From: Candidatus Saccharimonadota bacterium
GTDB taxonomy: Bacteria; Patescibacteriota; Saccharimonadia; Saccharimonadales; Saccharimonadaceae
Assembly (NCBI GenBank): GCA_015655045.1
Contig: JAATFU010000005.1
Location: 248,001 to 312,000, forward strand
DNA: 64,000 nt
Direction of reading: 5' to 3'
Part shown: one piece after another, positions 1-64,000 of the stretch
Numbering within the stretch: position 1 is the stretch's first letter
Layout of the letters: each line of letters begins with the position of its first letter
The notes under the pieces: generated by a model
Told to the model about the DNA's origin: nothing
Seen by the model: only the letters and a program-made list of their open reading frames with translations
Databases searched by the model: none
Made by a program: the position numbers and the translations under genes

Positions 1-872
1 GAGGTTGTTCCGGTGCCCGTTTTACCACCAGGGCTTGAGGTCACGACGTAATTTGTAATGGCTGAGCCGCCATTGTCGGCCGGAGCAGTGAAGGTTACTG
101 TCGCCGAGGAGTCACCACGGGTTGCCGTACCAATTGTTGGTGCACCAGGAGCTCCCAAAGGAATCGCTGTCGCTGTCGCGCTATAGTCTCCTTGGCCAGT
201 ATTATTCACCGCCGCTACCCTAAAATCGTATGATGTACCGTTAGTCAAACCAGTAACAACGGCGTTCGCGGCAGTGGAGGTGCCGTCGGCAAAGGTTGTC
301 CAGGTACCGCCAGTGCTTGTTTGATATTGGACAACGTAGTCAATAATGGCCGACGTTCCCGTGTACCCTGGAGCAGTCCACGACAAATTCACCTGGCCGC
401 TACTCGACGTGGCCGCGAGAGCCGTTGGTGCACCCGAAAGTGGTGAAACTGGTGTGGCGGTGGCGATATCACTTGGGTCACTTTGGCCATCATCATTCAC
501 GGCGCTGACACGGAAGTCGTAGGCAGTATTATTTGTGAGATCCGTCACCATTGCAGTGGTATTAGTTGAGGTGCCATCGGCAAATATCTGCCAAGTGTTG
601 GCACCACTTGTACTGTATTCAACCACATAATCAGTCACAGGAGGATCCCCTGCATCTACCGGAGCCGTCCAACTCAAAGAGACCTGTGTGTCGCCAGCAG
701 TTGCCACCAAATCAGTTGGTGGAGTAGTGGCAGCGGCCAGCACTCGCGCTGATACTCCACCAAGGAGCCCTACAGCCACAACGATCGCCAAAAAAGAGAC
801 AGTGAATTTTCGCTTAAACCATATCGATCGCCTAGTAATTGGCGCAGTGCCACCCTCGAAAACTGTCTGCAT
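1..872 (-). CDS. Secreted/anchored protein with tandem fibronectin type III domains (3' end off window)
   Basis: Minus-strand translation from ATG at 872: MQTVFEGG...FKRKFTVSFLAIVVAVGLLGGVSARVLAA (signal/TM) then repeated 'PTDLVATAGDTQVSLSWTAP...YVVEYSTSGANTWQIFADGTST...VTDLTNNTAYDFRVSAVN' FN3 units; open to window edge, so missing from the ORF track. Confidence 0.9.
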   Translation of the reverse strand, partial: MQTVFEGGTAPITRRSIWFKRKFTVSFLAIVVAVGLLGGVSARVLAAATTPPTDLVATAGDTQVSLSWTAPVDAGDPPVTDYVVEYSTSGANTWQIFADGTSTNTTAMVTDLTNNTAYDFRVSAVNDDGQSDPSDIATATPVSPLSGAPTALAATSSSGQVNLSWTAPGYTGTSAIIDYVVQYQTSTGGTWTTFADGTSTAANAVVTGLTNGTSYDFRVAAVNNTGQGDYSATATAIPLGAPGAPTIGTATRGDSSATVTFTAPADNGGSAITNYVVTSSPGGKTGTGTT

Positions 873-995
873 TACTACCCTTCCCCTGCCGGCTCTTTTC
901 TCGCTATGTATATATAGTAGTTAATGGTTAATAGTGATTAAATCGTATCACAAACGTAACCATAACGGCAAGCATTTCACCTTAAGGTTTATGTC

Positions 996-1034
996 TTGGC
1001 CTACAACGATAGAGGAAGTTATAACTCTAGTCAA
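996..1034. repeat. Repeat R2', related to 3188-3226
   Basis: See 3188-3226; both lie just 3' of a minus-strand cassette gene. Confidence 0.8.
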
Positions 1035-1046
1035 GCGAGATCCTAA

Positions 1047-1778
1047 CTATGCCATACCGCCATTAACGTAGATTGTTTGCCCATTAACCCACGTTGATAC
1101 AGTCACCAAGTTCAAGACGACAGCTGCAATATCTTCAGGCGTCCCAAGCCGCTCTTTCGGGTTTGCGCTCGCAATCTTTTGAATCGTTTCATCGTCTTTT
1201 CCGTCCAGAAATAAATCCGTTGCAGTCGGGCCAGGTGCAACCGTGTTTACATTGACATCCTTGCCGCGCAATTCACGGGCCAATATAAGCGTCAGTCCCT
1301 CAACAGCACCCTTCGTTGCGGTATATGCACCATAGTTAGGGAAAGCAGTTTTTACGACACTGGTTGAAAAGTTAATGATTGAACCGCCAGAACGAACGTG
1401 GCGTGCGGCGAGCTGACTCGACACGAACGTTCCACGCACGTTGGTTCGCATCATGGCGTCGAAGTCATCGAGATTGAATGTTGCTATCGAGCCAAGTCGC
1501 ATAATACCAGCGGAGTTAATAACAACATCTACCCCACCATGTTCAGCGATGACCTCGTCAAAGACCTCGCTCATCGCAGTTTCATCTGCAACATCGACCC
1601 TGTACGACGAAATAACACCACCTTCATTGGTAATCTCACTGGCTGTTTTGTCAGCTTCTACTTGGTTAAATGAATAGATAATTGCAACTTTCATCCCAGC
1701 ATCAATAGCGAGTGAGCGCGCTATTGCTTTTCCTATACCTTTAGAACCGCCTGTTACGATTGCGACTTTACTTGTCAT
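1047..1778 (-). CDS. SDR family NAD(P)-dependent oxidoreductase
   Basis: TGGSKGIG nucleotide-binding motif, NSAG, YxxxK (YTATKGA); AAGGAGAA RBS supports start at 1778 rather than 1811. Confidence 0.9.
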   Translation of the reverse strand: MTSKVAIVTGGSKGIGKAIARSLAIDAGMKVAIIYSFNQVEADKTASEITNEGGVISSYRVDVADETAMSEVFDEVIAEHGGVDVVINSAGIMRLGSIATFNLDDFDAMMRTNVRGTFVSSQLAARHVRSGGSIINFSTSVVKTAFPNYGAYTATKGAVEGLTLILARELRGKDVNVNTVAPGPTATDLFLDGKDDETIQKIASANPKERLGTPEDIAAVVLNLVTVSTWVNGQTIYVNGGMA

Positions 1779-2244
1779 TATATTTCTCCTTCTTAATAGA
1801 TAATTTTGCACCTATTTGATTGTTAGACTTACTTATAAATTTCAGCTTTTCCTTGTCACCTAACTGAACCGCTTGCCAATAGTTAATTTTGCCAGCGGCA
1901 TAGTCACGCTGTAGATGTAGTCTTTTTATTTCTTCGTCGATTCGGTCTACCTGTTTCGTGAACAAGCTAACTTGCTCATCGGCAACAGCCTGTCCCTTTG
2001 GCCGATTCTGAAAGTACATTTTAATGTCAGCGATCGGCATTCCAATCGCATTCAGGCGAGCAATAGCTACAAGGTACTCGACATCCGCTTCGCTATATTT
2101 TCTATGCTTGCTCTGCGAGTCTCTTTCGATAAAGGGAATAATTCCGATAGTTTCATAGTATCGAAGTGTTGTTTCAGACAGCCCACTGAGTAATGCGGCT
2201 TGCTTTATACTCACTCCTCGATTTGGCATGGCTTGACTAGTCAT
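1768..2244 (-). CDS. MerR family transcriptional regulator
   Basis: N-terminal 'VSIKQAALLSGLSETTLRYYETIGIIPFIERD...RKYSEADVEYL' MerR winged-helix signature; overlaps the downstream SDR start. Confidence 0.92.
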   Translation of the reverse strand: MTSQAMPNRGVSIKQAALLSGLSETTLRYYETIGIIPFIERDSQSKHRKYSEADVEYLVAIARLNAIGMPIADIKMYFQNRPKGQAVADEQVSLFTKQVDRIDEEIKRLHLQRDYAAGKINYWQAVQLGDKEKLKFISKSNNQIGAKLSIKKEKYNDK

Positions 2245-2249
2245 AGTTC

Positions 2250-2280
2250 TATAGTAATAACTTAGAGTACTCTAAGTCAA
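2250..2280 (-). promoter_or_regulatory. Putative MerR-type promoter with perfect palindrome in a long spacer
   Basis: Minus strand TTGACTTAGAGTACTCTAAGTTATTACTATA; ACTTAGAGTACTCTAAGT (2260-2277) is a perfect 18-bp palindrome between -35 TTGACT and -10 TACTAT/ACTATA (18-19 bp spacer). Confidence 0.75.
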
Positions 2281-2340
2281 CAGAATTATATAATTCCGTA
2301 TTTAGATGGTTATTTTTAGAATTGGTTTCAATCCTACTTT

Positions 2341-2400
2341 GGGGTATAAAAAATCAGAACCGAATTGCCAGTTCTGATTTTGTTGATTATGGCTTGGCTC
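2341..2400. repeat. Direct repeat R1' (terminator hairpin plus tRNA-Asn 3'-end sequence)
   Basis: 57/60 identical to 4891-4950; contains AAAATCAGAAC...GTTCTGATTTT hairpin and ends TTGGCTC. Confidence 0.92.
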
Positions 2401-2418
2401 ACAGTGATGGTCACGGAA

Positions 2419-3114
2419 TTAGTTGTTCGATAGTATGAATTGGGCCGTACCTGCAGCGAGTATTTTCATGGTGTCAAAAACTGGTACTCTACTTTTGATT
2501 GGCAAGAGTAATTGAAGATCGGTACAAGCAAGCGCAATGCTATCTACAGCCTGATTCTCCAGGTGCTCTGCCACCAGCTCCAGGTACGATCGATCACTAT
2601 TAAGATGTTCACCATTTACTAATCTTTGAATGACATTGTTAATCTGTTGTGCTTGCATATCATCTGGAACAAGATACACTAAGTTACTTTGCTTGAATTG
2701 CGTTTCATAGACTCCATTAGCAACAGTAGCAGCTGTCGAAATGAGACCTATTTTTTTATAGTCCTCACGGTTGATGTAGTTAATGGTTTCCTCGACTATG
2801 CTCAGAATTGGTATATTGACTGATTGTCTAAGGTCTTTAATAAACACATGCAGTGAATTACAGGGCAGTACGAGAAAATCCACACCACTTGCCTCAAGTC
2901 GCTTTGCCTCTTCAATAAGAAAAGGAAGATACCTTTCAATTCCCATATTAGAGCTAATGAGATCTCTTTCAATCTCAAACGGTAATGGAACACTGGATAT
3001 AACTATTAATGGACGCTGCTCCTGATTTTGTTTTTGACATTGAAAAATAACCTCCAAGTAGAACTGGGCTGTTGTTTCAGGCCCCAACCCACCGATGATT
3101 CCGACCGACTTCAT
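2419..3114 (-). CDS. Aspartate/glutamate racemase family protein
   Basis: 'MKSVGIIGGLGPETTAQFY', 'DFLVLPCNSLH', 'IALACTDLQLLLP' - family start and two catalytic Cys motifs. Confidence 0.9.
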   Translation of the reverse strand: MKSVGIIGGLGPETTAQFYLEVIFQCQKQNQEQRPLIVISSVPLPFEIERDLISSNMGIERYLPFLIEEAKRLEASGVDFLVLPCNSLHVFIKDLRQSVNIPILSIVEETINYINREDYKKIGLISTAATVANGVYETQFKQSNLVYLVPDDMQAQQINNVIQRLVNGEHLNSDRSYLELVAEHLENQAVDSIALACTDLQLLLPIKSRVPVFDTMKILAAGTAQFILSNN

Positions 3115-3130
3115 CTAGTAATGATAACAA

Positions 3131-3165
3131 AAGTATCCAGTAACGTGAATGCTTACTGGATACTT
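3131..3165 (-). terminator. Strong hairpin, likely terminator of the MFS gene
   Basis: Perfect 13-bp arms AAGTATCCAGTAA/TTACTGGATACTT with 9-nt loop; followed on minus strand by TTTTG. Confidence 0.65.
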
Positions 3166-3187
3166 GCAATTTTGTACTGCAATAATA

Positions 3188-3226
3188 TTGGCTCACCACG
3201 ATAGAAGAAGTTATAACTTTAATTAA
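3188..3226. repeat. Repeat R2, related to 996-1034
   Basis: ttggctcaccacgatagaagaagttataactttaattaa versus ttggcctacaacgatagaggaagttataactctagtcaa (32/39 identical). Confidence 0.8.
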
Positions 3227-3258
3227 ACATGATTCAGTTCAAATATAGCCAATCACTC

Positions 3259-4716
3259 TTAACTAGTTGGCAGTTCTTTTTCACCCTTACGAGCCCTAAA
3301 GTACGCCCACACAATCAGAGCCGTAGCCACTACTGCCAGTATCCAAGAACTAAGTGATGCCGCATTGTGAAACTGTGCCGACTGAGCATCAGTCCAATGA
3401 CCTTGCGAGAAATTACCAACAAAGAATGCAGCAATGAGCGTTCCTGTAATGGCAATACTAATACCCGATGTGATCTCATCAGTTGTATCAACAAGTGCGG
3501 CTCCTATAGAGGTTCGGTTCTTTGGCGTACCTTTCATCACGTTCACACCCGAAACAACTCCGACAACTCGAAGTCCAGCAGAGATTAAAACAAGTGTTAT
3601 AGCTACGAATACATAAGTAACTTGGCCAAGTGTCGCAAATAAGACGATACCTGCAAGAACGCTCAGTGAGCCAAACCATGCTGCGTTATGAATACCAAAG
3701 CGGTTCACGAACTTTTCAACAAAGAATCCCACAAGGATAAGTGTTATAACTTGTGGCAACATAGCGATCGATGCAACAAGCGGCGACCAACCCCAATAAA
3801 GTTGCAGCTGCAAGCTAATCATATATCCAAGTCCCGCAATCGCGAGCCCTGTCGCAGCTTTGTAAGCAAGTCCGCTTGAAACGAGTGGTTGCCCGACGAG
3901 AGCCATGTCGATGAGCGGATGTTTTGCAGTTCGTTCACGAATCACGAATGAGGTTGCAAACACCACCGCAGCAATAGTTGCTACCCAAGGAAGCGGTGAA
4001 CCTGCACCCTCGTTGACGAATAGCGTCGGGGTGATAATCGCAGATACAATCGTGAAAGTTCCGAGAATAGCCCCTATAATATCAATCGGTACTGGATGAA
4101 GTTCATCCTTACCCTCGGGTTTAATACCTGCTCGAATGCCAAAGAATGCCAGTAGCGCAATAGGCACGTTAATAAGCAAAAGTGTTTGCCAAGGTGCAAA
4201 TGACAAGAGAAAGCCGCCAACCATTGGCCCCGTTGCAAGTCCAATGAGCCCCACGGTCGTGATTGAGGATATTGCGCGGATTCGAAGTTTGTCTTCTTCA
4301 AACAAACGAAATGCCAAGGCGATGGTTCCCGGCGTTGTCATTGCTGCCGCAATTCCCATAACCGTTCGCACGGCAATCAACTCACCTGCTGTTTGCACAA
4401 AGATTGTTGAAAGACTCGCAAGCCCAAGAAGCACTAAGCCAATGAGCATCATCCTGCGACGACCAAATCTGTCGGCCATTGCACCAAATGCAAGCATGAG
4501 GCCACCAAATACGATGGCGTAAGCACTCGTTATCCATTGTAATGATGTAACGGAAGCATTAAGTTCACGACCGATCGTTGGAAGTGCTACGTTGAGAATT
4601 GAGTTATCAAGCATTTCGAAAAGGAACACTGCAGATAAACCAGCCAATGCTGGCCAAACTTCACGCAAGGTATGAGGTTTCATTGTTTGATTATTTTTTA
4701 GGTTATGAGCGGGCAT
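3259..4716 (-). CDS. MFS transporter, DHA2-like multidrug efflux family
   Basis: About 14 hydrophobic segments; 'LDNSILNVALPTIGRELNASVTSLQWITSAYAIVFGGLMLAFGAMADRFGRRRMMLIG' motif A and 'GPMVGGFLL' motif C. Confidence 0.9.
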   Translation of the reverse strand: MPAHNLKNNQTMKPHTLREVWPALAGLSAVFLFEMLDNSILNVALPTIGRELNASVTSLQWITSAYAIVFGGLMLAFGAMADRFGRRRMMLIGLVLLGLASLSTIFVQTAGELIAVRTVMGIAAAMTTPGTIALAFRLFEEDKLRIRAISSITTVGLIGLATGPMVGGFLLSFAPWQTLLLINVPIALLAFFGIRAGIKPEGKDELHPVPIDIIGAILGTFTIVSAIITPTLFVNEGAGSPLPWVATIAAVVFATSFVIRERTAKHPLIDMALVGQPLVSSGLAYKAATGLAIAGLGYMISLQLQLYWGWSPLVASIAMLPQVITLILVGFFVEKFVNRFGIHNAAWFGSLSVLAGIVLFATLGQVTYVFVAITLVLISAGLRVVGVVSGVNVMKGTPKNRTSIGAALVDTTDEITSGISIAITGTLIAAFFVGNFSQGHWTDAQSAQFHNAASLSSWILAVVATALIVWAYFRARKGEKELPTS

Positions 4717-4742
4717 ACTTCCTCCATAGTTAATTTGGAGAA

Positions 4743-4845
4743 GTAACGGTTTGCTTGTTACCGCTGTATTCGTACTACCTAGCTAATCGGTAGTACGTTT
4801 TTACTTCAATAGGCCTAATATACCATCACTTATATAAACAGTCAA
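4743..4845 (-). promoter_or_regulatory. Promoter and structured leader of the MFS gene
   Basis: Minus strand TTGACT (4845-4840)-17 bp-TATATT (4822-4817), then hairpin CGTACTACC/GGTAGTACG (4771-4797) and GTAAC/GTTAC (4743-4761) before the start codon. Confidence 0.65.
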
Positions 4846-4890
4846 CAAAATAACTTACGCTTATATGGGTATCGGTTTCAAATCTATTCT

Positions 4891-4950
4891 GGGGTATAAA
4901 AAATCAGAACCGAATTAACGGTTCTGATTTTGTTGATTATGGCTTGGCTC
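4891..4950. repeat. Direct repeat R1 (terminator hairpin overlapping tRNA-Asn 3' end)
   Basis: 57/60 identical to 2341-2400, offset exactly 2550 bp. Confidence 0.92.
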
Positions 4951-5019
4951 CGACGGCTGGACTCGAACCAGCAACCTCGAAGTTAACAGCTTCTTGCTCC
5001 ACCATTGAGCTACGTCGGA
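4945..5019 (-). tRNA. tRNA-Asn(GTT)
   Basis: RC folds as cloverleaf: acceptor TCCGACG/CGTCGGA, T-arm GCTGG-TTCGAGT-CCAGC, anticodon loop CTGTTAA (GTT), encoded CCA. Confidence 0.92.
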
Positions 5020-5069
5020 ATACAAAGAGTATTATACCCTTACCCCCGTCACTCCGTCAACGGCCATTC

Positions 5070-5726
5070 TTAGTAGCCAAGGAAGCTATCGCTTCTCGTG
5101 TGGGATCGTTTTACACCAAGACTGCGGAGAGTTCGCTTCGTAGCACGGACAAATTTCGGACTGCCCGACAGGTAATAGAGAGCCCTCGGAGTAAGCGTCT
5201 CCCCTACCAGTTTCGTAAAGGCATCGGCATCGGCGGGGTAATAGGCGCGTGAGGCGAGTTGGTGCGTTAGCTCCTGGAAGAGGTGGCTTGAGCTATCAAC
5301 GTGAATCAGAGTGGTACTAACAGGGAGTTTGGCATCGCTCGCATGGACAAGCAGTGAGCGAAATGGCGTGATGCCAATGCCCTGCGCTACGAAGATATAG
5401 TCAGTGGCATTTTTTTGAAAGATAAAATCAAGCACTGGTCCCCAAAGTGTCAGGTGATCACCTGGCTGCAGGCCCGCAAGGAAGCGCTTATACCTGCTCT
5501 GTGGCCTGACGTGGGTGGTAAGCGAAACGTAACGTTCTTCTGGGGCGGAGGAGAGCGAAAAGATATGTAAACCCCGTAGACCAGGTAAGACAAACAGCCC
5601 GTGCTGTCCGGCTATATGCTTCAGGGGCTGTGCCGGCGAGAAAAAGAAGGTGTAGACATCACCAGCTTCCGGCTGCTTCTTCACAAAGGTTAACTTGGTG
5701 GCTCGTAGAAATCCAATAATATGCAT
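5070..5726 (-). CDS. FAD/NAD(P)-binding ferredoxin reductase-like protein
   Basis: 'IAGQHGLFVLPG', 'HIFSLSSAPEE', 'FVAQGIGITPFRSLL', 'YYLSGSPKFV' FNR-family motifs. Confidence 0.85.
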   Translation of the reverse strand: MHIIGFLRATKLTFVKKQPEAGDVYTFFFSPAQPLKHIAGQHGLFVLPGLRGLHIFSLSSAPEERYVSLTTHVRPQSRYKRFLAGLQPGDHLTLWGPVLDFIFQKNATDYIFVAQGIGITPFRSLLVHASDAKLPVSTTLIHVDSSSHLFQELTHQLASRAYYPADADAFTKLVGETLTPRALYYLSGSPKFVRATKRTLRSLGVKRSHTRSDSFLGY

Positions 5727-6012
5727 CTCGTCCCCTTACCTTATTATTGTACTTAGTCTCATCATACCAAACTATCTTTGAAGAAGAGAGTGTTTACGAC
5801 GGTTGACCAGTGGCACATTGGTCTTGCCCGTTATTAATTGCTTCTGTCGCATATTCCTCTTTAACGTTCCATTCCTATACGTCGCTGGGGTGTTTGTGGC
5901 GATACGATATATCGGTATTACCTACAGGCACGCTATAGCCTCCACACGATGACGCAAAGAAGAAGTTAGTTAATATTCTCCCTCAGTAGGCTTACGAGGC
6001 CGGTTGTACGTG

Positions 6013-6630
6013 TCACCGCGTCCGTCCTGTGAGCCACGTAATCAACATAATGAGAAGCAGTCCCAGGACAACTAGTCCTAGAACAGTTACTGTCACATTG
6101 TCGAGGCCGGTGTCAGGATTAAGAAAGGGATATGGGTACCACCCAATGCGGGCACCTCGAATCAAACTATAGCCAACGTAGGCAATGGGATAGATAATCC
6201 ACAGCAGGCCGGTTTTAAAGCCAATCTTTTGCAGGGGACGATCAACCATAAAGTCGACTATTACCGCGACTGGGATAAGGTAATGAAGCACGATGTTATC
6301 CCATGGCACCGCCGTCAGCGCCACCCCCTCTAGGCCGGACAGTAACACGGCAAAACCTACGCCCACCACGAGAATGTACACCGTCGCCATTGCACGTAGA
6401 ATATCCACCCATCGTCTTGACTCTCCTCTAGCAACCATGACGGCACTGAGAAGAAAGACGATAAGAACAATGAGGTTAGTTTGGATAGTGAAGAAGCTAA
6501 AGAAGTTGGCTGGGATAAAGACACCCCTCGCACGAATCGTCACAATCTCGGTAATGATGGCGTTTAGGCCTAGTAAGGCAAAGAATAATTTATAGAGGAC
6601 ACGAAAGTTTTTATCTTTTAGCATACGCAT
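6013..6630 (-). CDS. Pr6Pr family-like membrane protein
   Basis: Six hydrophobic segments; 'FSFFTIQTNLIVLIVFLLSA', 'HYLIPVAVIVDFMVDRP', 'WIIYPIAYVGYSLIRG', 'WYPYPFLNP'. Confidence 0.8.
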   Translation of the reverse strand: MRMLKDKNFRVLYKLFFALLGLNAIITEIVTIRARGVFIPANFFSFFTIQTNLIVLIVFLLSAVMVARGESRRWVDILRAMATVYILVVGVGFAVLLSGLEGVALTAVPWDNIVLHYLIPVAVIVDFMVDRPLQKIGFKTGLLWIIYPIAYVGYSLIRGARIGWYPYPFLNPDTGLDNVTVTVLGLVVLGLLLIMLITWLTGRTR

Positions 6631-6719
6631 AGTATACCCTGTACGTTGCCGCGCTGCTATCTAATCTGATTCTCTCCACCTATAAAGTCTTTAGTCAAAC
6701 GAGCGCGTAGGTGCTGCCT

Positions 6720-7253
6720 TTAACGACTAGGTGTGTGCGTATCGGGTGGGGTCGACTGAGCACCTCGTCGAATGTATAGACGTGGTGAACTGAGGATAGG
6801 GAGCTGCAGCCAGATTGGCACTTTTGCCTGGAAGCCCAAATAGAAGAACAGGATGACCGCCAGGATTGACGCACCGACCCCAAGCCAGAGCCAAAGGCCA
6901 AGGCCTAGTACCTCTCCCATCACAAAGCTCGCAATGCCAAGGAAAAGAAGTATGCCAACAACACCACCGAAGCGATGCACTGCCCGCCCGCCAAACCAGG
7001 CCCCAACTAGCAGCGGAATACCCAGTCCGAGTGTAACGAAGGCTATGGCCACGACCGCTACCCAATCAGGGGCCGAATTGTCATATAGCACTGACCCAAG
7101 CACGCCCGTTAAAAAGCCTAGGACTGGTCCGGTAATAAGTGAGACGATGAGCCAGGTGGTCATGCGTCGAATAAATGCGTCACTACTGCGGTAGCCATTT
7201 TCATAACGGTCACCTGTTTTGATCTCTGGTGTCGGTTGAGGGTCTGTCGTCAT
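6720..7253 (-). CDS. Hypothetical multi-pass membrane protein
   Basis: 177-aa ORF, four hydrophobic stretches; other-frame ORFs here look like shadows. Confidence 0.6.
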   Translation of the reverse strand: MTTDPQPTPEIKTGDRYENGYRSSDAFIRRMTTWLIVSLITGPVLGFLTGVLGSVLYDNSAPDWVAVVAIAFVTLGLGIPLLVGAWFGGRAVHRFGGVVGILLFLGIASFVMGEVLGLGLWLWLGVGASILAVILFFYLGFQAKVPIWLQLPILSSPRLYIRRGAQSTPPDTHTPSR

Positions 7254-7297
7254 ACCTATATCATACCATCCTCCTACGTCGCTGAGAATAGTCGGTA

Positions 7298-9040
7298 CTA
7301 GCCTTGGATGCGCAGCGCTTCAATTTGTCGGGTTAGCTCGGCGATGTTAGCCCAACTTGAACCAGTAGTCATAATCGTTAGGACATAGGTACCGCTTGGG
7401 CTATAGACAATGGCCGCATCGTTTAGGATATCGTCAAGGAAGCCCACTTTATCGGCGACTTGCCCACTGGCACCAGCCGGGATGCCCTGTCGATAGATAT
7501 TATTTTTCATGTCAGTAATCATCCGGTCCCGATCGGCTTGTTGAGACAAGATTTGACCCTGTTGGAGCTGACCAAGAATGAGTGACAAATCAGCTGCGGT
7601 GGTTTTAATGCCGTTACTGCCGAGAAATGAGGTGCTGGTGCAGCCAATGGCGTGCGCTTCATTGGTAATGGCCGTGTAGCCGATTTTACTCAGCAAGGCC
7701 TCGGCACAGGCATTATCTGAAATGCGAATCATCTTATCAAAACAGGTTGACAGGTCATTGCCGCCTTGGATTTGGTCTGACCAGTGCCAACTACCATTTT
7801 CAATCCGCAGCAAGCTACTATAGGCCACAAACACCTTATAGGTGCTGGCGGTCGTAAAGGCGGTCGTGTCGTGATAGCTGGCATTACGAGATCGGCCACC
7901 GAGCTCGTGCAATGATACGCCGTAGCTCCCGGGATGGGAGCTAGCAAAGTTAGCCATCAGGGCAGACAGACCCGTATCGGTGGGGCTATAGCTGCGCGTA
8001 TAGTTCACAGTTGGCGCGAGCGGTGCGACGGCAGCTTTAGCGGTGACAGCCGTGCCATCTAGATACGCCTTCAGACTAGTAAGGGTGGCTGCCTGATCAA
8101 GTGTCTGGCCACTTGCCCCCACGACGCGGGAGACCTCAGTAAAGTCAGCCGTCGTCACTTGGGTCACGCCAGCCTTCACCGTCACTTTTGGCGTAATCTG
8201 CGCAGCCAGGTAGGGAGTCGCGCGCTCGAGGTTGAAGCTATACGTCAGGGTAGTGTCCTGAGCTGCGAAGTCGAGCCATCCGAGCATATCAGCTGGGGCG
8301 ATTGTTACGGTCTGATCACCCACGGTAAGTGGTACTCCCTGTCCGATCCTGGCGGTGAGTTTGGTCGCCACTGTGTGGGCAGCCACGTCACCGACAGCCG
8401 GCGGGGTCACGACCACGGGAATGGTGGTGTGCGGTTCGCTGCCGAGGATGGGTTCAACCGTTTGCAGGAGCCGCTGGACATCGGCGCCTTGGCAGACCCC
8501 ACCATTTCGAGCTGGCACTACCGTCAGCTTCGCGCCATCTGCTTTAAGGCTCGCATTTTGGGGCTGAACATTACATGACGATGCGCCAAACTCCTGAGTA
8601 ATATAGGCCTGCAGGGTGGCGGTGTGGCGCGTATAGGTGGGCTTACTGGAGGGAGCAATAAGGTTATGGGCCCAGAAGAGTGAACTAGGTACCAGGCGCA
8701 AATACCAGGGATAGGTAAGGCTCGTGACACGCTCCTTGGTATGGATCGACAGACCAATCTGCGCAGGCGTCGGGGTCTTATAGGCAGTCGTTGGCGCGGA
8801 GCTAAAGTAAAGCGGCAGGGTGTCACTGGCATAGAGGCTATCGAGCCGCGTCGTGGCATCTACTTGTGACCAGCCACTGAGCTTCACGCCATCAATTCTG
8901 GTACCGGGTAGTAGTTTGCCGGCTGGATAGAGAAACTGAACCAAGACCATCGCGACCACGAGGCCACCGCCGCCATACAAAAGTAGCGCCCTCCAATGGC
9001 GCATCAGCCAGTGTCTACTCCTCCCGTATAGTTGTCGCAT
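7298..9040 (-). CDS. Serine beta-lactamase-fold hydrolase with N-terminal TM and peptidoglycan-binding-like region
   Basis: STYK (SxxK), SDN and KVG (KTG-like) motifs; N-terminal TM and YoaR/VanW-neighbour-like repeats. Confidence 0.85.
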   Translation of the reverse strand: MRQLYGRSRHWLMRHWRALLLYGGGGLVVAMVLVQFLYPAGKLLPGTRIDGVKLSGWSQVDATTRLDSLYASDTLPLYFSSAPTTAYKTPTPAQIGLSIHTKERVTSLTYPWYLRLVPSSLFWAHNLIAPSSKPTYTRHTATLQAYITQEFGASSCNVQPQNASLKADGAKLTVVPARNGGVCQGADVQRLLQTVEPILGSEPHTTIPVVVTPPAVGDVAAHTVATKLTARIGQGVPLTVGDQTVTIAPADMLGWLDFAAQDTTLTYSFNLERATPYLAAQITPKVTVKAGVTQVTTADFTEVSRVVGASGQTLDQAATLTSLKAYLDGTAVTAKAAVAPLAPTVNYTRSYSPTDTGLSALMANFASSHPGSYGVSLHELGGRSRNASYHDTTAFTTASTYKVFVAYSSLLRIENGSWHWSDQIQGGNDLSTCFDKMIRISDNACAEALLSKIGYTAITNEAHAIGCTSTSFLGSNGIKTTAADLSLILGQLQQGQILSQQADRDRMITDMKNNIYRQGIPAGASGQVADKVGFLDDILNDAAIVYSPSGTYVLTIMTTGSSWANIAELTRQIEALRIQG

Positions 9041-9148
9041 ACTGCTTTCCAGTATACAACGCGAGGGTCCGTGGAGGCGAATCCTCTTCCCCTGCCTGGT
9101 ACCTCGCCTATCTTTATACAGTTTGGGCGTTTGGTCTAAAGGTATGCG

Positions 9149-9595
9149 CTATTCAGCCTTCTCACGTATGCGTTTGACTTCAAGGAGACGCGCTTTCATG
9201 GCCTGGTGAGCTTCGACGAGACCGAGGATCTTTAAGGCGCCAATCAGGACATAGAGTTCATTTAACACTGCCTCGTCGTAGTGTCGATCGAGGTGGTCAA
9301 ACCGATCTGTCACCGCACCCAGGAGCCATTTCTGTTCTGCCACGCTCGGAGCTTGTGTGGTGGACACAGCTTCAAACTGCGTGGTCACGACTTCCAGTGA
9401 ACGAGCGGAATTATCGCGCTTACGGAGATAGCCTTTGGTAATCAGGCCAGTAATATGAATCGCCACAGTTGAGACGGACTTATAGCCCAGTGCCCGCATG
9501 ATCTCCCGATAACTGGGACCATAGCCATGGCCCTGGATAAAGCCATCGACAAAGTTTAAGAGTTCTTTTTGTCGTTTGGTGGATCGTTCAACCAT
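9149..9595 (-). CDS. LexA-type winged-helix protein lacking the S24 peptidase domain
   Basis: 'RQKELLNFVDGFIQGHGYGPSYREIMRALGYKSVSTVAIHITGLITKGYLRKRDNSARSLEV' resembles LexA DNA-binding domain; C-terminus helical, no peptidase motif. Confidence 0.78.
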   Translation of the reverse strand: MVERSTKRQKELLNFVDGFIQGHGYGPSYREIMRALGYKSVSTVAIHITGLITKGYLRKRDNSARSLEVVTTQFEAVSTTQAPSVAEQKWLLGAVTDRFDHLDRHYDEAVLNELYVLIGALKILGLVEAHQAMKARLLEVKRIREKAE

Positions 9596-9604
9596 AGCCC
9601 GTAT

Positions 9605-10933
9605 CTACTCCTTTACTATCTTTTTAGTATAGCGCGGGCGGGCGGGCCCAGCTAGGGCGACGGCGGCAAGCCCCCACCAGATAATCCCGATGGTATCATC
9701 AGCCCAGACCGGAAGTAATACCCCAATCAGGGCCAGACCTAGTCCGCTGGCCACCACCCCCAACGCCACGTCGTCAGCTCGACGAGCCCACAGCCGCCGC
9801 AGCATGAGGCCAAAGAGCGCAAGAAATAACGCCAGGCCCAGCCAGCCCACTTCATGCGCAATCAATAAGTACTGGTTTTCAATAATGAGCGGCGAACTGC
9901 CATAGAGCGACGCCGAACCAGTGCTGCCCACCCCTGCGCCAAGCGGCTGGGTGACGAGTTGCTGTACGCCACTTGAAAGCGATGCGAGATGACCTTCATC
10001 CGAGGTCGTTGCGCTGCCGCCATGTGGGTTATCGTGGAGAGCGACGTTCGAAAGAAAGCTACTGCCCCCCAGCAGTACCACTGCCGTACCGATAATCACG
10101 ATGCCCCCGACTACAATGCTCACGACGCGACGCGATGGGCGTGTCTTATACCAGGTGGCGGCAAGAATAACCGCGGCGGCAAGCAGGGCGGCTAACCAGG
10201 CACTCCGCGAATAGCTGGCCCACAGCGCCACCAGCCCACCGGCCGCTAAGATGGCAGCGATAACTTGCGCACGCGCGGTTGTGCCCAGCCGACGCTTCAG
10301 GCTGGCAGCCAGCACAAGTGCCAGTGCAATGACCGCGTAGGCCCCCACCGGGTTCGGCCCACGCAAGGTACTATTAATCCGGATAAAGGCGGGATTGAGA
10401 TCAACCGTCAAATACGGCACAATCGTCTGATCGGAGTAGCCAAGGTACTTTAAGATATCTGGGGGCAAGACGGTCACCTGCAAAATTGCAAAGCCGAGCA
10501 CGACCAAGCCACCGGCGATGGCGACTTTCATAAAGAGCGGGCGATAGGTCGGGTAGAGCTGCAGACTCACGTAGACCAGGCCAAAGAACAACACGTAGCG
10601 CAGATCGATCATTAGCCCAGCCAGGCTAGCTTCAGTGCCTTGCCAAAAGGGGAGCAGCAGCAGAAGATGGAGCAACCCATACGCCGCAATCAGCAGCAGA
10701 AGTGGATCACGGAGCCGGCCGAATTGGTGCCGCCGACAGAGTTGAACGAGGAGTATAAGCCCCGCTATCAGGAGTAGGATTTCTTTCCAGGACTTAATGA
10801 GAAGCTCGTAGTCTGGCCATAGACTCCCCAACCCCACGCTCAGGGGCCCCTGCAAAACAATGCCGCCAAAGACGGATAGCAGCAGACCGATGAGGATTCG
10901 TTCACTCGAGATATGAGACCAAAATTGTTTCAT
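9605..10933 (-). CDS. O-antigen ligase / Wzy-type polymerase family membrane protein
   Basis: About 12 hydrophobic segments with large extracytoplasmic loop; 'RGPNPVGAYAVIALALVLA...SYSRSAWLAALLAA' and 'IAHEVGWLGLALFLALF'. Confidence 0.85.
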   Translation of the reverse strand: MKQFWSHISSERILIGLLLSVFGGIVLQGPLSVGLGSLWPDYELLIKSWKEILLLIAGLILLVQLCRRHQFGRLRDPLLLLIAAYGLLHLLLLLPFWQGTEASLAGLMIDLRYVLFFGLVYVSLQLYPTYRPLFMKVAIAGGLVVLGFAILQVTVLPPDILKYLGYSDQTIVPYLTVDLNPAFIRINSTLRGPNPVGAYAVIALALVLAASLKRRLGTTARAQVIAAILAAGGLVALWASYSRSAWLAALLAAAVILAATWYKTRPSRRVVSIVVGGIVIIGTAVVLLGGSSFLSNVALHDNPHGGSATTSDEGHLASLSSGVQQLVTQPLGAGVGSTGSASLYGSSPLIIENQYLLIAHEVGWLGLALFLALFGLMLRRLWARRADDVALGVVASGLGLALIGVLLPVWADDTIGIIWWGLAAVALAGPARPRYTKKIVKE

Positions 10934-10975
10934 CCTCTCTAGTGTAGCGCAAAAAATGCTATAATAGCGGTACTT

Positions 10976-12412
10976 ATGCCAGGTAAAAATACCAAGTTTT
11001 ACAGCCTTGTGTTGATCGTGATTGATACGCTTGTCTTACTGATTGCCTTTACTATTGCCTATATCGCCCGCGTCCAGTACGATCCCCGCCCGCTGCTAAG
11101 CAACATCCACGCCTATGATTATCTCTACGCGTTCATTTTGATTGTGCCATTTTGGATCCTGGTATTTGCCTCGTTGGGCCTCTATCAAGCCAATACCTAT
11201 AACCGCCGGTTGATTGAATGGGCTAAGATTGCGATTGGCTCTTTTATCGGTATTTTGCTCGTCATTGGCTGGCAGTACGCCAGTAACGAGAACATCTTCC
11301 CAGCTCGCCTGGTGGCCGTCTACGCGCTGGTAGCCTCGTTTGTCTTGATCCTGGTTGAGCGCGAGATGCTCCGACTTATTCGAGGACTGATGTTTCGCTA
11401 CGGCCGCGGGGTACGTCGGGTCCTGATCATTGGTACGTCGGAAGCGACGGCTGATATCGCCCGCGCGCTTGCTAACACTGCTAAAAGTGGCTATAAGATT
11501 ATCGCGGTAGCTGGACCAAAAGGTATCGCCCCCATTGAACTTGATATTCGTCATTATTCACTGGTTGAGACCGCCCTTAAAGACATTGCCCAAAATGGCA
11601 TCACCACCATTATTCAAACCGACCTGTACGATTCATCTGAGCGCAACCAAAAAATCCTCGGTGCCGCCCAGTCCCACCATATTGAATATAGCTTTATCCC
11701 GGGTGAAGCCGAATTTTACTCGGGCAAAAACAGTGTGGACGTCTTCCTTGGCTACCCGATGATTAGCGTCTACCAGACCCCCCTCGTTGGCTGGGGTGCT
11801 ATCGTCAAACGTATCTTTGATTTTATTGTCAGTGGCCTCCTCCTCGTGATCCTCTCGCCTATTTTCCTCGTGGTCTATCTCATCCAAAAGATCACCAGCC
11901 CTGGCCCCGCGTTTTACATTAGTAAGCGCCTGAGTCGCTTCTCAGAGCCAGTCAACCTGATTAAGTTTCGTAGCATGCGGCCTGAGTATGGTAAGCGAGA
12001 TGCGGCCGAGGAGTTTGCCGACATGGGACGCGATGATTTGGTAGCCGAGTACCGCCTCAACCGCAAGGTACGCGATGATCCGCGCATTACACCCTTTGGC
12101 CGCTTCCTGCGCATCACCTCACTTGATGAACTACCACAACTCCTCAATGCCTTTCGGGGAGACCTCAGTTTGGTGGGACCCCGTCCGATTTTGCCCCAAG
12201 AAGTCTCGATGGCCCATGGCCGCTCGGCCCTCCTGCATAGCGTTAAATCAGGCGTGACAGGAATTTGGCAAGTCTCAGGTCGCAGCGAGTTGTCGTTTGA
12301 TGAGCGAATCGAACTCGAATTATTCTACGCCCAGAACTGGACCTTCTGGCTTGATATGAAGATCCTGTTTAAAACCATTGGGGCGGTGCTTCGTAAACGA
12401 GGCGCCAAGTAG
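10976..12412 (+). CDS. Polyprenyl-phosphate glycosyl-1-phosphate transferase (WbaP/WcaJ-like)
   Basis: N-terminal TMs, CoA-binding-like middle, C-terminal bacterial sugar transferase domain 'KRIFDFIVSGLLLVILSPIFLVVYLIQKITSPGPAFY...KFRSMRP...RITPFGRFLRITSLDELPQLLNAFRGDLSLVGPRP'. Confidence 0.93.
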   Translation: MPGKNTKFYSLVLIVIDTLVLLIAFTIAYIARVQYDPRPLLSNIHAYDYLYAFILIVPFWILVFASLGLYQANTYNRRLIEWAKIAIGSFIGILLVIGWQYASNENIFPARLVAVYALVASFVLILVEREMLRLIRGLMFRYGRGVRRVLIIGTSEATADIARALANTAKSGYKIIAVAGPKGIAPIELDIRHYSLVETALKDIAQNGITTIIQTDLYDSSERNQKILGAAQSHHIEYSFIPGEAEFYSGKNSVDVFLGYPMISVYQTPLVGWGAIVKRIFDFIVSGLLLVILSPIFLVVYLIQKITSPGPAFYISKRLSRFSEPVNLIKFRSMRPEYGKRDAAEEFADMGRDDLVAEYRLNRKVRDDPRITPFGRFLRITSLDELPQLLNAFRGDLSLVGPRPILPQEVSMAHGRSALLHSVKSGVTGIWQVSGRSELSFDERIELELFYAQNWTFWLDMKILFKTIGAVLRKRGAK

Positions 12413-13533
12413 TGGCCGCGTCTCGGGTTGCTCTTGTGACCGACTGGCTGACTACCATGGGCGGGGCTGAACGAGTCGTCCTAGCGGCGCATCAGGCCTT
12501 TCCGGAGGCGCCAATTTTTACCTCAACCTTTACTCCCGAAACTATGCCCGACTTTGCGCAGCTTGACGTCCGGACCACGTGGCTCCAAAAGCTCCCCCGT
12601 CCGCTCAGACGGCTCCATAAGTTTTTTCCCATGCTCAGGGTTCGGGCCTTTCGTGAACTTGATCTATCGGCCTATGATATTATTCTCAGTTTTTCAAGCG
12701 CTGAAGCCAAACAGGTCCGCAAAACTCGGCCCGGCCAGGTCCACATCTGCTATTGTCACACGCCGATTCGCTACTACTGGAGTCACTACGCTGAATATAA
12801 AAAAGACCCTGGTTTTGGCCGCCTCAATTGGCTGATTCGTCTCGCCATGCCTTTGTTTGTCCCACCCCTCAAACAAGCCGACTTTGCGGCTGCTCAAAAA
12901 GTCGATGTCTTTATCGCCAACAGTCGCGAAGTGCAACAGCGGATTCTCAAGTATTATAAGCGGCCAGCGACCGTGATTCACCCCCCAGTTGCTGTCGACC
13001 GCTTTGACCCAGCCCGAGTGCGAGCTGACTATTATGTGGCGCTGGGTCGACAAGTCCCCTATAAACGAATCGATCTCGCCGTAGCAGCGGCGACAAAGCT
13101 GAAGCTTCCCTTACGGGTCTATGGCAATGGCAGCGAGCACGACCGTTTAGTGGCGATGGCTGGCCCTACCGTCCAGTTCTTTTCAGATCGATTTGGTGAT
13201 GCCTCAGATGCAGCCGTTGCCGAGGCACTGAACCACGCCAAAGGCTATATCTTCCCCTCTGAAGAAGACTTTGGCATCGTCTCAGTCGAAGCGCTGGCCG
13301 CCGGTGCGCCGGTGATTGCCTACAGTAAAGGCGGCGTGATGGATATTGTCCAGGATGATGAGAGTGGGATATTGTTTCACCGTCAGACGGTTGACTCAGT
13401 GGTAGAAGCTATTCAACGAGCCGAACAGACCACCTTTTTACCAGGTACCTTACGTCGCAAGGCAAAGCGATTTGATACGAGCTTATTTCTAACCAAGCTG
13501 CGTAAAGTTGTGCTCGATAACTCCCAATTCTAA
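12412..13533 (+). CDS. Glycosyltransferase family 4
   Basis: GTG start overlapping previous stop by 1 nt; 'GGAERVVLAAHQAFP', 'CHTPIRYYWSHY', 'PSEEDFGIVSVEALAAGAPVIAYSKGG'. Confidence 0.92.
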   Translation: MAASRVALVTDWLTTMGGAERVVLAAHQAFPEAPIFTSTFTPETMPDFAQLDVRTTWLQKLPRPLRRLHKFFPMLRVRAFRELDLSAYDIILSFSSAEAKQVRKTRPGQVHICYCHTPIRYYWSHYAEYKKDPGFGRLNWLIRLAMPLFVPPLKQADFAAAQKVDVFIANSREVQQRILKYYKRPATVIHPPVAVDRFDPARVRADYYVALGRQVPYKRIDLAVAAATKLKLPLRVYGNGSEHDRLVAMAGPTVQFFSDRFGDASDAAVAEALNHAKGYIFPSEEDFGIVSVEALAAGAPVIAYSKGGVMDIVQDDESGILFHRQTVDSVVEAIQRAEQTTFLPGTLRRKAKRFDTSLFLTKLRKVVLDNSQF

Positions 13534-13552
13534 GGGGACTGTGTCTCTTTCC

Positions 13553-13984
13553 TTAGGATACTGTTGATTCAACTAACAAAACAAGCTTCTCATGAAAGAT
13601 ATCCCGAAATACCTCAAAATCTTTATCATATGTCACAAGTGGCACATCTGCTTCTTGGGCAAGAGCGGCTATCCATATATCGTTATGCGACAATGCGCGA
13701 CCCGCACGACGACAATACACTGACAGTTCGGCATAGAGTTCCGCCGTCTTCAGGCTTGGGTATAGCATAGTGACTCTATCTTGAGCTAAGAAGCGATTGA
13801 GCCTCTCCTCGTTTTCAACCTGCTTCATCCCATGAATAAACCCGTACTTCAGCTCGGCAACAACCATAATTGGCAGAGAAATACTCGACTCACCCTGAAG
13901 CGCTATACGGGCTGCGGAAAGGCCTTTAACAAGGGCGCTGTATACGTTGGTATCAATGACTGGCATTATGCTTCCATTGCTCAC
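13553..13984 (-). CDS. PIN-domain toxin (VapC-like)
   Basis: 'VIDTNVYSALVKG', 'VVAELKYG', 'LSHNDIWIAALAQEADVPLVTYDKDFEVF' PIN acidic residues. Confidence 0.9.
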   Translation of the reverse strand: MSNGSIMPVIDTNVYSALVKGLSAARIALQGESSISLPIMVVAELKYGFIHGMKQVENEERLNRFLAQDRVTMLYPSLKTAELYAELSVYCRRAGRALSHNDIWIAALAQEADVPLVTYDKDFEVFRDIFHEKLVLLVESTVS

Positions 13985-14228
13985 GCACGAGTCGCTTTTG
14001 TGTTATATCGTCTTCCTCAAGCGCTTGTGTGACATCATCACCAATCGTGCCACTTCCGATGAACCAATCGAGTGAACCAAGTAAGCTATCCTTATCTACT
14101 CCAGCCGTATGAGACAGCTCATCAATAATGACCTGGTTAAGGCTACGGCCACTTAGCTGGGCACGTTTTCGCAAGTACCGATCAATTGGTGTTGGAATAT
14201 TCCGAATGGTATACTGAATTGCCTTCAT
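13953..14228 (-). CDS. FitA/VapB-like ribbon-helix-helix antitoxin
   Basis: 'MKAIQYTIRNIPTPIDRYLRKRAQLSGRSLNQVIIDEL'; overlaps the PIN gene. Confidence 0.85.
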   Translation of the reverse strand: MKAIQYTIRNIPTPIDRYLRKRAQLSGRSLNQVIIDELSHTAGVDKDSLLGSLDWFIGSGTIGDDVTQALEEDDITQKRLVREQWKHNASH

Positions 14229-14380
14229 GCCTACATATTAGCAGGCAGGCAGGCAGAATGTCAATACCCGCTGGGCGATGCATGCAAGGTACGGTCCCGG
14301 GTATGCAGCGGTGTGGCTCAGAAGCAATAATACGTGGAATATCTACGGCACTCTACGGGCATAGTAGAACATAAATATTT

Positions 14381-15202
14381 CTATCGAGTCAGGGTACGTT
14401 TTACGCGCCTTGAAATAAGAAAATACGGTATCCAGATCAGGGCGTAGACGATGTTTCGCCCAACTGACGTCGCGCTATCTGAAATCAGTGAACCAAAATC
14501 TAGCCCGCTAAAAGCGCGGGTGACGTGGCCAGCGAGACCAAAATCGATATAACTAAAGACCGCAAGCAGGAGCATGAAGCCTATGGCAAGGTTCTTCGCG
14601 CTGTGCCGGCGCTGTAGGAGTGCAATAAGGGTGAAGATGCCCAGACCAATGAGCACCACTTCGCAGAGCAAATCATACCAAAAAAGAGGTGCGATAGTGC
14701 TATACACACTTGCCATTGTCGCGTGGATGCTGTGAAATGTGCCAAAACTGTCGGCCGTACTTAGAAATGAGACAAGCAGTAAAATGATCGTCAAGATAAG
14801 CCCGAGTACATACAGACCGAGCCAGCCAGTTACCCCCTGGAGATGGTGACCGTCTGGGGAGGCAGGAAAGGAAGTGCGGCCCTCGAGACGAGCCAGTAAC
14901 CGCTCAGCCGCTGGGTACGACTCACCCCGGACGCAGATTGCTTGTTCGATCTCACGAAGCGCCGCCTCGTCATGACCTTGCAGGGAGTAGATGTGTGCTT
15001 GCAACTCAGCTAGTTTGTAGCGCCGGGTGCCAAGCTGTTCATCGGCTCGGTAGAGTCCGGTCAGCAAATCAAGCTTGAGTTGCAAACACTCAAGCTGTTT
15101 TGCTCTATCAGAAGCTCGCTGGGCTGCCTGGAGTTGAGCAGCAAGGACATGTAATTGTTCGCGGTAGTCTTGCGCACGTGCAACGACAGCTGCGTCGGTC
15201 AC
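14381..15202 (-). CDS. Hypothetical membrane protein
   Basis: 273 aa, N-terminal helical region and several TMs; ATGA overlap with upstream gene. Confidence 0.65.
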   Translation of the reverse strand: MTDAAVVARAQDYREQLHVLAAQLQAAQRASDRAKQLECLQLKLDLLTGLYRADEQLGTRRYKLAELQAHIYSLQGHDEAALREIEQAICVRGESYPAAERLLARLEGRTSFPASPDGHHLQGVTGWLGLYVLGLILTIILLLVSFLSTADSFGTFHSIHATMASVYSTIAPLFWYDLLCEVVLIGLGIFTLIALLQRRHSAKNLAIGFMLLLAVFSYIDFGLAGHVTRAFSGLDFGSLISDSATSVGRNIVYALIWIPYFLISRRVKRTLTR

Positions 15203-15750
15203 TGATCATCGCCCCAGAGACGATCACTCTCGAGATCAATCACCTCATCCGAGGCACGGTGGTGTGTGCCGGACGTGGATGACGGAGCTCGACCACTACC
15301 CGCAAGCAAAGCGCCCCCCACTCGGGCGAGATAGGTCAGAATGAGCGAGCCAAGGAGGGTCCAGAAAATACCTGGGTGGCCCTGTACAAGCGCCGCCAGT
15401 AAGCCAATTGGCACAACACCAATGCCCCCGAGGATGATACCGATAATAACCGCCACGATTCCCCAAAGTGACAAAGTCACAGCCAGGCCATAGATCCAGG
15501 TAACGAGGCCAAATAGATACGAGGAACCGTACAGTAGCATACCAATGACGGGGCGTAGCGACCGAGAGAAGGCAAAAAAGAGAAGAATCACATCGAGTAC
15601 CAGCAAGATCGCAGCAATCACGATAATAACCGGCGCAATACTAAAGGCCACGGCACTACCAAATATGAGCACGAGGATGAGTCCAATGATACTGCCAAGA
15701 ACAATGACTATTGCTAGGAGTAGACCACCGATTGATTTGAATGCATTCAT
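15199..15750 (-). CDS. Hypothetical membrane protein
   Basis: 183 aa, strongly hydrophobic; coupled with 14381-15202. Confidence 0.65.
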   Translation of the reverse strand: MNAFKSIGGLLLAIVIVLGSIIGLILVLIFGSAVAFSIAPVIIVIAAILLVLDVILLFFAFSRSLRPVIGMLLYGSSYLFGLVTWIYGLAVTLSLWGIVAVIIGIILGGIGVVPIGLLAALVQGHPGIFWTLLGSLILTYLARVGGALLAGSGRAPSSTSGTHHRASDEVIDLESDRLWGDDQ

Positions 15751-15959
15751 GTCTGTGTATTCACCGGCACGCTCCCAACGTGCGCTTGATCATTTCCCCT
15801 GTTGTTAGTGTAAGTAAACCATATTGAGATTAAATCATTCTGAAATTCGCCCAAGATATGTGCGATGCCATTAATCTCGGTGCCTATCCCCAGATATGAA
15901 CAACCCGCCCTCTTTTTACAAAGGGCGGGCATGGAGTTCAAGACGCACAAGAGACGAGT

Positions 15960-16451
15960 CTAGCCCATCAGTTCCCGAAAGTACTGCTCGGTATACAGAT
16001 GGTCAAGAGCAGTCGTCGCCATGATCAGCAGATCAATCGAAACGAATACCTCGCGAAGATCGTCCCAGGTGACGGTGCCAATGTAGACACCCTCGTTGTG
16101 GTACCTACGTCCGGTTGGATCCGACAGAGCTAGCCCGAAGGTACCACTATCGAGTGGCTCCCGAAATGGCACGCCGTAGGTTGTAGCGTCCTCCACCAGG
16201 TAGAGCGTTCGGTCCTGATAGACTACCAAGGGCCAGACCCGACGATTGGAACCGCTGGAACCGCCCTGGGTATCGATGCCGGTGCGGTAGCTGCCGTCGA
16301 AGTACCAGCCGTCGTCTGATTCGCCGAGCATCGGGCTTACCTGACGGCGATCGAGAATCCGAGCGGTAGCACGAGTGAAGGCGGCTTCCAGATGAGTCAG
16401 CTCGCGCTGCCTCACCCTCCGGTAATGGTCAGACAAAACAGCGTGTGGCAT
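15960..16451 (-). CDS. Hypothetical protein
   Basis: ORF; internal Met at 16451 (MPHAVLSDHYRRV) preceded by GAAAGAAGAC is a more plausible start than 16526. Confidence 0.55.
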   Translation of the reverse strand: MPHAVLSDHYRRVRQRELTHLEAAFTRATARILDRRQVSPMLGESDDGWYFDGSYRTGIDTQGGSSGSNRRVWPLVVYQDRTLYLVEDATTYGVPFREPLDSGTFGLALSDPTGRRYHNEGVYIGTVTWDDLREVFVSIDLLIMATTALDHLYTEQYFRELMG

Positions 16452-16585
16452 TATAGTCTTCTTTCGATTGTTCGGCTTGTCAAACTCCAAATTCTGGAGA
16501 AAGGCACATGGGTTAACTTTCACCAAAATTAGCCTTACTATACAAGTGTCATCAGTTTATAGCAATGATAAGCATGATAGGCGCA

Positions 16586-16614
16586 TTGACTCTTATGAGT
16601 AAACTTGGTATAAT
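16586..16614 (+). promoter_or_regulatory. Consensus-like sigma70 promoter of the macro-domain gene
   Basis: TTGACT-17 bp-TATAAT; AGGGAATTTCCCT dyad (16642-16654) and AAGGAGAT RBS follow. Confidence 0.75.
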
Positions 16615-16670
16615 ATGGTATCATTTCAACCCGGAATGGTAAGGGAATTTCCCTCGGACTTTAAGGAGAT

Positions 16671-17192
16671 ATGTTGACAAACATCGACGTCGTGAATGGC
16701 GACATCACCCGCATTCGATCGGATGCGTTGGTGGCAGCCATCAACTCGAAAGGCCAGTGGCTTGGGGGTATCGATGACGCCATCAAACACGCCTCGGGCA
16801 CCATGTTCCACCGCCAAGCTCTGGCAGCAATGCCACTTCACGATGGCCAGACCATCTTTGCCCCCGAACAGGGCAATGCCAATGGCCATACCGGCCTATT
16901 CGATGCGGTGCTGTTCGTGGTCGATGACTTGCAGCGACCAATCGATGAGCTCGTTACGCTTGCCCTTAAGGCAGCCGTGACGCACGAGCTCCTCGCGATC
17001 ACCATTCCTGCCATTCGAACGGGAGCCCAGGCCGGGGTATACGAACCGCGAAAAGCCGCGCTTACGGGCCTGGCAAACGCGGTGAACAAGTTTGTTCTCG
17101 AGGACGCCTCGCTGGATAAGATCACCTTGGTTGCACCCAGCAATGAGGGAGACAGGATTCTGCTGCGCTCCCTCTGCGTGACGCCCTACTAG
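16671..17192 (+). CDS. Macro-domain (ADP-ribose-binding) protein
   Basis: 'IDVVNGDITRIRSDALVAAINSKGQWLGGIDDAIKHASGTMFHRQ...IPAIRTGAQAGVY' macro-domain pattern. Confidence 0.75.
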   Translation: MLTNIDVVNGDITRIRSDALVAAINSKGQWLGGIDDAIKHASGTMFHRQALAAMPLHDGQTIFAPEQGNANGHTGLFDAVLFVVDDLQRPIDELVTLALKAAVTHELLAITIPAIRTGAQAGVYEPRKAALTGLANAVNKFVLEDASLDKITLVAPSNEGDRILLRSLCVTPY

Positions 17193-17254
17193 CAAACGAC
17201 AGGCACGCTTCCTCACCCATCTCTGATATCCGTCCGCATTGCCCCGTGCCACCT

Positions 17255-17293
17255 GTAGAGCCTCGCTCCTCGTGAACGGGGCTCTACTTTTAT
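17255..17293 (+). terminator. Intrinsic terminator downstream of the macro-domain gene
   Basis: GTAGAGCC...GGCTCTAC followed by TTTTAT. Confidence 0.7.
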
Positions 17294-17299
17294 ATGAAG

Positions 17300-18052
17300 C
17301 TAGCGATACAGCCAGTACGCGACACCGTGATGATGCGAGCAGGCACCACTACCGGTGGCGGAACTTGAACTGCCGTCCTTACACATAGCACCAGTCCGGA
17401 CAGACGATTGTGCGGAGGTGGTACTACCCGATCCCCGACTAGCCGCTGGGGTAGTTGGTTGGGGTGCTGGCGCGACATACGTCCCAACCTGGGTAACTTG
17501 AGCTACTGGCTTCGTCGTGATTTCGTCACTAACCTGCGTTCGCACCGTTTCCTTACCGCGAACATACGTAACATGGTAGGTAAGGGTACGTTCCCCATTA
17601 ACCCCGGCTGTGGTTACTGTCGTCTGGCCTTTTGGTAACGCACTTGTTTCTTGTTGAGTCGTTTCAAATGGTACAACGGCTGTCGTTGTTTCAGTTTTCG
17701 TAACGGGCTTTGCCGCCTCGGCATCAGCTGCAGCCTTGGCTTGATCAGCTTTAGCCTGTGCGGCTGCTTGAGCTTGCTTCACTTTTTGGGCGGCGTCTTC
17801 GGCTTCCTGAGCAATGCGCGCCTGTTTGACGCTGGCAGGTTCGGTAGCGGCCATCACGCTTCCAAAAATCGTGAAGTTAAGAACCACGGCTGCCAGTCCA
17901 ATCACCACAATCTTGGATCGAGAGAAGGGTTTCTTGACGTGTTTTCGCTGATTCAGTAGGTGGGGCTTTATGAGTAAGACAATCGTGAGCGTGACGAGTC
18001 CCAGGAATAACAGCACCATGAGTACATCGCTAATATAATACACACTATCCAT
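17300..18052 (-). CDS. G5-domain membrane-anchored protein
   Basis: N-terminal TMs, Ala/Lys coiled region, G5 pattern 'VVPFETTQQETSALPKGQTTVTTAGVNGERTLTYHVTYVRGKETVRTQVSDEITTKPVAQVTQVGT'. Confidence 0.85.
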   Translation of the reverse strand: MDSVYYISDVLMVLLFLGLVTLTIVLLIKPHLLNQRKHVKKPFSRSKIVVIGLAAVVLNFTIFGSVMAATEPASVKQARIAQEAEDAAQKVKQAQAAAQAKADQAKAAADAEAAKPVTKTETTTAVVPFETTQQETSALPKGQTTVTTAGVNGERTLTYHVTYVRGKETVRTQVSDEITTKPVAQVTQVGTYVAPAPQPTTPAASRGSGSTTSAQSSVRTGAMCKDGSSSSATGSGACSHHHGVAYWLYR

Positions 18053-18245
18053 TACTGAGAAACTCCTTACATATTACTGCTCGGAGTATATCATTCTCCT
18101 GAGTCCCCGAAAAGGCAAATACGGGATCTGTTTAGAGGAAGTTAAGAATTAGATCACTATACATTGAACTTCTCAAACAATAATATGATGTTATTGGCAT
18201 ATATATACATACAATTATTGTATAGATTATGAAAGGATACCTACT

Positions 18246-18536
18246 ATGACTACGCAAACACTCAATATATCGCTCCCTCAAGAACTCGTAAAGAAGATTG
18301 CTGCTGCTAAGGTAGAGTTTGCGAGTCGAAGTGATTTCATTCGCCAAGCCCTCGTGGGAAAGCTCAGAGTGAGTGAAGCACGTGAACAGTCAGATGCGTG
18401 GTCACTCCTCGAATCGTTGTCCGATGAGATTGCAGGAAATGCAGAGAAACTCGGTTATAGTACAGATGAAGATTTTGTCCGAGTCGTGAAAGAAATCCGC
18501 GCCGAGCGGGCCTCCAGACAAGCTCCTCGGTCCTAA
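18246..18536 (+). CDS. Ribbon-helix-helix antitoxin (CopG/ParD-like)
   Basis: 'TQTLNISLPQELVKKIAAAKVEFASRSDFIRQALVGKL'. Confidence 0.8.
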   Translation: MTTQTLNISLPQELVKKIAAAKVEFASRSDFIRQALVGKLRVSEAREQSDAWSLLESLSDEIAGNAEKLGYSTDEDFVRVVKEIRAERASRQAPRS

Positions 18537-18548
18537 GAGGATCGAGGT

Positions 18549-18755
18549 ATGCGTATTCTCCACGATACAAATTCGCTTGTTCGTATCTTCGTACGACGAG
18601 GCGAGATCCTTGGCTTTAAAGAGACACTTCTCACCCACCACCTTACACATATCACTTCGCCTTTTATTCTTAACGAGGTCGAAGAAGTTCTCTCAGAACG
18701 TATGGGACTTACAAGACAAAAAGCACAGGCACAGCTAGGCTCTGGGGCTTCATGA
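18549..18755 (+). pseudogene. Truncated PIN-domain toxin (COG1569-like)
   Basis: 'MRILHDTNSLVRIFV...HITSPFILNEVEEVLSERMGLTRQKAQAQ' then stop after 68 aa; second half of PIN domain missing. Confidence 0.7.
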
Positions 18756-18827
18756 ATGCCAAGCTCAAAGATCCGTTAAGACTCTCTTGACTACCATTTG
18801 TGAGATATATTAAATCTACTTATAAGG

Positions 18828-18992
18828 TTACTTGGCTGAATGAATGAGCCGTTTTTGATCAGCATTTGCTCTTTGGGCAGCTCTTTTAAGTAGTTTGACG
18901 ACTACCCTTCTGTCTTCATCAGAAACAACCTGGGCATAACTTCGTGACTGTTTTTTGTGTGGCTGAATTTTCGTCAATAGTGCTTGTATCAT
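18828..18992 (-). CDS. 54-aa basic ORF overlapping the zeta-like kinase stop (ATGA)
   Basis: MIQALLTKIQPHKKQSRSYAQVVSDEDRRVVVKLLKRAAQRANADQKRLIHSAK; below the ORF-track length cutoff. Confidence 0.6.
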   Translation of the reverse strand: MIQALLTKIQPHKKQSRSYAQVVSDEDRRVVVKLLKRAAQRANADQKRLIHSAK

Positions 18993-19690
18993 ATAATAAT
19001 TTCCTGTAATTCTTCTTTAGTATATATTTGGGGGAGATATTTATCAATGTCATCCACATCATCGTAGATGGTTTCTGTTTGATTGACATAATCTTTAACG
19101 ATAAGGAATACGGTAAGCTTATCCTTAAATAGTTGTTTTGCCCTCACAACATTGTCTCGTGATGCGAAATATGAATTTATGAAAGCATCTTTTGGAACAT
19201 ATCGACCCTCTCTGACTTGACGTACCTTGGTAAACTCCCACGCCCGCACGGGATCTTGATAGACAAAGAAAATCTGCAAACTATAGTTACGTCGATCTGC
19301 ACGTTTTAGGTTCTCTATCGATTTAGCGATTGAAAAAGTCCCATCTAACACAAACGAATACTTCAGTTTAAGAATCTTCTCAAGTAATTTATCGACAGCT
19401 AGAGATGCAGCGGGCTGAATAATATGAGAATTGGATCCATTATATCCAGGTATCTTTTGCCGAAAATCATCTGCATCAATCCTAATAGGCGTTTTCGTAA
19501 ATTGCTCGAGAAATCGTCTCGACACTTCTGTCTTTCCGGCACCTGGAGTGCCTGCCATAAATGAAGCAGCAGGTGGGTAGTAAGTAGCGTCTGGAGAATA
19601 GCCACTTTCAATGAGGAGCTCGTCAAACAATTTATTCTTATTATCCCTTACCCATTGCAGTGCTTGCTTACGAATTGATTCATCGTCCAT
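18989..19690 (-). CDS. Zeta-toxin-like P-loop kinase
   Basis: Walker A 'MAGTPGAGKTEVSRRF', 'IRIDADDFRQKIPGY', 'SFVLDGTFSI', 'QIFFVYQDPVRAWEFTKVRQVREGR' zeta/UDP-GlcNAc-kinase-like layout. Confidence 0.8.
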   Translation of the reverse strand: MDDESIRKQALQWVRDNKNKLFDELLIESGYSPDATYYPPAASFMAGTPGAGKTEVSRRFLEQFTKTPIRIDADDFRQKIPGYNGSNSHIIQPAASLAVDKLLEKILKLKYSFVLDGTFSIAKSIENLKRADRRNYSLQIFFVYQDPVRAWEFTKVRQVREGRYVPKDAFINSYFASRDNVVRAKQLFKDKLTVFLIVKDYVNQTETIYDDVDDIDKYLPQIYTKEELQEIII

Positions 19691-19724
19691 ATCGATAATT
19701 ATACTCTATAGCCTTATGTGCGGC

Positions 19725-20318
19725 TTATAGTCCAAGGAGAGCTGGGGGGCTATCTTGAAATCGAATGAGAGGCCAGTTTTGATTAATCTCAATCCTGCCT
19801 CTATCACCAATATGTGGATACTGTTTAAGATAGATATTAGCAACGCCACCAAACAAGGCGTCCTTCCAATCAAGCCCAAGTTGAGCCGCAACGTGTCGGA
19901 CATCCGCTTCCGCGGGACCCTCGATCTCCATATAGGGGTTGAGCCACGGCCATTGATCGAGCATAATCTCGACGTTACCAAGTCGCCAATTCTCCCGTCG
20001 GCTTTCTTGGTAAGTATCGTAGACAAGACCCGACTCTTTGAAAATATTAATCGCCTCATCAAAGTCGCTAACGATTACCTCATATTCCTTCGCGCCATCG
20101 ATTGAATCGGCGTCGAACTGCTTATAGGTAATCGTTGTCCGATAGCCCTCGTCTCGAACACGGAGGAAGGCATTTTTCTCGGTCATCAGCTGATTGCGTA
20201 CAACGACACGACGCATCATCCGTTCTGGTTGTTCAATCGTGGCGCCCAAATCTTTAAGCGTGGTACGCATACGATCATGGTCAATATTGATGAACTTTGC
20301 TTCGATTTCACTATTCAT
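19725..20318 (-). CDS. CYTH domain protein (class IV adenylate cyclase/ThTPase-like)
   Basis: 'MNSEIEAKFINID' ExExK, 'FLRVRDEG', 'ITYKQF', 'YMEIEGPAE'. Confidence 0.88.
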   Translation of the reverse strand: MNSEIEAKFINIDHDRMRTTLKDLGATIEQPERMMRRVVVRNQLMTEKNAFLRVRDEGYRTTITYKQFDADSIDGAKEYEVIVSDFDEAINIFKESGLVYDTYQESRRENWRLGNVEIMLDQWPWLNPYMEIEGPAEADVRHVAAQLGLDWKDALFGGVANIYLKQYPHIGDRGRIEINQNWPLIRFQDSPPALLGL

Positions 20319-20475
20319 CTTTTTATCATATCAAAGATAGCCAGAGTCAGACTAAAGTTCTGCAAGCAGTGAATCACTCTACATTTAAGGACAACGTTCG
20401 ACAAGGCTGTCTGCCCATACTACCAATCTGGTAGAGGTACCCGAGCACCCACCCGTGAGGAAAAAATCTACTTTT

Positions 20476-21198
20476 TCAGTTATCGTATCGGGAGACAAAT
20501 AGGCTCGTAATAAAAGGGCCAACCGACGAGCCAAACTGCTTTACTGCGAGTGGATGGTACGGTTCCCCCGCTTGCTCTACTTGCAGTAAATTCTCATCAA
20601 AGCTTCTCCGTTCCGCCCGCCGAGCTCGTATCTCGTGAGGGCGAGTGGCATATTCTGCCGTCGAAGCGCTCCCAATAAGGAAGTGGGTGCCGAGCAAGCC
20701 GAGCGACAGTTCAACAAGGTTCGTCTGAAGTGGCCGTGACGCATCAAAACCGCCAACGCCTACATAGATAGCCGCACCTGCGCTCACCCCACATACTATA
20801 GCTGCCAGTTTGCGCGCTAATTGAGCGCGTCGTGAGCCAAACGCTTTCTCGCCTTTTGCCAAGTAATCAGCGAGGTGTTTGCCTTCGTGGACAGCCGACT
20901 TGGTTGAAATGGGCCCCACTCCCTGAAAGGAAAATAGTTCAATGGCTGGCTCATCATCATTAAAATCACTCGCACTTTGAAAGGTGCCTCCATGGCCCAC
21001 GTTGGTTGTAGGACGAATAATAACGAGGGGACGATCCAGGTCTTTTTCCTGGACGCCAGCATGGAGAAGAGCTGTCCGGATGAGCTCAGGGTCGATATCG
21101 TAGCGAAGCTGCTGCGCCCGGGCAATGGCACTCAGCTCCAGCGAGAAAGCAACGGGAGGATAGGCGAGGGCAGATTCACGTGACACGGTTTCAGACAT
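20476..21198 (-). CDS. Hypothetical membrane protein with HExxH motif
   Basis: 240 aa; 'KSAVHEGKHLADYLAKGEKAF' followed by two TM segments. Confidence 0.65.
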   Translation of the reverse strand: MSETVSRESALAYPPVAFSLELSAIARAQQLRYDIDPELIRTALLHAGVQEKDLDRPLVIIRPTTNVGHGGTFQSASDFNDDEPAIELFSFQGVGPISTKSAVHEGKHLADYLAKGEKAFGSRRAQLARKLAAIVCGVSAGAAIYVGVGGFDASRPLQTNLVELSLGLLGTHFLIGSASTAEYATRPHEIRARRAERRSFDENLLQVEQAGEPYHPLAVKQFGSSVGPFITSLFVSRYDN

Positions 21199-21225
21199 GG
21201 AAGATATGAATAGGCTCTCTGTTGA

Positions 21226-21471
21226 CTACTTCTTCGTGGCCAGTTCGTGGTCGGTACAGTAGTGATCACCACTGACATGATGACCAAGATGATGAGGCTC
21301 TGGCGCACCAGAATTCCAACAGTACCAATAGGTTTGTGTGGCATGGCTACTACCCTGGTCAGTGACGACATTCACAATACCCGAGATAACCCAATATCCA
21401 ACGAGGATAAGGAATCCGAGTCCAACGATTGCCCATATACCATCCGAGAAACGAGTCACTTGTTTTGACAT
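21226..21471 (-). CDS. Small single-TM protein with His/Cys-rich tail
   Basis: MSKQVTRFSDGIWAIVGLGFLILVGYWVISGIVNVV...HHLGHHVSGDHYCTDHELATKK. Confidence 0.5.
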   Translation of the reverse strand: MSKQVTRFSDGIWAIVGLGFLILVGYWVISGIVNVVTDQGSSHATQTYWYCWNSGAPEPHHLGHHVSGDHYCTDHELATKK

Positions 21472-21703
21472 GTAGACCTATCGTACAGGAAAGATCTTAA
21501 AAACTTCCTAACTACTTTCTTTTAAGAGATGGTGAACGTAGCTTCAAATTTTAATCAATTTATATTGATGTATATACTATTACGATACATATAAAGATAT
21601 CTTAACCTGCTTATAGTCGTTATGCGGGTGATCTAAAGTGATAGCCCTAATACTCTTGACTAATTAACGTATCAAATATACATCATAAGCAGGCACCGTT
21701 AAG

Positions 21704-22075
21704 CTACGGCAGGTATCGCTTTATGCGTTGTACATCTTCGCGGTTTTTCTCGTTTTTTGCAAATAACTCGATAAATGTAACAGTTTGAGTAGTTATCACC
21801 GCTACGAAAATAATGCGCACTTTGTCGTTGGTACCGAGCGACTCAACATCTAGTCGCATTTTCACTACTTCTGCATCACTAGTCGTTTGTAGTATTGTCG
21901 CACGTTTGCCGTTGAAAAATGCGCTTCTGAAATCTGCCAGTTCCTGATTATCTCCACTAGTATAAAGTTCTGAGATGAATGGCTGTACTACTTCAATATC
22001 AAGCGGAAGTGATCGCCATTTTTTGGCAAGCTTCTTGAGTTCTTTCGCAAACTCAGAGCTATATTCAAAGTTCAT
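21704..22075 (-). CDS. RelE/ParE-like toxin
   Basis: 'FEYSSEFAKELKKLAKKWRSLPLDIE...VRIIFVAVITTQTVTFIELFAKNEKNREDVQRIKRYLP'; overlaps upstream HTH gene. Confidence 0.8.
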   Translation of the reverse strand: MNFEYSSEFAKELKKLAKKWRSLPLDIEVVQPFISELYTSGDNQELADFRSAFFNGKRATILQTTSDAEVVKMRLDVESLGTNDKVRIIFVAVITTQTVTFIELFAKNEKNREDVQRIKRYLP

Positions 22076-22838
22076 CCTCAGGCCCCGTTACGGCAGTTGC
22101 ATCAGTCCGATAGAATACCCCTCGATAGTTAATCGGTTCGCCCTGCTTTGCCACTCGCCACGGCATATCCTTATGAGAGAGCTCGGATAACTCGGAGGCG
22201 TTCTTGTCGCCGAGCCGTGCCAGCTCTTCGTTAATGTGGTCAAGCTCTTTAGCGCTCAGTAGTTCAAGCTCAACACTTTTGGTTGGCAGATACTTACGCT
22301 GGTTATTACTAAAGAATTTGGTTTCAATCACTTCAAGTTCGCCCTGCTTCTTCAGCCCTTCAACGACTTCCTTGAAAGTAATACTTGGTGTTGGCCCAAA
22401 GTGATTCCGCACATATGTTAGGCCAGTAATTGATCGGCCGTACTTCTCGTAGTAGTCGAAGTCAATGAAGTACAGTAACTTATACAATACCGTTTCGCCA
22501 ACATTAGGTTTCGCACCAACTTTTTCGAGAACATAGAGTAGTGCTTCGCGAAGTTTTGCTGGGTTTGCTTGAGGATGAAGGTCACGTGGCGCTACATCGC
22601 TCGACTTGGGTATATATGGCTGGACTGATTCATTAGTACCGAGGGTGCCACTGATAATATCTGCTGGCGAGATCTGGTAGAGTTCGGCAAGTGCCTCTAT
22701 CTCGTTCAGATTCGGTGGTCGGCGGTTTGCTTCAAGTGCAGCATAAGTAGCACGAGCAATAGAAATAGTGTCGGCAACTTCTTGCTGACTCAGTCCAGCA
22801 CGACTCCTGAGTGTTGCGATTGTTTGACTAAAAGTCAT
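22065..22838 (-). CDS. XRE HTH - Panacea (DUF4065) domain antitoxin
   Basis: HTH 'LRSRAGLSQQEVADTISIARATYAALEANRRPPNLNEIEALAELY' plus 'KPNVGETVLYKLLYFIDFDYYEKYGRSITGLTYVRNHFGPTPSITFKEVVEGL' Panacea signature. Confidence 0.88.
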   Translation of the reverse strand: MTFSQTIATLRSRAGLSQQEVADTISIARATYAALEANRRPPNLNEIEALAELYQISPADIISGTLGTNESVQPYIPKSSDVAPRDLHPQANPAKLREALLYVLEKVGAKPNVGETVLYKLLYFIDFDYYEKYGRSITGLTYVRNHFGPTPSITFKEVVEGLKKQGELEVIETKFFSNNQRKYLPTKSVELELLSAKELDHINEELARLGDKNASELSELSHKDMPWRVAKQGEPINYRGVFYRTDATAVTGPEDEL

Positions 22839-22873
22839 AGCAGGGCCCTTTCACTTAGATTGTCTCTAACACA

Positions 22874-22902
22874 ATTATAACAAATGCTACATATCTAGTC
22901 AA
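22874..22902 (-). promoter_or_regulatory. Promoter of the Panacea TA operon
   Basis: Minus strand TTGACT-17 bp-TATAAT, flanked by repeated caatatg/catatt motifs. Confidence 0.7.
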
Positions 22903-23049
22903 TATGTTCGTTCATAATATCGACAATATGACATATTAAGGATGGTTATGCCTCTTGAGGTGGGTCGAGCCGCATAAAATACCGATGATCGAGGCAACAG
23001 GGCACTCGTGTCGCAGAGGGTTTTAGAAAGCGAGAAAGGATATAAGATT

Positions 23050-23221
23050 ATGGCTAAAAACTATTACGTTAGCGGCAACCGCAAACAGGGTTATCGAACT
23101 TGTTGGCCAAGGCGGCCAACGCGCATCCTACACAGGTAAAACGCAAGCTGAAGTTATTCGGCAGACGCGGCATCTGATGCACCAAAATGGCGGCAGCGAA
23201 CTACGCATTCTGAAACCCTAA
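23050..23221 (+). pseudogene. Frameshifted DUF2188-like small protein
   Basis: Frame 1 MAKNYYVSGNRKQ continues after a 1-nt shift as VIELVGQGGQRASYTGKTQAEVIRQTRHLMHQNGGSELRILKP*. Confidence 0.75.
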
Positions 23222-23298
23222 CTGAAATGATTCAAAATTGAAAGGGGTATGACTTCAACTCGTCATATAAGTGCTAATAAGTTACAATCGATTTAAGC

Positions 23299-23580
23299 TT
23301 GATCATTATGAAACGAATACAAACCATCAACATTAGCAGCCTACTCATCGTCATCGGATTAGTTCTGACGATCTTAACGCCAATTGTCTATTTCTTTTCG
23401 AACTTACTATTGGCGAATAATTGCAAGATCTCAGAATACGAGAATCAATGCAGCTTTGAAAATGGGCTTTCAAACGTGTATGGGCTTGCTCTGATCGTCG
23501 GTGGTTGGCTATTGGTGGCCTTAATTATCCTTGCGATAGGTGTCGCAAACAAATTGAACGTCAGGTCATTAAAGAAATGA
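23299..23580 (+). CDS. Small two-TM membrane protein
   Basis: 93-aa ORF with two hydrophobic segments; terminator hairpin GGCGGTGTTC...GAACACCGCC follows. Confidence 0.55.
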   Translation: MIIMKRIQTINISSLLIVIGLVLTILTPIVYFFSNLLLANNCKISEYENQCSFENGLSNVYGLALIVGGWLLVALIILAIGVANKLNVRSLKK

Positions 23581-23590
23581 AATGAAAGTA

Positions 23591-23620
23591 GGCGGTGTTC
23601 ACACTGGAACACCGCCTGTC
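23591..23620 (+). terminator. Terminator-like hairpin
   Basis: ggcggtgttc acact ggaacaccgcc. Confidence 0.6.
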
Positions 23621-23899
23621 TCCTTTCTTAATTCATTGCATCCAGGAAGGCTTCACCGTAATCTTGCTGCATACCTTGGATGTTAGGATGCCTTGGTTGG
23701 TTGCTATACCCAGATATCGCCGCGTGGCTGGTGAGCGTACCCATACGCACAGCGCTACGGTGGCCGTTAGAGGTCTATGTTTGGGTCTACGTGCGCGTCG
23801 TGCACGCGGTGTGTTGACAAGTAAACATTAATGTGGTAACGTCTGAGTAGATTTGTAGACCATGTTCTGTTCACGTCACACTGAAAGGAGGGTCTATAA

Positions 23900-24361
23900 A
23901 TGGATCCTTATGAAATACTGCACGTCAGACCAGGAGCAACCAAGCTCGAACTCTTCTGGGCATATCGACGAGAGACACGCTTGTGGCACCCTCGCCATAC
24001 ACCCAGCATCGAAGCGCTTGCTTACTGGAAGCTTGTCCAACTGGCTTACCAGCAGCTCACCCGTAAGGTTCCCCCATCGGCGCTGAGCGAAGCGACGAGG
24101 GATGAACGATTTGTTCAATCCTATAAGGAAGCATACAGGCGCCAGTCGTTGGCTTACGGTGAGTGGGTCAGTAAGGCCGCGTGGCCCTGGATCTGCGTAG
24201 TTATGGCCGGGTCGTTCGTTGCGATGGTTTCGCTGGGTTTCCCACTGATTACTCCCACTCCCCCTGCCATTGTGGGGTGGGTTGCAGTTTCCATTACCTG
24301 TGTAGTGGAAATTGTTGGCTTCGCAGGTTGGCTGTACGCACCTCGACGCTGGAGGGGGTAA
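23900..24361 (+). CDS. J-domain-like membrane protein with HPR instead of HPD
   Basis: 'MDPYEILHVRPGATKLELFWAYRRETRLWHPRHTPSIEALAYWKLVQLAYQQLT' then two TMs. Confidence 0.65.
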   Translation: MDPYEILHVRPGATKLELFWAYRRETRLWHPRHTPSIEALAYWKLVQLAYQQLTRKVPPSALSEATRDERFVQSYKEAYRRQSLAYGEWVSKAAWPWICVVMAGSFVAMVSLGFPLITPTPPAIVGWVAVSITCVVEIVGFAGWLYAPRRWRG

Positions 24362-24597
24362 AACGACGTAGGCGCAGTCAGTTTCATTTGGTCACCCCGA
24401 GACCTCACCTTGCACCCACGTGGTTGCTCGAGGTGACATCTCGGGCAACTACCTAAGCTATTCTTATGGGATGTCTTGGTTGGTTGATCTGAAGAGGCAT
24501 CTACATCTCATCAAGTAGGTTCTGCTCTTAGTCATACTCGTGTGAGGGCTTGCCCAGAGAGTGAAGCTTAGGCAGTCGTTGCCGCTCATATGACATA

Positions 24598-24634
24598 GTT
24601 TACAGTTGACTGTAAACTGTAAACATGCTATTAT
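24598..24634 (+). promoter_or_regulatory. Promoter and operator of the HTH-PRTase gene
   Basis: TTGACT-17 bp-TATTAT; GTTTACAGT-TG-ACTGTAAAC inverted repeat (24598-24617) overlaps -35, with a further TGTAAAC half-site. Confidence 0.75.
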
Positions 24635-24640
24635 TAACAT

Positions 24641-25627
24641 ATGACTAATATGGAAAAGATTGCTGACTATCTACACACGAATCAGGCCACGGTAAGTGAG
24701 TTAGCTGATCACTTTGCTCTATCTCGACAGTTCATCCATCGGCTCCTCAATAAGATGCTCACCGAAGGCTCGATTACAAAACTCGGGCGGCCACCTAAAG
24801 TCTACTACTCAGCCGTTGATCCTGCTACTACCCCTTCACTCCCAAAAGGTGATGCCACCTATTCGGTCAGTAATAGAGTCAAAGAACTCATAGATACTAA
24901 CTTCCTCTATATCAGCTCTTTTGGCCAAAGACAGTCCGGCTGGGAGGGCTTTGTTGCCTGGTGCACCGAGCGTCAACAAGATATTACGAGAATGGCGACA
25001 CGGTATCAAGAGACGATCGAGAAGTATAGTGCCTATAAGAAAAACGATATTATCGATGGTATGGCCAAATTACAATCTACGCTTGATGACGTTGCGCTCG
25101 ACGAAGTTTTCTATCTCGATTTTTATAGCTTTGAGATCTTTGGCAAAACAAAACTTGGACAGCTTCTTCTGTTTGCGAAACAGAGTCAAGACAAGGTCCT
25201 TATGGATCAGCTTATTGCCCAGATTCGTCCAGCAATACTAGAGGTCATAGAAAGATTTCATATTGATGGTGTTGCCTTCATTCCCCCAACAGTAAAAAGG
25301 GAGCAGCAACTAATGAAACGGCTCGAGAAGGGACTTCATCTACAGCAACGAATTATCTCCCTCGTAAAAGTAAAAACTCCCGTTATGGTTCCACAGAAGA
25401 CATTGAATAGACTTGAGGACAGAATCACAAACGCACGAGAAACAATCGTTGTCGATGATCGGGGTTTATACAATAATATCCTTCTTCTCGATGATGCTGT
25501 TGGTTCAGGTGCCACTTTGAATGAAGTTGCCAAAAAAATACGCCAAAAACAGATGTGTACGGGTCGAGTCGTGGGACTCGCTATTACAGGAAGCGTGAAG
25601 GGGTTTGATGTTATCAGTGAGGTCTAA
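24641..25627 (+). CDS. Winged-HTH - phosphoribosyltransferase-like fusion regulator
   Basis: N-terminal 'IADYLHTNQATVSELADHFALSRQFIHRLLNKMLTEGSITKLGRPPKVYY'; C-terminal PRPP loop 'NILLLDDAVGSGATLNEVAKKI'. Confidence 0.75.
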   Translation: MTNMEKIADYLHTNQATVSELADHFALSRQFIHRLLNKMLTEGSITKLGRPPKVYYSAVDPATTPSLPKGDATYSVSNRVKELIDTNFLYISSFGQRQSGWEGFVAWCTERQQDITRMATRYQETIEKYSAYKKNDIIDGMAKLQSTLDDVALDEVFYLDFYSFEIFGKTKLGQLLLFAKQSQDKVLMDQLIAQIRPAILEVIERFHIDGVAFIPPTVKREQQLMKRLEKGLHLQQRIISLVKVKTPVMVPQKTLNRLEDRITNARETIVVDDRGLYNNILLLDDAVGSGATLNEVAKKIRQKQMCTGRVVGLAITGSVKGFDVISEV

Positions 25628-25754
25628 GGATTACGCAATTGACTCGTCGCATCAGCCGCATTGGCTGTTCTAAGATAGCGTCTATGGATTCTAATTTCGC
25701 TCGGATGAGATCATGGTCGATATTTAAAAACTTTACTTCAATCTCGCTTTTCAT
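25614..25754 (-). pseudogene. CYTH gene fragment (N-terminal ~38 codons)
   Basis: MKSEIEVKFLNIDHDLIRAKLESIDAILEQPMRLMRRV... aligns with 19725-20318 product MNSEIEAKFINIDHDRMRTTLKDLGATIEQPERMMRRV, then diverges. Confidence 0.8.
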
Positions 25755-25865
25755 CTCTTAAGTATAGCAAAGGGTTGCGACGTATCAGAGGCTCCCTTCG
25801 TGTTTTAGCTACCCTCAAATCTAGCAATTATCGACAGCTTAGCGTCATGGCGCTAAAATGGTCAT

Positions 25866-26096
25866 ATGACTACGAGGGTTACGCTCTCTTTTGAAACTGT
25901 CCTATATCAGACACTGAAATTACGAGCAGCGGAAACTGGACAAACGCTCTCGGCCCTCATGAACGAGGCCCTGCAGGCTCAGTTCAGTGAAGATTTAGAG
26001 GACATTACTTCTCTTCGAAAGCGACGGGCACTTCGTGAGACACCCTTACCCTACGAGGTCGTCTTAAAAGAACTTCAAGGTAGTGGCAGCTTATAG
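25866..26096 (+). CDS. RelB/RHH-type antitoxin, apparently orphan
   Basis: 'MTTRVTLSFETVLYQTLKLRAAETGQTLSALMNEALQAQF'; no intact toxin ORF follows. Confidence 0.7.
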   Translation: MTTRVTLSFETVLYQTLKLRAAETGQTLSALMNEALQAQFSEDLEDITSLRKRRALRETPLPYEVVLKELQGSGSL

Positions 26097-26237
26097 CATT
26101 CAGAACTGCCTCGCGTTTTACGAAAAGAATTTGGTATTACCCTTAACGGATACGCATCTGGATAGTGACCTCGTTGCATGGAAGCAAGTAGAGCATAGTG
26201 GATACGATTCTATTTTCAAGGACTATAAAAATGCACT

Positions 26238-26819
26238 CTACATATCAAAATGGTTCACAAGGTGGTCATGATAGGCAGCTGGTGTCGTGAAATTATTCTC
26301 AATCTGAATATCAGCAATCGCACGAACGCCAGCCATATTGAGCGTGGATGGGTCACTATCCGTTGGATACATTTCTTTGTCTTCTTGGGCACAGAATTCC
26401 TCAAAAGAAACAACATCATCAACTCGTCCCCTATTCGCCTCCTTGATCCGTTGATATCTCGCTTCTCGATCGGCATCTACCCAGAAAACGAGTCCATCGT
26501 TCGCCTGGATAGTTGCAGCCTCACCTGGTCGACGAATACTTACGATGGTGATCCCCGTTTCTTGCTCAGTGCGCGTGTCCCAAAAATTCCTCAATGTCAT
26601 AAGAGACAACGCACCTGCGCCGAACTGTTTTCCCCACTCAGTACTAATTGCGCCAAGGTTCTCGCGCGTATGCTCAAGACCTCGTTTGTCTGCTTCCGTT
26701 CGTAAAATGTCACTTAGACTAACCTTGCGTGCGTGTTGTCGTTCAAGTCGTAAGTCAGCTAACGTATCTTTGCCTGAGCCATTCGTGCCAGCAATTCCAA
26801 TAATTTCAGGTAACTTCAT
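26238..26819 (-). CDS. P-loop nucleotide kinase-like protein (dephospho-CoA kinase-like fold)
   Basis: 'IIGIAGTNGSGKDTLADLRL' Walker A; 'VFWVDADREARYQRIKEANRGRVDD'; start at Met 26819 preferred. Confidence 0.75.
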   Translation of the reverse strand: MKLPEIIGIAGTNGSGKDTLADLRLERQHARKVSLSDILRTEADKRGLEHTRENLGAISTEWGKQFGAGALSLMTLRNFWDTRTEQETGITIVSIRRPGEAATIQANDGLVFWVDADREARYQRIKEANRGRVDDVVSFEEFCAQEDKEMYPTDSDPSTLNMAGVRAIADIQIENNFTTPAAYHDHLVNHFDM

Positions 26820-27021
26820 AAGGTAGTTATTATAGCCGAATAAAGCCAGAAGACAAACCATAAACGAGAATCTCTCACAGAGTCTTTCCGCGGGGTGTAT
26901 GCTTGATCACAGCTTAATAGGTCCACCATAGCAAGGTCTCTAGATATGCGAAGAAAATCTATATATCAGTCCCTTAGAGCTAGCATATGGCATCATGTAT
27001 GAGATGAGGGCTCAGCGGCGG

Positions 27022-27387
27022 TTATTGCCAGGTGCTCCCAGACACACTATATCCTAACCGACGTCCAATATTCACCACTAAATCTAATTCATGAAGTGCT
27101 ATACCATAGGCGTTCTTACCAGCTTCTACACCAGCCCACATGAAGGTTCCTTCTGGATCACTAAGGCTGGGCGCAGTGAGAAAACCCCTCAACGCAATAC
27201 TACCGGTGATACGGGGAGCACGATTACGGAACCTATTGTATGGCTCATATATTAAAGGCATGAAAGAATCAATCCGTAGATCAGGCTTACCGTCCATATC
27301 TAGCATTAGAGGCGTACCGCCTTGATACAGAGTCTCTAAACTCCCATTAAGAGTGTGTACTATCTCTAATGTTTCGCGTTTGCTCAT
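27022..27387 (-). CDS. Hypothetical protein
   Basis: 121-aa ORF. Confidence 0.45.
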   Translation of the reverse strand: MSKRETLEIVHTLNGSLETLYQGGTPLMLDMDGKPDLRIDSFMPLIYEPYNRFRNRAPRITGSIALRGFLTAPSLSDPEGTFMWAGVEAGKNAYGIALHELDLVVNIGRRLGYSVSGSTWQ

Positions 27388-27486
27388 ATATCATAATTAT
27401 GTACATAAGAACGCATATTACAAGCATAAGCATCTCTATAGATTATGCCTCAAGGGTTATCTTTTCACGTACCGTATGGGGTTTTC

Positions 27487-28242
27487 TCAATACTCCTTGC
27501 GGCGCACGAGATGATCATTCCTGAGCCGATAGGTATGAGACGCGGAGACACCAATTGACCCCATACCAAAACTTGCACGCCCCACTTGCACACCATATGC
27601 CTTGATCGGAATAGATACATCGACGTGGGTTGCATCAAGATACCGCTTCAGCGCAATGGCAGGAAAACGAGCCTCGTCGTCTCGAGTGAAGCGAGTGGCA
27701 TCCTCCTTACCATAGGTGGGCAGGACTTCTTTTGAGAGGGTGGTAAGTTTCTTTCGCTGAGTCGTCGTGTAGACACCCAGGGCCGAAAAGGCGATCACGG
27801 GTCTGGTTGTATCGACTAATTTATTCGTGGAATCTGTGGGATCTTCGGTGGTGTTGCCTACCGCGATACTACTCCACAGCCTCGCATATGCTGAGTAGAC
27901 GTCCCAGCGACTGGCCTGAATAAGCGACAGAGCGGGAACGACGCCGATCTCTTTGATAAATGGGGCCAAAGAGCCCTTGATGCTGTTACTCGTGGCATCA
28001 GCAATGGAGACAGATACCAACTCAAGGGACTCCTGTTGAAGAGCGTGTTCAATTCCTAGGAGATCACTGACTCGTTGGACTACGTCGGGATTATTGCCAC
28101 CTTCAAAACCTATACCAGCCCGCATCGTGTCGCCATCATCTGCCGTCAGCAGTTGGCCGAGTTCTTGAATATAGGGAGTCTCATCTTTTTTGAGTCCCTG
28201 CGTGATGGCCGCTCGTAGTTCACCCGATTCAAACTCATTCAT
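27487..28242 (-). CDS. Hypothetical protein
   Basis: Long ORF; start placed at internal Met (MNEFESGELRAAI). Confidence 0.55.
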   Translation of the reverse strand: MNEFESGELRAAITQGLKKDETPYIQELGQLLTADDGDTMRAGIGFEGGNNPDVVQRVSDLLGIEHALQQESLELVSVSIADATSNSIKGSLAPFIKEIGVVPALSLIQASRWDVYSAYARLWSSIAVGNTTEDPTDSTNKLVDTTRPVIAFSALGVYTTTQRKKLTTLSKEVLPTYGKEDATRFTRDDEARFPAIALKRYLDATHVDVSIPIKAYGVQVGRASFGMGSIGVSASHTYRLRNDHLVRRKEY

Positions 28243-28335
28243 TGCTTGTAGTGTATGGACATCAGATATGATTTGCAAGCATAAAGCCAATCAGCGTAAG
28301 CCCACTATGGTGTACCCTGATAAATAGCGTGAAGA

Positions 28336-28364
28336 TTGACAACACGTTCTATTTTTGGTATAAT
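28336..28364 (+). promoter_or_regulatory. Near-consensus promoter
   Basis: TTGACA-17 bp-TATAAT, followed by AAGGAGAT RBS and CDS 28391. Confidence 0.8.
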
Positions 28365-28390
28365 ATATCAATTGTTCCACGACAAAGGAG

Positions 28391-28729
28391 ATGAACATGC
28401 ACCTGGACATTAACACGATCCTCCCCTATCGAGGGGGACAGATCGAGGTCCACAATGCCCGCGAGGACTATTTGTTCCGCGGACAGATCAACAAGCTTAT
28501 CCTCAAGGATGATGTACTTATCATCACGCTGGCCTGGATAACCAATGCACGGGGTCACGCCCAATCCCTTCGCTGGGTACGGGCCGAGGTTCGTGCCCAC
28601 CAAGTCAAATTGGAGGAATACGAGCTCATCCCTACTCAGGATGCAAGCCTTCGGTTTCAGTCCCCCTCGATTGGGGAGCTGATCATCTTGTCCCTTCCGG
28701 GAGTACGGGTTCTGAACCCACAAAGGTGA
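28391..28729 (+). CDS. Hypothetical protein
   Basis: 112 aa ORF with promoter, RBS and downstream GGTGCCC...GGGGCAC-TTTT hairpin near 28790. Confidence 0.65.
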   Translation: MNMHLDINTILPYRGGQIEVHNAREDYLFRGQINKLILKDDVLIITLAWITNARGHAQSLRWVRAEVRAHQVKLEEYELIPTQDASLRFQSPSIGELIILSLPGVRVLNPQR

Positions 28730-28854
28730 ACGAACTCGTACGGGCCTAACCCACACACGCCTCAACCGGCATCTCCTCGTTTACGAGTTGAAGGTGCCCG
28801 TTGGGGCACTTTTCATTTTTATGATTTTCCCAACCGATTCATACAGAAAAGAAA

Positions 28855-29343
28855 TTAGAGGTGTTCTTGGACACCTTGGCGCTCATCAATGTCTTTCAAG
28901 AGTTTACTAATAAATCCAATACCTAAGCCAATTGCAAGCGTGCTTATGAATAGTACTATCCACATCACAAGACTATTAAAACGAACATTCAATAGATTTT
29001 CAGCTAGGCCAGTAACTAGTATACCGATGAAAAATAAGAATCCTGCAGCAAAGATATCTACCGCTATGTCGTATGCCCATTTTCGAATTCTTTCACTGAC
29101 ATAGAACACTTCATACATCCATCGTGCATTATGATACTTCATCGTAGCAGCCGTACATACAATATAAAGCGCAGCGGCAGACATGGCAAAACCAAGTATC
29201 CATTTAAGAAATGCCTCAAGTGCATTACCCGAAGGTGCTACGTAGAACGTCGCGATGATTGTAGCCGAGAAAACAAATCTGTACTGCTCGCTAAATCTTG
29301 TCTCGTCAGGCGAGTCTTTCGGTTTTTTATTTTTCTTTATCAT
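28855..29343 (-). CDS. Hypothetical membrane protein
   Basis: 162 aa, four hydrophobic segments. Confidence 0.6.
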   Translation of the reverse strand: MIKKNKKPKDSPDETRFSEQYRFVFSATIIATFYVAPSGNALEAFLKWILGFAMSAAALYIVCTAATMKYHNARWMYEVFYVSERIRKWAYDIAVDIFAAGFLFFIGILVTGLAENLLNVRFNSLVMWIVLFISTLAIGLGIGFISKLLKDIDERQGVQEHL

Positions 29344-29415
29344 GATGTTTATTGTCGCGCGCGTTCGTCACACGGTCAAGTACGAATAGTTGTCTATATC
29401 CTTCCCGGGATTCGG

Positions 29416-30699
29416 CTAGACCATACTATCTTTGCTGTCATCGGTTATATTTAGCTCGAGAGACTTAATAGGCTCGAGCGCACGGCTCGTAATCCCTTGA
29501 ACATCCCCATACATGCCAATAGTATTATCTATTACGGCTCGAATGGATTTCTCTTGGTGCGCCCAGCGTAATGCTGCGGCACGTTTTTCTTTTTCTATCT
29601 CCAATTGGAGCATGCCATAGTTTTCAACTATTGCCTCTACGCGATGACGGAATTCTGGACCCACAAGGAATTGATACAGGGCCTCCATCTTTGCATCCTT
29701 ACCTTGGCTATTCTTATTAGCAGCATCTACCTGTAAAATTGTAGCCCGGAGGGCGACGGCTAGTACCGAAGCAAGGATTGGTTTGACCACCCAAACATTA
29801 CTCTCTAGACGCTTCATGTCACCATATTCGCTTGGCATCTCTGCCGAAACGATTACACCAATATTCGCATTAGCTTCACGGATATCCTGCTTGAATTTGG
29901 GTATCCATGCAGGTTGCCATTTACCATTCTTAGTCTCCCACAATAAGATACCACATGCTGCCATTGTTTGACTCTTCACTATCTGTGTAAGGTCGGCACC
30001 ACGCTGGCCCTTCTTGACCTCATTAATCTCATCGTAAGGAAATTCTTCGCGAAGGCGATTCTCTAGATCTAATTCCAGCACCTCACCCTGATTCTGCTGT
30101 GAACCTTGAGCCGCTTTTCTCTGTGCTTCGTCGAGAGATCTTTGCATATCAGAGATCTTCTTGTCTTGCTCAAGTACCCGTAAGCGGTATTTCTCGTCAG
30201 CATTCTTAGTTGTTTCTTCACGAATCTTATCCGCCTCTGTCAGAAGTTTCTTCTGCGCTTCAAGTTCGGCGTTAGCACGAGCATTTTTCTCTTCGGTAAG
30301 TGTCCTCATTACTTCTTCAAGTTGTTCACGCAGCTTATCGTTCTGTTGTCTTGTGTCTTCAGCATCTGCCTGTAATTGCTTTGTGCGTGCGTCTTGCTCA
30401 GAAACTGCTTTCTTAAATGAGCTTGATGCCTCTTGTTCTAGTTTTCTTTTAGCAAGCTCGAGTTCATCCGCAGCTTGTTGCTTCAAGAGCTCTTTCTCCC
30501 CCGCAATTTGTTTGGTCACTCGATCATTAGCCATATCCCTTTCACGTTTGGCTGCCTCTTCGGCCTCTTTGCGTATCTTTACTAGCTCTGCCTCGTGTTT
30601 CTTATGTTCTGATGCAATAACCTGAGCTTCAATTTGATTCTCAAGGATTTTATCTACTTCAACAAGTTGACCGCAGTGAGGACAAGTTATGGTGTTCAT
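29416..30699 (-). CDS. DUF2130 domain-containing coiled-coil protein
   Basis: N-terminal 'CPHCGQLVEVDK', long coiled coil, C-terminal 'LENRLREEFPYDEINEVKKGQRGADLTQIV...ILLWETKNGKWQPAWIPKFKQDIR'. Confidence 0.9.
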   Translation of the reverse strand: MNTITCPHCGQLVEVDKILENQIEAQVIASEHKKHEAELVKIRKEAEEAAKRERDMANDRVTKQIAGEKELLKQQAADELELAKRKLEQEASSSFKKAVSEQDARTKQLQADAEDTRQQNDKLREQLEEVMRTLTEEKNARANAELEAQKKLLTEADKIREETTKNADEKYRLRVLEQDKKISDMQRSLDEAQRKAAQGSQQNQGEVLELDLENRLREEFPYDEINEVKKGQRGADLTQIVKSQTMAACGILLWETKNGKWQPAWIPKFKQDIREANANIGVIVSAEMPSEYGDMKRLESNVWVVKPILASVLAVALRATILQVDAANKNSQGKDAKMEALYQFLVGPEFRHRVEAIVENYGMLQLEIEKEKRAAALRWAHQEKSIRAVIDNTIGMYGDVQGITSRALEPIKSLELNITDDSKDSMV

Positions 30700-30872
30700 T
30701 TGGATGTTAGCTCCTTCTGCCTCCTATTATAGTCGTGTGAACTATTTTTTCTGTCATAAGTAGAATTTTCTGATTCAACTTAAGAACTACTTAACAGTAT
30801 GTTAGTACAGTGGGTTATTAGTTACATTGTGTAGATCTAAAAGATATAACTAGAAAGCGAGAACAATATTAC

Positions 30873-31184
30873 ATGTCCACTATTGAAATTCTTACAGAAG
30901 CGATCCAACGTTTAAAGCCAGTATCATTTACTTATCAGAATTCTAACGAACGAATAGGAAATCCTTACGCTATCTTTATCCTGAATGCAAATGGGACCAC
31001 AAAGGTACATGTCGTACAAACTGCTGGCTACACATCTTCTGGTAAACTCAATGACTTTAAACAATTTAATCTCGAAGATCTAGCTAACGTAGCTATATTA
31101 GAAGATGAGCCCTCTTTTACACCAGATCACAAGAACTACAAGCCCGAGTCTGACTATTACAGTAACGTGATCATTAAGGCGTAG
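30873..31184 (+). CDS. WYL-like small protein
   Basis: 'LTEAIQRLKPVSFTYQ...RIGNPYAIFILNANGTTKVHVVQTAGYT...FKQFNLEDLANVAIL'. Confidence 0.6.
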   Translation: MSTIEILTEAIQRLKPVSFTYQNSNERIGNPYAIFILNANGTTKVHVVQTAGYTSSGKLNDFKQFNLEDLANVAILEDEPSFTPDHKNYKPESDYYSNVIIKA

Positions 31185-31370
31185 TTCTTATACACGGATT
31201 ATATAATTCATCGAGCCTACCCAGATAATAAACAAAGTCTACCTATTTAGATTATAGGGGAAAGCCCAAAGTTTGTTCGGGACTATGTGTAGTTATTCTC
31301 TATTTACTTTCACCTCCTACTCCTGTAAGTTAAAAGTGAAAACCGAGTGACGTACGAGGGAGGTGTGTAG

Positions 31371-33842
31371 ATGGCTACCTTATTCCAACTCTTTATTCTC
31401 TGTCTGCTCTTACTTGGTGCCTTACGTCTATGGAACTATTTCCATCTCCGGGCTCAACCCCTAATCTTCCTGAAGCTCATCCCCCCGCGTACACTCTCGG
31501 ACAAAATTCCATCCACCGAAGCATTCTTTCGCGTCCTGCATAATCTAGATAAAACCAGAATGCCTTTTGAGAAGCTGCTTGGTCGTCGGGTCGTGCTCTC
31601 CTTTGAACTGGTGTCGTCTCGGGCTACGGGGATTGCCTACGTAGCGAGTGTGCGAGCCTCTCATGAAGTTCAGCTGCGAAAGGCGCTCCTGTCCTACCTG
31701 CCGAGTCTTGTGATCGAGCCGACTCCCGATCCCCGGTCTCAGGTCCCCGCTCGTGGGGTTGAGCTTGTTCGGGAGTTTCGCCTGGCTCGCCATTTTAGTT
31801 ACTCGCTTACCAGCTCAGAGACAGTCTCGTCCGATGATCTTATTACCTACCTAACAGGCGGGATGAGCGAGCCAGGCGAGTATGAGCAAGCGGGCATGCA
31901 ACTGCTGCTTATCCCGACGCGTGTCCCCGAAGCCCGACTACTGGCTCGACGGCTGTTTCACGGGAAAGCGATTAGCTGGCGGCTTTCGCTCGGTGGTCGG
32001 CTAGGTCGGATTGTGGGTTGGGTGTTTCATCTAGTGACACTTGGGTTGTTTCGTCGCCGTCAGGCTCCTTCGATCAGCCCGTATGAAGCCAGACTGCGAG
32101 ACGATCAGTATCAGAAGCTGACGCGGCCACTTTTTCGGGTCAGTCTGCGCATCTGGATCCAGGCCAAGACAGTGGAGGCGGCCCACCAGCGGAGCCAGAG
32201 TTTACAGGCAGCACTCGAAAGTCTCACAGGTAGTCATGAACAACAGCTGAGAAGTCGACGGTGGCTAGCCCAGTTCTTGCCTCGCTACCTCACCGACCAA
32301 CTAAACCGACGTCTACCCTTACTGGTTGGACAAAGCCGGAGTTTTCTTGATGCCCCGGAACTTGCCCTGCTCTACCACTTCCCGACGACGCCGCGAGAAG
32401 AAGGTCAGGCCACGAATTTGGTGTTATCGTCGAGCCGAAGCTTACCGGCGCCCCTGTCGCTCAAAAGTGGGCAGTCACTTGACGTAGTGTTCGGGGAGAA
32501 TCGACACCATGACGTAGTCACTCCACTAGGACTAAGCCTCAGCGAACGGCAACGACACATGTACGTGGTCGGGGGGACTGGCAACGGTAAGACGACCATG
32601 CTTGAGGGAATGATCATCCAAGACATACATCACGGTAAAGGTGTGGCGGTGCTTGATCCTCATGGCGATCTGGCAGCTGAGCTACTGCGTTTTATTCCCG
32701 CCACGCGGCACAAGGACGTCATCTACTTTAATCCTGATGATATCGGCTATCCCATTGGACTGAATCTGCTCGAGCTAGATCCGTCTTTAACCGGCGATGC
32801 GCTGCTACGGGAAAAGGACATCATTACCGAATCAGTTATTTCAGTGTTTCGGAAAGTCTTCTCGGAAGATGACTCGGGTGGCCATCGAGTGGAGTACATT
32901 TTGCGTAATGCTATTCAAACTGCCTTGCTACTTCCCAATTCAACCTTGTTTACGCTCTATCAGCTGCTTAATGACCGAACGTATTTACGACGGGTGCTGA
33001 GCCAGATCGATGATGAGAACTTGCTCCAGTTTTGGCGGGGTGAGTTTGGCCGGGCCGGTGATATGCAAAAAGTGAAGATGGCCGCGGGTATTACCTCTAA
33101 AATTGGGCGGTTTCTGTTTTCGGCTTCGGCCAAGCGGATTTTGGAGCAACCCCACTCAACAATTAACTTTGAAGAGCTGATTGACCACGGCAAGATCTTG
33201 ATTTGTAATCTGTCTAAGGGCTTACTCGGGGAAGATACCTCGGCTCTGTTTGGCAGTATGGTGCTGGCCAAGCTTCAGCTGGCGTCACTCCGGCGGGCTC
33301 GGTTGGCTCAAAGTGAGCGGCGACCGTTTTATGTCTACGTCGATGAGTTTCAAAACTTTGCGACTGATTCGTTTGTCCAGCTCTTATCCGAATCGCGGAA
33401 ATACCAGCTCTTCTTGACCATGGCGGAACAATCCACCGCCCAACAAGCCGACCGGAATATGATCGATATCATCTTAGCAAACGTCGGCACGGTGGTCTGC
33501 TTTCGCACAGCCAGTCCGCGGGATGAAGCTGTCTTACTCCCCTTGTTTCGCCCCTTTATTCAAAGTGGCGAGATTATGAATTTACCAACTTTTCACTTTT
33601 ATGCCCGGTTGGCAGGCGTCAGGGCTCAGGAGCCGCTATCGGGTCAAACGATACTGCCAGCGTTTGAGGCGGTGAGTGAACCAGATGTAATTATTCGACT
33701 GTCGCGGGAGAGGTATGGACACAAATATGAAGCACCGAGCACCCCAGCTACTCACTCAGGGGGGTCCAGTAGGCAAACGGCAAAGACACAGCAGAAGCAG
33801 CCGGTAGGCGTAGAGCGTATGGCCCATAGAAAGAATAGATGA
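31371..33842 (+). CDS. VirD4/TraG-like type IV secretion/conjugation ATPase
   Basis: N-terminal TM, 'YVVGGTGNGKTTMLEGMIIQDIHHGKGVAVLDPHGDLAAELL', 'VDEFQNFATDSFVQLLSESRKYQLFLTMAEQ'. Confidence 0.9.
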   Translation: MATLFQLFILCLLLLGALRLWNYFHLRAQPLIFLKLIPPRTLSDKIPSTEAFFRVLHNLDKTRMPFEKLLGRRVVLSFELVSSRATGIAYVASVRASHEVQLRKALLSYLPSLVIEPTPDPRSQVPARGVELVREFRLARHFSYSLTSSETVSSDDLITYLTGGMSEPGEYEQAGMQLLLIPTRVPEARLLARRLFHGKAISWRLSLGGRLGRIVGWVFHLVTLGLFRRRQAPSISPYEARLRDDQYQKLTRPLFRVSLRIWIQAKTVEAAHQRSQSLQAALESLTGSHEQQLRSRRWLAQFLPRYLTDQLNRRLPLLVGQSRSFLDAPELALLYHFPTTPREEGQATNLVLSSSRSLPAPLSLKSGQSLDVVFGENRHHDVVTPLGLSLSERQRHMYVVGGTGNGKTTMLEGMIIQDIHHGKGVAVLDPHGDLAAELLRFIPATRHKDVIYFNPDDIGYPIGLNLLELDPSLTGDALLREKDIITESVISVFRKVFSEDDSGGHRVEYILRNAIQTALLLPNSTLFTLYQLLNDRTYLRRVLSQIDDENLLQFWRGEFGRAGDMQKVKMAAGITSKIGRFLFSASAKRILEQPHSTINFEELIDHGKILICNLSKGLLGEDTSALFGSMVLAKLQLASLRRARLAQSERRPFYVYVDEFQNFATDSFVQLLSESRKYQLFLTMAEQSTAQQADRNMIDIILANVGTVVCFRTASPRDEAVLLPLFRPFIQSGEIMNLPTFHFYARLAGVRAQEPLSGQTILPAFEAVSEPDVIIRLSRERYGHKYEAPSTPATHSGGSSRQTAKTQQKQPVGVERMAHRKNR

Positions 33843-34109
33843 CAAATGCCAATCGTCTAGCTGAAATGTTATTATGTAGAATATGAAGCTTGAGCGTGGA
33901 CGCAAGTTCGTATAAATGATATCAATAGAGGCAAATAACTTGTCATGTATGGAAATAGACGTAGTGATCGCGGTAAAAGACACGGGCATTTATTAACGCC
34001 GGGGACGATAAGATAAGCTTTGATCAGAATGATATGCATTCAAACGACATATTCATAAGGTTCGTTACTGATCTGACCTCTGGCAGGAGAATAAATATGG
34101 AGAAGGACA

Positions 34110-34328
34110 ATGAACCCTCAACCTAATAGCCATGATCATCCCGAAGTTATAGAAAAAATGGAGCTATTAGACGAAGCAGAATGGAGTCTCAATGACTTTC
34201 GTGAAAAAAGAAAGTACGTGGAAGACCTCGGAACTCTCGGTTACGATAGCCTGCTAGTATCTAAGGTGCGTGAAGCTCGTAAAGAATTGGAATTTTGGTG
34301 TAAACACTACGCAATAGTGATTGTTTAG
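34110..34328 (+). CDS. Hypothetical small protein
   Basis: 72-aa acidic/helical ORF. Confidence 0.45.
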   Translation: MNPQPNSHDHPEVIEKMELLDEAEWSLNDFREKRKYVEDLGTLGYDSLLVSKVREARKELEFWCKHYAIVIV

Positions 34329-34449
34329 CATACATATACCCACTTGAAGGCTAGCCCTAAAATTTCTCTATTTACATTCTTGTGCGCCTCTTCATAGTCA
34401 CTCATTTTCTATCGTGTGTTCACGTCCCTTTTGCACTTCAAAATGTAGG

Positions 34450-34475
34450 GTCTGAACCCTACATTTTATTTCTCT
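34450..34475 (+). terminator. Hairpin terminator
   Basis: AAAATGTAGGGT...ACCCTACATTTTATTT. Confidence 0.6.
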
Positions 34476-34557
34476 TTCTCATCTGTTATACTCCCACATA
34501 TATTCCCTCTATATTTATATAGAGAGGAAAAACAGAGAATAAAAAAGACGAGGGGAT

Positions 34558-35376
34558 ATGGATGTGGAGCACAACAAGAGGAAAGGAAAAAAGAGCATGA
34601 CACAGCAACACAAACCGGCACAAAGTGGAACTGGTATAACGACCAGACAGCAAGCGGTGGTGCAGGCGTTATACCAGTTTCGATTTGTGACAGCCAAGGA
34701 GATGTCCGATGCCACAAACGTTCAGCCCGAGACAGCTCGCCAGTTGCTTGAACGATTACGTCGAACTGGCTTAGTCGCACGTCGATTTGAACCGTCATAT
34801 AAGCTAGCGGGTCGGTCGGCCGAATATTACCTTACCCCAGCTGCAATTCCCCTGCTTCGTCGTAACATTGCGTACGTGAGTGAGTCTGAGCTTAAACAAT
34901 TATACCGACGGGCAGAAGCCTCGGAGCGATTCGCCCAGCGTTCAATTATCGTGTTCCGACTTGCCAATGCGCTCGAACGACTCTATGGAGAACGACTCGA
35001 CTTTGTGCCCAAAGCACTTCTGACTGCGCCCGATCTTGATTACTTGCCCCCTTCGCTACCCGAGGGGCTGATAACGATCGAGGATGAAGATAAGCAACGA
35101 CCAGATCAGCATATCTTCGTTGAATACTTTGATGAAGCGATTGCAATTGGTATTCAAGCCCGACAGATTGTTACCTATATGCAGTACCAAGAAACGGGTG
35201 AATGGGAGCGAACTGGGTTTGCCTTTCCAAGTGTCTGGCTTATCTGTGAATCTGAGAAGGTGGCACAACAGATTGAGAAACGACTGCAGTACTACGGGCA
35301 AGAGTACGGATCAGGCATTGAGTTTCGCATACGACTGTTAGAAGATGTTTTGCAAGAAAAACCAAAACCAACGTAA
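34558..35376 (+). CDS. Winged-helix replication-relaxation-like protein
   Basis: 'TTRQQAVVQALYQFRFVTAKEMSDATNVQPETARQLLERLRRTGLVARRFEPS...YYLTPAAIPLLRR'; alternative start at 34597. Confidence 0.65.
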   Translation: MDVEHNKRKGKKSMTQQHKPAQSGTGITTRQQAVVQALYQFRFVTAKEMSDATNVQPETARQLLERLRRTGLVARRFEPSYKLAGRSAEYYLTPAAIPLLRRNIAYVSESELKQLYRRAEASERFAQRSIIVFRLANALERLYGERLDFVPKALLTAPDLDYLPPSLPEGLITIEDEDKQRPDQHIFVEYFDEAIAIGIQARQIVTYMQYQETGEWERTGFAFPSVWLICESEKVAQQIEKRLQYYGQEYGSGIEFRIRLLEDVLQEKPKPT

Positions 35377-35391
35377 AACGATGGAGGGCTT

Positions 35392-36165
35392 TTAGCGAGT
35401 CACGGTCTGCAGGATAGCTTCAAGCCGCGTGACAGTATCTTGCCAATCGCTCACTTCAACACTTTCAATACCCATGACCTTCACGGGGTAGTCATTGCCG
35501 CCCTCACTAAGGCGATCACCAAAGAAGAGGATCTCGTCCTGAGAGATATGTAAGATATCAGTTAACTTCTTCATACCGTAGGCTTTATCGATCCCAGGCT
35601 TAGTAATATCAATGGAGGTGCCGCCGCCAACCCGAACCTCAAAATCTGGAATACGCGTTGCAACGTAGTCGCGGAGCGCATTCTTCTTGGCCGAGTCGGG
35701 ATCCCAGGCTTCTTTCAGGCGGACACCCTCATCGCCCAGTTCGGCAACAATGTCTTGGCCCAGAGCCGAAAAGGTAATTTGACTGCCGCGATCTTCAATA
35801 ATATCACCCCAGACCTGCGGCTCACGAAAGCCAAGCGCGTCAATTCCCTCATTCAGGGCACTGATAATAGCCTGCTTCTCATCGTTTGTGAAATTCTCGG
35901 CGTAGACTTGCTGCCATCCGTTGTCATAGCGGTAGTACTGGGTTCCACAGGTTGGCATTAAGTGTAGTTTTCGAAGTTTCTCCTCGCTTGCCTCAAGACC
36001 ATTGAGAAGCTGGGTTTCAAACTGGCCGAACTTGCCACCAGAGATAACACAGATGTCAAAATAGCCAAGCAGTTTTTCGAGAACCGTACCAACCTGTTTA
36101 GGAAGGTATGATTTGCTAGGCGCAAGCGTACCATCAAGATCAAAAGCAAGCACTTTCTTGTTCAT
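35392..36165 (-). CDS. HAD-IIB phosphatase/mutase resembling eukaryotic-type phosphomannomutase
   Basis: 'VLAFDLDGTLAPSKSYLP', 'GGGTSIDITKPGIDKAYGMKKL', 'ILFFGDRLSEGGNDYPV'; 4-bp overlap with ManC gene. Confidence 0.82.
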   Translation of the reverse strand: MNKKVLAFDLDGTLAPSKSYLPKQVGTVLEKLLGYFDICVISGGKFGQFETQLLNGLEASEEKLRKLHLMPTCGTQYYRYDNGWQQVYAENFTNDEKQAIISALNEGIDALGFREPQVWGDIIEDRGSQITFSALGQDIVAELGDEGVRLKEAWDPDSAKKNALRDYVATRIPDFEVRVGGGTSIDITKPGIDKAYGMKKLTDILHISQDEILFFGDRLSEGGNDYPVKVMGIESVEVSDWQDTVTRLEAILQTVTR

Positions 36166-37223
36166 GCGTGTTTGCTTTCAGCCTCTGCTTGGAGTTTCTT
36201 GGCCACTTCACCCGTCCGATGACTCACATCTTTTCGGGCGATCAGAATACCGCTTGGTGTGTTCACGACGACAATGTTATCAAGCCCAATGATCGCAATT
36301 GGCTTAGTTTCTTCGTTACGTACATAAATGTTTTCGACATCAATCGGGTTAATACCTTCACCGTAGAAATAGTTACCTTGAGCGTCTTGTGGCACGACAT
36401 CATGGAGGTCTTTAAACGAGCCCACATCCATCCAGTCAAATGTAGCCGAGACTACAGCCAGACTCTTGGCCTTTTCGATCAGGGCTATGTCGATCACCTG
36501 GTTATCAAGCGCGAGGTAAGCGGTATTATACTCATCTGTACCCAACTCCGAGACGGCAGCAAGGGCATTGAAGCTTGCAAGTAAATCGGGAGCGCTCTGT
36601 GTCATTTCTCGGAGAAACACGTTGACTGAACCAACAAAGTAGCCGCAGTTCCAAAGATAATTACCTGATTCCACATATTGTTGAGCGGTATCATAGTCAG
36701 GCTTTTCTTTAAATGACTCAACATTATAGACACCCCTATCGATATCAATCACCCCGTCGCGTTCGATGTAGCCAAAGCCGGTAGCAGGGAAAGTTGGTTC
36801 AACTCCAATCAAGGTAATCTCATTATGGTCCTGAGATACCTTGGCGGCAAGGCTGAATGAACGAGTGAAGCCCTCGGTGTCACGGACATAGTGATCAGAA
36901 TGGATAAAGGCAACCGGTTCATCCTTATCATGACGACGAGATATCACATCAAGCGCAAAGATAATACAATGAGCGGTGCCACGACGACCAGGTTCGATTA
37001 AGAAAGAGTCGTCGGGTAGATCAGCTAGCTGTTCGCGGACATACTGCGCATGGCTTGCTTCGGTGACCACGTAGACGGTATCTCCTAGAGTTATCGCTCG
37101 GTCATAGGCAGTCTGGAGCATTGTGCGCTCACCCGTTAGTTTTAATAAATGTTTTGGGTATTCTGGCGTCGAGAGTGGCCACAATCGTGTACCCGACCCT
37201 CCAGCGATAATTACTGTAATCAT
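36162..37223 (-). CDS. manC: Mannose-1-phosphate guanylyltransferase
   Basis: 'IIAGGSGTRLWPLSTPEYPKHLLKL', 'FKEKPD', 'NYLWNCGYFV', 'FDWMDVGSF'. Confidence 0.93.
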   Translation of the reverse strand: MITVIIAGGSGTRLWPLSTPEYPKHLLKLTGERTMLQTAYDRAITLGDTVYVVTEASHAQYVREQLADLPDDSFLIEPGRRGTAHCIIFALDVISRRHDKDEPVAFIHSDHYVRDTEGFTRSFSLAAKVSQDHNEITLIGVEPTFPATGFGYIERDGVIDIDRGVYNVESFKEKPDYDTAQQYVESGNYLWNCGYFVGSVNVFLREMTQSAPDLLASFNALAAVSELGTDEYNTAYLALDNQVIDIALIEKAKSLAVVSATFDWMDVGSFKDLHDVVPQDAQGNYFYGEGINPIDVENIYVRNEETKPIAIIGLDNIVVVNTPSGILIARKDVSHRTGEVAKKLQAEAESKHA

Positions 37224-37300
37224 GCCTCTATATTACCATTACTCCGCTTCCTATATCGAATATTGCGTAGCTCTATTACTACGCGTAGCCGTGTTTACTT

Positions 37301-38584
37301 CTATTGCTTGTGGCCATCGATAACTCGATGAAAGCGCAATCGTAATAGAATAAACAATTTTTGCAACCAATTTGCGTTTGTACGATCCGCATACGCCGAT
37401 ACACCTTCACTCTGGGGTAATCCTAGGAGCCAGTTAGAGAATATACCGGACAACCGTATAGAGGGCGCGTCGACGTATCTCTCAAACCAATAAGCGACAA
37501 TGGCTATGAAAGGTAAACTCATAATCGCTGCGAGTAGCGCCGCTTTGTTATACCCAAGAAAGCCATGTAGCCATACAAATAAGCTAGTTGTTATCGTAAA
37601 GATAACCGCCATATGAACCAAGTAGAGGGAGAATGTATACTTACCAAGCTTACTAATAAGTTTTGAACCGAATAGCCGTGATAGTCGTGGAATAGTCAAT
37701 ATTCCAGCAACCACAAATGCCGCACCTAGAGACAAATAGAAAGACTCGTTCTGGGCTTCGGTTAACCAATTGATCCTCATACTTGCGTAGAATGTACCCA
37801 TCGAGCTAACCACCGGATAACCACCCATCAACAAACCTATCAGGAAGACTCCAATCATAGTCGGCTTTCTCGTTTCAGTGAAGGGGAAACGTCCTTCTGA
37901 ATATAAATCTGCTAGTAGCATACCCAGAACAAAACCAAGGTAGTAAGAATTGTACGTTCCAGCAATTAATAGGATATAGATAATCCAACGATGCTTAGAC
38001 TGTTTAAAGAGAAGACTAATACCAAATATAAGGAATGAACCAATTAACTCATACTTCATCGTCCATAATACCGGGTTATAGCTAACGTCGCCTATAGAGA
38101 ATACTCCCCATACACCCTGAGAGAGCGCATCGCCAAGATTAGGCACAAGGTTCCATATTGATGCTAGCCATTGAGAGTGTGTCATAGTCTCTGTCACCTC
38201 CTTAGGGTTATCTAATCCAAGAGAGAGTATGATCCAGACTATACCGATTGAAGCGAGCACCGGTAGCATAAGCCGGATATACCTCTTTGCGGCCAACTTC
38301 CTTATAACCATTTGGTCATGCGTACGGAAGAATCCAATACTCAGCACAAAACCACTAATGACAAAGAAAACCGTGACTGCGAACGCACCAGACATAAATA
38401 CGCTTAGCGGATTACCAAAAATATTATCCTCAAAATGGAAATGATGTAAAGAAGGGACGTACATACCCACCCCATAGAAGAATGCGGGGTAGAATATAAG
38501 GCATAAATGGAAGACAACAACCACAATGGCTGCAATCCCCCTTAGACCCTCGAGGGCAAACAAGCGGTTTGTTTTCCCTTCCAT
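37301..38584 (-). CDS. Acyltransferase 3 family membrane protein (OafA/YrhL-like)
   Basis: 'LEGLRGIAAIVVVVFHL', 'VTVFFVISGFVLSIGFFR', 'YTFSLYLVHMAV'. Confidence 0.92.
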   Translation of the reverse strand: MEGKTNRLFALEGLRGIAAIVVVVFHLCLIFYPAFFYGVGMYVPSLHHFHFEDNIFGNPLSVFMSGAFAVTVFFVISGFVLSIGFFRTHDQMVIRKLAAKRYIRLMLPVLASIGIVWIILSLGLDNPKEVTETMTHSQWLASIWNLVPNLGDALSQGVWGVFSIGDVSYNPVLWTMKYELIGSFLIFGISLLFKQSKHRWIIYILLIAGTYNSYYLGFVLGMLLADLYSEGRFPFTETRKPTMIGVFLIGLLMGGYPVVSSMGTFYASMRINWLTEAQNESFYLSLGAAFVVAGILTIPRLSRLFGSKLISKLGKYTFSLYLVHMAVIFTITTSLFVWLHGFLGYNKAALLAAIMSLPFIAIVAYWFERYVDAPSIRLSGIFSNWLLGLPQSEGVSAYADRTNANWLQKLFILLRLRFHRVIDGHKQ

Positions 38585-38690
38585 ATTGAGCCTTATTATA
38601 TAATAAACTTGAAGAAATTAGTTATTAATCTATTGTTTTAATTCAATATATTGCATAATTTTCTAAGTATAGAGCCGTCGAACACACTCC

Positions 38691-39176
38691 TCATAACTCG
38701 GCTTCAATATCAAGTGCAGTAATTTCATCAGCTTTCTTTCTAAAAATGACATGCTTATATAGAGTGAAGTTCCATACCATGCCGAGTAATACCGCCGTCG
38801 CTTTAGCAATATTAAGTTGAAGTGCGGCGTGGTCATATAAAGAGCCGATCATAAAGAGAGAATGGCCAAAGGATGATCTAAATAACACCTCAAATCCAAA
38901 AATAATTAAACTCTGGATAACCAGGGAACTGAAGCCCGTTACGCAGAAAAATAATAAATATGCACGAAGATTTATTTGCTTCTTTGACTGAAAAACAAAA
39001 TAGTGATTCAAGAAATACGAAACTGTTATACCGATAGTTACAGATAGAATATTACCGACAAGTGCATAAAATCCAAAGATGAAAACAAGGATATTAAGAA
39101 TTAAGAAGTCAAGTAGTGTATTGCCAACTCCAGCAATAACAAAACGTACTTTCTCGTGCTGCAATAGCTTCTTCAT
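38691..39176 (-). CDS. GtrA family protein
   Basis: 'RFVIAGVGNTLLDFLILNILV...FLNHYFVFQSKK...WNFTLYKHVIF'. Confidence 0.9.
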   Translation of the reverse strand: MKKLLQHEKVRFVIAGVGNTLLDFLILNILVFIFGFYALVGNILSVTIGITVSYFLNHYFVFQSKKQINLRAYLLFFCVTGFSSLVIQSLIIFGFEVLFRSSFGHSLFMIGSLYDHAALQLNIAKATAVLLGMVWNFTLYKHVIFRKKADEITALDIEAEL

Positions 39177-39235
39177 CTGATATACTTTATAGCAAAGAAC
39201 TAAATAAGTATATGCTTATCGGATAGAGGATACTC

Positions 39236-39979
39236 ATGGTAAATATTGCAATTGTCACCCCCACATATAATGAAGTTGGAAACATTGAGAAATTACTCTC
39301 GACGCTTCAACAGGTTAGTAAAGAGCACGCTAACGATAAGTTCTCCATCTTTGTCATAGACGACTCTTCTCCTGATGGAACAGCAGACCTTGTTGAGGTT
39401 TTAGCGGACAAGCTTAAGACAGAGAACTTTACGATTAACTTAATCGTGCGCAAAGTCAAAGATGGACTTGGGCGGGCTTATATATTTGGATTTAACGAGG
39501 TCTTAGCCCGCAAAGATAACTTTGATTATATTCTTCAAATGGATGCCGACCTATCTCACAATCCAGCGTACATTACAGGATTTCTTCGTCAGGCACACCA
39601 AGATGCAGACTTTATTGTTGCAAGTCGATATATTAACGGAGGGGCAACACCCGACTGGCCTCTGCTTCGAAAGTTCCTAAGCAGAGGAGGAAATTTCTAT
39701 ATACGGACTATCTTAGGTGGTAGGATAACTGACTATACGGGGGGTTATAATATGTATTCAGCGGAGTTAATGAGGAGAATAGGCCTTGACTCTATTACTG
39801 CTGGTGGCTACGGCTTCTTGGTTGAGCTAAAGTACAGAGCACTCAAGAAAGCAGAGAAGGTTGCCGAAATCCCCATTGTTTTCCTTGATCGTGAACATGG
39901 AACGTCAAAAATACCAAGGTCAACTATTTTTAAGAATTTAGCACTGGTCATTAAACTTCGTTTCACAAGGATAGAATAG
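39236..39979 (+). CDS. Polyprenol-phosphate mannosyltransferase-like GT2
   Basis: 'VTPTYNEVGNIEKLL', 'IDDSSPDGTADLV', 'MDADLSHNP', 'SRYINGG'. Confidence 0.92.
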   Translation: MVNIAIVTPTYNEVGNIEKLLSTLQQVSKEHANDKFSIFVIDDSSPDGTADLVEVLADKLKTENFTINLIVRKVKDGLGRAYIFGFNEVLARKDNFDYILQMDADLSHNPAYITGFLRQAHQDADFIVASRYINGGATPDWPLLRKFLSRGGNFYIRTILGGRITDYTGGYNMYSAELMRRIGLDSITAGGYGFLVELKYRALKKAEKVAEIPIVFLDREHGTSKIPRSTIFKNLALVIKLRFTRIE

Positions 39980-41667
39980 TGGGAAGACTCCTACATCCTA
40001 CTAAGGCGAAGTACCTGGCACTTGAAGTGCTGGCACTCCTCGTCATACTAGCTGCCTTCAATCTTGTTCTACATCATATTAATACATCGATGTGGAAAGA
40101 TTTTGTCTTCAATAACTCAGATATATTGACCCTCCCCTTAGTTTGGCAGTCGATCATCCTACATGAGCCATTTCATTGGGTGTTCTCTTCCCAAATCTTT
40201 CTTTTCCCAGAAGCCGTGCTCTATTGTTTGTCCGCATTATTTAGCGGTGGCAACTTCAAGATCGCAGTAGTCATCAATGCTTTTATTAGTATTCTCCTAC
40301 TTTATATATTGATAAGAGTTTTATTACGCTTCATTGTTAAAAACAAAACATACAACATTGCTCTTTCTCTCTTGTATATCCTCGGCATTTTAACGTTCAT
40401 GGCCGCTGGACGTCGTAGTGATAGTAATATAGCCATGTTCTTTTTCGTAACCACTTCCTACTATGGTGTCATTCTCTCTGGTCTTCTTTCTCTCATCCTT
40501 GCAATGTCGCTTATAAAAATTGGCATTCCAAGAAAGAACATTTGGCGGGGCAAGGGAATCTATATCCTCCTGGCATATGTACTCGTCAGCTTTCTTACGG
40601 GCCTCTCTAATACGCTGTTTTTCTTACAGTTTTCCGCTCCATTACTAGTCGTTCTAGTGCTGACCTGGTTATTAAAGAGATTTTCACCACGCATGCTTGC
40701 TTGGTTTATCGGAGGAACCATTTTAGCAGTTGGGGCTAGCGTTGTGCTGAGGGGTACTCTTCTCAATCAATACTTCTCACCTCTTGGTGGTATCTCGAAT
40801 TATATTCACGTTCGCGCGATAGGCACTACCATTAAAACATTCTTCCAAATCTTTAGGCAGATGCTTGAGGGCGGAATAAAGCAGGAGGTAGAAGCCATTG
40901 TCCTTATATTTCTCGTCGTGGGAGTTATTTGTATATTCATCTATCATTTATGGACCCTGACGAAGCGTAGACCCACTGATGCACTAGCCTTGCCTCAATT
41001 CATCCTTATCGCTTTTGCAGCTATAGCCCCAATCGCAAGCATTGCTGGTGCGATCATAACCGGTAATCCAGTTATGCGCTACCTCTTGCCAGTCTTATTT
41101 TTCTCGCCCCTAGGGTTTATTCCTATATTGAGCACTTGGCTTATATGCCACAGGAGGATCTTCTTGATAAGCTTAGGGGTAGTTATTATTGCAGTCTTTA
41201 CTGTCTCTGGGGTTCGGGCAGGAAATCCTTTAGCGAACTATTCGGCGGCAGTAGACTATTACCCCTCAGCGGCAGTATGCCTAGATACCAAGCTAGCTAA
41301 TACACCCTATAAAAATGGCGTGGCCCAATATTGGAGAGCTCGAGATCTTCAATTGAATAGCACTCAAGATCATCGTGTTGTTCAGGTTGGAGCTGCTCTT
41401 CAAAGATTTGGTTGGCTGTATAATAACTCAGATTACAATCTATACGACCTTAGCTTCGTTGTTGTGGACATTCCTAGCGCCATTACTAGCACGGAGATAT
41501 CTAAACTACCATCCTTCACCATAGAGCCTTCCACTGTTATCGGCTTACTCGGCCAGCCAGATAATATCTATACCTGTGGCGACTTTTATGTGTACGGATA
41601 TAGTGCGCATAACCCCGGGAGGATACTTCTCAACCAGCGGGTTCGTGATTTATCGCTTGGCATATAA
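39979..41667 (+). CDS. Multi-pass membrane protein, possibly GT-C glycosyltransferase
   Basis: 562 aa, about 12 TMs, immediately coupled to DPM-like GT2. Confidence 0.6.
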   Translation: MGRLLHPTKAKYLALEVLALLVILAAFNLVLHHINTSMWKDFVFNNSDILTLPLVWQSIILHEPFHWVFSSQIFLFPEAVLYCLSALFSGGNFKIAVVINAFISILLLYILIRVLLRFIVKNKTYNIALSLLYILGILTFMAAGRRSDSNIAMFFFVTTSYYGVILSGLLSLILAMSLIKIGIPRKNIWRGKGIYILLAYVLVSFLTGLSNTLFFLQFSAPLLVVLVLTWLLKRFSPRMLAWFIGGTILAVGASVVLRGTLLNQYFSPLGGISNYIHVRAIGTTIKTFFQIFRQMLEGGIKQEVEAIVLIFLVVGVICIFIYHLWTLTKRRPTDALALPQFILIAFAAIAPIASIAGAIITGNPVMRYLLPVLFFSPLGFIPILSTWLICHRRIFLISLGVVIIAVFTVSGVRAGNPLANYSAAVDYYPSAAVCLDTKLANTPYKNGVAQYWRARDLQLNSTQDHRVVQVGAALQRFGWLYNNSDYNLYDLSFVVVDIPSAITSTEISKLPSFTIEPSTVIGLLGQPDNIYTCGDFYVYGYSAHNPGRILLNQRVRDLSLGI

Positions 41668-41755
41668 GGAAGGAGAGCGTATGATTAAGCGCTTGCCTAT
41701 CTCAAAGAAAAGTTATAGAATTATCCTATAAAGCTAGGCTCAATAAACAAATACT

Positions 41756-42310
41756 ATGAAAATACAAAAAATAAAAAAATCTCGCACTCATCGTCCATTT
41801 ATATGGATCATTGTTAGTATATTCCTACTCTTATGTGTATATTGCGGCAGTGCATATAAAGCGCATTTATGGCCTTTTGACGGCACGTCAACAACTCCTA
41901 CTATGACTTCAGATAAAATCGATAGCACGACCACTCCTTCTCCTAAAGCTACCAATTCAACTTCCTCCAATTCCGTAGATAGCCAGAAGACAACCAACCA
42001 GGTACCACTTGATAATTCTCTTGCCGCGACCATTACTCAGATCACCGAAGATGATAGTGGCAATATACTTTTTGCAGCAACCGTAAATGGAGTAAACACT
42101 GGAACCTGTGTCATAACTTTTAGTAATTCAAATGATAAGCCCCACGTGACTCAGGTTGAGGCTACGAGCAAAGATGCATCATCAGCTATCTGCGGCCCTC
42201 TTTCTATCTCTTCACAGGACTTCTCTTATCTTGGGCAGTGGAACGTCAATTTGCGCTTCTATACCGATAATCAACAAGTCACCACAAATGGTATAATAAA
42301 CATACACTAG
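41756..42310 (+). CDS. Membrane-anchored exported protein
   Basis: N-terminal TM, Ser/Thr-rich linker, C-terminal beta-rich domain. Confidence 0.6.
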   Translation: MKIQKIKKSRTHRPFIWIIVSIFLLLCVYCGSAYKAHLWPFDGTSTTPTMTSDKIDSTTTPSPKATNSTSSNSVDSQKTTNQVPLDNSLAATITQITEDDSGNILFAATVNGVNTGTCVITFSNSNDKPHVTQVEATSKDASSAICGPLSISSQDFSYLGQWNVNLRFYTDNQQVTTNGIINIH

Positions 42311-42315
42311 AGATT

Positions 42316-44325
42316 ATGAAAAAGTTATTCAATAAAACTACTTTATACATATCAATAACCTCTCTGTTCGGAGTACTTGTCTTTGTTATGGCCTATCTTG
42401 CAATGCCAAAGACAACACCAGTTGAAGCTGCTAGTGCCTCTAATTGGCAGGCCGGAAATATTATCGCGGATGGCGTATTTTATGATAGCAACGACATGTC
42501 AACTGACCAAATTCAACAGTTCCTTGATCAAAAGATCAACTCTAATGGAGGATGTGATATATGGGGCACTCGGGCTTCTGAATATGGCGGTGGGACACGA
42601 GCCCAATATGGTACTGCTCATGGTAATCCCCCACCGTATATTTGTATCAATCTCTATTACGAAAGCCCTAGTAGTCATGCAAATAATCTAAATGGGAATT
42701 TAGTTCCTAGCGGCGCACTTAGCGCTGCTCAGATAATTAAAAATGCCGCTACAACGTATAGTATTAGCGTAAGAGCATTATTAGTGATTCTCGAAAAAGA
42801 ATCACCCGGACCCCTTCTTGATGATACGTGGCCTTACGCCTCGCAATATACGAACGCTTTAGGGTATGGATGCCCCGACAATGCCCCCTGCGATCCTCAA
42901 TATGCAGGACTCTACAATCAGATCACTAATGCCGCTCGACAATTTCAATTATACAAGAATAATCCGACTGCTTATAGAATTCAAGCTCAATCCAGTAACC
43001 AGGTATTGTATAACCCCACTGCATCTTGTGGAAGTTCCAGTGTCTTTATTGGTACCCAGGCTACGGCGGGTCTTTACAGCTATACACCCTATCAGCCAAA
43101 CCAGGCAGCCTTAAATAATTTATATGGTACAGGTGATGGCTGTAGCGCGTACGGTAACAGAAACTTTTGGCGCATTTTTACCGACTGGTTTGGATCAACA
43201 CAAACTAACACCTCATATTCGTGGTCATTTATTCGTAGCCCTTCCTATATTAATGCTCAACAAACCCAACAATTTACAGGTTCGGCAATCAATCTTCAAC
43301 CAGGACAAACAGCTTACGTTACTCTCTCTGCCCTCAATACCGGCACCCAGACTTGGAATAAAAATGTCGTTCACCTCGGCACAGCCGGCCCAAATGATCG
43401 AAATAGCAGTTTTAAAGATAGTACGTGGCTCTCTCCGAGTAGAATTGCTATGAATCAAGATTCGGTCGCTCCTGGCAACTCAGGGACCTTCACGTTTAAC
43501 CTTACGGCCCCCCAAACTCCCGGCATCTATTATGAGCACTTCAACCTTGTAGCGGATGGGGCTACTTGGATGAATGACCTAGGATATGGACTTGGTATCA
43601 ATGTAGTAAAGAAACAGTCTATCTCAAACGATACCAATACTAGCCTGAGTCCGAATCAATCGATTACAGGAAGTGGCTACATGCTATCACCCGATTCCCA
43701 AAGTGTATTACGACTCCAAGATGGCGATCTCACACTAATGAGTAACTTCTCGCTTGTATGGCACACTGGTACTGCCGGAACAACAAAGGGGCTCTTTATG
43801 CAATCAGATGGTAATTTGGTACTTTATAATACATCGAATGTAGCTACATGGAGCAGCGGTACTAGCGGCAACCCTGGTGCGTATCTTGCCTTACAAACAG
43901 ATGGTAATTTGGTTATATATAGTAGCACTGGCACGGCACTATGGTCGACAGGCACATTAAGTCAGCCCGATCATCTTTCGCGTGTCGACTATAGCCTCTC
44001 GAATACCAATCTATACCCAGGCCAATCCCTCCTTACTCCCGATGGAAAGTACCGTATGGTTCTACAGAAAGACGGTAATTTGGTTGTGTACTCTCCGACT
44101 CACCCCATATGGAACTCAATGACATCAGGAAAACCATCTGCCCAATTAAGTATGCAGCCAGATGGTAATTTGGTTATATACGATACAAGTGGTAATGCAC
44201 TCTGGACTAGTAGCACTAGCGGGAGCGGCCAATCTTCCCTTATTATGCAGCCAGATGGTAATTTGGTTATATACAGAGGTGATGGTACGGCAGCCTGGAG
44301 TACGGGTACTAGTGGCATACAGTAG
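42316..44325 (+). CDS. Large surface protein: N-terminal exported domain, NBR1/Ig-like domain, bulb-type mannose-binding lectin repeats
   Basis: Signal sequence; 'LSALNTGTQTWNKNVVHLGT...' Ig-like; repeated QxDGNLVxY motifs (MQSDGNLVLYN, LQTDGNLVIYS, LQKDGNLVVYS, MQPDGNLVIYD, MQPDGNLVIYR). Confidence 0.9.
   Translation: MKKLFNKTTLYISITSLFGVLVFVMAYLAMPKTTPVEAASASNWQAGNIIADGVFYDSNDMSTDQIQQFLDQKINSNGGCDIWGTRASEYGGGTRAQYGTAHGNPPPYICINLYYESPSSHANNLNGNLVPSGALSAAQIIKNAATTYSISVRALLVILEKESPGPLLDDTWPYASQYTNALGYGCPDNAPCDPQYAGLYNQITNAARQFQLYKNNPTAYRIQAQSSNQVLYNPTASCGSSSVFIGTQATAGLYSYTPYQPNQAALNNLYGTGDGCSAYGNRNFWRIFTDWFGSTQTNTSYSWSFIRSPSYINAQQTQQFTGSAINLQPGQTAYVTLSALNTGTQTWNKNVVHLGTAGPNDRNSSFKDSTWLSPSRIAMNQDSVAPGNSGTFTFNLTAPQTPGIYYEHFNLVADGATWMNDLGYGLGINVVKKQSISNDTNTSLSPNQSITGSGYMLSPDSQSVLRLQDGDLTLMSNFSLVWHTGTAGTTKGLFMQSDGNLVLYNTSNVATWSSGTSGNPGAYLALQTDGNLVIYSSTGTALWSTGTLSQPDHLSRVDYSLSNTNLYPGQSLLTPDGKYRMVLQKDGNLVVYSPTHPIWNSMTSGKPSAQLSMQPDGNLVIYDTSGNALWTSSTSGSGQSSLIMQPDGNLVIYRGDGTAAWSTGTSGIQ
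43805..44275 (+). repeat. Five near-identical DNA repeats 'cagatggtaatttggttatata' inside the lectin region
   Basis: Copies at about 43805, 43898, 44071, 44159 and 44252 share GA(T/C)GGTAATTTGGT. Confidence 0.9.
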
Positions 44326-44327
44326 TT

Positions 44328-45587
44328 CTAGTTCAATAGATTTCTAACTTGATCTGCGGCCTCACTCCAGCGAGGTTGACGAAAACTCTCGATAAGACGT
44401 TTTTCCTTCTCCATCAATATCCGTCTGTTGTTTGCATACTCATCTACCTTTTGAACGAATTCGTCAATGTCATAGGGAGAGTGGTAGTCAACCAGATCTC
44501 CAGCAACCTCCGGAAGAGACGAGGCGCTTGATACGATTGAGAACTTACCATACGCCAGAGATTCGGCTACAGGCAGCCCCCAACCCTCATAGATTGAAGG
44601 ATAGATTGTAAAAAGACAGTTTTTATAAAGCCAGCGTAGAGCTCTGTCGTCCACATCTTGCAGCCATATTATCTTATCTTTAATAGTTCTATCACGCCTA
44701 AGCACGTTGACAAAGTCATCAGAGTGCCATCCATGCTTACCCGCTAGAACAATCGGAGGTATTGATATGTTCTTCTCTTCTGCGTACTTGATAGCCTGAT
44801 ATACAAACTGTTGATTCTTGCGTGGTTCGATTGTGCTAACAAAGAGAATGAACTCTTTTGGCTTTTGTGTAGCTTTGAATGGTGATTTCGACTTTCCCTT
44901 TGTATTTATATCTGAACCAAGTCGAATGACTTTAATTTTATCAGCTTTAATTCTAAGTTTATTTAAATTCGAGTACTCGAGTAGATCTCTTTTGGTACTC
45001 TCCGAGATTGATAGCCACTCGTCTACCACCTTAGCTGCATTCTTAATTTCATCTTCAAAATCTATTACCGTAACTTGCGCACAAAATTGTGGCATGATAA
45101 CCGGTACCATATCGTACATTACGGCAAAGACAGTCGGTCGGTCTCTCTTCCTTAACTTCAATAAGGGGTTAAGTGACCCAATCCAAAATGCGCCTGGAAC
45201 TATAACCGTGTCTGATCTCCTAAGATCAATAGGTCTCTTGAAAGAAATGAAAGGTCGTGAATTAAAACTTATAACTTTCTTGAGAACCCTCTTAATTCGG
45301 ACTGGTAGCATGCTTTTCAGGGCCCCTTTTAGCTTGCCGCTATATCCTCCGACCTTACTTGTAAGCTTCTTCGAGGGCACACTTGCATACTCCGGTTCCT
45401 TGAACTCATAAGTAGTTTCTATAAAAACTTTTCTTCTTCTGTCGTACCTACATAGCCTAAGATTTAACGTAGGGTCTTGGGTTAATTCTTTTCCTAAGTT
45501 AAAAACGACTCTCTGTATACCCGTGAAATGGCCATTCCAGTCTTTAATCTCGGTTATGTCAAACCATGTTATCTTTGAGATCATCAT
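44328..45587 (-). CDS. Glycosyltransferase family 4
   Basis: 'FVSTIEPRKNQQFVYQAI', 'YPSIYEGWGLPVAESLAYGKFSIVSSASSLPEVAGD'. Confidence 0.92.
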   Translation of the reverse strand: MMISKITWFDITEIKDWNGHFTGIQRVVFNLGKELTQDPTLNLRLCRYDRRRKVFIETTYEFKEPEYASVPSKKLTSKVGGYSGKLKGALKSMLPVRIKRVLKKVISFNSRPFISFKRPIDLRRSDTVIVPGAFWIGSLNPLLKLRKRDRPTVFAVMYDMVPVIMPQFCAQVTVIDFEDEIKNAAKVVDEWLSISESTKRDLLEYSNLNKLRIKADKIKVIRLGSDINTKGKSKSPFKATQKPKEFILFVSTIEPRKNQQFVYQAIKYAEEKNISIPPIVLAGKHGWHSDDFVNVLRRDRTIKDKIIWLQDVDDRALRWLYKNCLFTIYPSIYEGWGLPVAESLAYGKFSIVSSASSLPEVAGDLVDYHSPYDIDEFVQKVDEYANNRRILMEKEKRLIESFRQPRWSEAADQVRNLLN

Positions 45588-47884
45588 AAAAGCTCCTTAT
45601 TATCAAGCATTCTACTAATGTAGTCCACCGGGCTAAAGTTATCCTCAATATATTTTGCCCTATATATCTGTGCGTCTTTAAACTCCGATTTTGCAACCCC
45701 AGCTTCACTCGCTACTGCCTTAACTATATCATTCGTTGAACTGACTTTTCTCACAATGTCATCTGGGAGCTCCGCAAACCAACCACTATTGTTTACAATG
45801 GTTGCCTTCCCAAATCGCAATGCCTCAAGAGTCGAGAGGGAAGTCTCTCCGTGATATGGGTGACGGAAGCTGAGCATAATATCGCTTCTTGTAAGTTCGT
45901 GCATAAACCTCGTGTCGGAAGGAGACTTTATAACAGATATTCCCTTAAGACCATTGAGTCTATTCTCTACTTTACTATCGAGCAGCGAAAAACCAAATAT
46001 CTTTACACTAATAGTACGGTCGTTAATCTTACTTCTCACAAGTGATTCTGTAAGATCTAAGCCTTTCGCCTCGGTCATTATGCCCGGCATAGCGACGAGT
46101 AGGTCTCTACTGGGATTCTTAGCCTGCACATGGTAAGGAGTGGTTACTGCCAGATTCTGCAAAACGATCTCCACATTCTTTCCCGGAAGGAGATATTCTT
46201 CTATACCCGACTTCGCATATAAGGAATGTACTATTACTCTCTTCTGTTTGTTCATGAGCCCGCCGAGGAAGTTACCATGGGATGAGGCTATGGACTCGGA
46301 TAAGCTCCTTTCTGCATCATAGCGCTTACCGCTTATAAAGCCCTGGTCACGAACGACCCCATATAGACCCTGTAGCCGGGTGTCATGAAGTACCACCTGA
46401 TCTGGAAACGAGAGTGCCTTAATCAGTGTAACTACGTGGTACTCTCCATTGCCAATATGATAAATCAGCTTATCAAATCTCTTCGCGTCTGATTGGCTAA
46501 AGATCCATGGATTCCGACATTCTGCTACATACGGTAGATAGTTTTTCCGAATCTCTATTGATTTTGCAGTATCCGTAATACCATCTTCCAGGTAATAAGT
46601 AACCTCAGCCTGCCTTGACAAGATGTAATGTTGCTCTTGTATAATCTTTCCGATAGCAGAGAAACCACGCGGACTTGGTCCAAATATTGCGATCTTTGGC
46701 TTATTTTCCATGCGATTCTCTGGGGTAAGCTCTAATAAAGTAGTCGCCACAAGTTCAGCAGATTTATCCCATGAGTAGAAATCTAGTATGGAATTGTATA
46801 CCCTACTATCTATAGGTCGAGAGGTGCTTATTGTGGCTTCTATAGCAGACGCTATGCTTTGTACATCATAGGGATCACAGAAATATAATTGCTCCTCAGT
46901 AATCTCTCGGAATACCTCCAAGTCGGAACATACAATCTTCTTATTAAACTCAATAGCCTCAAGGACAGGTAGTCCTAGCCCCTCATATTCAGTTGGGAAG
47001 AGTACACAAGTTGCGCTAGAGTATAGTCCTGCGAGTTCTTCATCGGATATATTTCCGGTAAATATAATATCAGACGATATACTATTTAGAATATCTTTCG
47101 TCTGCTGGCTAAACGCTGAGGTGATAACTAACTTATACTCATCATTGTGCGAACTATTGAACTGGCTAAAAGCCAGAGCGGCTCGTTGATTGTTCTTTCT
47201 AAAATCATCACCCGACGGCATGAGAATAAACTTATTTTTGCCCACGTCACTCTTTGCAACTTTTTTGAGTAACTTTCGCTTAATGGGAGCTCCGTAGATG
47301 GGAGTTATACGATTTTTTGGTATACCAAGGTGTAAGGTAAGATCATTTGCAACAGTGGTCGAAATAGGAAAGAAGTGGTCGGTCTGCATTAATGTATCAA
47401 AGCGACACAAATAATTCTCGGAGACGGATTCAACTCTCAGATAGTTAGTGAAGAACTGAAGGGGTATTAAATCATACATTATCAAGTAATTATTTGAACT
47501 TATAGTAGGGAAGACAGGTACCTCTTGCTCTTGGAATAGAGATAGTATCAAGAAGTCTACCGAGTACCCAGACAAGCTCTCTGCTATGTACCTGTTGATA
47601 AGAGACATGTTATAATCCCTTACCCTCTCGTATGTTCCAGCACCTTGGAGCAACTCGTAATTAATGCTAATAATCTCAAAGCCTTTTGCCAATAGCCTAA
47701 GGACCTCATCCTGCTCTTGACTGAGAGGATTCGATTTATTAAGGAGTATTATCTTCTTCTCATAGAAGTCGAGTCTGTGTCCTATAGCCCCAAGTAGAGA
47801 CATCGAGTATTTACCAATTCCCCTATGAAATGCCGAGCTCTGAAAAGCCTGGCCATCAATAAGTAGTGCCCTCTTTTCTACCAT
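45584..47884 (-). CDS. Two-domain glycosyltransferase
   Basis: 766 aa; first GT4-type domain 'FPTEYEGLGLPVLEAIEFNKKIVCSDLEVFREI', second GT-B-like domain 'LSFRHPYHGETSLSTLEALRFGKATIVNNSGWFAELP'. Confidence 0.9.
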   Translation of the reverse strand: MVEKRALLIDGQAFQSSAFHRGIGKYSMSLLGAIGHRLDFYEKKIILLNKSNPLSQEQDEVLRLLAKGFEIISINYELLQGAGTYERVRDYNMSLINRYIAESLSGYSVDFLILSLFQEQEVPVFPTISSNNYLIMYDLIPLQFFTNYLRVESVSENYLCRFDTLMQTDHFFPISTTVANDLTLHLGIPKNRITPIYGAPIKRKLLKKVAKSDVGKNKFILMPSGDDFRKNNQRAALAFSQFNSSHNDEYKLVITSAFSQQTKDILNSISSDIIFTGNISDEELAGLYSSATCVLFPTEYEGLGLPVLEAIEFNKKIVCSDLEVFREITEEQLYFCDPYDVQSIASAIEATISTSRPIDSRVYNSILDFYSWDKSAELVATTLLELTPENRMENKPKIAIFGPSPRGFSAIGKIIQEQHYILSRQAEVTYYLEDGITDTAKSIEIRKNYLPYVAECRNPWIFSQSDAKRFDKLIYHIGNGEYHVVTLIKALSFPDQVVLHDTRLQGLYGVVRDQGFISGKRYDAERSLSESIASSHGNFLGGLMNKQKRVIVHSLYAKSGIEEYLLPGKNVEIVLQNLAVTTPYHVQAKNPSRDLLVAMPGIMTEAKGLDLTESLVRSKINDRTISVKIFGFSLLDSKVENRLNGLKGISVIKSPSDTRFMHELTRSDIMLSFRHPYHGETSLSTLEALRFGKATIVNNSGWFAELPDDIVRKVSSTNDIVKAVASEAGVAKSEFKDAQIYRAKYIEDNFSPVDYISRMLDNKELL

Positions 47885-48210
47885 TAGTGCACAGACCTCT
47901 TCTGTCCCTTAAAGATCAATCGGTAAGAATATTTAGCCGATTGAAATAGTATCCTTCGAGTATGTTTGTATCCTCTCAGGATGAGGCTAGAGATCTGATG
48001 TTCGGAAGGGACGAAGACTAGACGTCTTAGATACTCCTTGTCGTATACATTAATAGCTTCAAGCTGTTTAACTGGGTCTTTATATAAGACTACCTCTATG
48101 TTTGGGTTCATACTTAGTTGTGGGGTATTTTGAGATTGCTGAAACCTTAATAGTGCGTTGATTATTCCATGGTCAAGCTTTTGGGCAACCGTCTTTAGTC
48201 TCTCAATCAT
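47884..48210 (-). CDS. Hypothetical protein in ABC-exporter/GT operon
   Basis: 108 aa ORF with overlaps on both sides. Confidence 0.6.
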   Translation of the reverse strand: MIERLKTVAQKLDHGIINALLRFQQSQNTPQLSMNPNIEVVLYKDPVKQLEAINVYDKEYLRRLVFVPSEHQISSLILRGYKHTRRILFQSAKYSYRLIFKGQKRSVH

Positions 48211-49415
48211 ATCCTCTCACTATTACGAAAAGCTTCTAGCTCCATTAGCGGATACGTAATCATGCCCGTGGGAGTATTCTTAGCTACCCTAAAGTGAGCT
48301 GCTTCATCCCACCAGTCACATGGAGTTGCTGCAATTGTTTCGGCGGAAACATTTATAAAATACTCTCCATCTCCAAATATGTTTGGTATGGTCCAATTCA
48401 ATTCTATGATTTCGCCTTTTTTGAGGTTCTTAAGTCGCTTGTTCTTGAGCTGAGTGTTCGTGCCTAGAACCAAAACATCTGATGAATTTTTAACAGAGAA
48501 GCCAAACAGACCCTCATCCATATCCTCATTCACCCTTAGCTTAGTCGTAACCCGAAGTGTCTTTGAGTCAATTGTAACCACTGGATCACACCCGACCTCG
48601 GTATAGCGTAGTGCCTTATTCCCCCATCGGTTTTGCTTCTTGCCCTTACTATCAACGTCCTCACTAGAATTTAGGAATAGTTTATCGTATTCTCTGGCAA
48701 CTTTTGCCGATGTCCCAGTTGCTATAACCCTGCTGTTGTCAATCAGGATCGCTCTATCACAATAGTCCCTAATGGCATTCATATCATGGCTAACAAATAT
48801 TACCGTCTTTTTATTCTTCTTTAGTCTTCTAAAATACTCAAAACACTTCCTCTGAAAATCAGCATCCCCCACGGCTAATACTTCGTCAATCAAGAGGATA
48901 TCTGACTCTGCAAGTATGGTTGCGACAGAGAAGGCCAATCGAACCTGCATACCTGACGAATAATTCTTGAGTTTTTGATCCATAAAGCGCTCCAACTCCG
49001 CAAATGAAACAATATCTCGATACTTCACATCTACTTCTTTTTTAGAGAATCCCATTAGTGCACCGTTTAAGTATGCGTTCTCTCTTCCTGTCAGCTCTGG
49101 ATTAAAACCGACACCGAGCTCAATAAAGGGTACTAAACGCCCATTAACTCTTAAGTTACCTTGGGTTGGCAAATATATACCAGCGATTATTTTTAATAGG
49201 GTGCTCTTCCCACTTCCATTACGCCCAACGATTCCAAAGAATTCGCCTTTAGGTATATCAAATGAAATATCCCGAAGAGCATGTTGTGTTTCAAACTTCT
49301 TACGGTTCTTATTAAAAGGATTTATAAATAAACTCTTAACAGTATCGGCTCTTTCGTGTGGAAGACGAAAGTCTTTAGAAACATGCTGAACACTTACGGC
49401 AATATTTTTAGACAT
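48207..49415 (-). CDS. wzt: Polysaccharide ABC transporter ATPase with C-terminal carbohydrate-binding domain
   Basis: 'GIVGRNGSGKSTLLKIIAGIYLPTQG', 'NYSSGMQVRLAFSVA', 'LLIDEVLAVGD'; about 150-aa beta-rich C-terminus as in Wzt. Confidence 0.92.
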   Translation of the reverse strand: MSKNIAVSVQHVSKDFRLPHERADTVKSLFINPFNKNRKKFETQHALRDISFDIPKGEFFGIVGRNGSGKSTLLKIIAGIYLPTQGNLRVNGRLVPFIELGVGFNPELTGRENAYLNGALMGFSKKEVDVKYRDIVSFAELERFMDQKLKNYSSGMQVRLAFSVATILAESDILLIDEVLAVGDADFQRKCFEYFRRLKKNKKTVIFVSHDMNAIRDYCDRAILIDNSRVIATGTSAKVAREYDKLFLNSSEDVDSKGKKQNRWGNKALRYTEVGCDPVVTIDSKTLRVTTKLRVNEDMDEGLFGFSVKNSSDVLVLGTNTQLKNKRLKNLKKGEIIELNWTIPNIFGDGEYFINVSAETIAATPCDWWDEAAHFRVAKNTPTGMITYPLMELEAFRNSERI

Positions 49416-50248
49416 TAGATCTCCTCCGCAAAACCAGGTGAGCGCCTCTTAAAGTAGATCATGGACAGAACCGCTAGAACGATGACAATTGCCAGAGGTA
49501 TTAAAGATGCAAAGGGGTTATGGAATAAGCTAGCAATCGTTACGGTATCACTAGTGACGGCTGTTGCTCTAATATCTTGAATAATCTGGGCAACTGGGTT
49601 GAGCATCATAAGCTTTGCAACGAGTGGGGATGCCGTTACAACAAGTGATATAGGATAAAGAATTGGTGTCGCATAGAAGCCCGCCTGAAGAACCACTTCC
49701 CAGATGTAGTTAATGTCTCGAAACTGCACGTACAGTGCGCTCAACAGAAAAGCAACCCCTAAACCAAAGACGAATAGCTCCACTATTAGCGGAAGAACCC
49801 ATAAAGAGTCGATGCTCAATGTTACACCATTAAGTATCATGAATAGCCCGATGACTACTAGATTAATTGCGAGGTTAATCAATGCAGAGAGCGAACCCGC
49901 CACCACAACTGCATATCGTGGGAAGGCTAATTTTCTCAGTAAGTCACCCTTACCAACAATTGCCGAAAGGCCATTGGTCGTAACCTCAATGAAATAGTTC
50001 CAGAATATAACGCCCGTCAAGAGATAGACTGCATAATGAGGTGTGCTTGAGCCTACCTTTAAGAAATGGACGAACACGACATAGAGAATTGCAAACAATG
50101 CCAATGGCCGCAAGAGTGTCCAAACATAGCCTAGTGCCGAGCCTTTGTAGCGTAACTTAAAGTCAGTAATAACAAGTTGCTTCAGAAGAATCAATGAGTA
50201 ACGGTATTTTGCTTTTAGGCGTTGAAAGGCGTTCACAATACGACTCAT
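49415..50248 (-). CDS. wzm: Polysaccharide ABC-2 transporter permease
   Basis: 'QLVITDFKLRYKGSALGYVWTLLRPLALFAILYVVFVHFLKVG' and six TMs. Confidence 0.92.
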   Translation of the reverse strand: MSRIVNAFQRLKAKYRYSLILLKQLVITDFKLRYKGSALGYVWTLLRPLALFAILYVVFVHFLKVGSSTPHYAVYLLTGVIFWNYFIEVTTNGLSAIVGKGDLLRKLAFPRYAVVVAGSLSALINLAINLVVIGLFMILNGVTLSIDSLWVLPLIVELFVFGLGVAFLLSALYVQFRDINYIWEVVLQAGFYATPILYPISLVVTASPLVAKLMMLNPVAQIIQDIRATAVTSDTVTIASLFHNPFASLIPLAIVIVLAVLSMIYFKRRSPGFAEEI

Positions 50249-50290
50249 TATAGAGGTATCGGCCGTCTAAATCAATGGTATACTATTGAT

Positions 50291-51223
50291 ATGAATGATA
50301 CAGAAATCGTTATAACGGGTGTAAATGGATTCGTTGGCGAACACCTTGCGCGAGAAATTAAACAACAGGGCTATAAGGTTCACGGCATTGGGCGAGAGGC
50401 TGCGGTAAACGATAAAGTAATGACCCTCGTTGACACCTATACGCAATGTAATCTTGTAGAGGAAGGTAGCTTTAAGGATATTCCTTTGCAAAATGTTACG
50501 GCGATTATTCATTTGGCTGGACTTGCTGCTGTTGGAGAGTCTTTTCAAAAGCCTCTTGAGTATCTTACCCAAAATGGCATTATGACCCATAACGTTCTTT
50601 CGTCTGCTTTAGACCAGGGGTTTACAGGTAGAACGGTCGTGATTAGTTCTGGCGCTCTCTATGACGCCCAGCAACCAATGCCCCTTACTGAGTCGTCACA
50701 ACTTGCAGAGAACTCTCCCTACGCGGTTGGGAAGATCCTTGAAGAGAATGTGGGACTCTACTATAAGAATCGTGGACTTGACGTGGTTATTGCTCGTCCT
50801 TTCAATCACATCGGACCCGGCCAGGGCCAAGGCTTTTTGCTGCCGGATCTATATAGCCAAGTTGTTTTGGCTCAAGAAAATAACAGCCAAACAATCTCGG
50901 TTGGTAACCTTACCTCTCGTCGAGACTATACGGATGTCCGCGATATTGTCAAAGCCTATGTACTTCTTGCCTCTGCCAAATCGCTCCAACACGACGTTTA
51001 TAACATCGCTTCGGGTGTTAGTCGAGCGGGCGACGAGATACTTGAAACCCTCCTACACGCTATGCAGGCAGCACACTTTGAAGTAACGATTGACCCATCG
51101 AAAGTTCGCCCGACCGATGCCCAGGAGATCATTGGTGATGCTAGTCGGGTGAAGCTCGAACTAGGCTGGCAGCCCGCAATAACACTTGAATCTACTATTC
51201 ACGACTTTATACAAAAAGCGTAG
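50291..51223 (+). CDS. rmd: NAD-dependent epimerase/reductase, GDP-6-deoxy-D-mannose reductase-like
   Basis: 'ITGVNGFVGEHLA', 'SSGALYD', 'SPYAVGK', 'IARPFNHIGPGQGQGFLLPDLYSQVV', 'SRRDYTDVRDIVKAY'; start at 50291. Confidence 0.8.
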   Translation: MNDTEIVITGVNGFVGEHLAREIKQQGYKVHGIGREAAVNDKVMTLVDTYTQCNLVEEGSFKDIPLQNVTAIIHLAGLAAVGESFQKPLEYLTQNGIMTHNVLSSALDQGFTGRTVVISSGALYDAQQPMPLTESSQLAENSPYAVGKILEENVGLYYKNRGLDVVIARPFNHIGPGQGQGFLLPDLYSQVVLAQENNSQTISVGNLTSRRDYTDVRDIVKAYVLLASAKSLQHDVYNIASGVSRAGDEILETLLHAMQAAHFEVTIDPSKVRPTDAQEIIGDASRVKLELGWQPAITLESTIHDFIQKA

Positions 51224-51784
51224 CTATTTAAGCTGCTTCTTCAGGTACTGCGGTAGTGTGAGTGCGAGGGCGGTAATATTATAGGTTGTATCAAAAATAC
51301 CACCGTAATCTTCCATATCGGCCTGAATGAGATGAACTGGGCTAATCGTTTCGGTCTGTTCGTGCGCCGTGTTGCTCACTTTGCGCGCAGAACGAGCCCG
51401 TACGATATGGATAACGTGGTCTAACTTTGAGGGATATTCATAGGTTGTTTGAATCAGTTCTAGGTCATCGGAAGCATAGCCCGTCTCTTCAAGTAGCTCT
51501 TTGGCAGCGGTTTCAAGTGGTGATAGGCCATTTTCGACACTCCCAGATGGAAGGTTCAGCACTACCTTGTCGATAGCATACTTATACTCAAACTGGGTAA
51601 TCAACTGGTCGTTTTCATCAGTTGCAACTACCACAACCCCGCTTGGCAGCGTAACGGTCGAGTAGTCTTCGATAATAGCACCTGAAGGCAATGCGATCTT
51701 ATCGCTATATACCTTCAAGAATTGTGTATCAATCACCGTTTGTCGGCCTAACCTCTTCCAGTGTGGCAGGTAGTCAGTGGCCAC
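51224..51784 (-). CDS. NUDIX hydrolase
   Basis: Nudix box 'GSVENGLSPLETAAKELLEETGYASDDLE'. Confidence 0.92.
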   Translation of the reverse strand: MATDYLPHWKRLGRQTVIDTQFLKVYSDKIALPSGAIIEDYSTVTLPSGVVVVATDENDQLITQFEYKYAIDKVVLNLPSGSVENGLSPLETAAKELLEETGYASDDLELIQTTYEYPSKLDHVIHIVRARSARKVSNTAHEQTETISPVHLIQADMEDYGGIFDTTYNITALALTLPQYLKKQLK

Positions 51785-51786
51785 AG

Positions 51787-52785
51787 CTAAATCTTCGTGG
51801 ATTCGATTGCCAGGTCATGTTCGACCATAAGCTTCACAAGTCCAGGGAAATCTACTTCACGCGTCCAGCCTAGCTCTTTTTCGGCTTTGGTTGGATCGCC
51901 CAAAAGGACATCGACTTCGGCGGGGCGCATAAATGCAGGATTTTGCTTGACGTATGGCTTCCAGTCATCAATCCCCACTTCTTTAAAGGCAAGTTCAAGA
52001 AATTCCTCGATCGAGTGTGTCTCACCCGTAGCAAGCACATAATCTTTTGGTTCATCTTGTTGGAGCATCATCCACATACCCTTCACGTAATCACCAGCGT
52101 ACCCCCAGTCACGCTTTGGCCATAGATCACCCAGCTCAATATCATCTTGCAGACCAAGTTTAATACGGGCGACTGCATTTGTGATCTTTCGAGTGACGAA
52201 CTCAATACCCCGGCGTTCACCTTCGTGATTGAATAAAATACCAGAAACAGCAAACATTTTATAGCTTTCTCGGTAGTTCCGAGTGATCCAATACCCATAT
52301 AGCTTAGCGACACCATATGGACTGCGTGGGTGGAAGGCGGCATCTTCGGTATAGCCATTCTCTGGGCGGTTGTACGCAAGGCCACCAAACATTTCAGAGG
52401 TTGATGCCTGATAGAATCGAACTTTATTCTCAGGATCCGTTAGACGAATCGCTTCAAGCATATTTAAGACACCTTTCCCTGTCACATCACTGGTGAGTTG
52501 AGGGTCTTTGAATGAATAGCCCACATGACTAATAGCCCCCAGGTTATAGACTTCATGTGGCGTCGCTTGTTGCATAGCGCGAATAAGAGATGACTGATCA
52601 GTTAAATCACCGTCAATGAGTGTGACATATGGGAATTCGGCTACGACGGCTTCACGCTTTGGATTGTGCTGGCCCCGAATAATTCCAAAGACTTCATAAC
52701 CTTTTTCATGAAGAAGTTCGGCAAGATGACCGCCATCTTGTCCTGTGATTCCTGTAATTAATGCTCGTTTTTTAACATCGGCCAT
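51787..52785 (-). CDS. gmd: GDP-mannose 4,6-dehydratase
   Basis: 'ALITGITGQDGGHLAELLHEKGYEVFGIIR', 'YQASTSEMFG', 'SPYGVAKLYGYWI', 'GILFNHEGERRG'. Confidence 0.95.
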   Translation of the reverse strand: MADVKKRALITGITGQDGGHLAELLHEKGYEVFGIIRGQHNPKREAVVAEFPYVTLIDGDLTDQSSLIRAMQQATPHEVYNLGAISHVGYSFKDPQLTSDVTGKGVLNMLEAIRLTDPENKVRFYQASTSEMFGGLAYNRPENGYTEDAAFHPRSPYGVAKLYGYWITRNYRESYKMFAVSGILFNHEGERRGIEFVTRKITNAVARIKLGLQDDIELGDLWPKRDWGYAGDYVKGMWMMLQQDEPKDYVLATGETHSIEEFLELAFKEVGIDDWKPYVKQNPAFMRPAEVDVLLGDPTKAEKELGWTREVDFPGLVKLMVEHDLAIESTKI

Positions 52786-52908
52786 ATATAGTAATTCCTC
52801 GCAGATATGTTGTGTTTATAAGACAAAGCCTATTATACATAAATAAGCAGAATGAATAAACCGAAGGACCATTTGTCCCCTCTCTCATCTTGCTGTAGGC
52901 TAGAAAGA

Positions 52909-53979
52909 GTGAAGTTATTAGAATACGAAGCCAAACAACTGCTTGCCGACGCTGGTGTACTCGTGCCGGTCTCGTCCCTTGTCCAAACTAGCGAGGCTTT
53001 GAGCCTGCCCCTACCGGTCGTTCTCAAGTCCCAGGTGCCTATTGGGGGGCGGGGTAAACTTGGGGGGGTACAGATTATCGAGCAGGTAGCTGAGCTGGCT
53101 GATGCCGTCGAAGCCCTCCTGGTGCTCGACATCAAAGGCTATCTGCCTACGGTACTGTTAGCCGAAGAGAAGCTCCTCATTCAGCACGAGCATTACTTAG
53201 CGCTACGGATTGATCGTATTGAAGGTGTTGTCCAACTAATGGCCCATCCCAAAGGCGGCGTCGAGATTGAAACCCATACCAGTGGCTTTTTTACCCGAAC
53301 CTTTGAACCAGATCAGGTTGAAGCGATTGCCAGCCAGCTCGCACTCAGCTGGGGATACGAGGAGACGCTGCCCGCAACTTTACTCCAGTACTTGCTCACT
53401 GACCTGTATGACTGTTTCGTGGCTAACGATGCCACCTTACTTGAGATTAATCCGCTCATCTATACCACTGAGGGCACATTTATCGCGGGTGACTGTAAGA
53501 TGGAGCTTGATGATAACGCCGCCTTTCGTCACGACTGGCAGTTTGAAGCTAAGTCAACTGAAACCAACTTTGTGACCCTTGATCTTGCTGGCACCATTGC
53601 GACGATCGCCAACGGGGCAGGTCTTGCCATGGCAACGGTTGATGCCGTAGCCGATAGTGGCCTCGTACCCGCTAACTTCCTCGATATTGGTGGGGGGTCT
53701 GATATTAAGAGCCTGCTGCTAGCGTTTGAGCGCCTGATGGGCTTTACGCACCTTCAGGGTATCATTATTAACATCGTCGCCGGGATTAGTCGCTGTGACG
53801 AAATAGCGCGAGCTATCATTGCCGCCCAGGCTCACATACCGACGCTTCCCCCACTCTATATTCGCCTAGCGGGGACGAATTACGAGGAGGCGATGGAGTT
53901 ACTAACCGATGCCGGGATTGCGACGCTACCTACCCTTGAAGACTGCATCATTGAGGCTCAGGAGGCACACCACTTGTGA
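52909..53979 (+). CDS. sucC: Succinyl-CoA synthetase beta subunit (ADP-forming)
   Basis: 'KLLEYEAKQLLADAGVLVP', 'GGRGKLGGV', 'EINPLIYT', 'NFLDIGGGSD'; GTG start at 52909 preferred. Confidence 0.9.
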   Translation: MKLLEYEAKQLLADAGVLVPVSSLVQTSEALSLPLPVVLKSQVPIGGRGKLGGVQIIEQVAELADAVEALLVLDIKGYLPTVLLAEEKLLIQHEHYLALRIDRIEGVVQLMAHPKGGVEIETHTSGFFTRTFEPDQVEAIASQLALSWGYEETLPATLLQYLLTDLYDCFVANDATLLEINPLIYTTEGTFIAGDCKMELDDNAAFRHDWQFEAKSTETNFVTLDLAGTIATIANGAGLAMATVDAVADSGLVPANFLDIGGGSDIKSLLLAFERLMGFTHLQGIIINIVAGISRCDEIARAIIAAQAHIPTLPPLYIRLAGTNYEEAMELLTDAGIATLPTLEDCIIEAQEAHHL

Positions 53980-54848
53980 ATCTCGAACTCTTTCAGGCCC
54001 AAAACGTTATTATTCAGGGTATTACTGGTATGCATGGTTCCTTCCAGGCTCGTGCCATGGTTGAAGCGGGCACCCATATCGTAGCAGGCACCTCACCGAG
54101 TAAAGCTGGCTCCTTAGTAGATGAGATTCCTGTCTATAATACGGTCGCAGACATTCAAGCTGATTTCTCGGTTGATGCCAGTGTCATCTTTGTGCCCGCA
54201 CCAATGGCGATGGATGCTATCCTCGAAGCAGTTGATGCGCACATTCCGCTGATTATCTGTATTACCGAAGGGATTCCCCTCCACGATATGATCGAGGTTC
54301 GAAGGATCCTTGCTACCTCCGAGAGCATCTTGATTGGACCGAACTCACCAGGTATATTAGTGCCCGATGAGCTGAAGCTTGGTATCATCCCCGCTCACTT
54401 GTCACTAGCCGGCTCAGTCGCCATTGTCAGCCGGTCTGGTACCCTGACTTATGAGACTATGGCGGGTCTGAGCGAGCGTGGCATTGGCCAGCGCTACGTG
54501 ATCGGTATTGGAGGCGACCCCATCCACGGCACCAGTTTTATAGACTGTCTCGAACTATTTGAACACGACCCCCACGTGAGCTCAATCGTATTGATTGGGG
54601 AAGTGGGGGGGACCGAAGAGCTCCTGGCTGCCGACTATATTGCTGGTTCGATTACCAAGCCCGTCTATGGCTACGTGGCGGGACATCACGCCCCCGCCGG
54701 CGTCCAACTGGGACACGCTGGAGCAATCCTGGGTAGTCAGAATGAATCAGCCGCCGCCAAGACAGGCGCCTTGAAAAAGGCCGGTGTGAAGACCGCCACA
54801 AGTATCACGAGTCTGCTTAGCCTCATCGCTGCCGATCACTCGTTCTGA
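53976..54848 (+). CDS. sucD: Succinyl-CoA synthetase alpha subunit
   Basis: 'QGITGMHGSFQARAMVEAGTHIVAGTSPSK', 'VQLGHAGAILG' with catalytic His; GTGA overlap with sucC. Confidence 0.92.
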   Translation: MNLELFQAQNVIIQGITGMHGSFQARAMVEAGTHIVAGTSPSKAGSLVDEIPVYNTVADIQADFSVDASVIFVPAPMAMDAILEAVDAHIPLIICITEGIPLHDMIEVRRILATSESILIGPNSPGILVPDELKLGIIPAHLSLAGSVAIVSRSGTLTYETMAGLSERGIGQRYVIGIGGDPIHGTSFIDCLELFEHDPHVSSIVLIGEVGGTEELLAADYIAGSITKPVYGYVAGHHAPAGVQLGHAGAILGSQNESAAAKTGALKKAGVKTATSITSLLSLIAADHSF

Positions 54849-54873
54849 TAGTTGCCATGGTATACTGGTAGCA

Positions 54874-55821
54874 ATGAAAAAGATTAGTATTCTGATCCCC
54901 GCGTATAACGAACAAGAGGTGTTAGAGCATCTCTACCAGCGGCTCGGTAAGCTCGCTAATGACAACAAAGATTACCAGTTTGAGTTCCTGTTCGTCAACG
55001 ACGGTAGTCGAGACAAGACACTTGAAATCATTAAGAAGTACGCCGCCAAAGACTCTCAAGTCTCCTACATTAATCTGTCACGTAACTTCGGGAAAGAAAT
55101 CGCTATGATTGCGGGGCTAGATCACGTCACCGGTGATGCGGCAGTGATTATTGATGCCGATCTACAAGATCCGCCCGAACTTATTCCTGAGATGATTCAG
55201 TACTGGGAAGAGGGCTATGATGACGTCTACGCCAAGCGTCGTTCTCGGGCTGGTGAGAGTTGGTTGAAAAAGCTTACCTCTTCAGTCTTTTATAAAGTCC
55301 TCCAAAAGGCCACCGACATCCCTATTCAGCGCGATACCGGCGATTTTCGTTTGTTAGATCGGCGAGCAATTGACGCGGTCACCAAGATCCGTGATAAGAA
55401 CCGCTACACGAAGGGGTACTTTAGCTGGATTGGCTACAAGAAAAAAGAGATTCTCTATGACCGTGACCCTCGCGCTGCTGGTGAAACCCACTGGAATTAC
55501 CTTAAACTCGCTAACCTCGCCATCGATGGCATTGTTTCCTTTACGATCGCACCGTTACGCCTGGCAACGTTTCTTGGTGTAGTTATTTCTTTCTTTAGCT
55601 TCGTGTATATTATTTTCTTAGTGGTACGAACCCTGTTTTTTGAGAATGACCTGGCGGGTTATCCTTCAATGATGGCGGTTATCTTATTCCTCGGTGGCGT
55701 CCAGTTACTTTCACTAGGCATTATTGGTGAATACATTGGCCGCATCTTTAATGAATCAAAAGACCGACCACTCTATTTAGTTGAGGAGTATCATGCACAA
55801 CCTGATCAAAAAGCACGCTGA
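54874..55821 (+). CDS. GtrB-like glycosyltransferase family 2 with two C-terminal TMs
   Basis: 'ILIPAYNEQEVLEHLYQRL', 'FVNDGSRDKTLEII', 'IDADLQDPPELIPEM'. Confidence 0.93.
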   Translation: MKKISILIPAYNEQEVLEHLYQRLGKLANDNKDYQFEFLFVNDGSRDKTLEIIKKYAAKDSQVSYINLSRNFGKEIAMIAGLDHVTGDAAVIIDADLQDPPELIPEMIQYWEEGYDDVYAKRRSRAGESWLKKLTSSVFYKVLQKATDIPIQRDTGDFRLLDRRAIDAVTKIRDKNRYTKGYFSWIGYKKKEILYDRDPRAAGETHWNYLKLANLAIDGIVSFTIAPLRLATFLGVVISFFSFVYIIFLVVRTLFFENDLAGYPSMMAVILFLGGVQLLSLGIIGEYIGRIFNESKDRPLYLVEEYHAQPDQKAR

Positions 55822-56209
55822 GAAGCTCCGCTTCGCTATTGTCGGTGGCCTGAATACTCTGATTGATTTTGGTATTTTGTTTAGTTTAGTAGCACTTGGT
55901 CTCCCGACCCTGCCGAGTAATATCATCTCTACCTCGGTTGCCTTAATCTTTAGCTTCTTTGCAAACAAGAGCTTTACTTTTAAGGCTGGTGGCAAGATAT
56001 CATCTCGTCAGGTAGGACTCTTTTTAGGCATTACACTGGTGGGGCTCTGGGTTATTCAACCAATCCTAATCGAAACCGTCCAACGGGCACTGGCCTCGTT
56101 GAACCTTAACAGCTTTATTGTCCTCTTTATTGGGAAGTTGATTGCCACAATAGCAACGTTGATTTGGAACTACCTTCTCTACCGTCGGTTTGTTTTTAAG
56201 AAAGTGTAG
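55793..56209 (+). CDS. GtrA family protein
   Basis: 'RFAIVGGLNTLIDFGILFSLV...FFANKSFTFKAGG...WNYLLYRRFVF'. Confidence 0.9.
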   Translation: MHNLIKKHAEKLRFAIVGGLNTLIDFGILFSLVALGLPTLPSNIISTSVALIFSFFANKSFTFKAGGKISSRQVGLFLGITLVGLWVIQPILIETVQRALASLNLNSFIVLFIGKLIATIATLIWNYLLYRRFVFKKV

Positions 56210-56406
56210 TTTATAATAACCCCTCTACGGAAGGGTGGTTGTTGGATAGACCCTTACGGGAATCGCTTGTTTTATAAAAAGTAACAAAAAGAAGGCTTAT
56301 CATTGACAAAAGTATTGCAATATGTCTAAAAATAATATATACTTGTTAGTGAGCATTAGGCTCATTCGATTTTGATCAAGACTCGCCTTCCGGCGGGTCT
56401 TTGAAT

Positions 56407-57006
56407 TTAGTTTCTCATTCGATCCCTGTTGAGCCTATATTCAAAATCTTCTGCAAAAAATATATCCTTAATAACGCCCGTTGCTTTAGCGTCAAAGATT
56501 TCTCGGCCCACGTGGTCGCGTGCACCAAACACAATTGCTTCTTTTCCGTAGGTTTCATGGAGATACTTTAATGCATATACCAAATCACCATCACCCGAGA
56601 ATAAGACGATAGTATCATAGTTATCTCTTTCTCTAATAAGATCTACCGTCATTTCAACGTCAAGGTCGCATTTTTTCTCATAGCCGTTAGCACTATGGAT
56701 ATATTTTACCCGCTTGCTCACTACTTCAAGTGAATTAGCTGCTGCTTGTTCAAGCATACTCCTTGACCAAGGAATTAATTCTGTACCACTCTCATGTGGC
56801 CCGTAGTCAGCCCCATAATAAAAACGTCTGAGAAACTTTTTCTCAGTCGAGAAAGATCGAACCAAACGCGCAAGCTGAGCAATACCGATTAACCACCCAA
56901 GACTTACTTTCCATTTCTCTACATTCCCATAGTCAACTATCACAATTGTTCGTGATCTCTTCACTTCATGTTGTGCTAGATAGTGTTTTATCTGGGTCGG
57001 CTTCAT
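56407..57006 (-). CDS. NYN (PIN-like) domain protein, LabA-like
   Basis: 'RTIVIVDYGNVEKW', 'CDLDVEMTVDLI', 'VLFSGDGDLVYALKYL'. Confidence 0.88.
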   Translation of the reverse strand: MKPTQIKHYLAQHEVKRSRTIVIVDYGNVEKWKVSLGWLIGIAQLARLVRSFSTEKKFLRRFYYGADYGPHESGTELIPWSRSMLEQAAANSLEVVSKRVKYIHSANGYEKKCDLDVEMTVDLIRERDNYDTIVLFSGDGDLVYALKYLHETYGKEAIVFGARDHVGREIFDAKATGVIKDIFFAEDFEYRLNRDRMRN

Positions 57007-57087
57007 ACATTCATTTTATCATAAGCTTTTTGAGAGATCCTTTTGCCCAACTATCCACTCTGTCGTAATTCCTATATACTAAGCTTA

Positions 57088-58188
57088 ATGAGCCACATAC
57101 TTATCGATGCCCGCATTATTAACTCCTCTACTGGTACCTACGTCGAGCGATTGCTTCACTACCTTCAGGAAGTCGACCACACTAATCGCTATACCGTCTT
57201 AGTACCCACCAAAGACAAAGACTACTGGCAGCCAACCGGTGCCAACTTTTCCGTACAAACAGTTCCGTTTGCTAACTACTCGCTGGCTGAACAGTTTGGC
57301 TTCAGGCGTTATCTTCGCAGCTTATCACCAGACCTTGTCCACTTTTGTATGCCTCAACAGCCAATTTTTTATAGTGGGGCACACGTCACTACCTTTCACG
57401 ACCTGACACTGCTTCAGACCTATAACTCAGATAAAAACTGGCTCGTCTTTCACCTAAAACAACTGGTGGGTCGGTTTGTATTTCGCCGGGTTGCCAAGAC
57501 AAGTCAGCAGATTATCACGCCAAGTAGCTATACAAAACAGGAACTTATCAATTTTACTGGTATTCCTGCTGATAAAGTCACCGTGACGTACGAAGCGGCT
57601 GAACATACAGCTACTCAACTTATTTCCTATCCCCATCCCTTTACACAGTATTTGCTCTACGTCGGACAACAAAGCGATTATAAGAATATCAAGCGTCTGG
57701 CCGCCGCCCACCAGCGCCTTATTAAGAAATACCCAGAGCTTGGTCTTATTCTAGTGGGAAAAATAACCGCTAATGTACGGTCAAATCAAGCGTACTTTAC
57801 TAAGAAAGGTTACCGCAATATTCTCTTTACCGACTATCTCCCCGATGGTCAGCGCGACTGGCTCTACACCCACGCAGCCGCCTATGTCTTTCCGTCTCTT
57901 ATGGAAGGCTTTGGTCTACCAGGGCTTGAAGCAATGGGATATGGCACACCCGTTATTAGTAGTAATGCAACCTGTCTGCCGGAGATTTATGGTGACGCCG
58001 CCCATTACTTTAATCCCACCAACATTACCGATATAGCCCGAGTGATTGACGAGGTACTGAGTAACGATATCCTCCGGGCTGAACTGATCACCTCGGGTTA
58101 TGCCCAAGTCAAGAAATACTCATGGCGCCGCATGGCCGAACAAACCCACGACGTATACACTATGGCCCTCGCTTCCCGCGCACAGTAG
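57088..58188 (+). CDS. Glycosyltransferase family 4
   Basis: 'LIDARIINSSTGTYVERLLHYL', 'TFHDLTLL', 'VFPSLMEGFGLPGLEAMGYGTPVISSNATCLPEIYGDAA'. Confidence 0.92.
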   Translation: MSHILIDARIINSSTGTYVERLLHYLQEVDHTNRYTVLVPTKDKDYWQPTGANFSVQTVPFANYSLAEQFGFRRYLRSLSPDLVHFCMPQQPIFYSGAHVTTFHDLTLLQTYNSDKNWLVFHLKQLVGRFVFRRVAKTSQQIITPSSYTKQELINFTGIPADKVTVTYEAAEHTATQLISYPHPFTQYLLYVGQQSDYKNIKRLAAAHQRLIKKYPELGLILVGKITANVRSNQAYFTKKGYRNILFTDYLPDGQRDWLYTHAAAYVFPSLMEGFGLPGLEAMGYGTPVISSNATCLPEIYGDAAHYFNPTNITDIARVIDEVLSNDILRAELITSGYAQVKKYSWRRMAEQTHDVYTMALASRAQ

Positions 58189-58190
58189 GC

Positions 58191-59132
58191 TTAGTTAGTC
58201 AGGGAGGTGTTATATGCTTGGCGCTTAGTTTCGCACTCGTCATATTTCATGCTTTGTTGTGAGACAAGTACATTCTGCCGAGGAACAAGAAGGTTATACG
58301 CCGAGGTGTACCCACTAGCAGTATAACCATCCATTTCATTATTAATGGAAGTAAGTTGAGCTTGAATTGAAGTATACTCCCCCTCGCAGATATCATAGGC
58401 AGATTTCAAGCTGGCCTGTTGGGCGGTGGTTGAGCTTGTAACGTCAGTGGTGGTTGTGGGTGTTGAATCTGAGTTTGATCCAAGGGCAGCTAAAAGTAAC
58501 AGGAGGCTAAGGAGTGTCAGGAGAATAATAAAGACGGCTCGGGCGCGGCGACCCTTCTTTTCAAGGACAAATTGGCGAGGATGACCAGGGCTATCAAGCA
58601 CTCGATGAAGCGTTATATATGGTGTCAGGTATCTATACCAGCCACGAATTAGGAGAATACCGCCCCACAGGACCAAGCCCCAGAGAATAACATAATGACC
58701 GCCATCCGGCGTGACGCTATACCAAACAGCGGTGATGATAGATCCGAGAAATACTAGTCCTAACCCTTGCAGAAATTGAGTACGACCAACTCTTTTGGCT
58801 GACGAGACGAGGGCTTTTTCTTCCATGACAAGGTCAGCTGCCGTAGGACTCTTCGGGGTTGGTGCTTGTGTGTGGGTGGACTGCTGGTTTGCACCCCTAT
58901 GGGAGTCTGCGGCTTTAGCTTCTTCGCCATCTAGATAACTGTTATATGTTTTTCGACTATCTTTATCATGCAGCGTTCGGTAGGCCCTTGTCAGCACGTT
59001 CATTGCTTTGGCAGAACCACCCATGTCGGGATGCAGCTGCTTCGCGAGACGACGATATGCTTTTGTGATGTCTTCGTCGCTCACGCTTCGATTGACCCCA
59101 AGGATATCGTAAAATGTAATATTGGTATGCAT
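58191..59132 (-). CDS. DnaJ-domain membrane protein
   Basis: 'TFYDILGVNRSVSDEDITKAYRRLAKQLHPDMGGSAKAMNVLTRAYRTLHD' intact HPD, then TMs. Confidence 0.9.
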   Translation of the reverse strand: MHTNITFYDILGVNRSVSDEDITKAYRRLAKQLHPDMGGSAKAMNVLTRAYRTLHDKDSRKTYNSYLDGEEAKAADSHRGANQQSTHTQAPTPKSPTAADLVMEEKALVSSAKRVGRTQFLQGLGLVFLGSIITAVWYSVTPDGGHYVILWGLVLWGGILLIRGWYRYLTPYITLHRVLDSPGHPRQFVLEKKGRRARAVFIILLTLLSLLLLLAALGSNSDSTPTTTTDVTSSTTAQQASLKSAYDICEGEYTSIQAQLTSINNEMDGYTASGYTSAYNLLVPRQNVLVSQQSMKYDECETKRQAYNTSLTN

Positions 59133-59153
59133 TTATTAAAAGTATACCTTAAG

Positions 59154-59173
59154 ATGGGCTTAAGTGAGCCCAT
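59154..59173. terminator. Hairpin between DnaJ-like and antitoxin-like genes
   Basis: ATGGGCT TAAGTG AGCCCAT. Confidence 0.5.
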
Positions 59174-59180
59174 ATTGTTT

Positions 59181-59483
59181 TCATAAATTGTGTAAGTGAT
59201 CGCGTACTTCCACAGGATCAGTAAACCCTCTCGCGGTACCTGCTTGATAGTCGCGGACTGCTTCATCTGTTAAGCGGTCAAGTCGGGCAGCAGCTTTTGG
59301 GCTTAATGGACCCCACTCATCGACATCAAGATCAACTTGGCGACCATCTGCTTCTGCCTTTGCCCAAAAACGGATATACGCTTGAGCCGAATCAAAACCA
59401 AGCGAAGTAGCTCGCTTTTCAAGAGCATCTCGAATTGTTTTTTCCATGGGTACCTGTAATTTAACAATACTCGTTGTAGTCAT
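59181..59483 (-). CDS. RelB/DinJ-like antitoxin, apparently orphan
   Basis: 'VKLQVPMEKTIRDALEKRATSLGFDSAQAYIRFWAKAEADG'; only MKTIWAHLSPS* follows downstream. Confidence 0.65.
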   Translation of the reverse strand: MTTTSIVKLQVPMEKTIRDALEKRATSLGFDSAQAYIRFWAKAEADGRQVDLDVDEWGPLSPKAAARLDRLTDEAVRDYQAGTARGFTDPVEVRDHLHNL

Positions 59484-59531
59484 ACAAATATAGTATCAAA
59501 GTAGTATAATTATGTCAATATATTACACTAT

Positions 59532-59993
59532 TTAACTGCTAGCTTGCGCAATAGTCAGTTTACGATCACGACCTTCACCTTCTGAGAAGGTACGGATGTC
59601 ATCATAGTCACTGGCCACGTGGTGAACAATCCGCCGATCGGCAGCATTGAGATAGGCCACGTATGAGTCACCGGTTTTACGAACTTCTTCAATCCAGACC
59701 CGCGCTTGTTGGGCAACTCGCTCAGCTCGTTGCTTCTTATAATCAGCAATATCAATATTGACACGGCTGAGCTCGGCTTCTTTGTTGCGAAGCACAGTTG
59801 AAACGATGTACTGGAGACTCCGTAGCGTTTCAGCATTGCGGCCAATAAGGAGGCTATTGAGGGCACTCGAGGGGACAGCGAGCTCGATAACATCTTCTTC
59901 GCAACTTGCAACCACGTCGAGGTTGACCCCAAAAAAGGACAGGAGATCCTCTAGGTATTTCTTGGCAAATTGAATTGATTCCGCTTGGTTCAT
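59532..59993 (-). CDS. jag: Jag/KhpB KH-R3H RNA-binding protein
   Basis: 'LIGRNAETLRSLQYIVSTVL', 'DIADYKKQRAERVAQQA', 'LNAADRRIVHHVASDYDDIRTFSEGEGRDRKLTI'. Confidence 0.93.
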   Translation of the reverse strand: MNQAESIQFAKKYLEDLLSFFGVNLDVVASCEEDVIELAVPSSALNSLLIGRNAETLRSLQYIVSTVLRNKEAELSRVNIDIADYKKQRAERVAQQARVWIEEVRKTGDSYVAYLNAADRRIVHHVASDYDDIRTFSEGEGRDRKLTIAQASS

Positions 59994-60970
59994 GACGTTC
60001 TCTCCTTCTTTGTTTTTAAAGGAGTGTCTTTCGCGACGATACGGGTAATCGTACCCTCACGGGCTACTTTTGCTCGAGCCTTGGCGGTCGCCTTTTTACC
60101 AGGACTCGTTGGTTCTTTCTCTGATAACTTAATCATCTCATCACTATCTTGGCGTAAAATACTGTGTTGTTGAATCACTGCAACTAGGTTTGAAACCATA
60201 TAGTAGAGCGCTAAGGCACCCGGTAGGTTGATCATAATAAAAAACATGAAGAATGGGAGGACTTTCATCATCTTCCCCATCACAATTGCGTTCATTTCAG
60301 CCTGATCGGCTTGTTTGCCATCTGAGGCCTCGGCTAAGATATCACGGAGGCGCTTATCAGATTGAACACGTGGTGTGGTTTGGCGAGACATCAGATACTG
60401 CGTGAGGGCAGCACCTGCGGCGATTAGGAGTAAAAAGCCGTTAATCGCGAGGGGATTCGAGGTAATGGCGTGGTGAGTAAGGTCAATAAAGCCAAATAGC
60501 TTCTCGTGGAAGTTTTCAGGGTGCGCAATAAGTTGCTTAATAGGGGCGATATTCTCTAAGAAGTTATAGGTATACTTCCCTACTTGGTCGCGGTGCAAAG
60601 TAAAGATTTGAATCACTTGGTAGAGTGAAATAAAGATTGGCAATTGAATCAGTAAGATACCAATGGAACGAAACGGACTCACCCCGTGTTCTTTATATAA
60701 CTCCATCATCTGCAGACTTTCGGCCTGTTTATTTCCTTTAGTGGCTTTACGAATTTTGGCCAGTTGTGGCTGGAGTTTACGCATGGCCCGAACTTGGTGA
60801 AGCTGACGCTTGAGAAGTGGCCATAAAGCAAGTCGAACGAGAATCGTAAAGAGAATGAGGGCAATGCCAAAATCACCACCTGGAATCAGGCTATAGAGAC
60901 CGATCAGCAGGTTAAAAATTGGCTGAACAATGACGAGTTCAAAAATATTCACGTGGTAAAAAGACTCCAA
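59990..60970 (-). CDS. yidC: Membrane protein insertase YidC
   Basis: 'GGDFGIALILFTILVRLALWPLLKRQ', 'KEHGVSPFRSIGILLIQLPIFISLYQV', 'LPGALALYYMVSNLVAVIQQ'. Confidence 0.95.
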   Translation of the reverse strand: MESFYHVNIFELVIVQPIFNLLIGLYSLIPGGDFGIALILFTILVRLALWPLLKRQLHQVRAMRKLQPQLAKIRKATKGNKQAESLQMMELYKEHGVSPFRSIGILLIQLPIFISLYQVIQIFTLHRDQVGKYTYNFLENIAPIKQLIAHPENFHEKLFGFIDLTHHAITSNPLAINGFLLLIAAGAALTQYLMSRQTTPRVQSDKRLRDILAEASDGKQADQAEMNAIVMGKMMKVLPFFMFFIMINLPGALALYYMVSNLVAVIQQHSILRQDSDEMIKLSEKEPTSPGKKATAKARAKVAREGTITRIVAKDTPLKTKKERTS

Positions 60971-60996
60971 TGATTCACTATTTAGTCTCCATTATA

Positions 60997-61356
60997 TCAG
61001 GAGTGAGAACTTTTATACAGCTTCGCCTGGATGAACAGCTGCTTGAGGCACTCACTCAGCTCGTCATAGGGCATAGTCAGAACCTCGCTTGATGAGACAA
61101 TAATGGCAATGTCTTGAGCTTCACGTAGCTCTGGAAGTTGCAGCCGCACGTATTCATAGATACGACGACGGATCCGGTTACGCGACACCGCGCTCTTAAT
61201 AACTTTTTTACTCACCACAACCGCAATGCGGGCAATTTTACGGTGGGGGTTATCAATCGCTTTAATCGTCATAAGGCGCGAGCGAACTGCTTGGCCATTT
61301 TTATAGACATAGCGTAAGCTACTGTGGCCATGGAATCGGTGTACAAAAGAAATCAT
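60997..61356 (-). CDS. rnpA: Ribonuclease P protein component
   Basis: 'RIAVVVSKKVIKSAVSRNRIRRRIYEYVRLQ' RNR motif. Confidence 0.95.
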   Translation of the reverse strand: MISFVHRFHGHSSLRYVYKNGQAVRSRLMTIKAIDNPHRKIARIAVVVSKKVIKSAVSRNRIRRRIYEYVRLQLPELREAQDIAIIVSSSEVLTMPYDELSECLKQLFIQAKLYKSSHS

Positions 61357-61388
61357 CTTTTTAGTATAGCGTATACGGAGGCTTGTCT

Positions 61389-62003
61389 TTATCTTCCCAC
61401 TTCAAATTCAAGTAGTCGTAATAAAAGAATGTGTAGGTTTGTATAAGGGGTATTTTTTGGATTATTGATTCGTCGACTATTACGTATAGCAAGTTCAACT
61501 CTTTGGGGGTCGTTATCTAATAGCTTAGATAGCCATACTAAGTTCGTCTTATCGTATCTAGTGTTAATACCTAGCTTGTGTAGCTCTTTGGTAATGAGCG
61601 CTTCGAGGCCTTTGCCCGTCTCGTTTGTCGCAGAAGCAGTAAGATGTTGGAGGAGGAATATTTCAAACCGGGGATCAGAGAAGGCGAGCCGAACACCCTT
61701 CTTTTTAGCGTAAGACTCAAGCACTGCGAGGGTACGTACCATAACATCCCTGTCGCATACCGCCCACACTTCAATATCCTCTGGCGAGATATCCAATTTC
61801 GTTGCCAGTTTATTTCTCTCGATTAGCGCTTTATCAATAAGTCTTTCGTGTTGACCCTTGCCACCAACGACTTCTATAACCACTCTTGAAGAGCTGTTAA
61901 TCCTCCGTTGCCTCATAACTATTTTTAGATATTCAGGCTCAGTTACCCTGCCCTCGCAGCAAATCAAGATGGTAATTGGTTGTATATCACCAGAACCCAC
62001 CAT
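61389..62003 (-). CDS. RloB-like TOPRIM-type putative nuclease
   Basis: 'ITILICCEGRVTEPEYLKIV' (catalytic E), 'EVWAVCDRDVM' (DxD-like), 'FSDPRFEIFLLQHL' RloB hallmark. Confidence 0.88.
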   Translation of the reverse strand: MVGSGDIQPITILICCEGRVTEPEYLKIVMRQRRINSSSRVVIEVVGGKGQHERLIDKALIERNKLATKLDISPEDIEVWAVCDRDVMVRTLAVLESYAKKKGVRLAFSDPRFEIFLLQHLTASATNETGKGLEALITKELHKLGINTRYDKTNLVWLSKLLDNDPQRVELAIRNSRRINNPKNTPYTNLHILLLRLLEFEVGR

Positions 62004-62013
62004 CTCTTCAATT

Positions 62014-63228
62014 CTACCTTTCTATTACCTGAGGCTTCGCTCCATAGAGTCCTTGGCGATACCTCTTTTCAAAAGATTCTCCGAGTCGAACCGACTTATC
62101 ACTGAGTGGAGTAATGATACTCTCTTCAGAGAAATTCTTCTCCACAAAAAAGATGTCCTCGCGGGCCAATAAGGCATCTCTCATAAGTGCTGTGTCGTGA
62201 GTATTAATAATCAGCTGCGCGCCGTGTTTGTTTCTCGAAGACTTGAAAAGTGACACGATAAAGATACAAATGTCTGAGTGGAGATATGCGCCAAATTCAT
62301 CAAGGTACAAGAGTTTACCGTGTGCGAGAGTGTCAACAATTGGCGCGGCCAATTCAAAGAATTTTCTCGTACCACTTGATTCATTCGTTGCCAGGTCAAA
62401 GACCTGCTCACCAACAACTTTTTTATTCTTGTCTCTTATTGTGTGAGTTGTCTTGATCGTGAAGGCATTATTACTATTTTGGGTGAGTGTGCTCTTTGTG
62501 TCCTCGCTCAAGGGTAACTGTTTAACGACATCGAGTGGCAGTGTGATATTCTCAACATTAAACGATCGAATCCAAAGGTCAGCTTCACCAAGTAAGTCGG
62601 TAACTTCCTTCTGCATATCTGGGTGTGCCCGTAGCTGGTCGACTGTCCACTGTATTGTTTCTGATGGGTTACCAGAGAGAACATTGATACCTGTAAGCCA
62701 TTTAAAAAGAAGGTTAGAATATTCGTTATTGTTTTCTCGGGCTTTTGTTATTAAAAGAACCGTTGGGCGAGTATCTGTAAATAATTTCTTACCAAACTTA
62801 TATTTTTCTGCGGTTGCATTCAACCCCCCCAAGGTTCGCTTAAAAATAGTTCGTGGTTTCATTGTATTGCTCGCGAACTCACTTAAGTATTCAGTTTTAA
62901 CTGAATCCGCATCAACAGAAAAGCCATAGATGAAATGCCTACTATCCTGTTTAAACTCAATTTCAAATTCGGATGGCTGCAGCCGACTCTGTGCGTTTAA
63001 CATAAATGGCTCGGTGGGAATCTTAATGAGGTTTGTATTGTTTGAATTAATAATAAACCACTGAATAAATTGAAGGGCCTTTACGATGTTTGACTTCCCG
63101 CTTGCATTCGGCCCATAAAAAGCCGTGATTTTTCGTGTTTCGTGTCGACTGCGAAAGTCTATTTCTTGCATACCATTAAACGAGCGGTAGTTTTTTATCT
63201 TTAAACGAAGGAGTTGTGACGTGTTCAT
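62014..63228 (-). CDS. RloA-like AAA15/21 ABC-class ATPase
   Basis: 'LRLKIKNYRSFNGMQEIDF', 'FYGPNASGKSNIVKALQFI' Walker A, 'LLYLDEFGAYLH' Walker B, 'LIINTHDTALM'. Confidence 0.9.
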   Translation of the reverse strand: MNTSQLLRLKIKNYRSFNGMQEIDFRSRHETRKITAFYGPNASGKSNIVKALQFIQWFIINSNNTNLIKIPTEPFMLNAQSRLQPSEFEIEFKQDSRHFIYGFSVDADSVKTEYLSEFASNTMKPRTIFKRTLGGLNATAEKYKFGKKLFTDTRPTVLLITKARENNNEYSNLLFKWLTGINVLSGNPSETIQWTVDQLRAHPDMQKEVTDLLGEADLWIRSFNVENITLPLDVVKQLPLSEDTKSTLTQNSNNAFTIKTTHTIRDKNKKVVGEQVFDLATNESSGTRKFFELAAPIVDTLAHGKLLYLDEFGAYLHSDICIFIVSLFKSSRNKHGAQLIINTHDTALMRDALLAREDIFFVEKNFSEESIITPLSDKSVRLGESFEKRYRQGLYGAKPQVIER

Positions 63229-63235
63229 AAGAGAA

Positions 63236-63266
63236 TACTATCAAATCTATACTTTAAAGTCAATAT
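63236..63266 (-). promoter_or_regulatory. Own promoter of the RloA-RloB pair
   Basis: Minus strand TTGACT-TTAAAGTATAGATTTGA(17)-TAGTAT just upstream of 63228. Confidence 0.6.
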
Positions 63267-63426
63267 ATTGTAGTAAACATACAATAATTATCTTTTCTGG
63301 TAGATATATCTCCATTTTTTACTTTTATTACTACGCTACTGCCCTATGGCAGTAAACTCACTTACTACTATAGAGCGGTGTGTAAGTAACTTCTTTACTT
63401 CCTTAAATTAAGTGTCAGTAGATATA

Positions 63427-63454
63427 AAAACAACACCTCACTGGGTGTTGTTTT
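63427..63454 (-). terminator. Intrinsic terminator of rpmH
   Basis: AAAACAACACC/GGTGTTGTTTT 11-bp stem, A/T-tracts both sides. Confidence 0.8.
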
Positions 63455-63461
63455 GTTGGCT

Positions 63462-63599
63462 CTAAGCCGTAATTCTTGAGCGTCCTTTAATACGACGTCG
63501 TTTGATCACCGCGCGGCCGCCTTTGGTAGCAATACGAGCACGAAAGCCGTGCGTACGGGCGCGATGTCGGGTGTGGGGTTGGTAAGTTCGCTTTGGCAT
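63462..63599 (-). CDS. rpmH: 50S ribosomal protein L34
   Basis: RC translation [45 protein letters not shown] (45 aa; below ORF-track cutoff). Confidence 0.95.
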
Positions 63600-63683
63600 A
63601 TCTGGTCTATTCTACCTAAAATAACCCTTATTAGCAAGGCTGAGTTTGAATTTAACGAGTAACTATTATTTAGTATATAAAAG

Positions 63684-63800
63684 TTATCCTCTTATTTGAG
63701 CGGCTTATCCACATATTAACTGAGGTGGCGTGAGTGTGTGCATAACCAGTACCTCTATACTACTCTCGTGACTTCGTGCTTGTTGTGGTTGTGGAAAACC
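63684..63800. promoter_or_regulatory. Putative oriC / DnaA-box region upstream of dnaA
   Basis: TTATCCACA at 63706-63714; TGTGCATAA at 63738-63746 (RC TTATGCACA); TGTGGAAAA at 63790-63798 (RC TTTTCCACA); AT-rich rpmH-dnaA intergene. Confidence 0.8.
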
Positions 63801-63859
63801 CTGTCGGTGCGCTATAGTTAGTGATAGTTAAGTGTTTTATATAAGGGAGTTATATAGCA

Positions 63860-64000
63860 ATGGATCACGCCTTGTGGCAGAGTGTACTTGGAGAAATCGA
63901 ATTATCGGTTTCGCATGCCACTTTTACGACGTGGTTTAAAAACACTGAGTTAGTTGATCAGTCTGCAGAGGGCGTCGTTATCTCTGTGCCAAACATCTTT
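63860..64000 (+). CDS. dnaA: Chromosomal replication initiator DnaA (5' part)
   Basis: MDHALWQSVLGEIELSVSHATFTTWFKNTELVDQSAEGVVISVPNIF - DnaA domain I; position next to rpmH. Confidence 0.93.
   Translation, partial: MDHALWQSVLGEIELSVSHATFTTWFKNTELVDQSAEGVVISVPNIF

Follow-up and report, generated by a model that had tools for sequence, protein, structure and literature searches.

In the 64,000-nucleotide stretch of Candidatus Saccharimonadota DNA analysed here (the window), a tRNA-Asn(GTT) gene is followed by three gene modules, hereafter cassettes, each opening with a terminator hairpin and closing with a short site of one kind (Table 1). All four cargo ORFs lie on the same minus strand as the tRNA-Asn gene, which is intact, and the tRNA 3′ end is repeated at the far junction of the array, where the core at 996 has decayed to AGGCCAA. 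The closest NCBIfam model to the pump of cassette 1 is Tet(43), with a score below the cut-off of the model, and another family holds a relative of the racemase, 63% identical, within a tRNA-Asn array (G091, L235).

Table 1. Features of the tRNA-Asn locus, by position in the window.
Feature	Position	Strand	Remarks
tRNA-Asn(GTT)	4945..5019	minus	putative target in the chromosome (attB half B); inferred crossover core is its 3′ end, GGAGCCA
Core GAGCCAA, tRNA-proximal junction	4944..4950	minus	B-O-P′, attL-like; breakpoints of cassette sharing fall in the core
Cassette 1	3188..4950	minus	about 1.76 kb; core, terminator, MFS efflux gene, R2
Terminator hairpin opening cassette 1	4900..4931	minus	part of R1, P′ side; 13-bp stem then T-run (by folding)
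DHA2-type MFS multidrug efflux pump	3259..4716	minus	cargo of cassette 1
R2 closing cassette 1	3188..3236	minus	putative P half-site; antisense reads WLTTIEEVITLIKHDSVQI-stop, the LSR C-terminal tail
Cassette 2	2394..3194	minus	about 0.8 kb; core, terminator, racemase, divergent P half-site
Terminator hairpin opening cassette 2	3132..3164	minus	second P′ family (by folding)
Asp/Glu racemase family protein	2419..3114	minus	cargo of cassette 2
Divergent site closing cassette 2	2394..2430	minus	putative P half-site; antisense reads WLTVMVTELVVR-stop
Cassette 3	996..2400	minus	about 1.4 kb; core, terminator, MerR, SDR, R2
Terminator hairpin opening cassette 3	2350..2381	minus	second R1 copy (by folding)
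MerR-family regulator	1768..2244	minus	cargo of cassette 3
Short-chain dehydrogenase/reductase (SDR)	1047..1778	minus	cargo of cassette 3
R2 closing cassette 3	996..1044	minus	putative P half-site; chromosome junction (P-O-B′, attR-like)

The original prediction, made by reading the sequence without database searches, had placed three modules behind tRNA-Asn. Its coordinates for the tRNA, the heptamers, the repeats R1 and R2 and the ORFs held when re-checked, and the modules are real; it missed the divergent site, alike in kind, that closes the racemase module, and also the terminator hairpin inside R1. The tRNA-end heptamer, its delimiter of the modules, carries no signal by itself. TTGGCTC occurs at 4944, 3188 and 2394, and TTGGCCT at 996, but the window holds 13 copies of TTGGCTC where 8.6 would be expected, a count equalled or exceeded in 15 of 100 shuffles, so that as a stand-alone signal it was rejected as being at chance level. 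The signal sits in R1 and R2, which, unlike the heptamer, were judged significant: complete R1 has only two copies in the whole genome, and R2 recurs across the order with no match to its reversed pattern. The two R1 copies are 57/60 identical (95%), weaker similarity extending over a 95-nt repeat at 84%, and the window's R2 copies are identical at 32 of 39 positions by direct count (78% over 46 nt). We also rejected R1 as a unique mobile-end repeat, since it consists of the tRNA-end core and the terminator hairpin. A hairpin resembling that of R1 also follows tRNA-Trp in the window's genome (G000:C7:147988).

R2 originates from the tail of a large serine recombinase gene

R2 reads WLTTIEEVITxIKQDL-stop, and this encoded tail is found at the end of an intact large serine recombinase (LSR) of 550 amino acids (...IWLTTIEDVITTIKQDLASS) with Resolvase and Recombinase domains. 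In the WLTTIEEV frame we counted 233 synonymous and 286 nonsynonymous changes, versus 93/426 and 97/384 for the two remaining forward frames, and the third-position entropy was 1.02 versus 0.56 and 0.45 (p=0.006). Because one reverse frame is also high in synonymous change (205/276), the codon-phase test is supportive and not decisive. R2 is the coding-derived 3′ end of an LSR gene, and the idea of an attC-like structural hairpin was dropped after the codon-phase result and the finding of the intact LSR with the R2 tail. The domain set that marks an LSR (Resolvase catalytic, Recombinase and zinc ribbon) was confirmed: P0001 matches the profiles PF00239 (1.1e-21), PF07508 (3.1e-6) and PF13408 (9.3e-10), L146 has all three domains, and P0002 matches PF00239 and PF07508 without a detected zinc ribbon.

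The distribution of R2 is confined. It is carried by 46 of 391 Saccharimonadales genomes, in which a reversed R2 control pattern gave 0 matches, and it is absent from about 308 genomes of the phylum outside this order. A species-wide scan returned 27 R2 stretches, all titled Saccharibacteria save three 'bacterium' MAG contigs and one likely mis-binned contig. R2 is absent from the viral, plasmid and phage collections searched; no excised circle was found. The sites occur in tandem and all in one orientation, and of the 23 arrays for which an upstream tRNA was found, 22 lie behind a tRNA-Asn gene with the same orientation. R2 is therefore likely to be an order-wide recombination half-site, although this role is inferred from sequence alone; our evidence consists of assemblies, mostly MAGs, and no recombination was observed.

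Cassette anatomy and transfer between genomes

The cassettes are mostly single-gene units, mostly 0.45-2.6 kb long, in which the cargo gene stops just before R2 and a terminator hairpin opens the unit. The gene nearest to R2 is on the tRNA strand in 44 of 55 cases, an ORF ends between -48 and +60 bp from R2 in 87% (23% for random positions), and terminator-like starts were found in 46/56 cassettes versus 64/480 controls. Their cargo ranges from efflux pumps, oxidoreductases and peptidases to genes for defence, Thoeris ThsB among them.

Different genera and families share entire cassettes, exactly from one core to the next, at 94-99% identity and in neighbourhoods that are unrelated, as seen for G072 and G145 (98.5% over 670 bp), G294 and G204 (96.7% over 481 bp), and L074 and the complete genome CP011211 (94.5% over 686 bp). 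The breakpoints of this sharing fall in the 6-7 bp core, and the adjoining P′ sequences are not conserved between cassettes. The site anatomy, its recurrence throughout the order and the core-to-core transfer of cassettes are directly visible in the genomes, as are the derivation of R2 from an LSR and the in-frame fusions of LSRs to tRNA beside arrays. Within the genus, 26 tRNA-Asn loci differ in their downstream content, and the first cassette gene of the window's genome is not adjacent to the tRNA in any other. Serial capture of cassettes at tRNA-Asn, as originally predicted, is supported with corrections by those of the proposed tests that were run: relatives carry alternative sites, other R2-bounded modules are present throughout the order, the sites have an associated recombinase, and neither of the results that would have refuted it, a fixed three-gene order in relatives or R1 and R2 being generic repeats across the genome, was obtained.

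It could be argued that homologous recombination between scattered R1 and R2 repeats moves these genes, without any present site-specific system. The repeats are long enough for some homologous exchange and the window's genome has no cognate LSR. However, the breakpoints lie in the 6-7 bp core, the neighbouring P′ is not conserved and the sites are co-oriented and anchored on a tRNA, so we regard this explanation as very unlikely. A second alternative is that the arrays are piles of decayed LSR islands, each R2 recording one earlier insertion of a complete LSR element from which the LSR and most of the body were afterwards deleted, and that the small cassettes are immobile. In its favour, R2 is the 3′ end of an LSR gene, whole LSR elements of 9.6-16.6 kb occur at tRNA-Asn, and LSR remnants exist (L028). 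Against it stand the near-identical small cassettes with exact core-to-core ends in different genera, families and neighbourhoods, as well as their compact length and the gene stops abutting R2, which random deletion would not repeat; we consider it unlikely.

Recombinases at tRNA genes and the proposed mechanism

LSRs fused in frame to the antisense of tRNA-Asn (e.g. ...SWLRRLGSNQRP) lie next to arrays in all four close orthologues (>=70% alike), with the nearest R2 on the same contig, 9.6-16.6 kb from the fused tRNA-Asn (p=1.7e-4). Further, divergent LSRs are found at tRNA-Asn in G018 and G402. Most of the 30 top homologues extend into a tRNA gene at its 3′ end, and LSRs running into tRNA-Arg, Leu, Ala, Tyr, Gln, Gly, Pro, Lys and Phe were seen. 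The general association of LSRs with R2 is modest (34/46 versus 184/345 genomes, p=0.011), a PF07508 match being absent in 12 of the 46 R2-bearing genomes. Since the LSRs linked to R2 or tRNA-Asn are mutually divergent (25-34% identity), a single enzyme for all R2 sites is not established. No cognate LSR was found in the window's genome, whose two LSRs fall outside the cognate clade and sit elsewhere, one of them in tRNA-Gly; its array is therefore an orphan and may be a fossil.

The original prediction implied a tyrosine recombinase and noted no integrase in the window. No self-encoded tyrosine integrase is present in the window's array; the implied enzyme class needs correction, the recombinase associated with the sites being an LSR. 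A tyrosine recombinase using R2 as its site, as in classical tRNA islands or integrons, could be envisaged given that tyrosine integrases usually target the 3′ ends of tRNA genes and that the arrays recall integrons. However, in 24 array-related genomes PF00589 never adjoined an array (at most two matches per genome, mostly on other contigs), R2 matches the C-terminal end of an LSR and the LSR fusions lie at the core, which makes this reading very unlikely.

The best explanation, and a likely one, is a serine-recombinase cassette array anchored on tRNA-Asn. The LSRs are fused at the core and the cores are in tandem; serial insertion at one attB by a serine recombinase is inferred from sequence alone. 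We propose that the gene of a Saccharibacteria LSR contains the attP of this enzyme within its 3′ end, with a core matching the tRNA-Asn 3′ end GAGCCA, so that the antisense of CCA, TGG, would be an in-frame Trp codon of the LSR. Recombination of attP with the tRNA end would place the incoming circle beside the tRNA and thereby fuse the LSR gene in frame to the antisense tRNA, its original last ~18 codons (R2) staying behind as half-site P, at the far end. Small circles that are not autonomous and bring no more than P, a 5′ terminator hairpin and the core may then enter this position successively, through insertion in trans, giving head-to-tail cassettes with R2 at the end of each, and the incoming hairpin would substitute for the tRNA terminator displaced by insertion. 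Catalysis by the LSR, trans-mobilisation, tRNA-adjacent insertion and the route from new gene to cassette are all inferences.

Relation to known systems and a possible wider family

Like integrons (IntI, attI, attC), the arrays consist of compact, mostly single-gene, co-oriented tandem cassettes with diverse adaptive cargo, a shared recombination site at the gene 3′ end and one fixed insertion end. They differ in having an LSR as their probable recombinase, with no IntI-type tyrosine recombinase near arrays in the 24 genomes, and a tRNA gene as anchor. Moreover, whereas attC is folded and little conserved in sequence, R2 is conserved in primary sequence, codon-phased and equal to the coding 3′ end of an LSR. 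The inferred recombinase type is that of SCC and the Enterococcus cassette chromosome (Ccr; PMC6222049 for the enterococcal case). Serial insertion at one chromosomal site, direct core repeats and non-autonomous members are known features of SCC/Ccr elements, which the arrays would share under the proposed mechanism. In contrast to SCC, which has the rlmH site, a ccr gene complex and units usually of tens of kb, the target here is tRNA-Asn, the cassettes are small and half of the proposed attP lies inside the recombinase gene. As in tRNA genomic islands (Islander database, PMC4383910), the tRNA 3′ end would serve as attB, is repeated directly at the far junction and the tRNA is restored; unlike islands with a tyrosine integrase, these are arrays of single-gene cassettes and not one large island, and the probable recombinase is a serine one. 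Archaeal SSV-type integrases have been reviewed (PMC8371274). These integrases are known to carry attP within their gene, which integration splits, a likeness to the proposed LSR; unlike those tyrosine recombinases, the LSR would swap only its last ~18 codons for antisense tRNA and its frame stays open. No earlier description of such arrays was found in the open-access literature searched, preprints and most subscription papers being outside its scope, so their novelty is provisional.

The genomes of Saccharibacteria are tiny, and few routes by which these bacteria acquire genes are known; the arrays offer a concrete, order-wide device through which genera and families appear to exchange single genes. 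Integron-like arrays can apparently be built around a serine recombinase in place of IntI, in an uncommon arrangement where the recombinase's own 3′ end doubles as the cassette half-site. R2 works as a tag for finding mobile cargo in the genomes of uncultured organisms and, should the enzyme turn out to be active, a serine integrase that is compact and aimed at a tRNA end could make a useful tool.

A bolder reading, towards which we lean only slightly, takes tRNA-Asn/R2 as one member of a Saccharibacteria family of tRNA-specific serine-recombinase cassette systems and, held jointly with this, gives each LSR a C-terminal tail that can be swapped, is encoded across the attP of that LSR and is joined in frame at CCA (antisense TGG, Trp). 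If true, reduced-genome episymbionts of an entire order would exchange genes through a serine-recombinase equivalent of the integron. The LSRs running into other tRNA genes point in this direction, as do tail-like sites with other cores that lie ahead of racemase relatives, WRATVLSISTVIK in G076 and WGAAVDAITTEII in G300.

Distribution and anchoring of R2

The original prediction placed three gene modules behind tRNA-Asn, each delimited by the heptamer TTGGCTC of the tRNA 3′ end and two of them sharing longer end repeats, and all the features it named were found where it put them. As a signal alone the heptamer failed (13 copies versus 8.6 expected); the 57/60 identity of R1, the tRNA-proximal repeat, held, and the 848-kb genome has only two complete R1 copies. 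The important part of that observation is not the heptamer but R2, the 39-bp distal repeat. Strong matches to the R2 end occurred in other families in a search of 100 relatives, and a pattern tolerating up to 3 mismatches matched 46 of the 391 Saccharimonadales genomes searched; read backwards, the pattern matched none. Among 334 genomes drawn from the phylum, R2 was found only in the window's genome and in G064, both members of this order. A scan for exact matches to the pattern, covering bacteria and archaea with a single genome for each species, returned 27 stretches, titled Saccharibacteria or Saccharimonas save a few "bacterium" MAG contigs and one small Clostridiaceae-labelled contig (L076, DUPE01000005.1). 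The latter carries three R2 sites and is probably mis-binned, since part of it matches a Saccharibacteria contig at 95% identity. R2 is an order-wide site.

R2 sites stand in tandem, in one orientation within each array, and the upstream tRNA was tRNA-Asn(GTT) in the same orientation in 22 of the 23 arrays where one was found. The sole exception, in G067 (L020/L205), lies behind tRNA-Gln(CTG). The lone copy in G022 (see table) is likely a stray or decayed site.

Cassette structure and exchange

In tRNA direction each cassette reads GAGCCA(A) (the core, from the tRNA 3′ end), terminator hairpin, gene or genes, R2, GAGCCA(A); from R2 to R2 it measures 450-2600 bp, a 9.4-kb cassette being the only outlier. 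In 44/55 cases the gene closest to R2 shares the strand of the tRNA, and gene ends fall -48 to +60 bp from R2 in 87% of cases, versus 23% at random positions; cassette starts are terminator-like in 46/56, versus 64/480 controls. The window's cassettes carry an MFS efflux pump (1), a racemase (2) and MerR with an SDR (3). Cassettes 1 and 3 have the R1 hairpin type in common, and that of cassette 2, of another type, recurs in relatives. At the end of the racemase cassette stands a divergent site, WLTVMVTELVVR-stop. Another site of this kind, WLAVVDMMPVK-stop, precedes a racemase 63% identical to the window's in G091 (L235), which belongs to a different family and has the gene in a tRNA-Asn array. 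Cargo in alignment A1 includes Thoeris ThsB-like TIR proteins, Mads-like proteins, LD-carboxypeptidases, an E1-E2 P-type ATPase, an HNH endonuclease, an aldo-keto reductase and DUF1697, a set with a flavour of stress and defence. In L144 (G006) and L157 (G008) the tRNA 3′ end recurs, short and inverted, after the terminator hairpin behind tRNA-Asn (CATGGCTCCG... and TTGGCTCCG...), in contrast to the direct repeats of the arrays.

At 26 tRNA-Asn loci of the window's genus the downstream content differs. Cassettes also move as units: genome-against-genome comparison revealed shared segments that start and finish at cores, beyond which high identity is lost (see table). Mis-binning could account for single cases, but it less easily accounts for those in complete or single-contig genomes. 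Homologous exchange as the means of movement is very unlikely, as it leaves the core-confined breakpoints unexplained. Decay of large serine recombinase (LSR) islands, with R2s as their leftovers, would account for the ubiquity of R2; however, it fails on the exact transfers of small cassettes, and we regard it as highly improbable.

Shared cassette segments and positions of single features
Feature	Genome or locus	Position	Detail
Shared segment	G072 (f14) / G145 (f6)		98.5% over 670 bp; 83% copy in G388 (f1)
Shared segment	G294 / G204, different genera		96.7% over 481 bp
Shared segment	L074 / complete genome CP011211 (G243)		94.5% over 686 bp
Shared segment	G143 (f33) / G243 (f1)		96% over 1066 bp
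Shared segment	G143 / G145		99.9% over 1209 bp
Lone R2 copy	G022, L026	9978-10026	Core destroyed (GAGGGTGAAAG); near oppositely oriented tRNA-Pro, far from tRNA-Asn array
R1-like terminator hairpin	G000 (window's genome), C7 (L003, L237)	147988-148024	Directly 3′ of tRNA-Trp
LSR element at tRNA-Asn	G280, L103	1855-9602	9.6-kb; several large genes, including 671, 597 and 387 aa
LSR 1	G000, C8 (L141)	16503-16943	569 aa; runs into tRNA-Gly(GCC)
LSR 2	G000, C5	51.7 kb	531 aa; no tRNA nearby
Tail-like site, other core	G076, L233	10290-10328	WRATVLSISTVIKSYF...; directly before racemase relative
Tail-like site, other core	G300, L234	904-942	WGAAVDAITTEIIYNL; directly before racemase relative

R2 as the 3′ end of a recombinase gene

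Read antisense, R2 encodes WLTTIEEVITxIKQDL followed by a stop. Across 71 non-redundant sites, the WLTTIEEV frame gave 233 synonymous and 286 nonsynonymous differences (the remaining forward frames gave 93/426 and 97/384), and variability was concentrated in third positions (entropy 1.02 versus 0.56 and 0.45; permutation p=0.006). Because a high score was also obtained in one reverse frame (205/276), this test supports the coding origin without settling it. What decides the matter is L106 (G178): its 550-aa LSR is intact, and the final residues, IWLTTIEDVITTIKQDLASS, form an R2-type tail.

In L103 (G280) a 545-aa LSR ends in SLSWLRRLGSNQRPCR, the residues beyond W-L being antisense tRNA-Asn; the fused Trp codon, TGG, complements the tRNA 3′ CCA, and an R2 site lies 9.6 kb away at the opposite end of the element. 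Fusion to antisense tRNA-Asn is present in all four LSRs that are 70% or more alike (G280, G141, G183, G190), and each of their contigs also has an R2 site at a distance of 9.6-16.6 kb from the fused tRNA (p=1.7e-4). More divergent LSRs are fused to tRNA-Asn in G018 (34% to the LSR P0001) or abut it in G402 (28% to P0002), and G014 retains an LSR remnant. The domain content of the tested proteins matches large serine recombinases. A tyrosine recombinase as cassette integrator is very doubtful for want of a candidate enzyme: in the 24 array-related genomes examined, none lies close to an array.

Proposed serial insertion and related systems

Three steps are inferred from sequence alone: that an LSR carries out the reaction, that small cassettes are mobilised in trans, and that new cassettes arise. 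The attP would lie within the LSR 3′ end as P (R2), core GAGCCA and P′, where P′ comprises the terminator, joined in LSR elements by the LSR body. On recombining with the tRNA end it would leave tRNA-core-P′ and P-core-B′ at opposite sides of the insert, and further insertions at the tRNA would shift older cassettes outward, creating internal P-core-P′ junctions. Terminators within cassettes make sense in this scheme, because each insertion would displace the tRNA's own. The in-frame Trp keeps the LSR frame open with either R2 tail or tRNA fusion, and L106 would fit a displaced LSR that regained an R2 tail from the cassette in front. The order in G183 (tRNA, 16.5-kb LSR element, R2, 1.1-kb cassette, R2, 2-kb cassette, R2) shows the layout expected from serial insertion with older cassettes pushed away.

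Beyond the absence of an integrase from the window, noted in the original prediction, the window's genome lacks a cognate LSR. Since, in addition, the distal core has decayed (AGGCC), the window's array appears orphan or old.

The arrays resemble integrons in layout and SCC in enzyme class (serine recombinase), but for both, one or more of the defining features is missing. No earlier description was found in the open-access literature searched (preprints outside scope).

Among the 30 proteins most similar to the L103 LSR (homologues L168-L197), most end in or run into a tRNA 3′ end (Asn, Arg, Leu, Ala, Tyr, Gly, Gln, Pro) and many of these have the junction Trp (antisense CCA); matches to PF07508, the Recombinase domain, likewise occur at tRNA-Lys, Gln, Phe and Gly. 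The tail-like sites in G076 and G300 could represent parallel cassette systems at other tRNAs; if these sites and the LSRs fused to other tRNAs share the arrangement, there would be a whole family of such systems.

What the first reader, a model, noticed from the sequence alone, without database searches (positions are those of the whole stretch)
61389..63228. RloA/RloB-like ATPase-nuclease pair inserted between rpmH and rnpA at the replication origin
dnaA-rpmH-rnpA-yidC-jag is among the most conserved bacterial gene orders, with rpmH and rnpA normally adjacent. Here an AAA15/21 ATPase (GPNASGKS, LYLDEFG) and an RloB-like TOPRIM protein (CEGRVTEPEY, DRDV, DPRFEIFLL) sit between them. rpmH has its own terminator (63427-63454) and the pair its own TTGACT-N17-TAGTAT promoter. 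ATPase plus TOPRIM pairs (OLD-like, PARIS AriA/AriB, RloAB) are linked to phage defence. The origin location, and the effect on rnpA transcription, are unusual.
Basis: partly seen in the sequence, partly recalled or inferred. Interest (0 to 1): 0.78.

Follow-up and report, generated by a model that had tools for sequence, protein, structure and literature searches.

The report
AbiL phage-defence pair inserted near origin
A small-genome bacterium has picked up a known kind of two-gene anti-phage (abortive-infection) system and carries it in the gap between two housekeeping genes beside the replication origin; the kind of system is ordinary, the address is unusual, and it appears to leave the neighbouring genes undisturbed.

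Summary
Between rpmH and rnpA, about 0.5 kb from the DnaA boxes, lie an ABC/AAA_21 ATPase (62014-63228, minus) and an RloB protein (61389-62003, minus), 10 bp apart. More exactly, this is AbiL (AbiLi + AbiLii/RloB), not PARIS: AbiLi 246 bits against 90 for AriA; RloB matches AbiLii and no AriB model. RloB has TOPRIM topology with the E17 and D84xD86 motifs, and a profile comparison with OLD-type TOPRIM gives E 5e-5. The pair is a derived insertion: 76 of 77 collinear relatives have 0-181 bp there, and no other genome of the genus has a close homologue. The best relative (60%) is in another family of the order, at another site, so the pair moves horizontally. The claim that the insertion should disturb rnpA is not supported: in the clade rpmH already ends in its own terminator and rnpA already starts from its own -10 box 4-12 bp before its ATG. 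Both are retained here, so the pair fills an insulated slot. One other genome (G059) has an unrelated exchanger gene there. Most likely mechanism (inferred): the ATPase holds and releases a TOPRIM ribonuclease, possibly a tRNase, that halts translation on infection. New member of a known kind; modest interest.

The parts
62014..63228 (-). AbiLi-like ABC/AAA_21 ATPase, 404 aa; Walker A G39-S46, signature-like S284-G-T287, Walker B D310-E311, H-loop H344
   Evidence: AbiLi 246 bits; AAA_21 E 1e-27; motif columns invariant in 23 homologues; pLDDT 90; Foldseek: PtuA, Rad50, OLD ATPases
61389..62003 (-). RloB/AbiLii-like TOPRIM-type nuclease, 204 aa; E17, E22, D84, D86
   Evidence: PF13707 E 1e-21; conserved acidic residues; pLDDT 86; hhalign with OLD-like TOPRIM, E 5e-5
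63235..63263 (-). probable promoter of the pair: TTGACT-N17-TAGTAT with a TG before the -10; 6 nt to the ATG, so a leaderless mRNA is likely
   Evidence: (consensus match only, not above the shuffle count)
63427..63454 (-). rpmH intrinsic terminator; a terminator at this place is usual in the clade
61357..61368 (-). retained -10 box of rnpA (TATACT, 6 nt before the ATG); a -10 box at this place is usual in the clade
63229..63426 (.). AT-rich spacer between the rpmH terminator and the ATPase start, holding the pair's promoter-like site; 63229-63461 is 31% G+C against 47% for the window
60997..61356 (-). rnpA, RNase P protein (flank)
63462..63599 (-). rpmH, ribosomal protein L34 (flank)
63705..63798 (.). 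three DnaA-box-like sites, the only ones in the 64-kb window, upstream of dnaA: probable oriC

Best explanation
A horizontally acquired AbiL abortive-infection module. SHOWN: a conserved two-gene operon (ABC-type ATPase AbiLi, then RloB/AbiLii) with intact motifs, inserted in this lineage between the rpmH terminator and the rnpA -10 box. INFERRED: AbiLi binds ATP, oligomerises, holds the RloB TOPRIM nuclease inactive and senses an infection signal; on infection it releases or activates RloB, a two-metal nuclease. By analogy with AriB the target is probably RNA, perhaps tRNA, and cutting it stops translation and aborts phage growth. Location, INFERRED: the slot is tolerated because it lies between two independent transcription units, not because of any functional tie to rnpA, rpmH or the origin.
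For: Family: PADLOC AbiLi E 8.7e-74 and AbiLii E 1.5e-18; Pfam RloB and AAA_21. Linkage: RloB lies directly downstream on the same strand of AbiLi in 53 of 60 loci from many phyla. Catalytic residues conserved. TOPRIM: model topology beta-alpha-beta-alpha-beta-alpha-beta with E17 after strand 1 and DxD after strand 3; hhalign with OLD-like TOPRIM E 5.1e-5, pairing E17 and D84xD86 with the TOPRIM acids, against a best of 0.017 in 60 block shuffles. Insertion; no close homologue in the 27 other genomes of the genus. Transfer: own + G235 (another family) are sisters at 99/93, AbiLi 60% against YidC 44%. Insulated slot: -10 box before rnpA in 29 of 29 nearest loci against a shuffle mean of 3.3, and rpmH terminator in 24 of 29 against 0.1. 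Literature: an RloB-family TOPRIM_OLD toxin (D44) neutralised by its AAA partner (PMC10440598); AbiLii of Fusobacterium toxic in E. coli (PMC3985639); AriB is a TOPRIM tRNase released by an ATPase (PMC12409363).
Against: Function is untested. Foldseek of the RloB model against the PDB gave no TOPRIM protein and nothing at E <= 0.001, and no solved structure matches credibly by sequence. PMC3985639 saw no antitoxin effect of AbiLi on F. nucleatum AbiLii and no toxicity of the Lactococcus AbiLii in E. coli. An RNA or tRNA target is analogy only. G+C does not mark the pair as foreign (rank 11% of same-size windows).
Confidence: 0.82

Rival explanations
1. The pair works like AbiL/OLD but cuts DNA, as GajA and OLD do, not RNA.
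For: The RloB profile matches OLD-like TOPRIM domains, and GajA, an OLD-family nuclease, cuts DNA (PMC10440598). The ATPase model matches Rad50 and OLD ATPases.
Against: The effector is a free-standing small TOPRIM protein, as in PARIS, whose AriB cuts tRNA (PMC12409363). Nothing here tests the substrate.
Confidence: 0.3
2. The insertion is selected for its place: origin-proximal dosage, or co-expression with rnpA, links the nuclease to RNase P and tRNA supply.
For: About 0.5 kb from the DnaA boxes to the pair's start; transcribed away from the origin, in the direction of rnpA; only 32 bp between the RloB stop and rnpA.
Against: rnpA keeps its own -10 box. No other AbiL locus examined lies near rpmH, rnpA, yidC or jag within the few kb fetched. 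The only other gene found in the slot is an unrelated CaCA-type exchanger.
Confidence: 0.05
3. A decaying passenger or an assembly artefact with no function.
For: Single genome; the closest relative (G235) has an in-frame TGA in its RloB.
Against: Both frames intact, all motif residues kept, promoter-like site present, junction inside a 332-kb contig collinear with relatives on both sides.
Confidence: 0.08

Closest known systems
AbiL (AbiLi/AbiLii) of Lactococcus lactis; RloA/RloB
   Same: Both proteins, gene order, family models (PADLOC AbiLi 246 bits, AbiLii 66 bits; Pfam RloB)
   Different: Sequence divergence; own sub-clade found so far only in this order; chromosomal, origin-proximal site instead of a plasmid
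PARIS (AriA/AriB)
   Same: ABC ATPase plus separate TOPRIM-type effector; ATPase scores 90 bits with an AriA model
   Different: AbiLi model scores far better; the effector is RloB/AbiLii and matches no AriB model at E <= 0.1
OLD / Gabija GajA
   Same: AAA_15/21 ATPase and an OLD-like TOPRIM relationship
   Different: Two separate genes, not a fusion; no GajB-type helicase gene alongside
Septu PtuA and retron Ec78 ATPases
   Same: Best Foldseek neighbours of the ATPase model
   Different: Partner is a TOPRIM-type protein, not an HNH nuclease

Membership tests
AbiL (AbiLi/AbiLii) | ATPase of the AbiLi family | tested here: met
   PADLOC PDLC02335 E 8.7e-74, residues 4-401
AbiL (AbiLi/AbiLii) | RloB/AbiLii protein directly downstream, same strand | tested here: met
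   10 bp apart; PF13707 E 1e-21; AbiLii E 1.5e-18; the same order in 53 of 60 loci
AbiL (AbiLi/AbiLii) | Intact ATPase motifs | tested here: met
   Invariant columns G39, N41, G44, K45, S284, G286, T287, D310, E311, H344
AbiL (AbiLi/AbiLii) | Abortive-infection phenotype | not testable with these tools
   needs phage challenge
TOPRIM fold | Alternating beta-alpha fold with Glu after strand 1 and DxD after strand 3 | tested here: met
   AlphaFold2 model, strand 11-16 then E17 and strand 77-83 then D84xD86; coordinates themselves could not be inspected
TOPRIM fold | Profile similarity to accepted TOPRIM domains | tested here: met
   hhalign E 5.1e-5, prob 67%, against shuffles of 0.017 or worse; modest; the TOPRIM sequences were cropped by motif
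TOPRIM fold | Foldseek match to a solved TOPRIM protein | tested here: inconclusive
   no PDB hit at E <= 0.001; the only BFVD hit at that level is another RloB-like protein, TM 0.68
PARIS | AriB effector | tested here: not met
   P0001 matches only AbiLii in PADLOC up to E 0.1
OLD / GajA | ATPase and TOPRIM fused in one chain | tested here: not met
   two ORFs

The most novel reading that the evidence does not exclude
The rpmH terminator - rnpA promoter gap beside oriC is a safe landing slot for foreign genes in this lineage (AbiL here, a cation exchanger in G059), giving defence cargo high origin-proximal dosage without cost to the ribosome/RNase P genes.
Probability: 0.12. Interest if true: 0.4.

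Novelty: new member of a known kind. Interest (0 to 1): 0.27.

Why it matters
It documents an AbiL sub-clade moving among families of small-genome Patescibacteria (CPR), bacteria whose phage defences are poorly known, and shows how a conserved origin-side gene cluster can take an insertion without breaking either transcription unit. It does not change what is known about AbiL.

Tried and rejected
PARIS and OLD membership. Effect on rnpA transcription. Insertion sequence, target duplication or flanking inverted repeats: only short imperfect matches, none bounding the insert. Foreign base composition: not an outlier. Close viral copies: none in IMG/VR for the ATPase; only distant ones, at most 35% identity, in phage records. 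Plasmid copies are distant too, at most about 35%. PDB sequence search for RloB: nothing credible. The viral search used a single protein, so distant viral homologues were not excluded.

Full report
WHAT IS THERE. On the minus strand, in transcription order away from dnaA: rpmH (63599-63462), its terminator (63454-63427), a 198-bp AT-rich spacer, an ATPase gene (63228-62014), 10 bp, an rloB gene (62003-61389), 32 bp, then rnpA (61356-60997), yidC and jag. The only three DnaA-box-like sites of the window lie at 63705-63798, between rpmH and dnaA, so the pair starts about 0.5 kb from the probable origin. GC skew over 104 kb has a shallow minimum around 304-330 kb of contig C8, weakly consistent with an origin there. 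The genome is 848 kb and 99% complete. A genome of the same phylum (G687) carries an AbiLi identical to that of a named Berkelbacteria record, so the phylum is Patescibacteria/CPR; Saccharimonadales is my inference, not a tool result.

WHAT THE PROTEINS ARE. The ATPase matches PADLOC AbiLi at 246 bits and AriA at 90 bits, Pfam AAA_21 at E 1e-27. Walker A, the signature-like SSGT, Walker B and H-loop residues are invariant across 23 homologues. Its model (pLDDT 90) is nearest to PtuA, Rad50, OLD and SMC-type ATPases. The small protein matches Pfam RloB at E 1e-21 and PADLOC AbiLii at E 1.5e-18. Its model (pLDDT 86) shows the TOPRIM order of strands and helices, with E17 after strand 1 and D84xD86 after strand 3. 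Profile comparison with OLD-like TOPRIM domains taken from Patescibacteria gave E 5.1e-5 and paired exactly these acids, whereas unrelated families gave 0.08 or worse and 60 block-shuffled profiles 0.017 or worse. Foldseek against the PDB did not find TOPRIM proteins, so the fold assignment rests on topology, motif, profile and the published HHpred statement that RloB is related to OLD_TOPRIM (PMC10440598).

A CONSERVED OPERON. In 53 of 60 AbiLi loci from many phyla the RloB gene is directly downstream on the same strand. Pfam finds RloB in all 26 proteins of alignment A3. In this order RloB is sporadic: 11 of 393 genomes.

AN INSERTION. In 77 relatives where rpmH and rnpA are collinear on one stretch, 76 have 0-181 bp between them, including all 21 such members of the genus. 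The exception, G059, holds a 323-aa CaCA-type exchanger (named from its sequence, not by a family search) in the same slot. G004 and G037 have the two genes about 12-16 kb apart by rearrangement, G092 has rpmH inverted, and in five more rpmH lies on another contig than rnpA. Among the 28 held genomes of the genus only this one has a close AbiLi; G026 has two distant ones and G007 a more distant ATPase. In the tree the closest relative is G235, of another family (99/93), 60% identical, against 44% for YidC. Its copy lies beside a tRNA-Arg gene. Eight AbiLi of this order form one clade (100/100), so the sub-family circulates within the order.

THE NEIGHBOURS ARE NOT DISTURBED. In the 29 nearest loci, this one included, a -10-like box ends 4-12 nt before the rnpA ATG in all 29 (shuffles: mean 3.3, maximum 9), and an rpmH terminator is found in 24 of 29 (shuffles: mean 0.1). 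Here both are kept: TATACT-AAAAAG-ATG at 61368-61354 and the terminator at 63427-63454. The pair thus sits between two independent transcription units, and has its own TTGACT-N17-TAGTAT six bases before its ATG. The site search itself is not above chance, so promoter activity is likely but not shown.

MECHANISM. Established for relatives: an RloB-family toxin is neutralised by its AAA partner (PMC10440598); Fusobacterium AbiLii is toxic in E. coli, though its AbiLi did not neutralise it (PMC3985639); AriB, a TOPRIM effector held by the ATPase AriA, cuts tRNA (PMC12409363). For this pair everything after 'intact operon with intact motifs' is inference.

JUDGEMENT. A new member of the AbiL family at an unusual but apparently neutral address.

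Noticed in passing
window 61357-61368 and L008-L036 upstream of rnpA: A -10 box 4-12 nt before the rnpA ATG in all of the nearest relatives, and 8 of 48 large window ORFs with a -10-like box 6-8 nt before the start: leaderless or nearly leaderless transcripts may be common in this lineage.
   Followed up: partly
L039:3284-4255 (G059): A 323-aa CaCA-type cation exchanger gene occupies the same terminator-promoter slot between rpmH and rnpA.
   Followed up: partly
L117:6530-6532 (G235): The RloB gene closest to this one carries one in-frame TGA where this protein has glycine or a neighbour of it; a nonsense change, a sequencing error, or (unlikely, as a single case) a TGA=Gly donor. Its AbiL lies beside tRNA-Arg(TCT).
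   Followed up: no
L129/L130 (G004), L043 (G037): rpmH and rnpA are about 12-16 kb apart, in G004 on opposite strands: rearrangements of the origin-side cluster within the genus and family.
   Followed up: partly
L120 (G337): An AbiL pair close to resolvase-like ORFs, suggesting a mobile context.
   Followed up: no
L126 and L127 (G026): A genome of the same genus carries two other, distant AbiL pairs from different branches of the family.
   Followed up: partly
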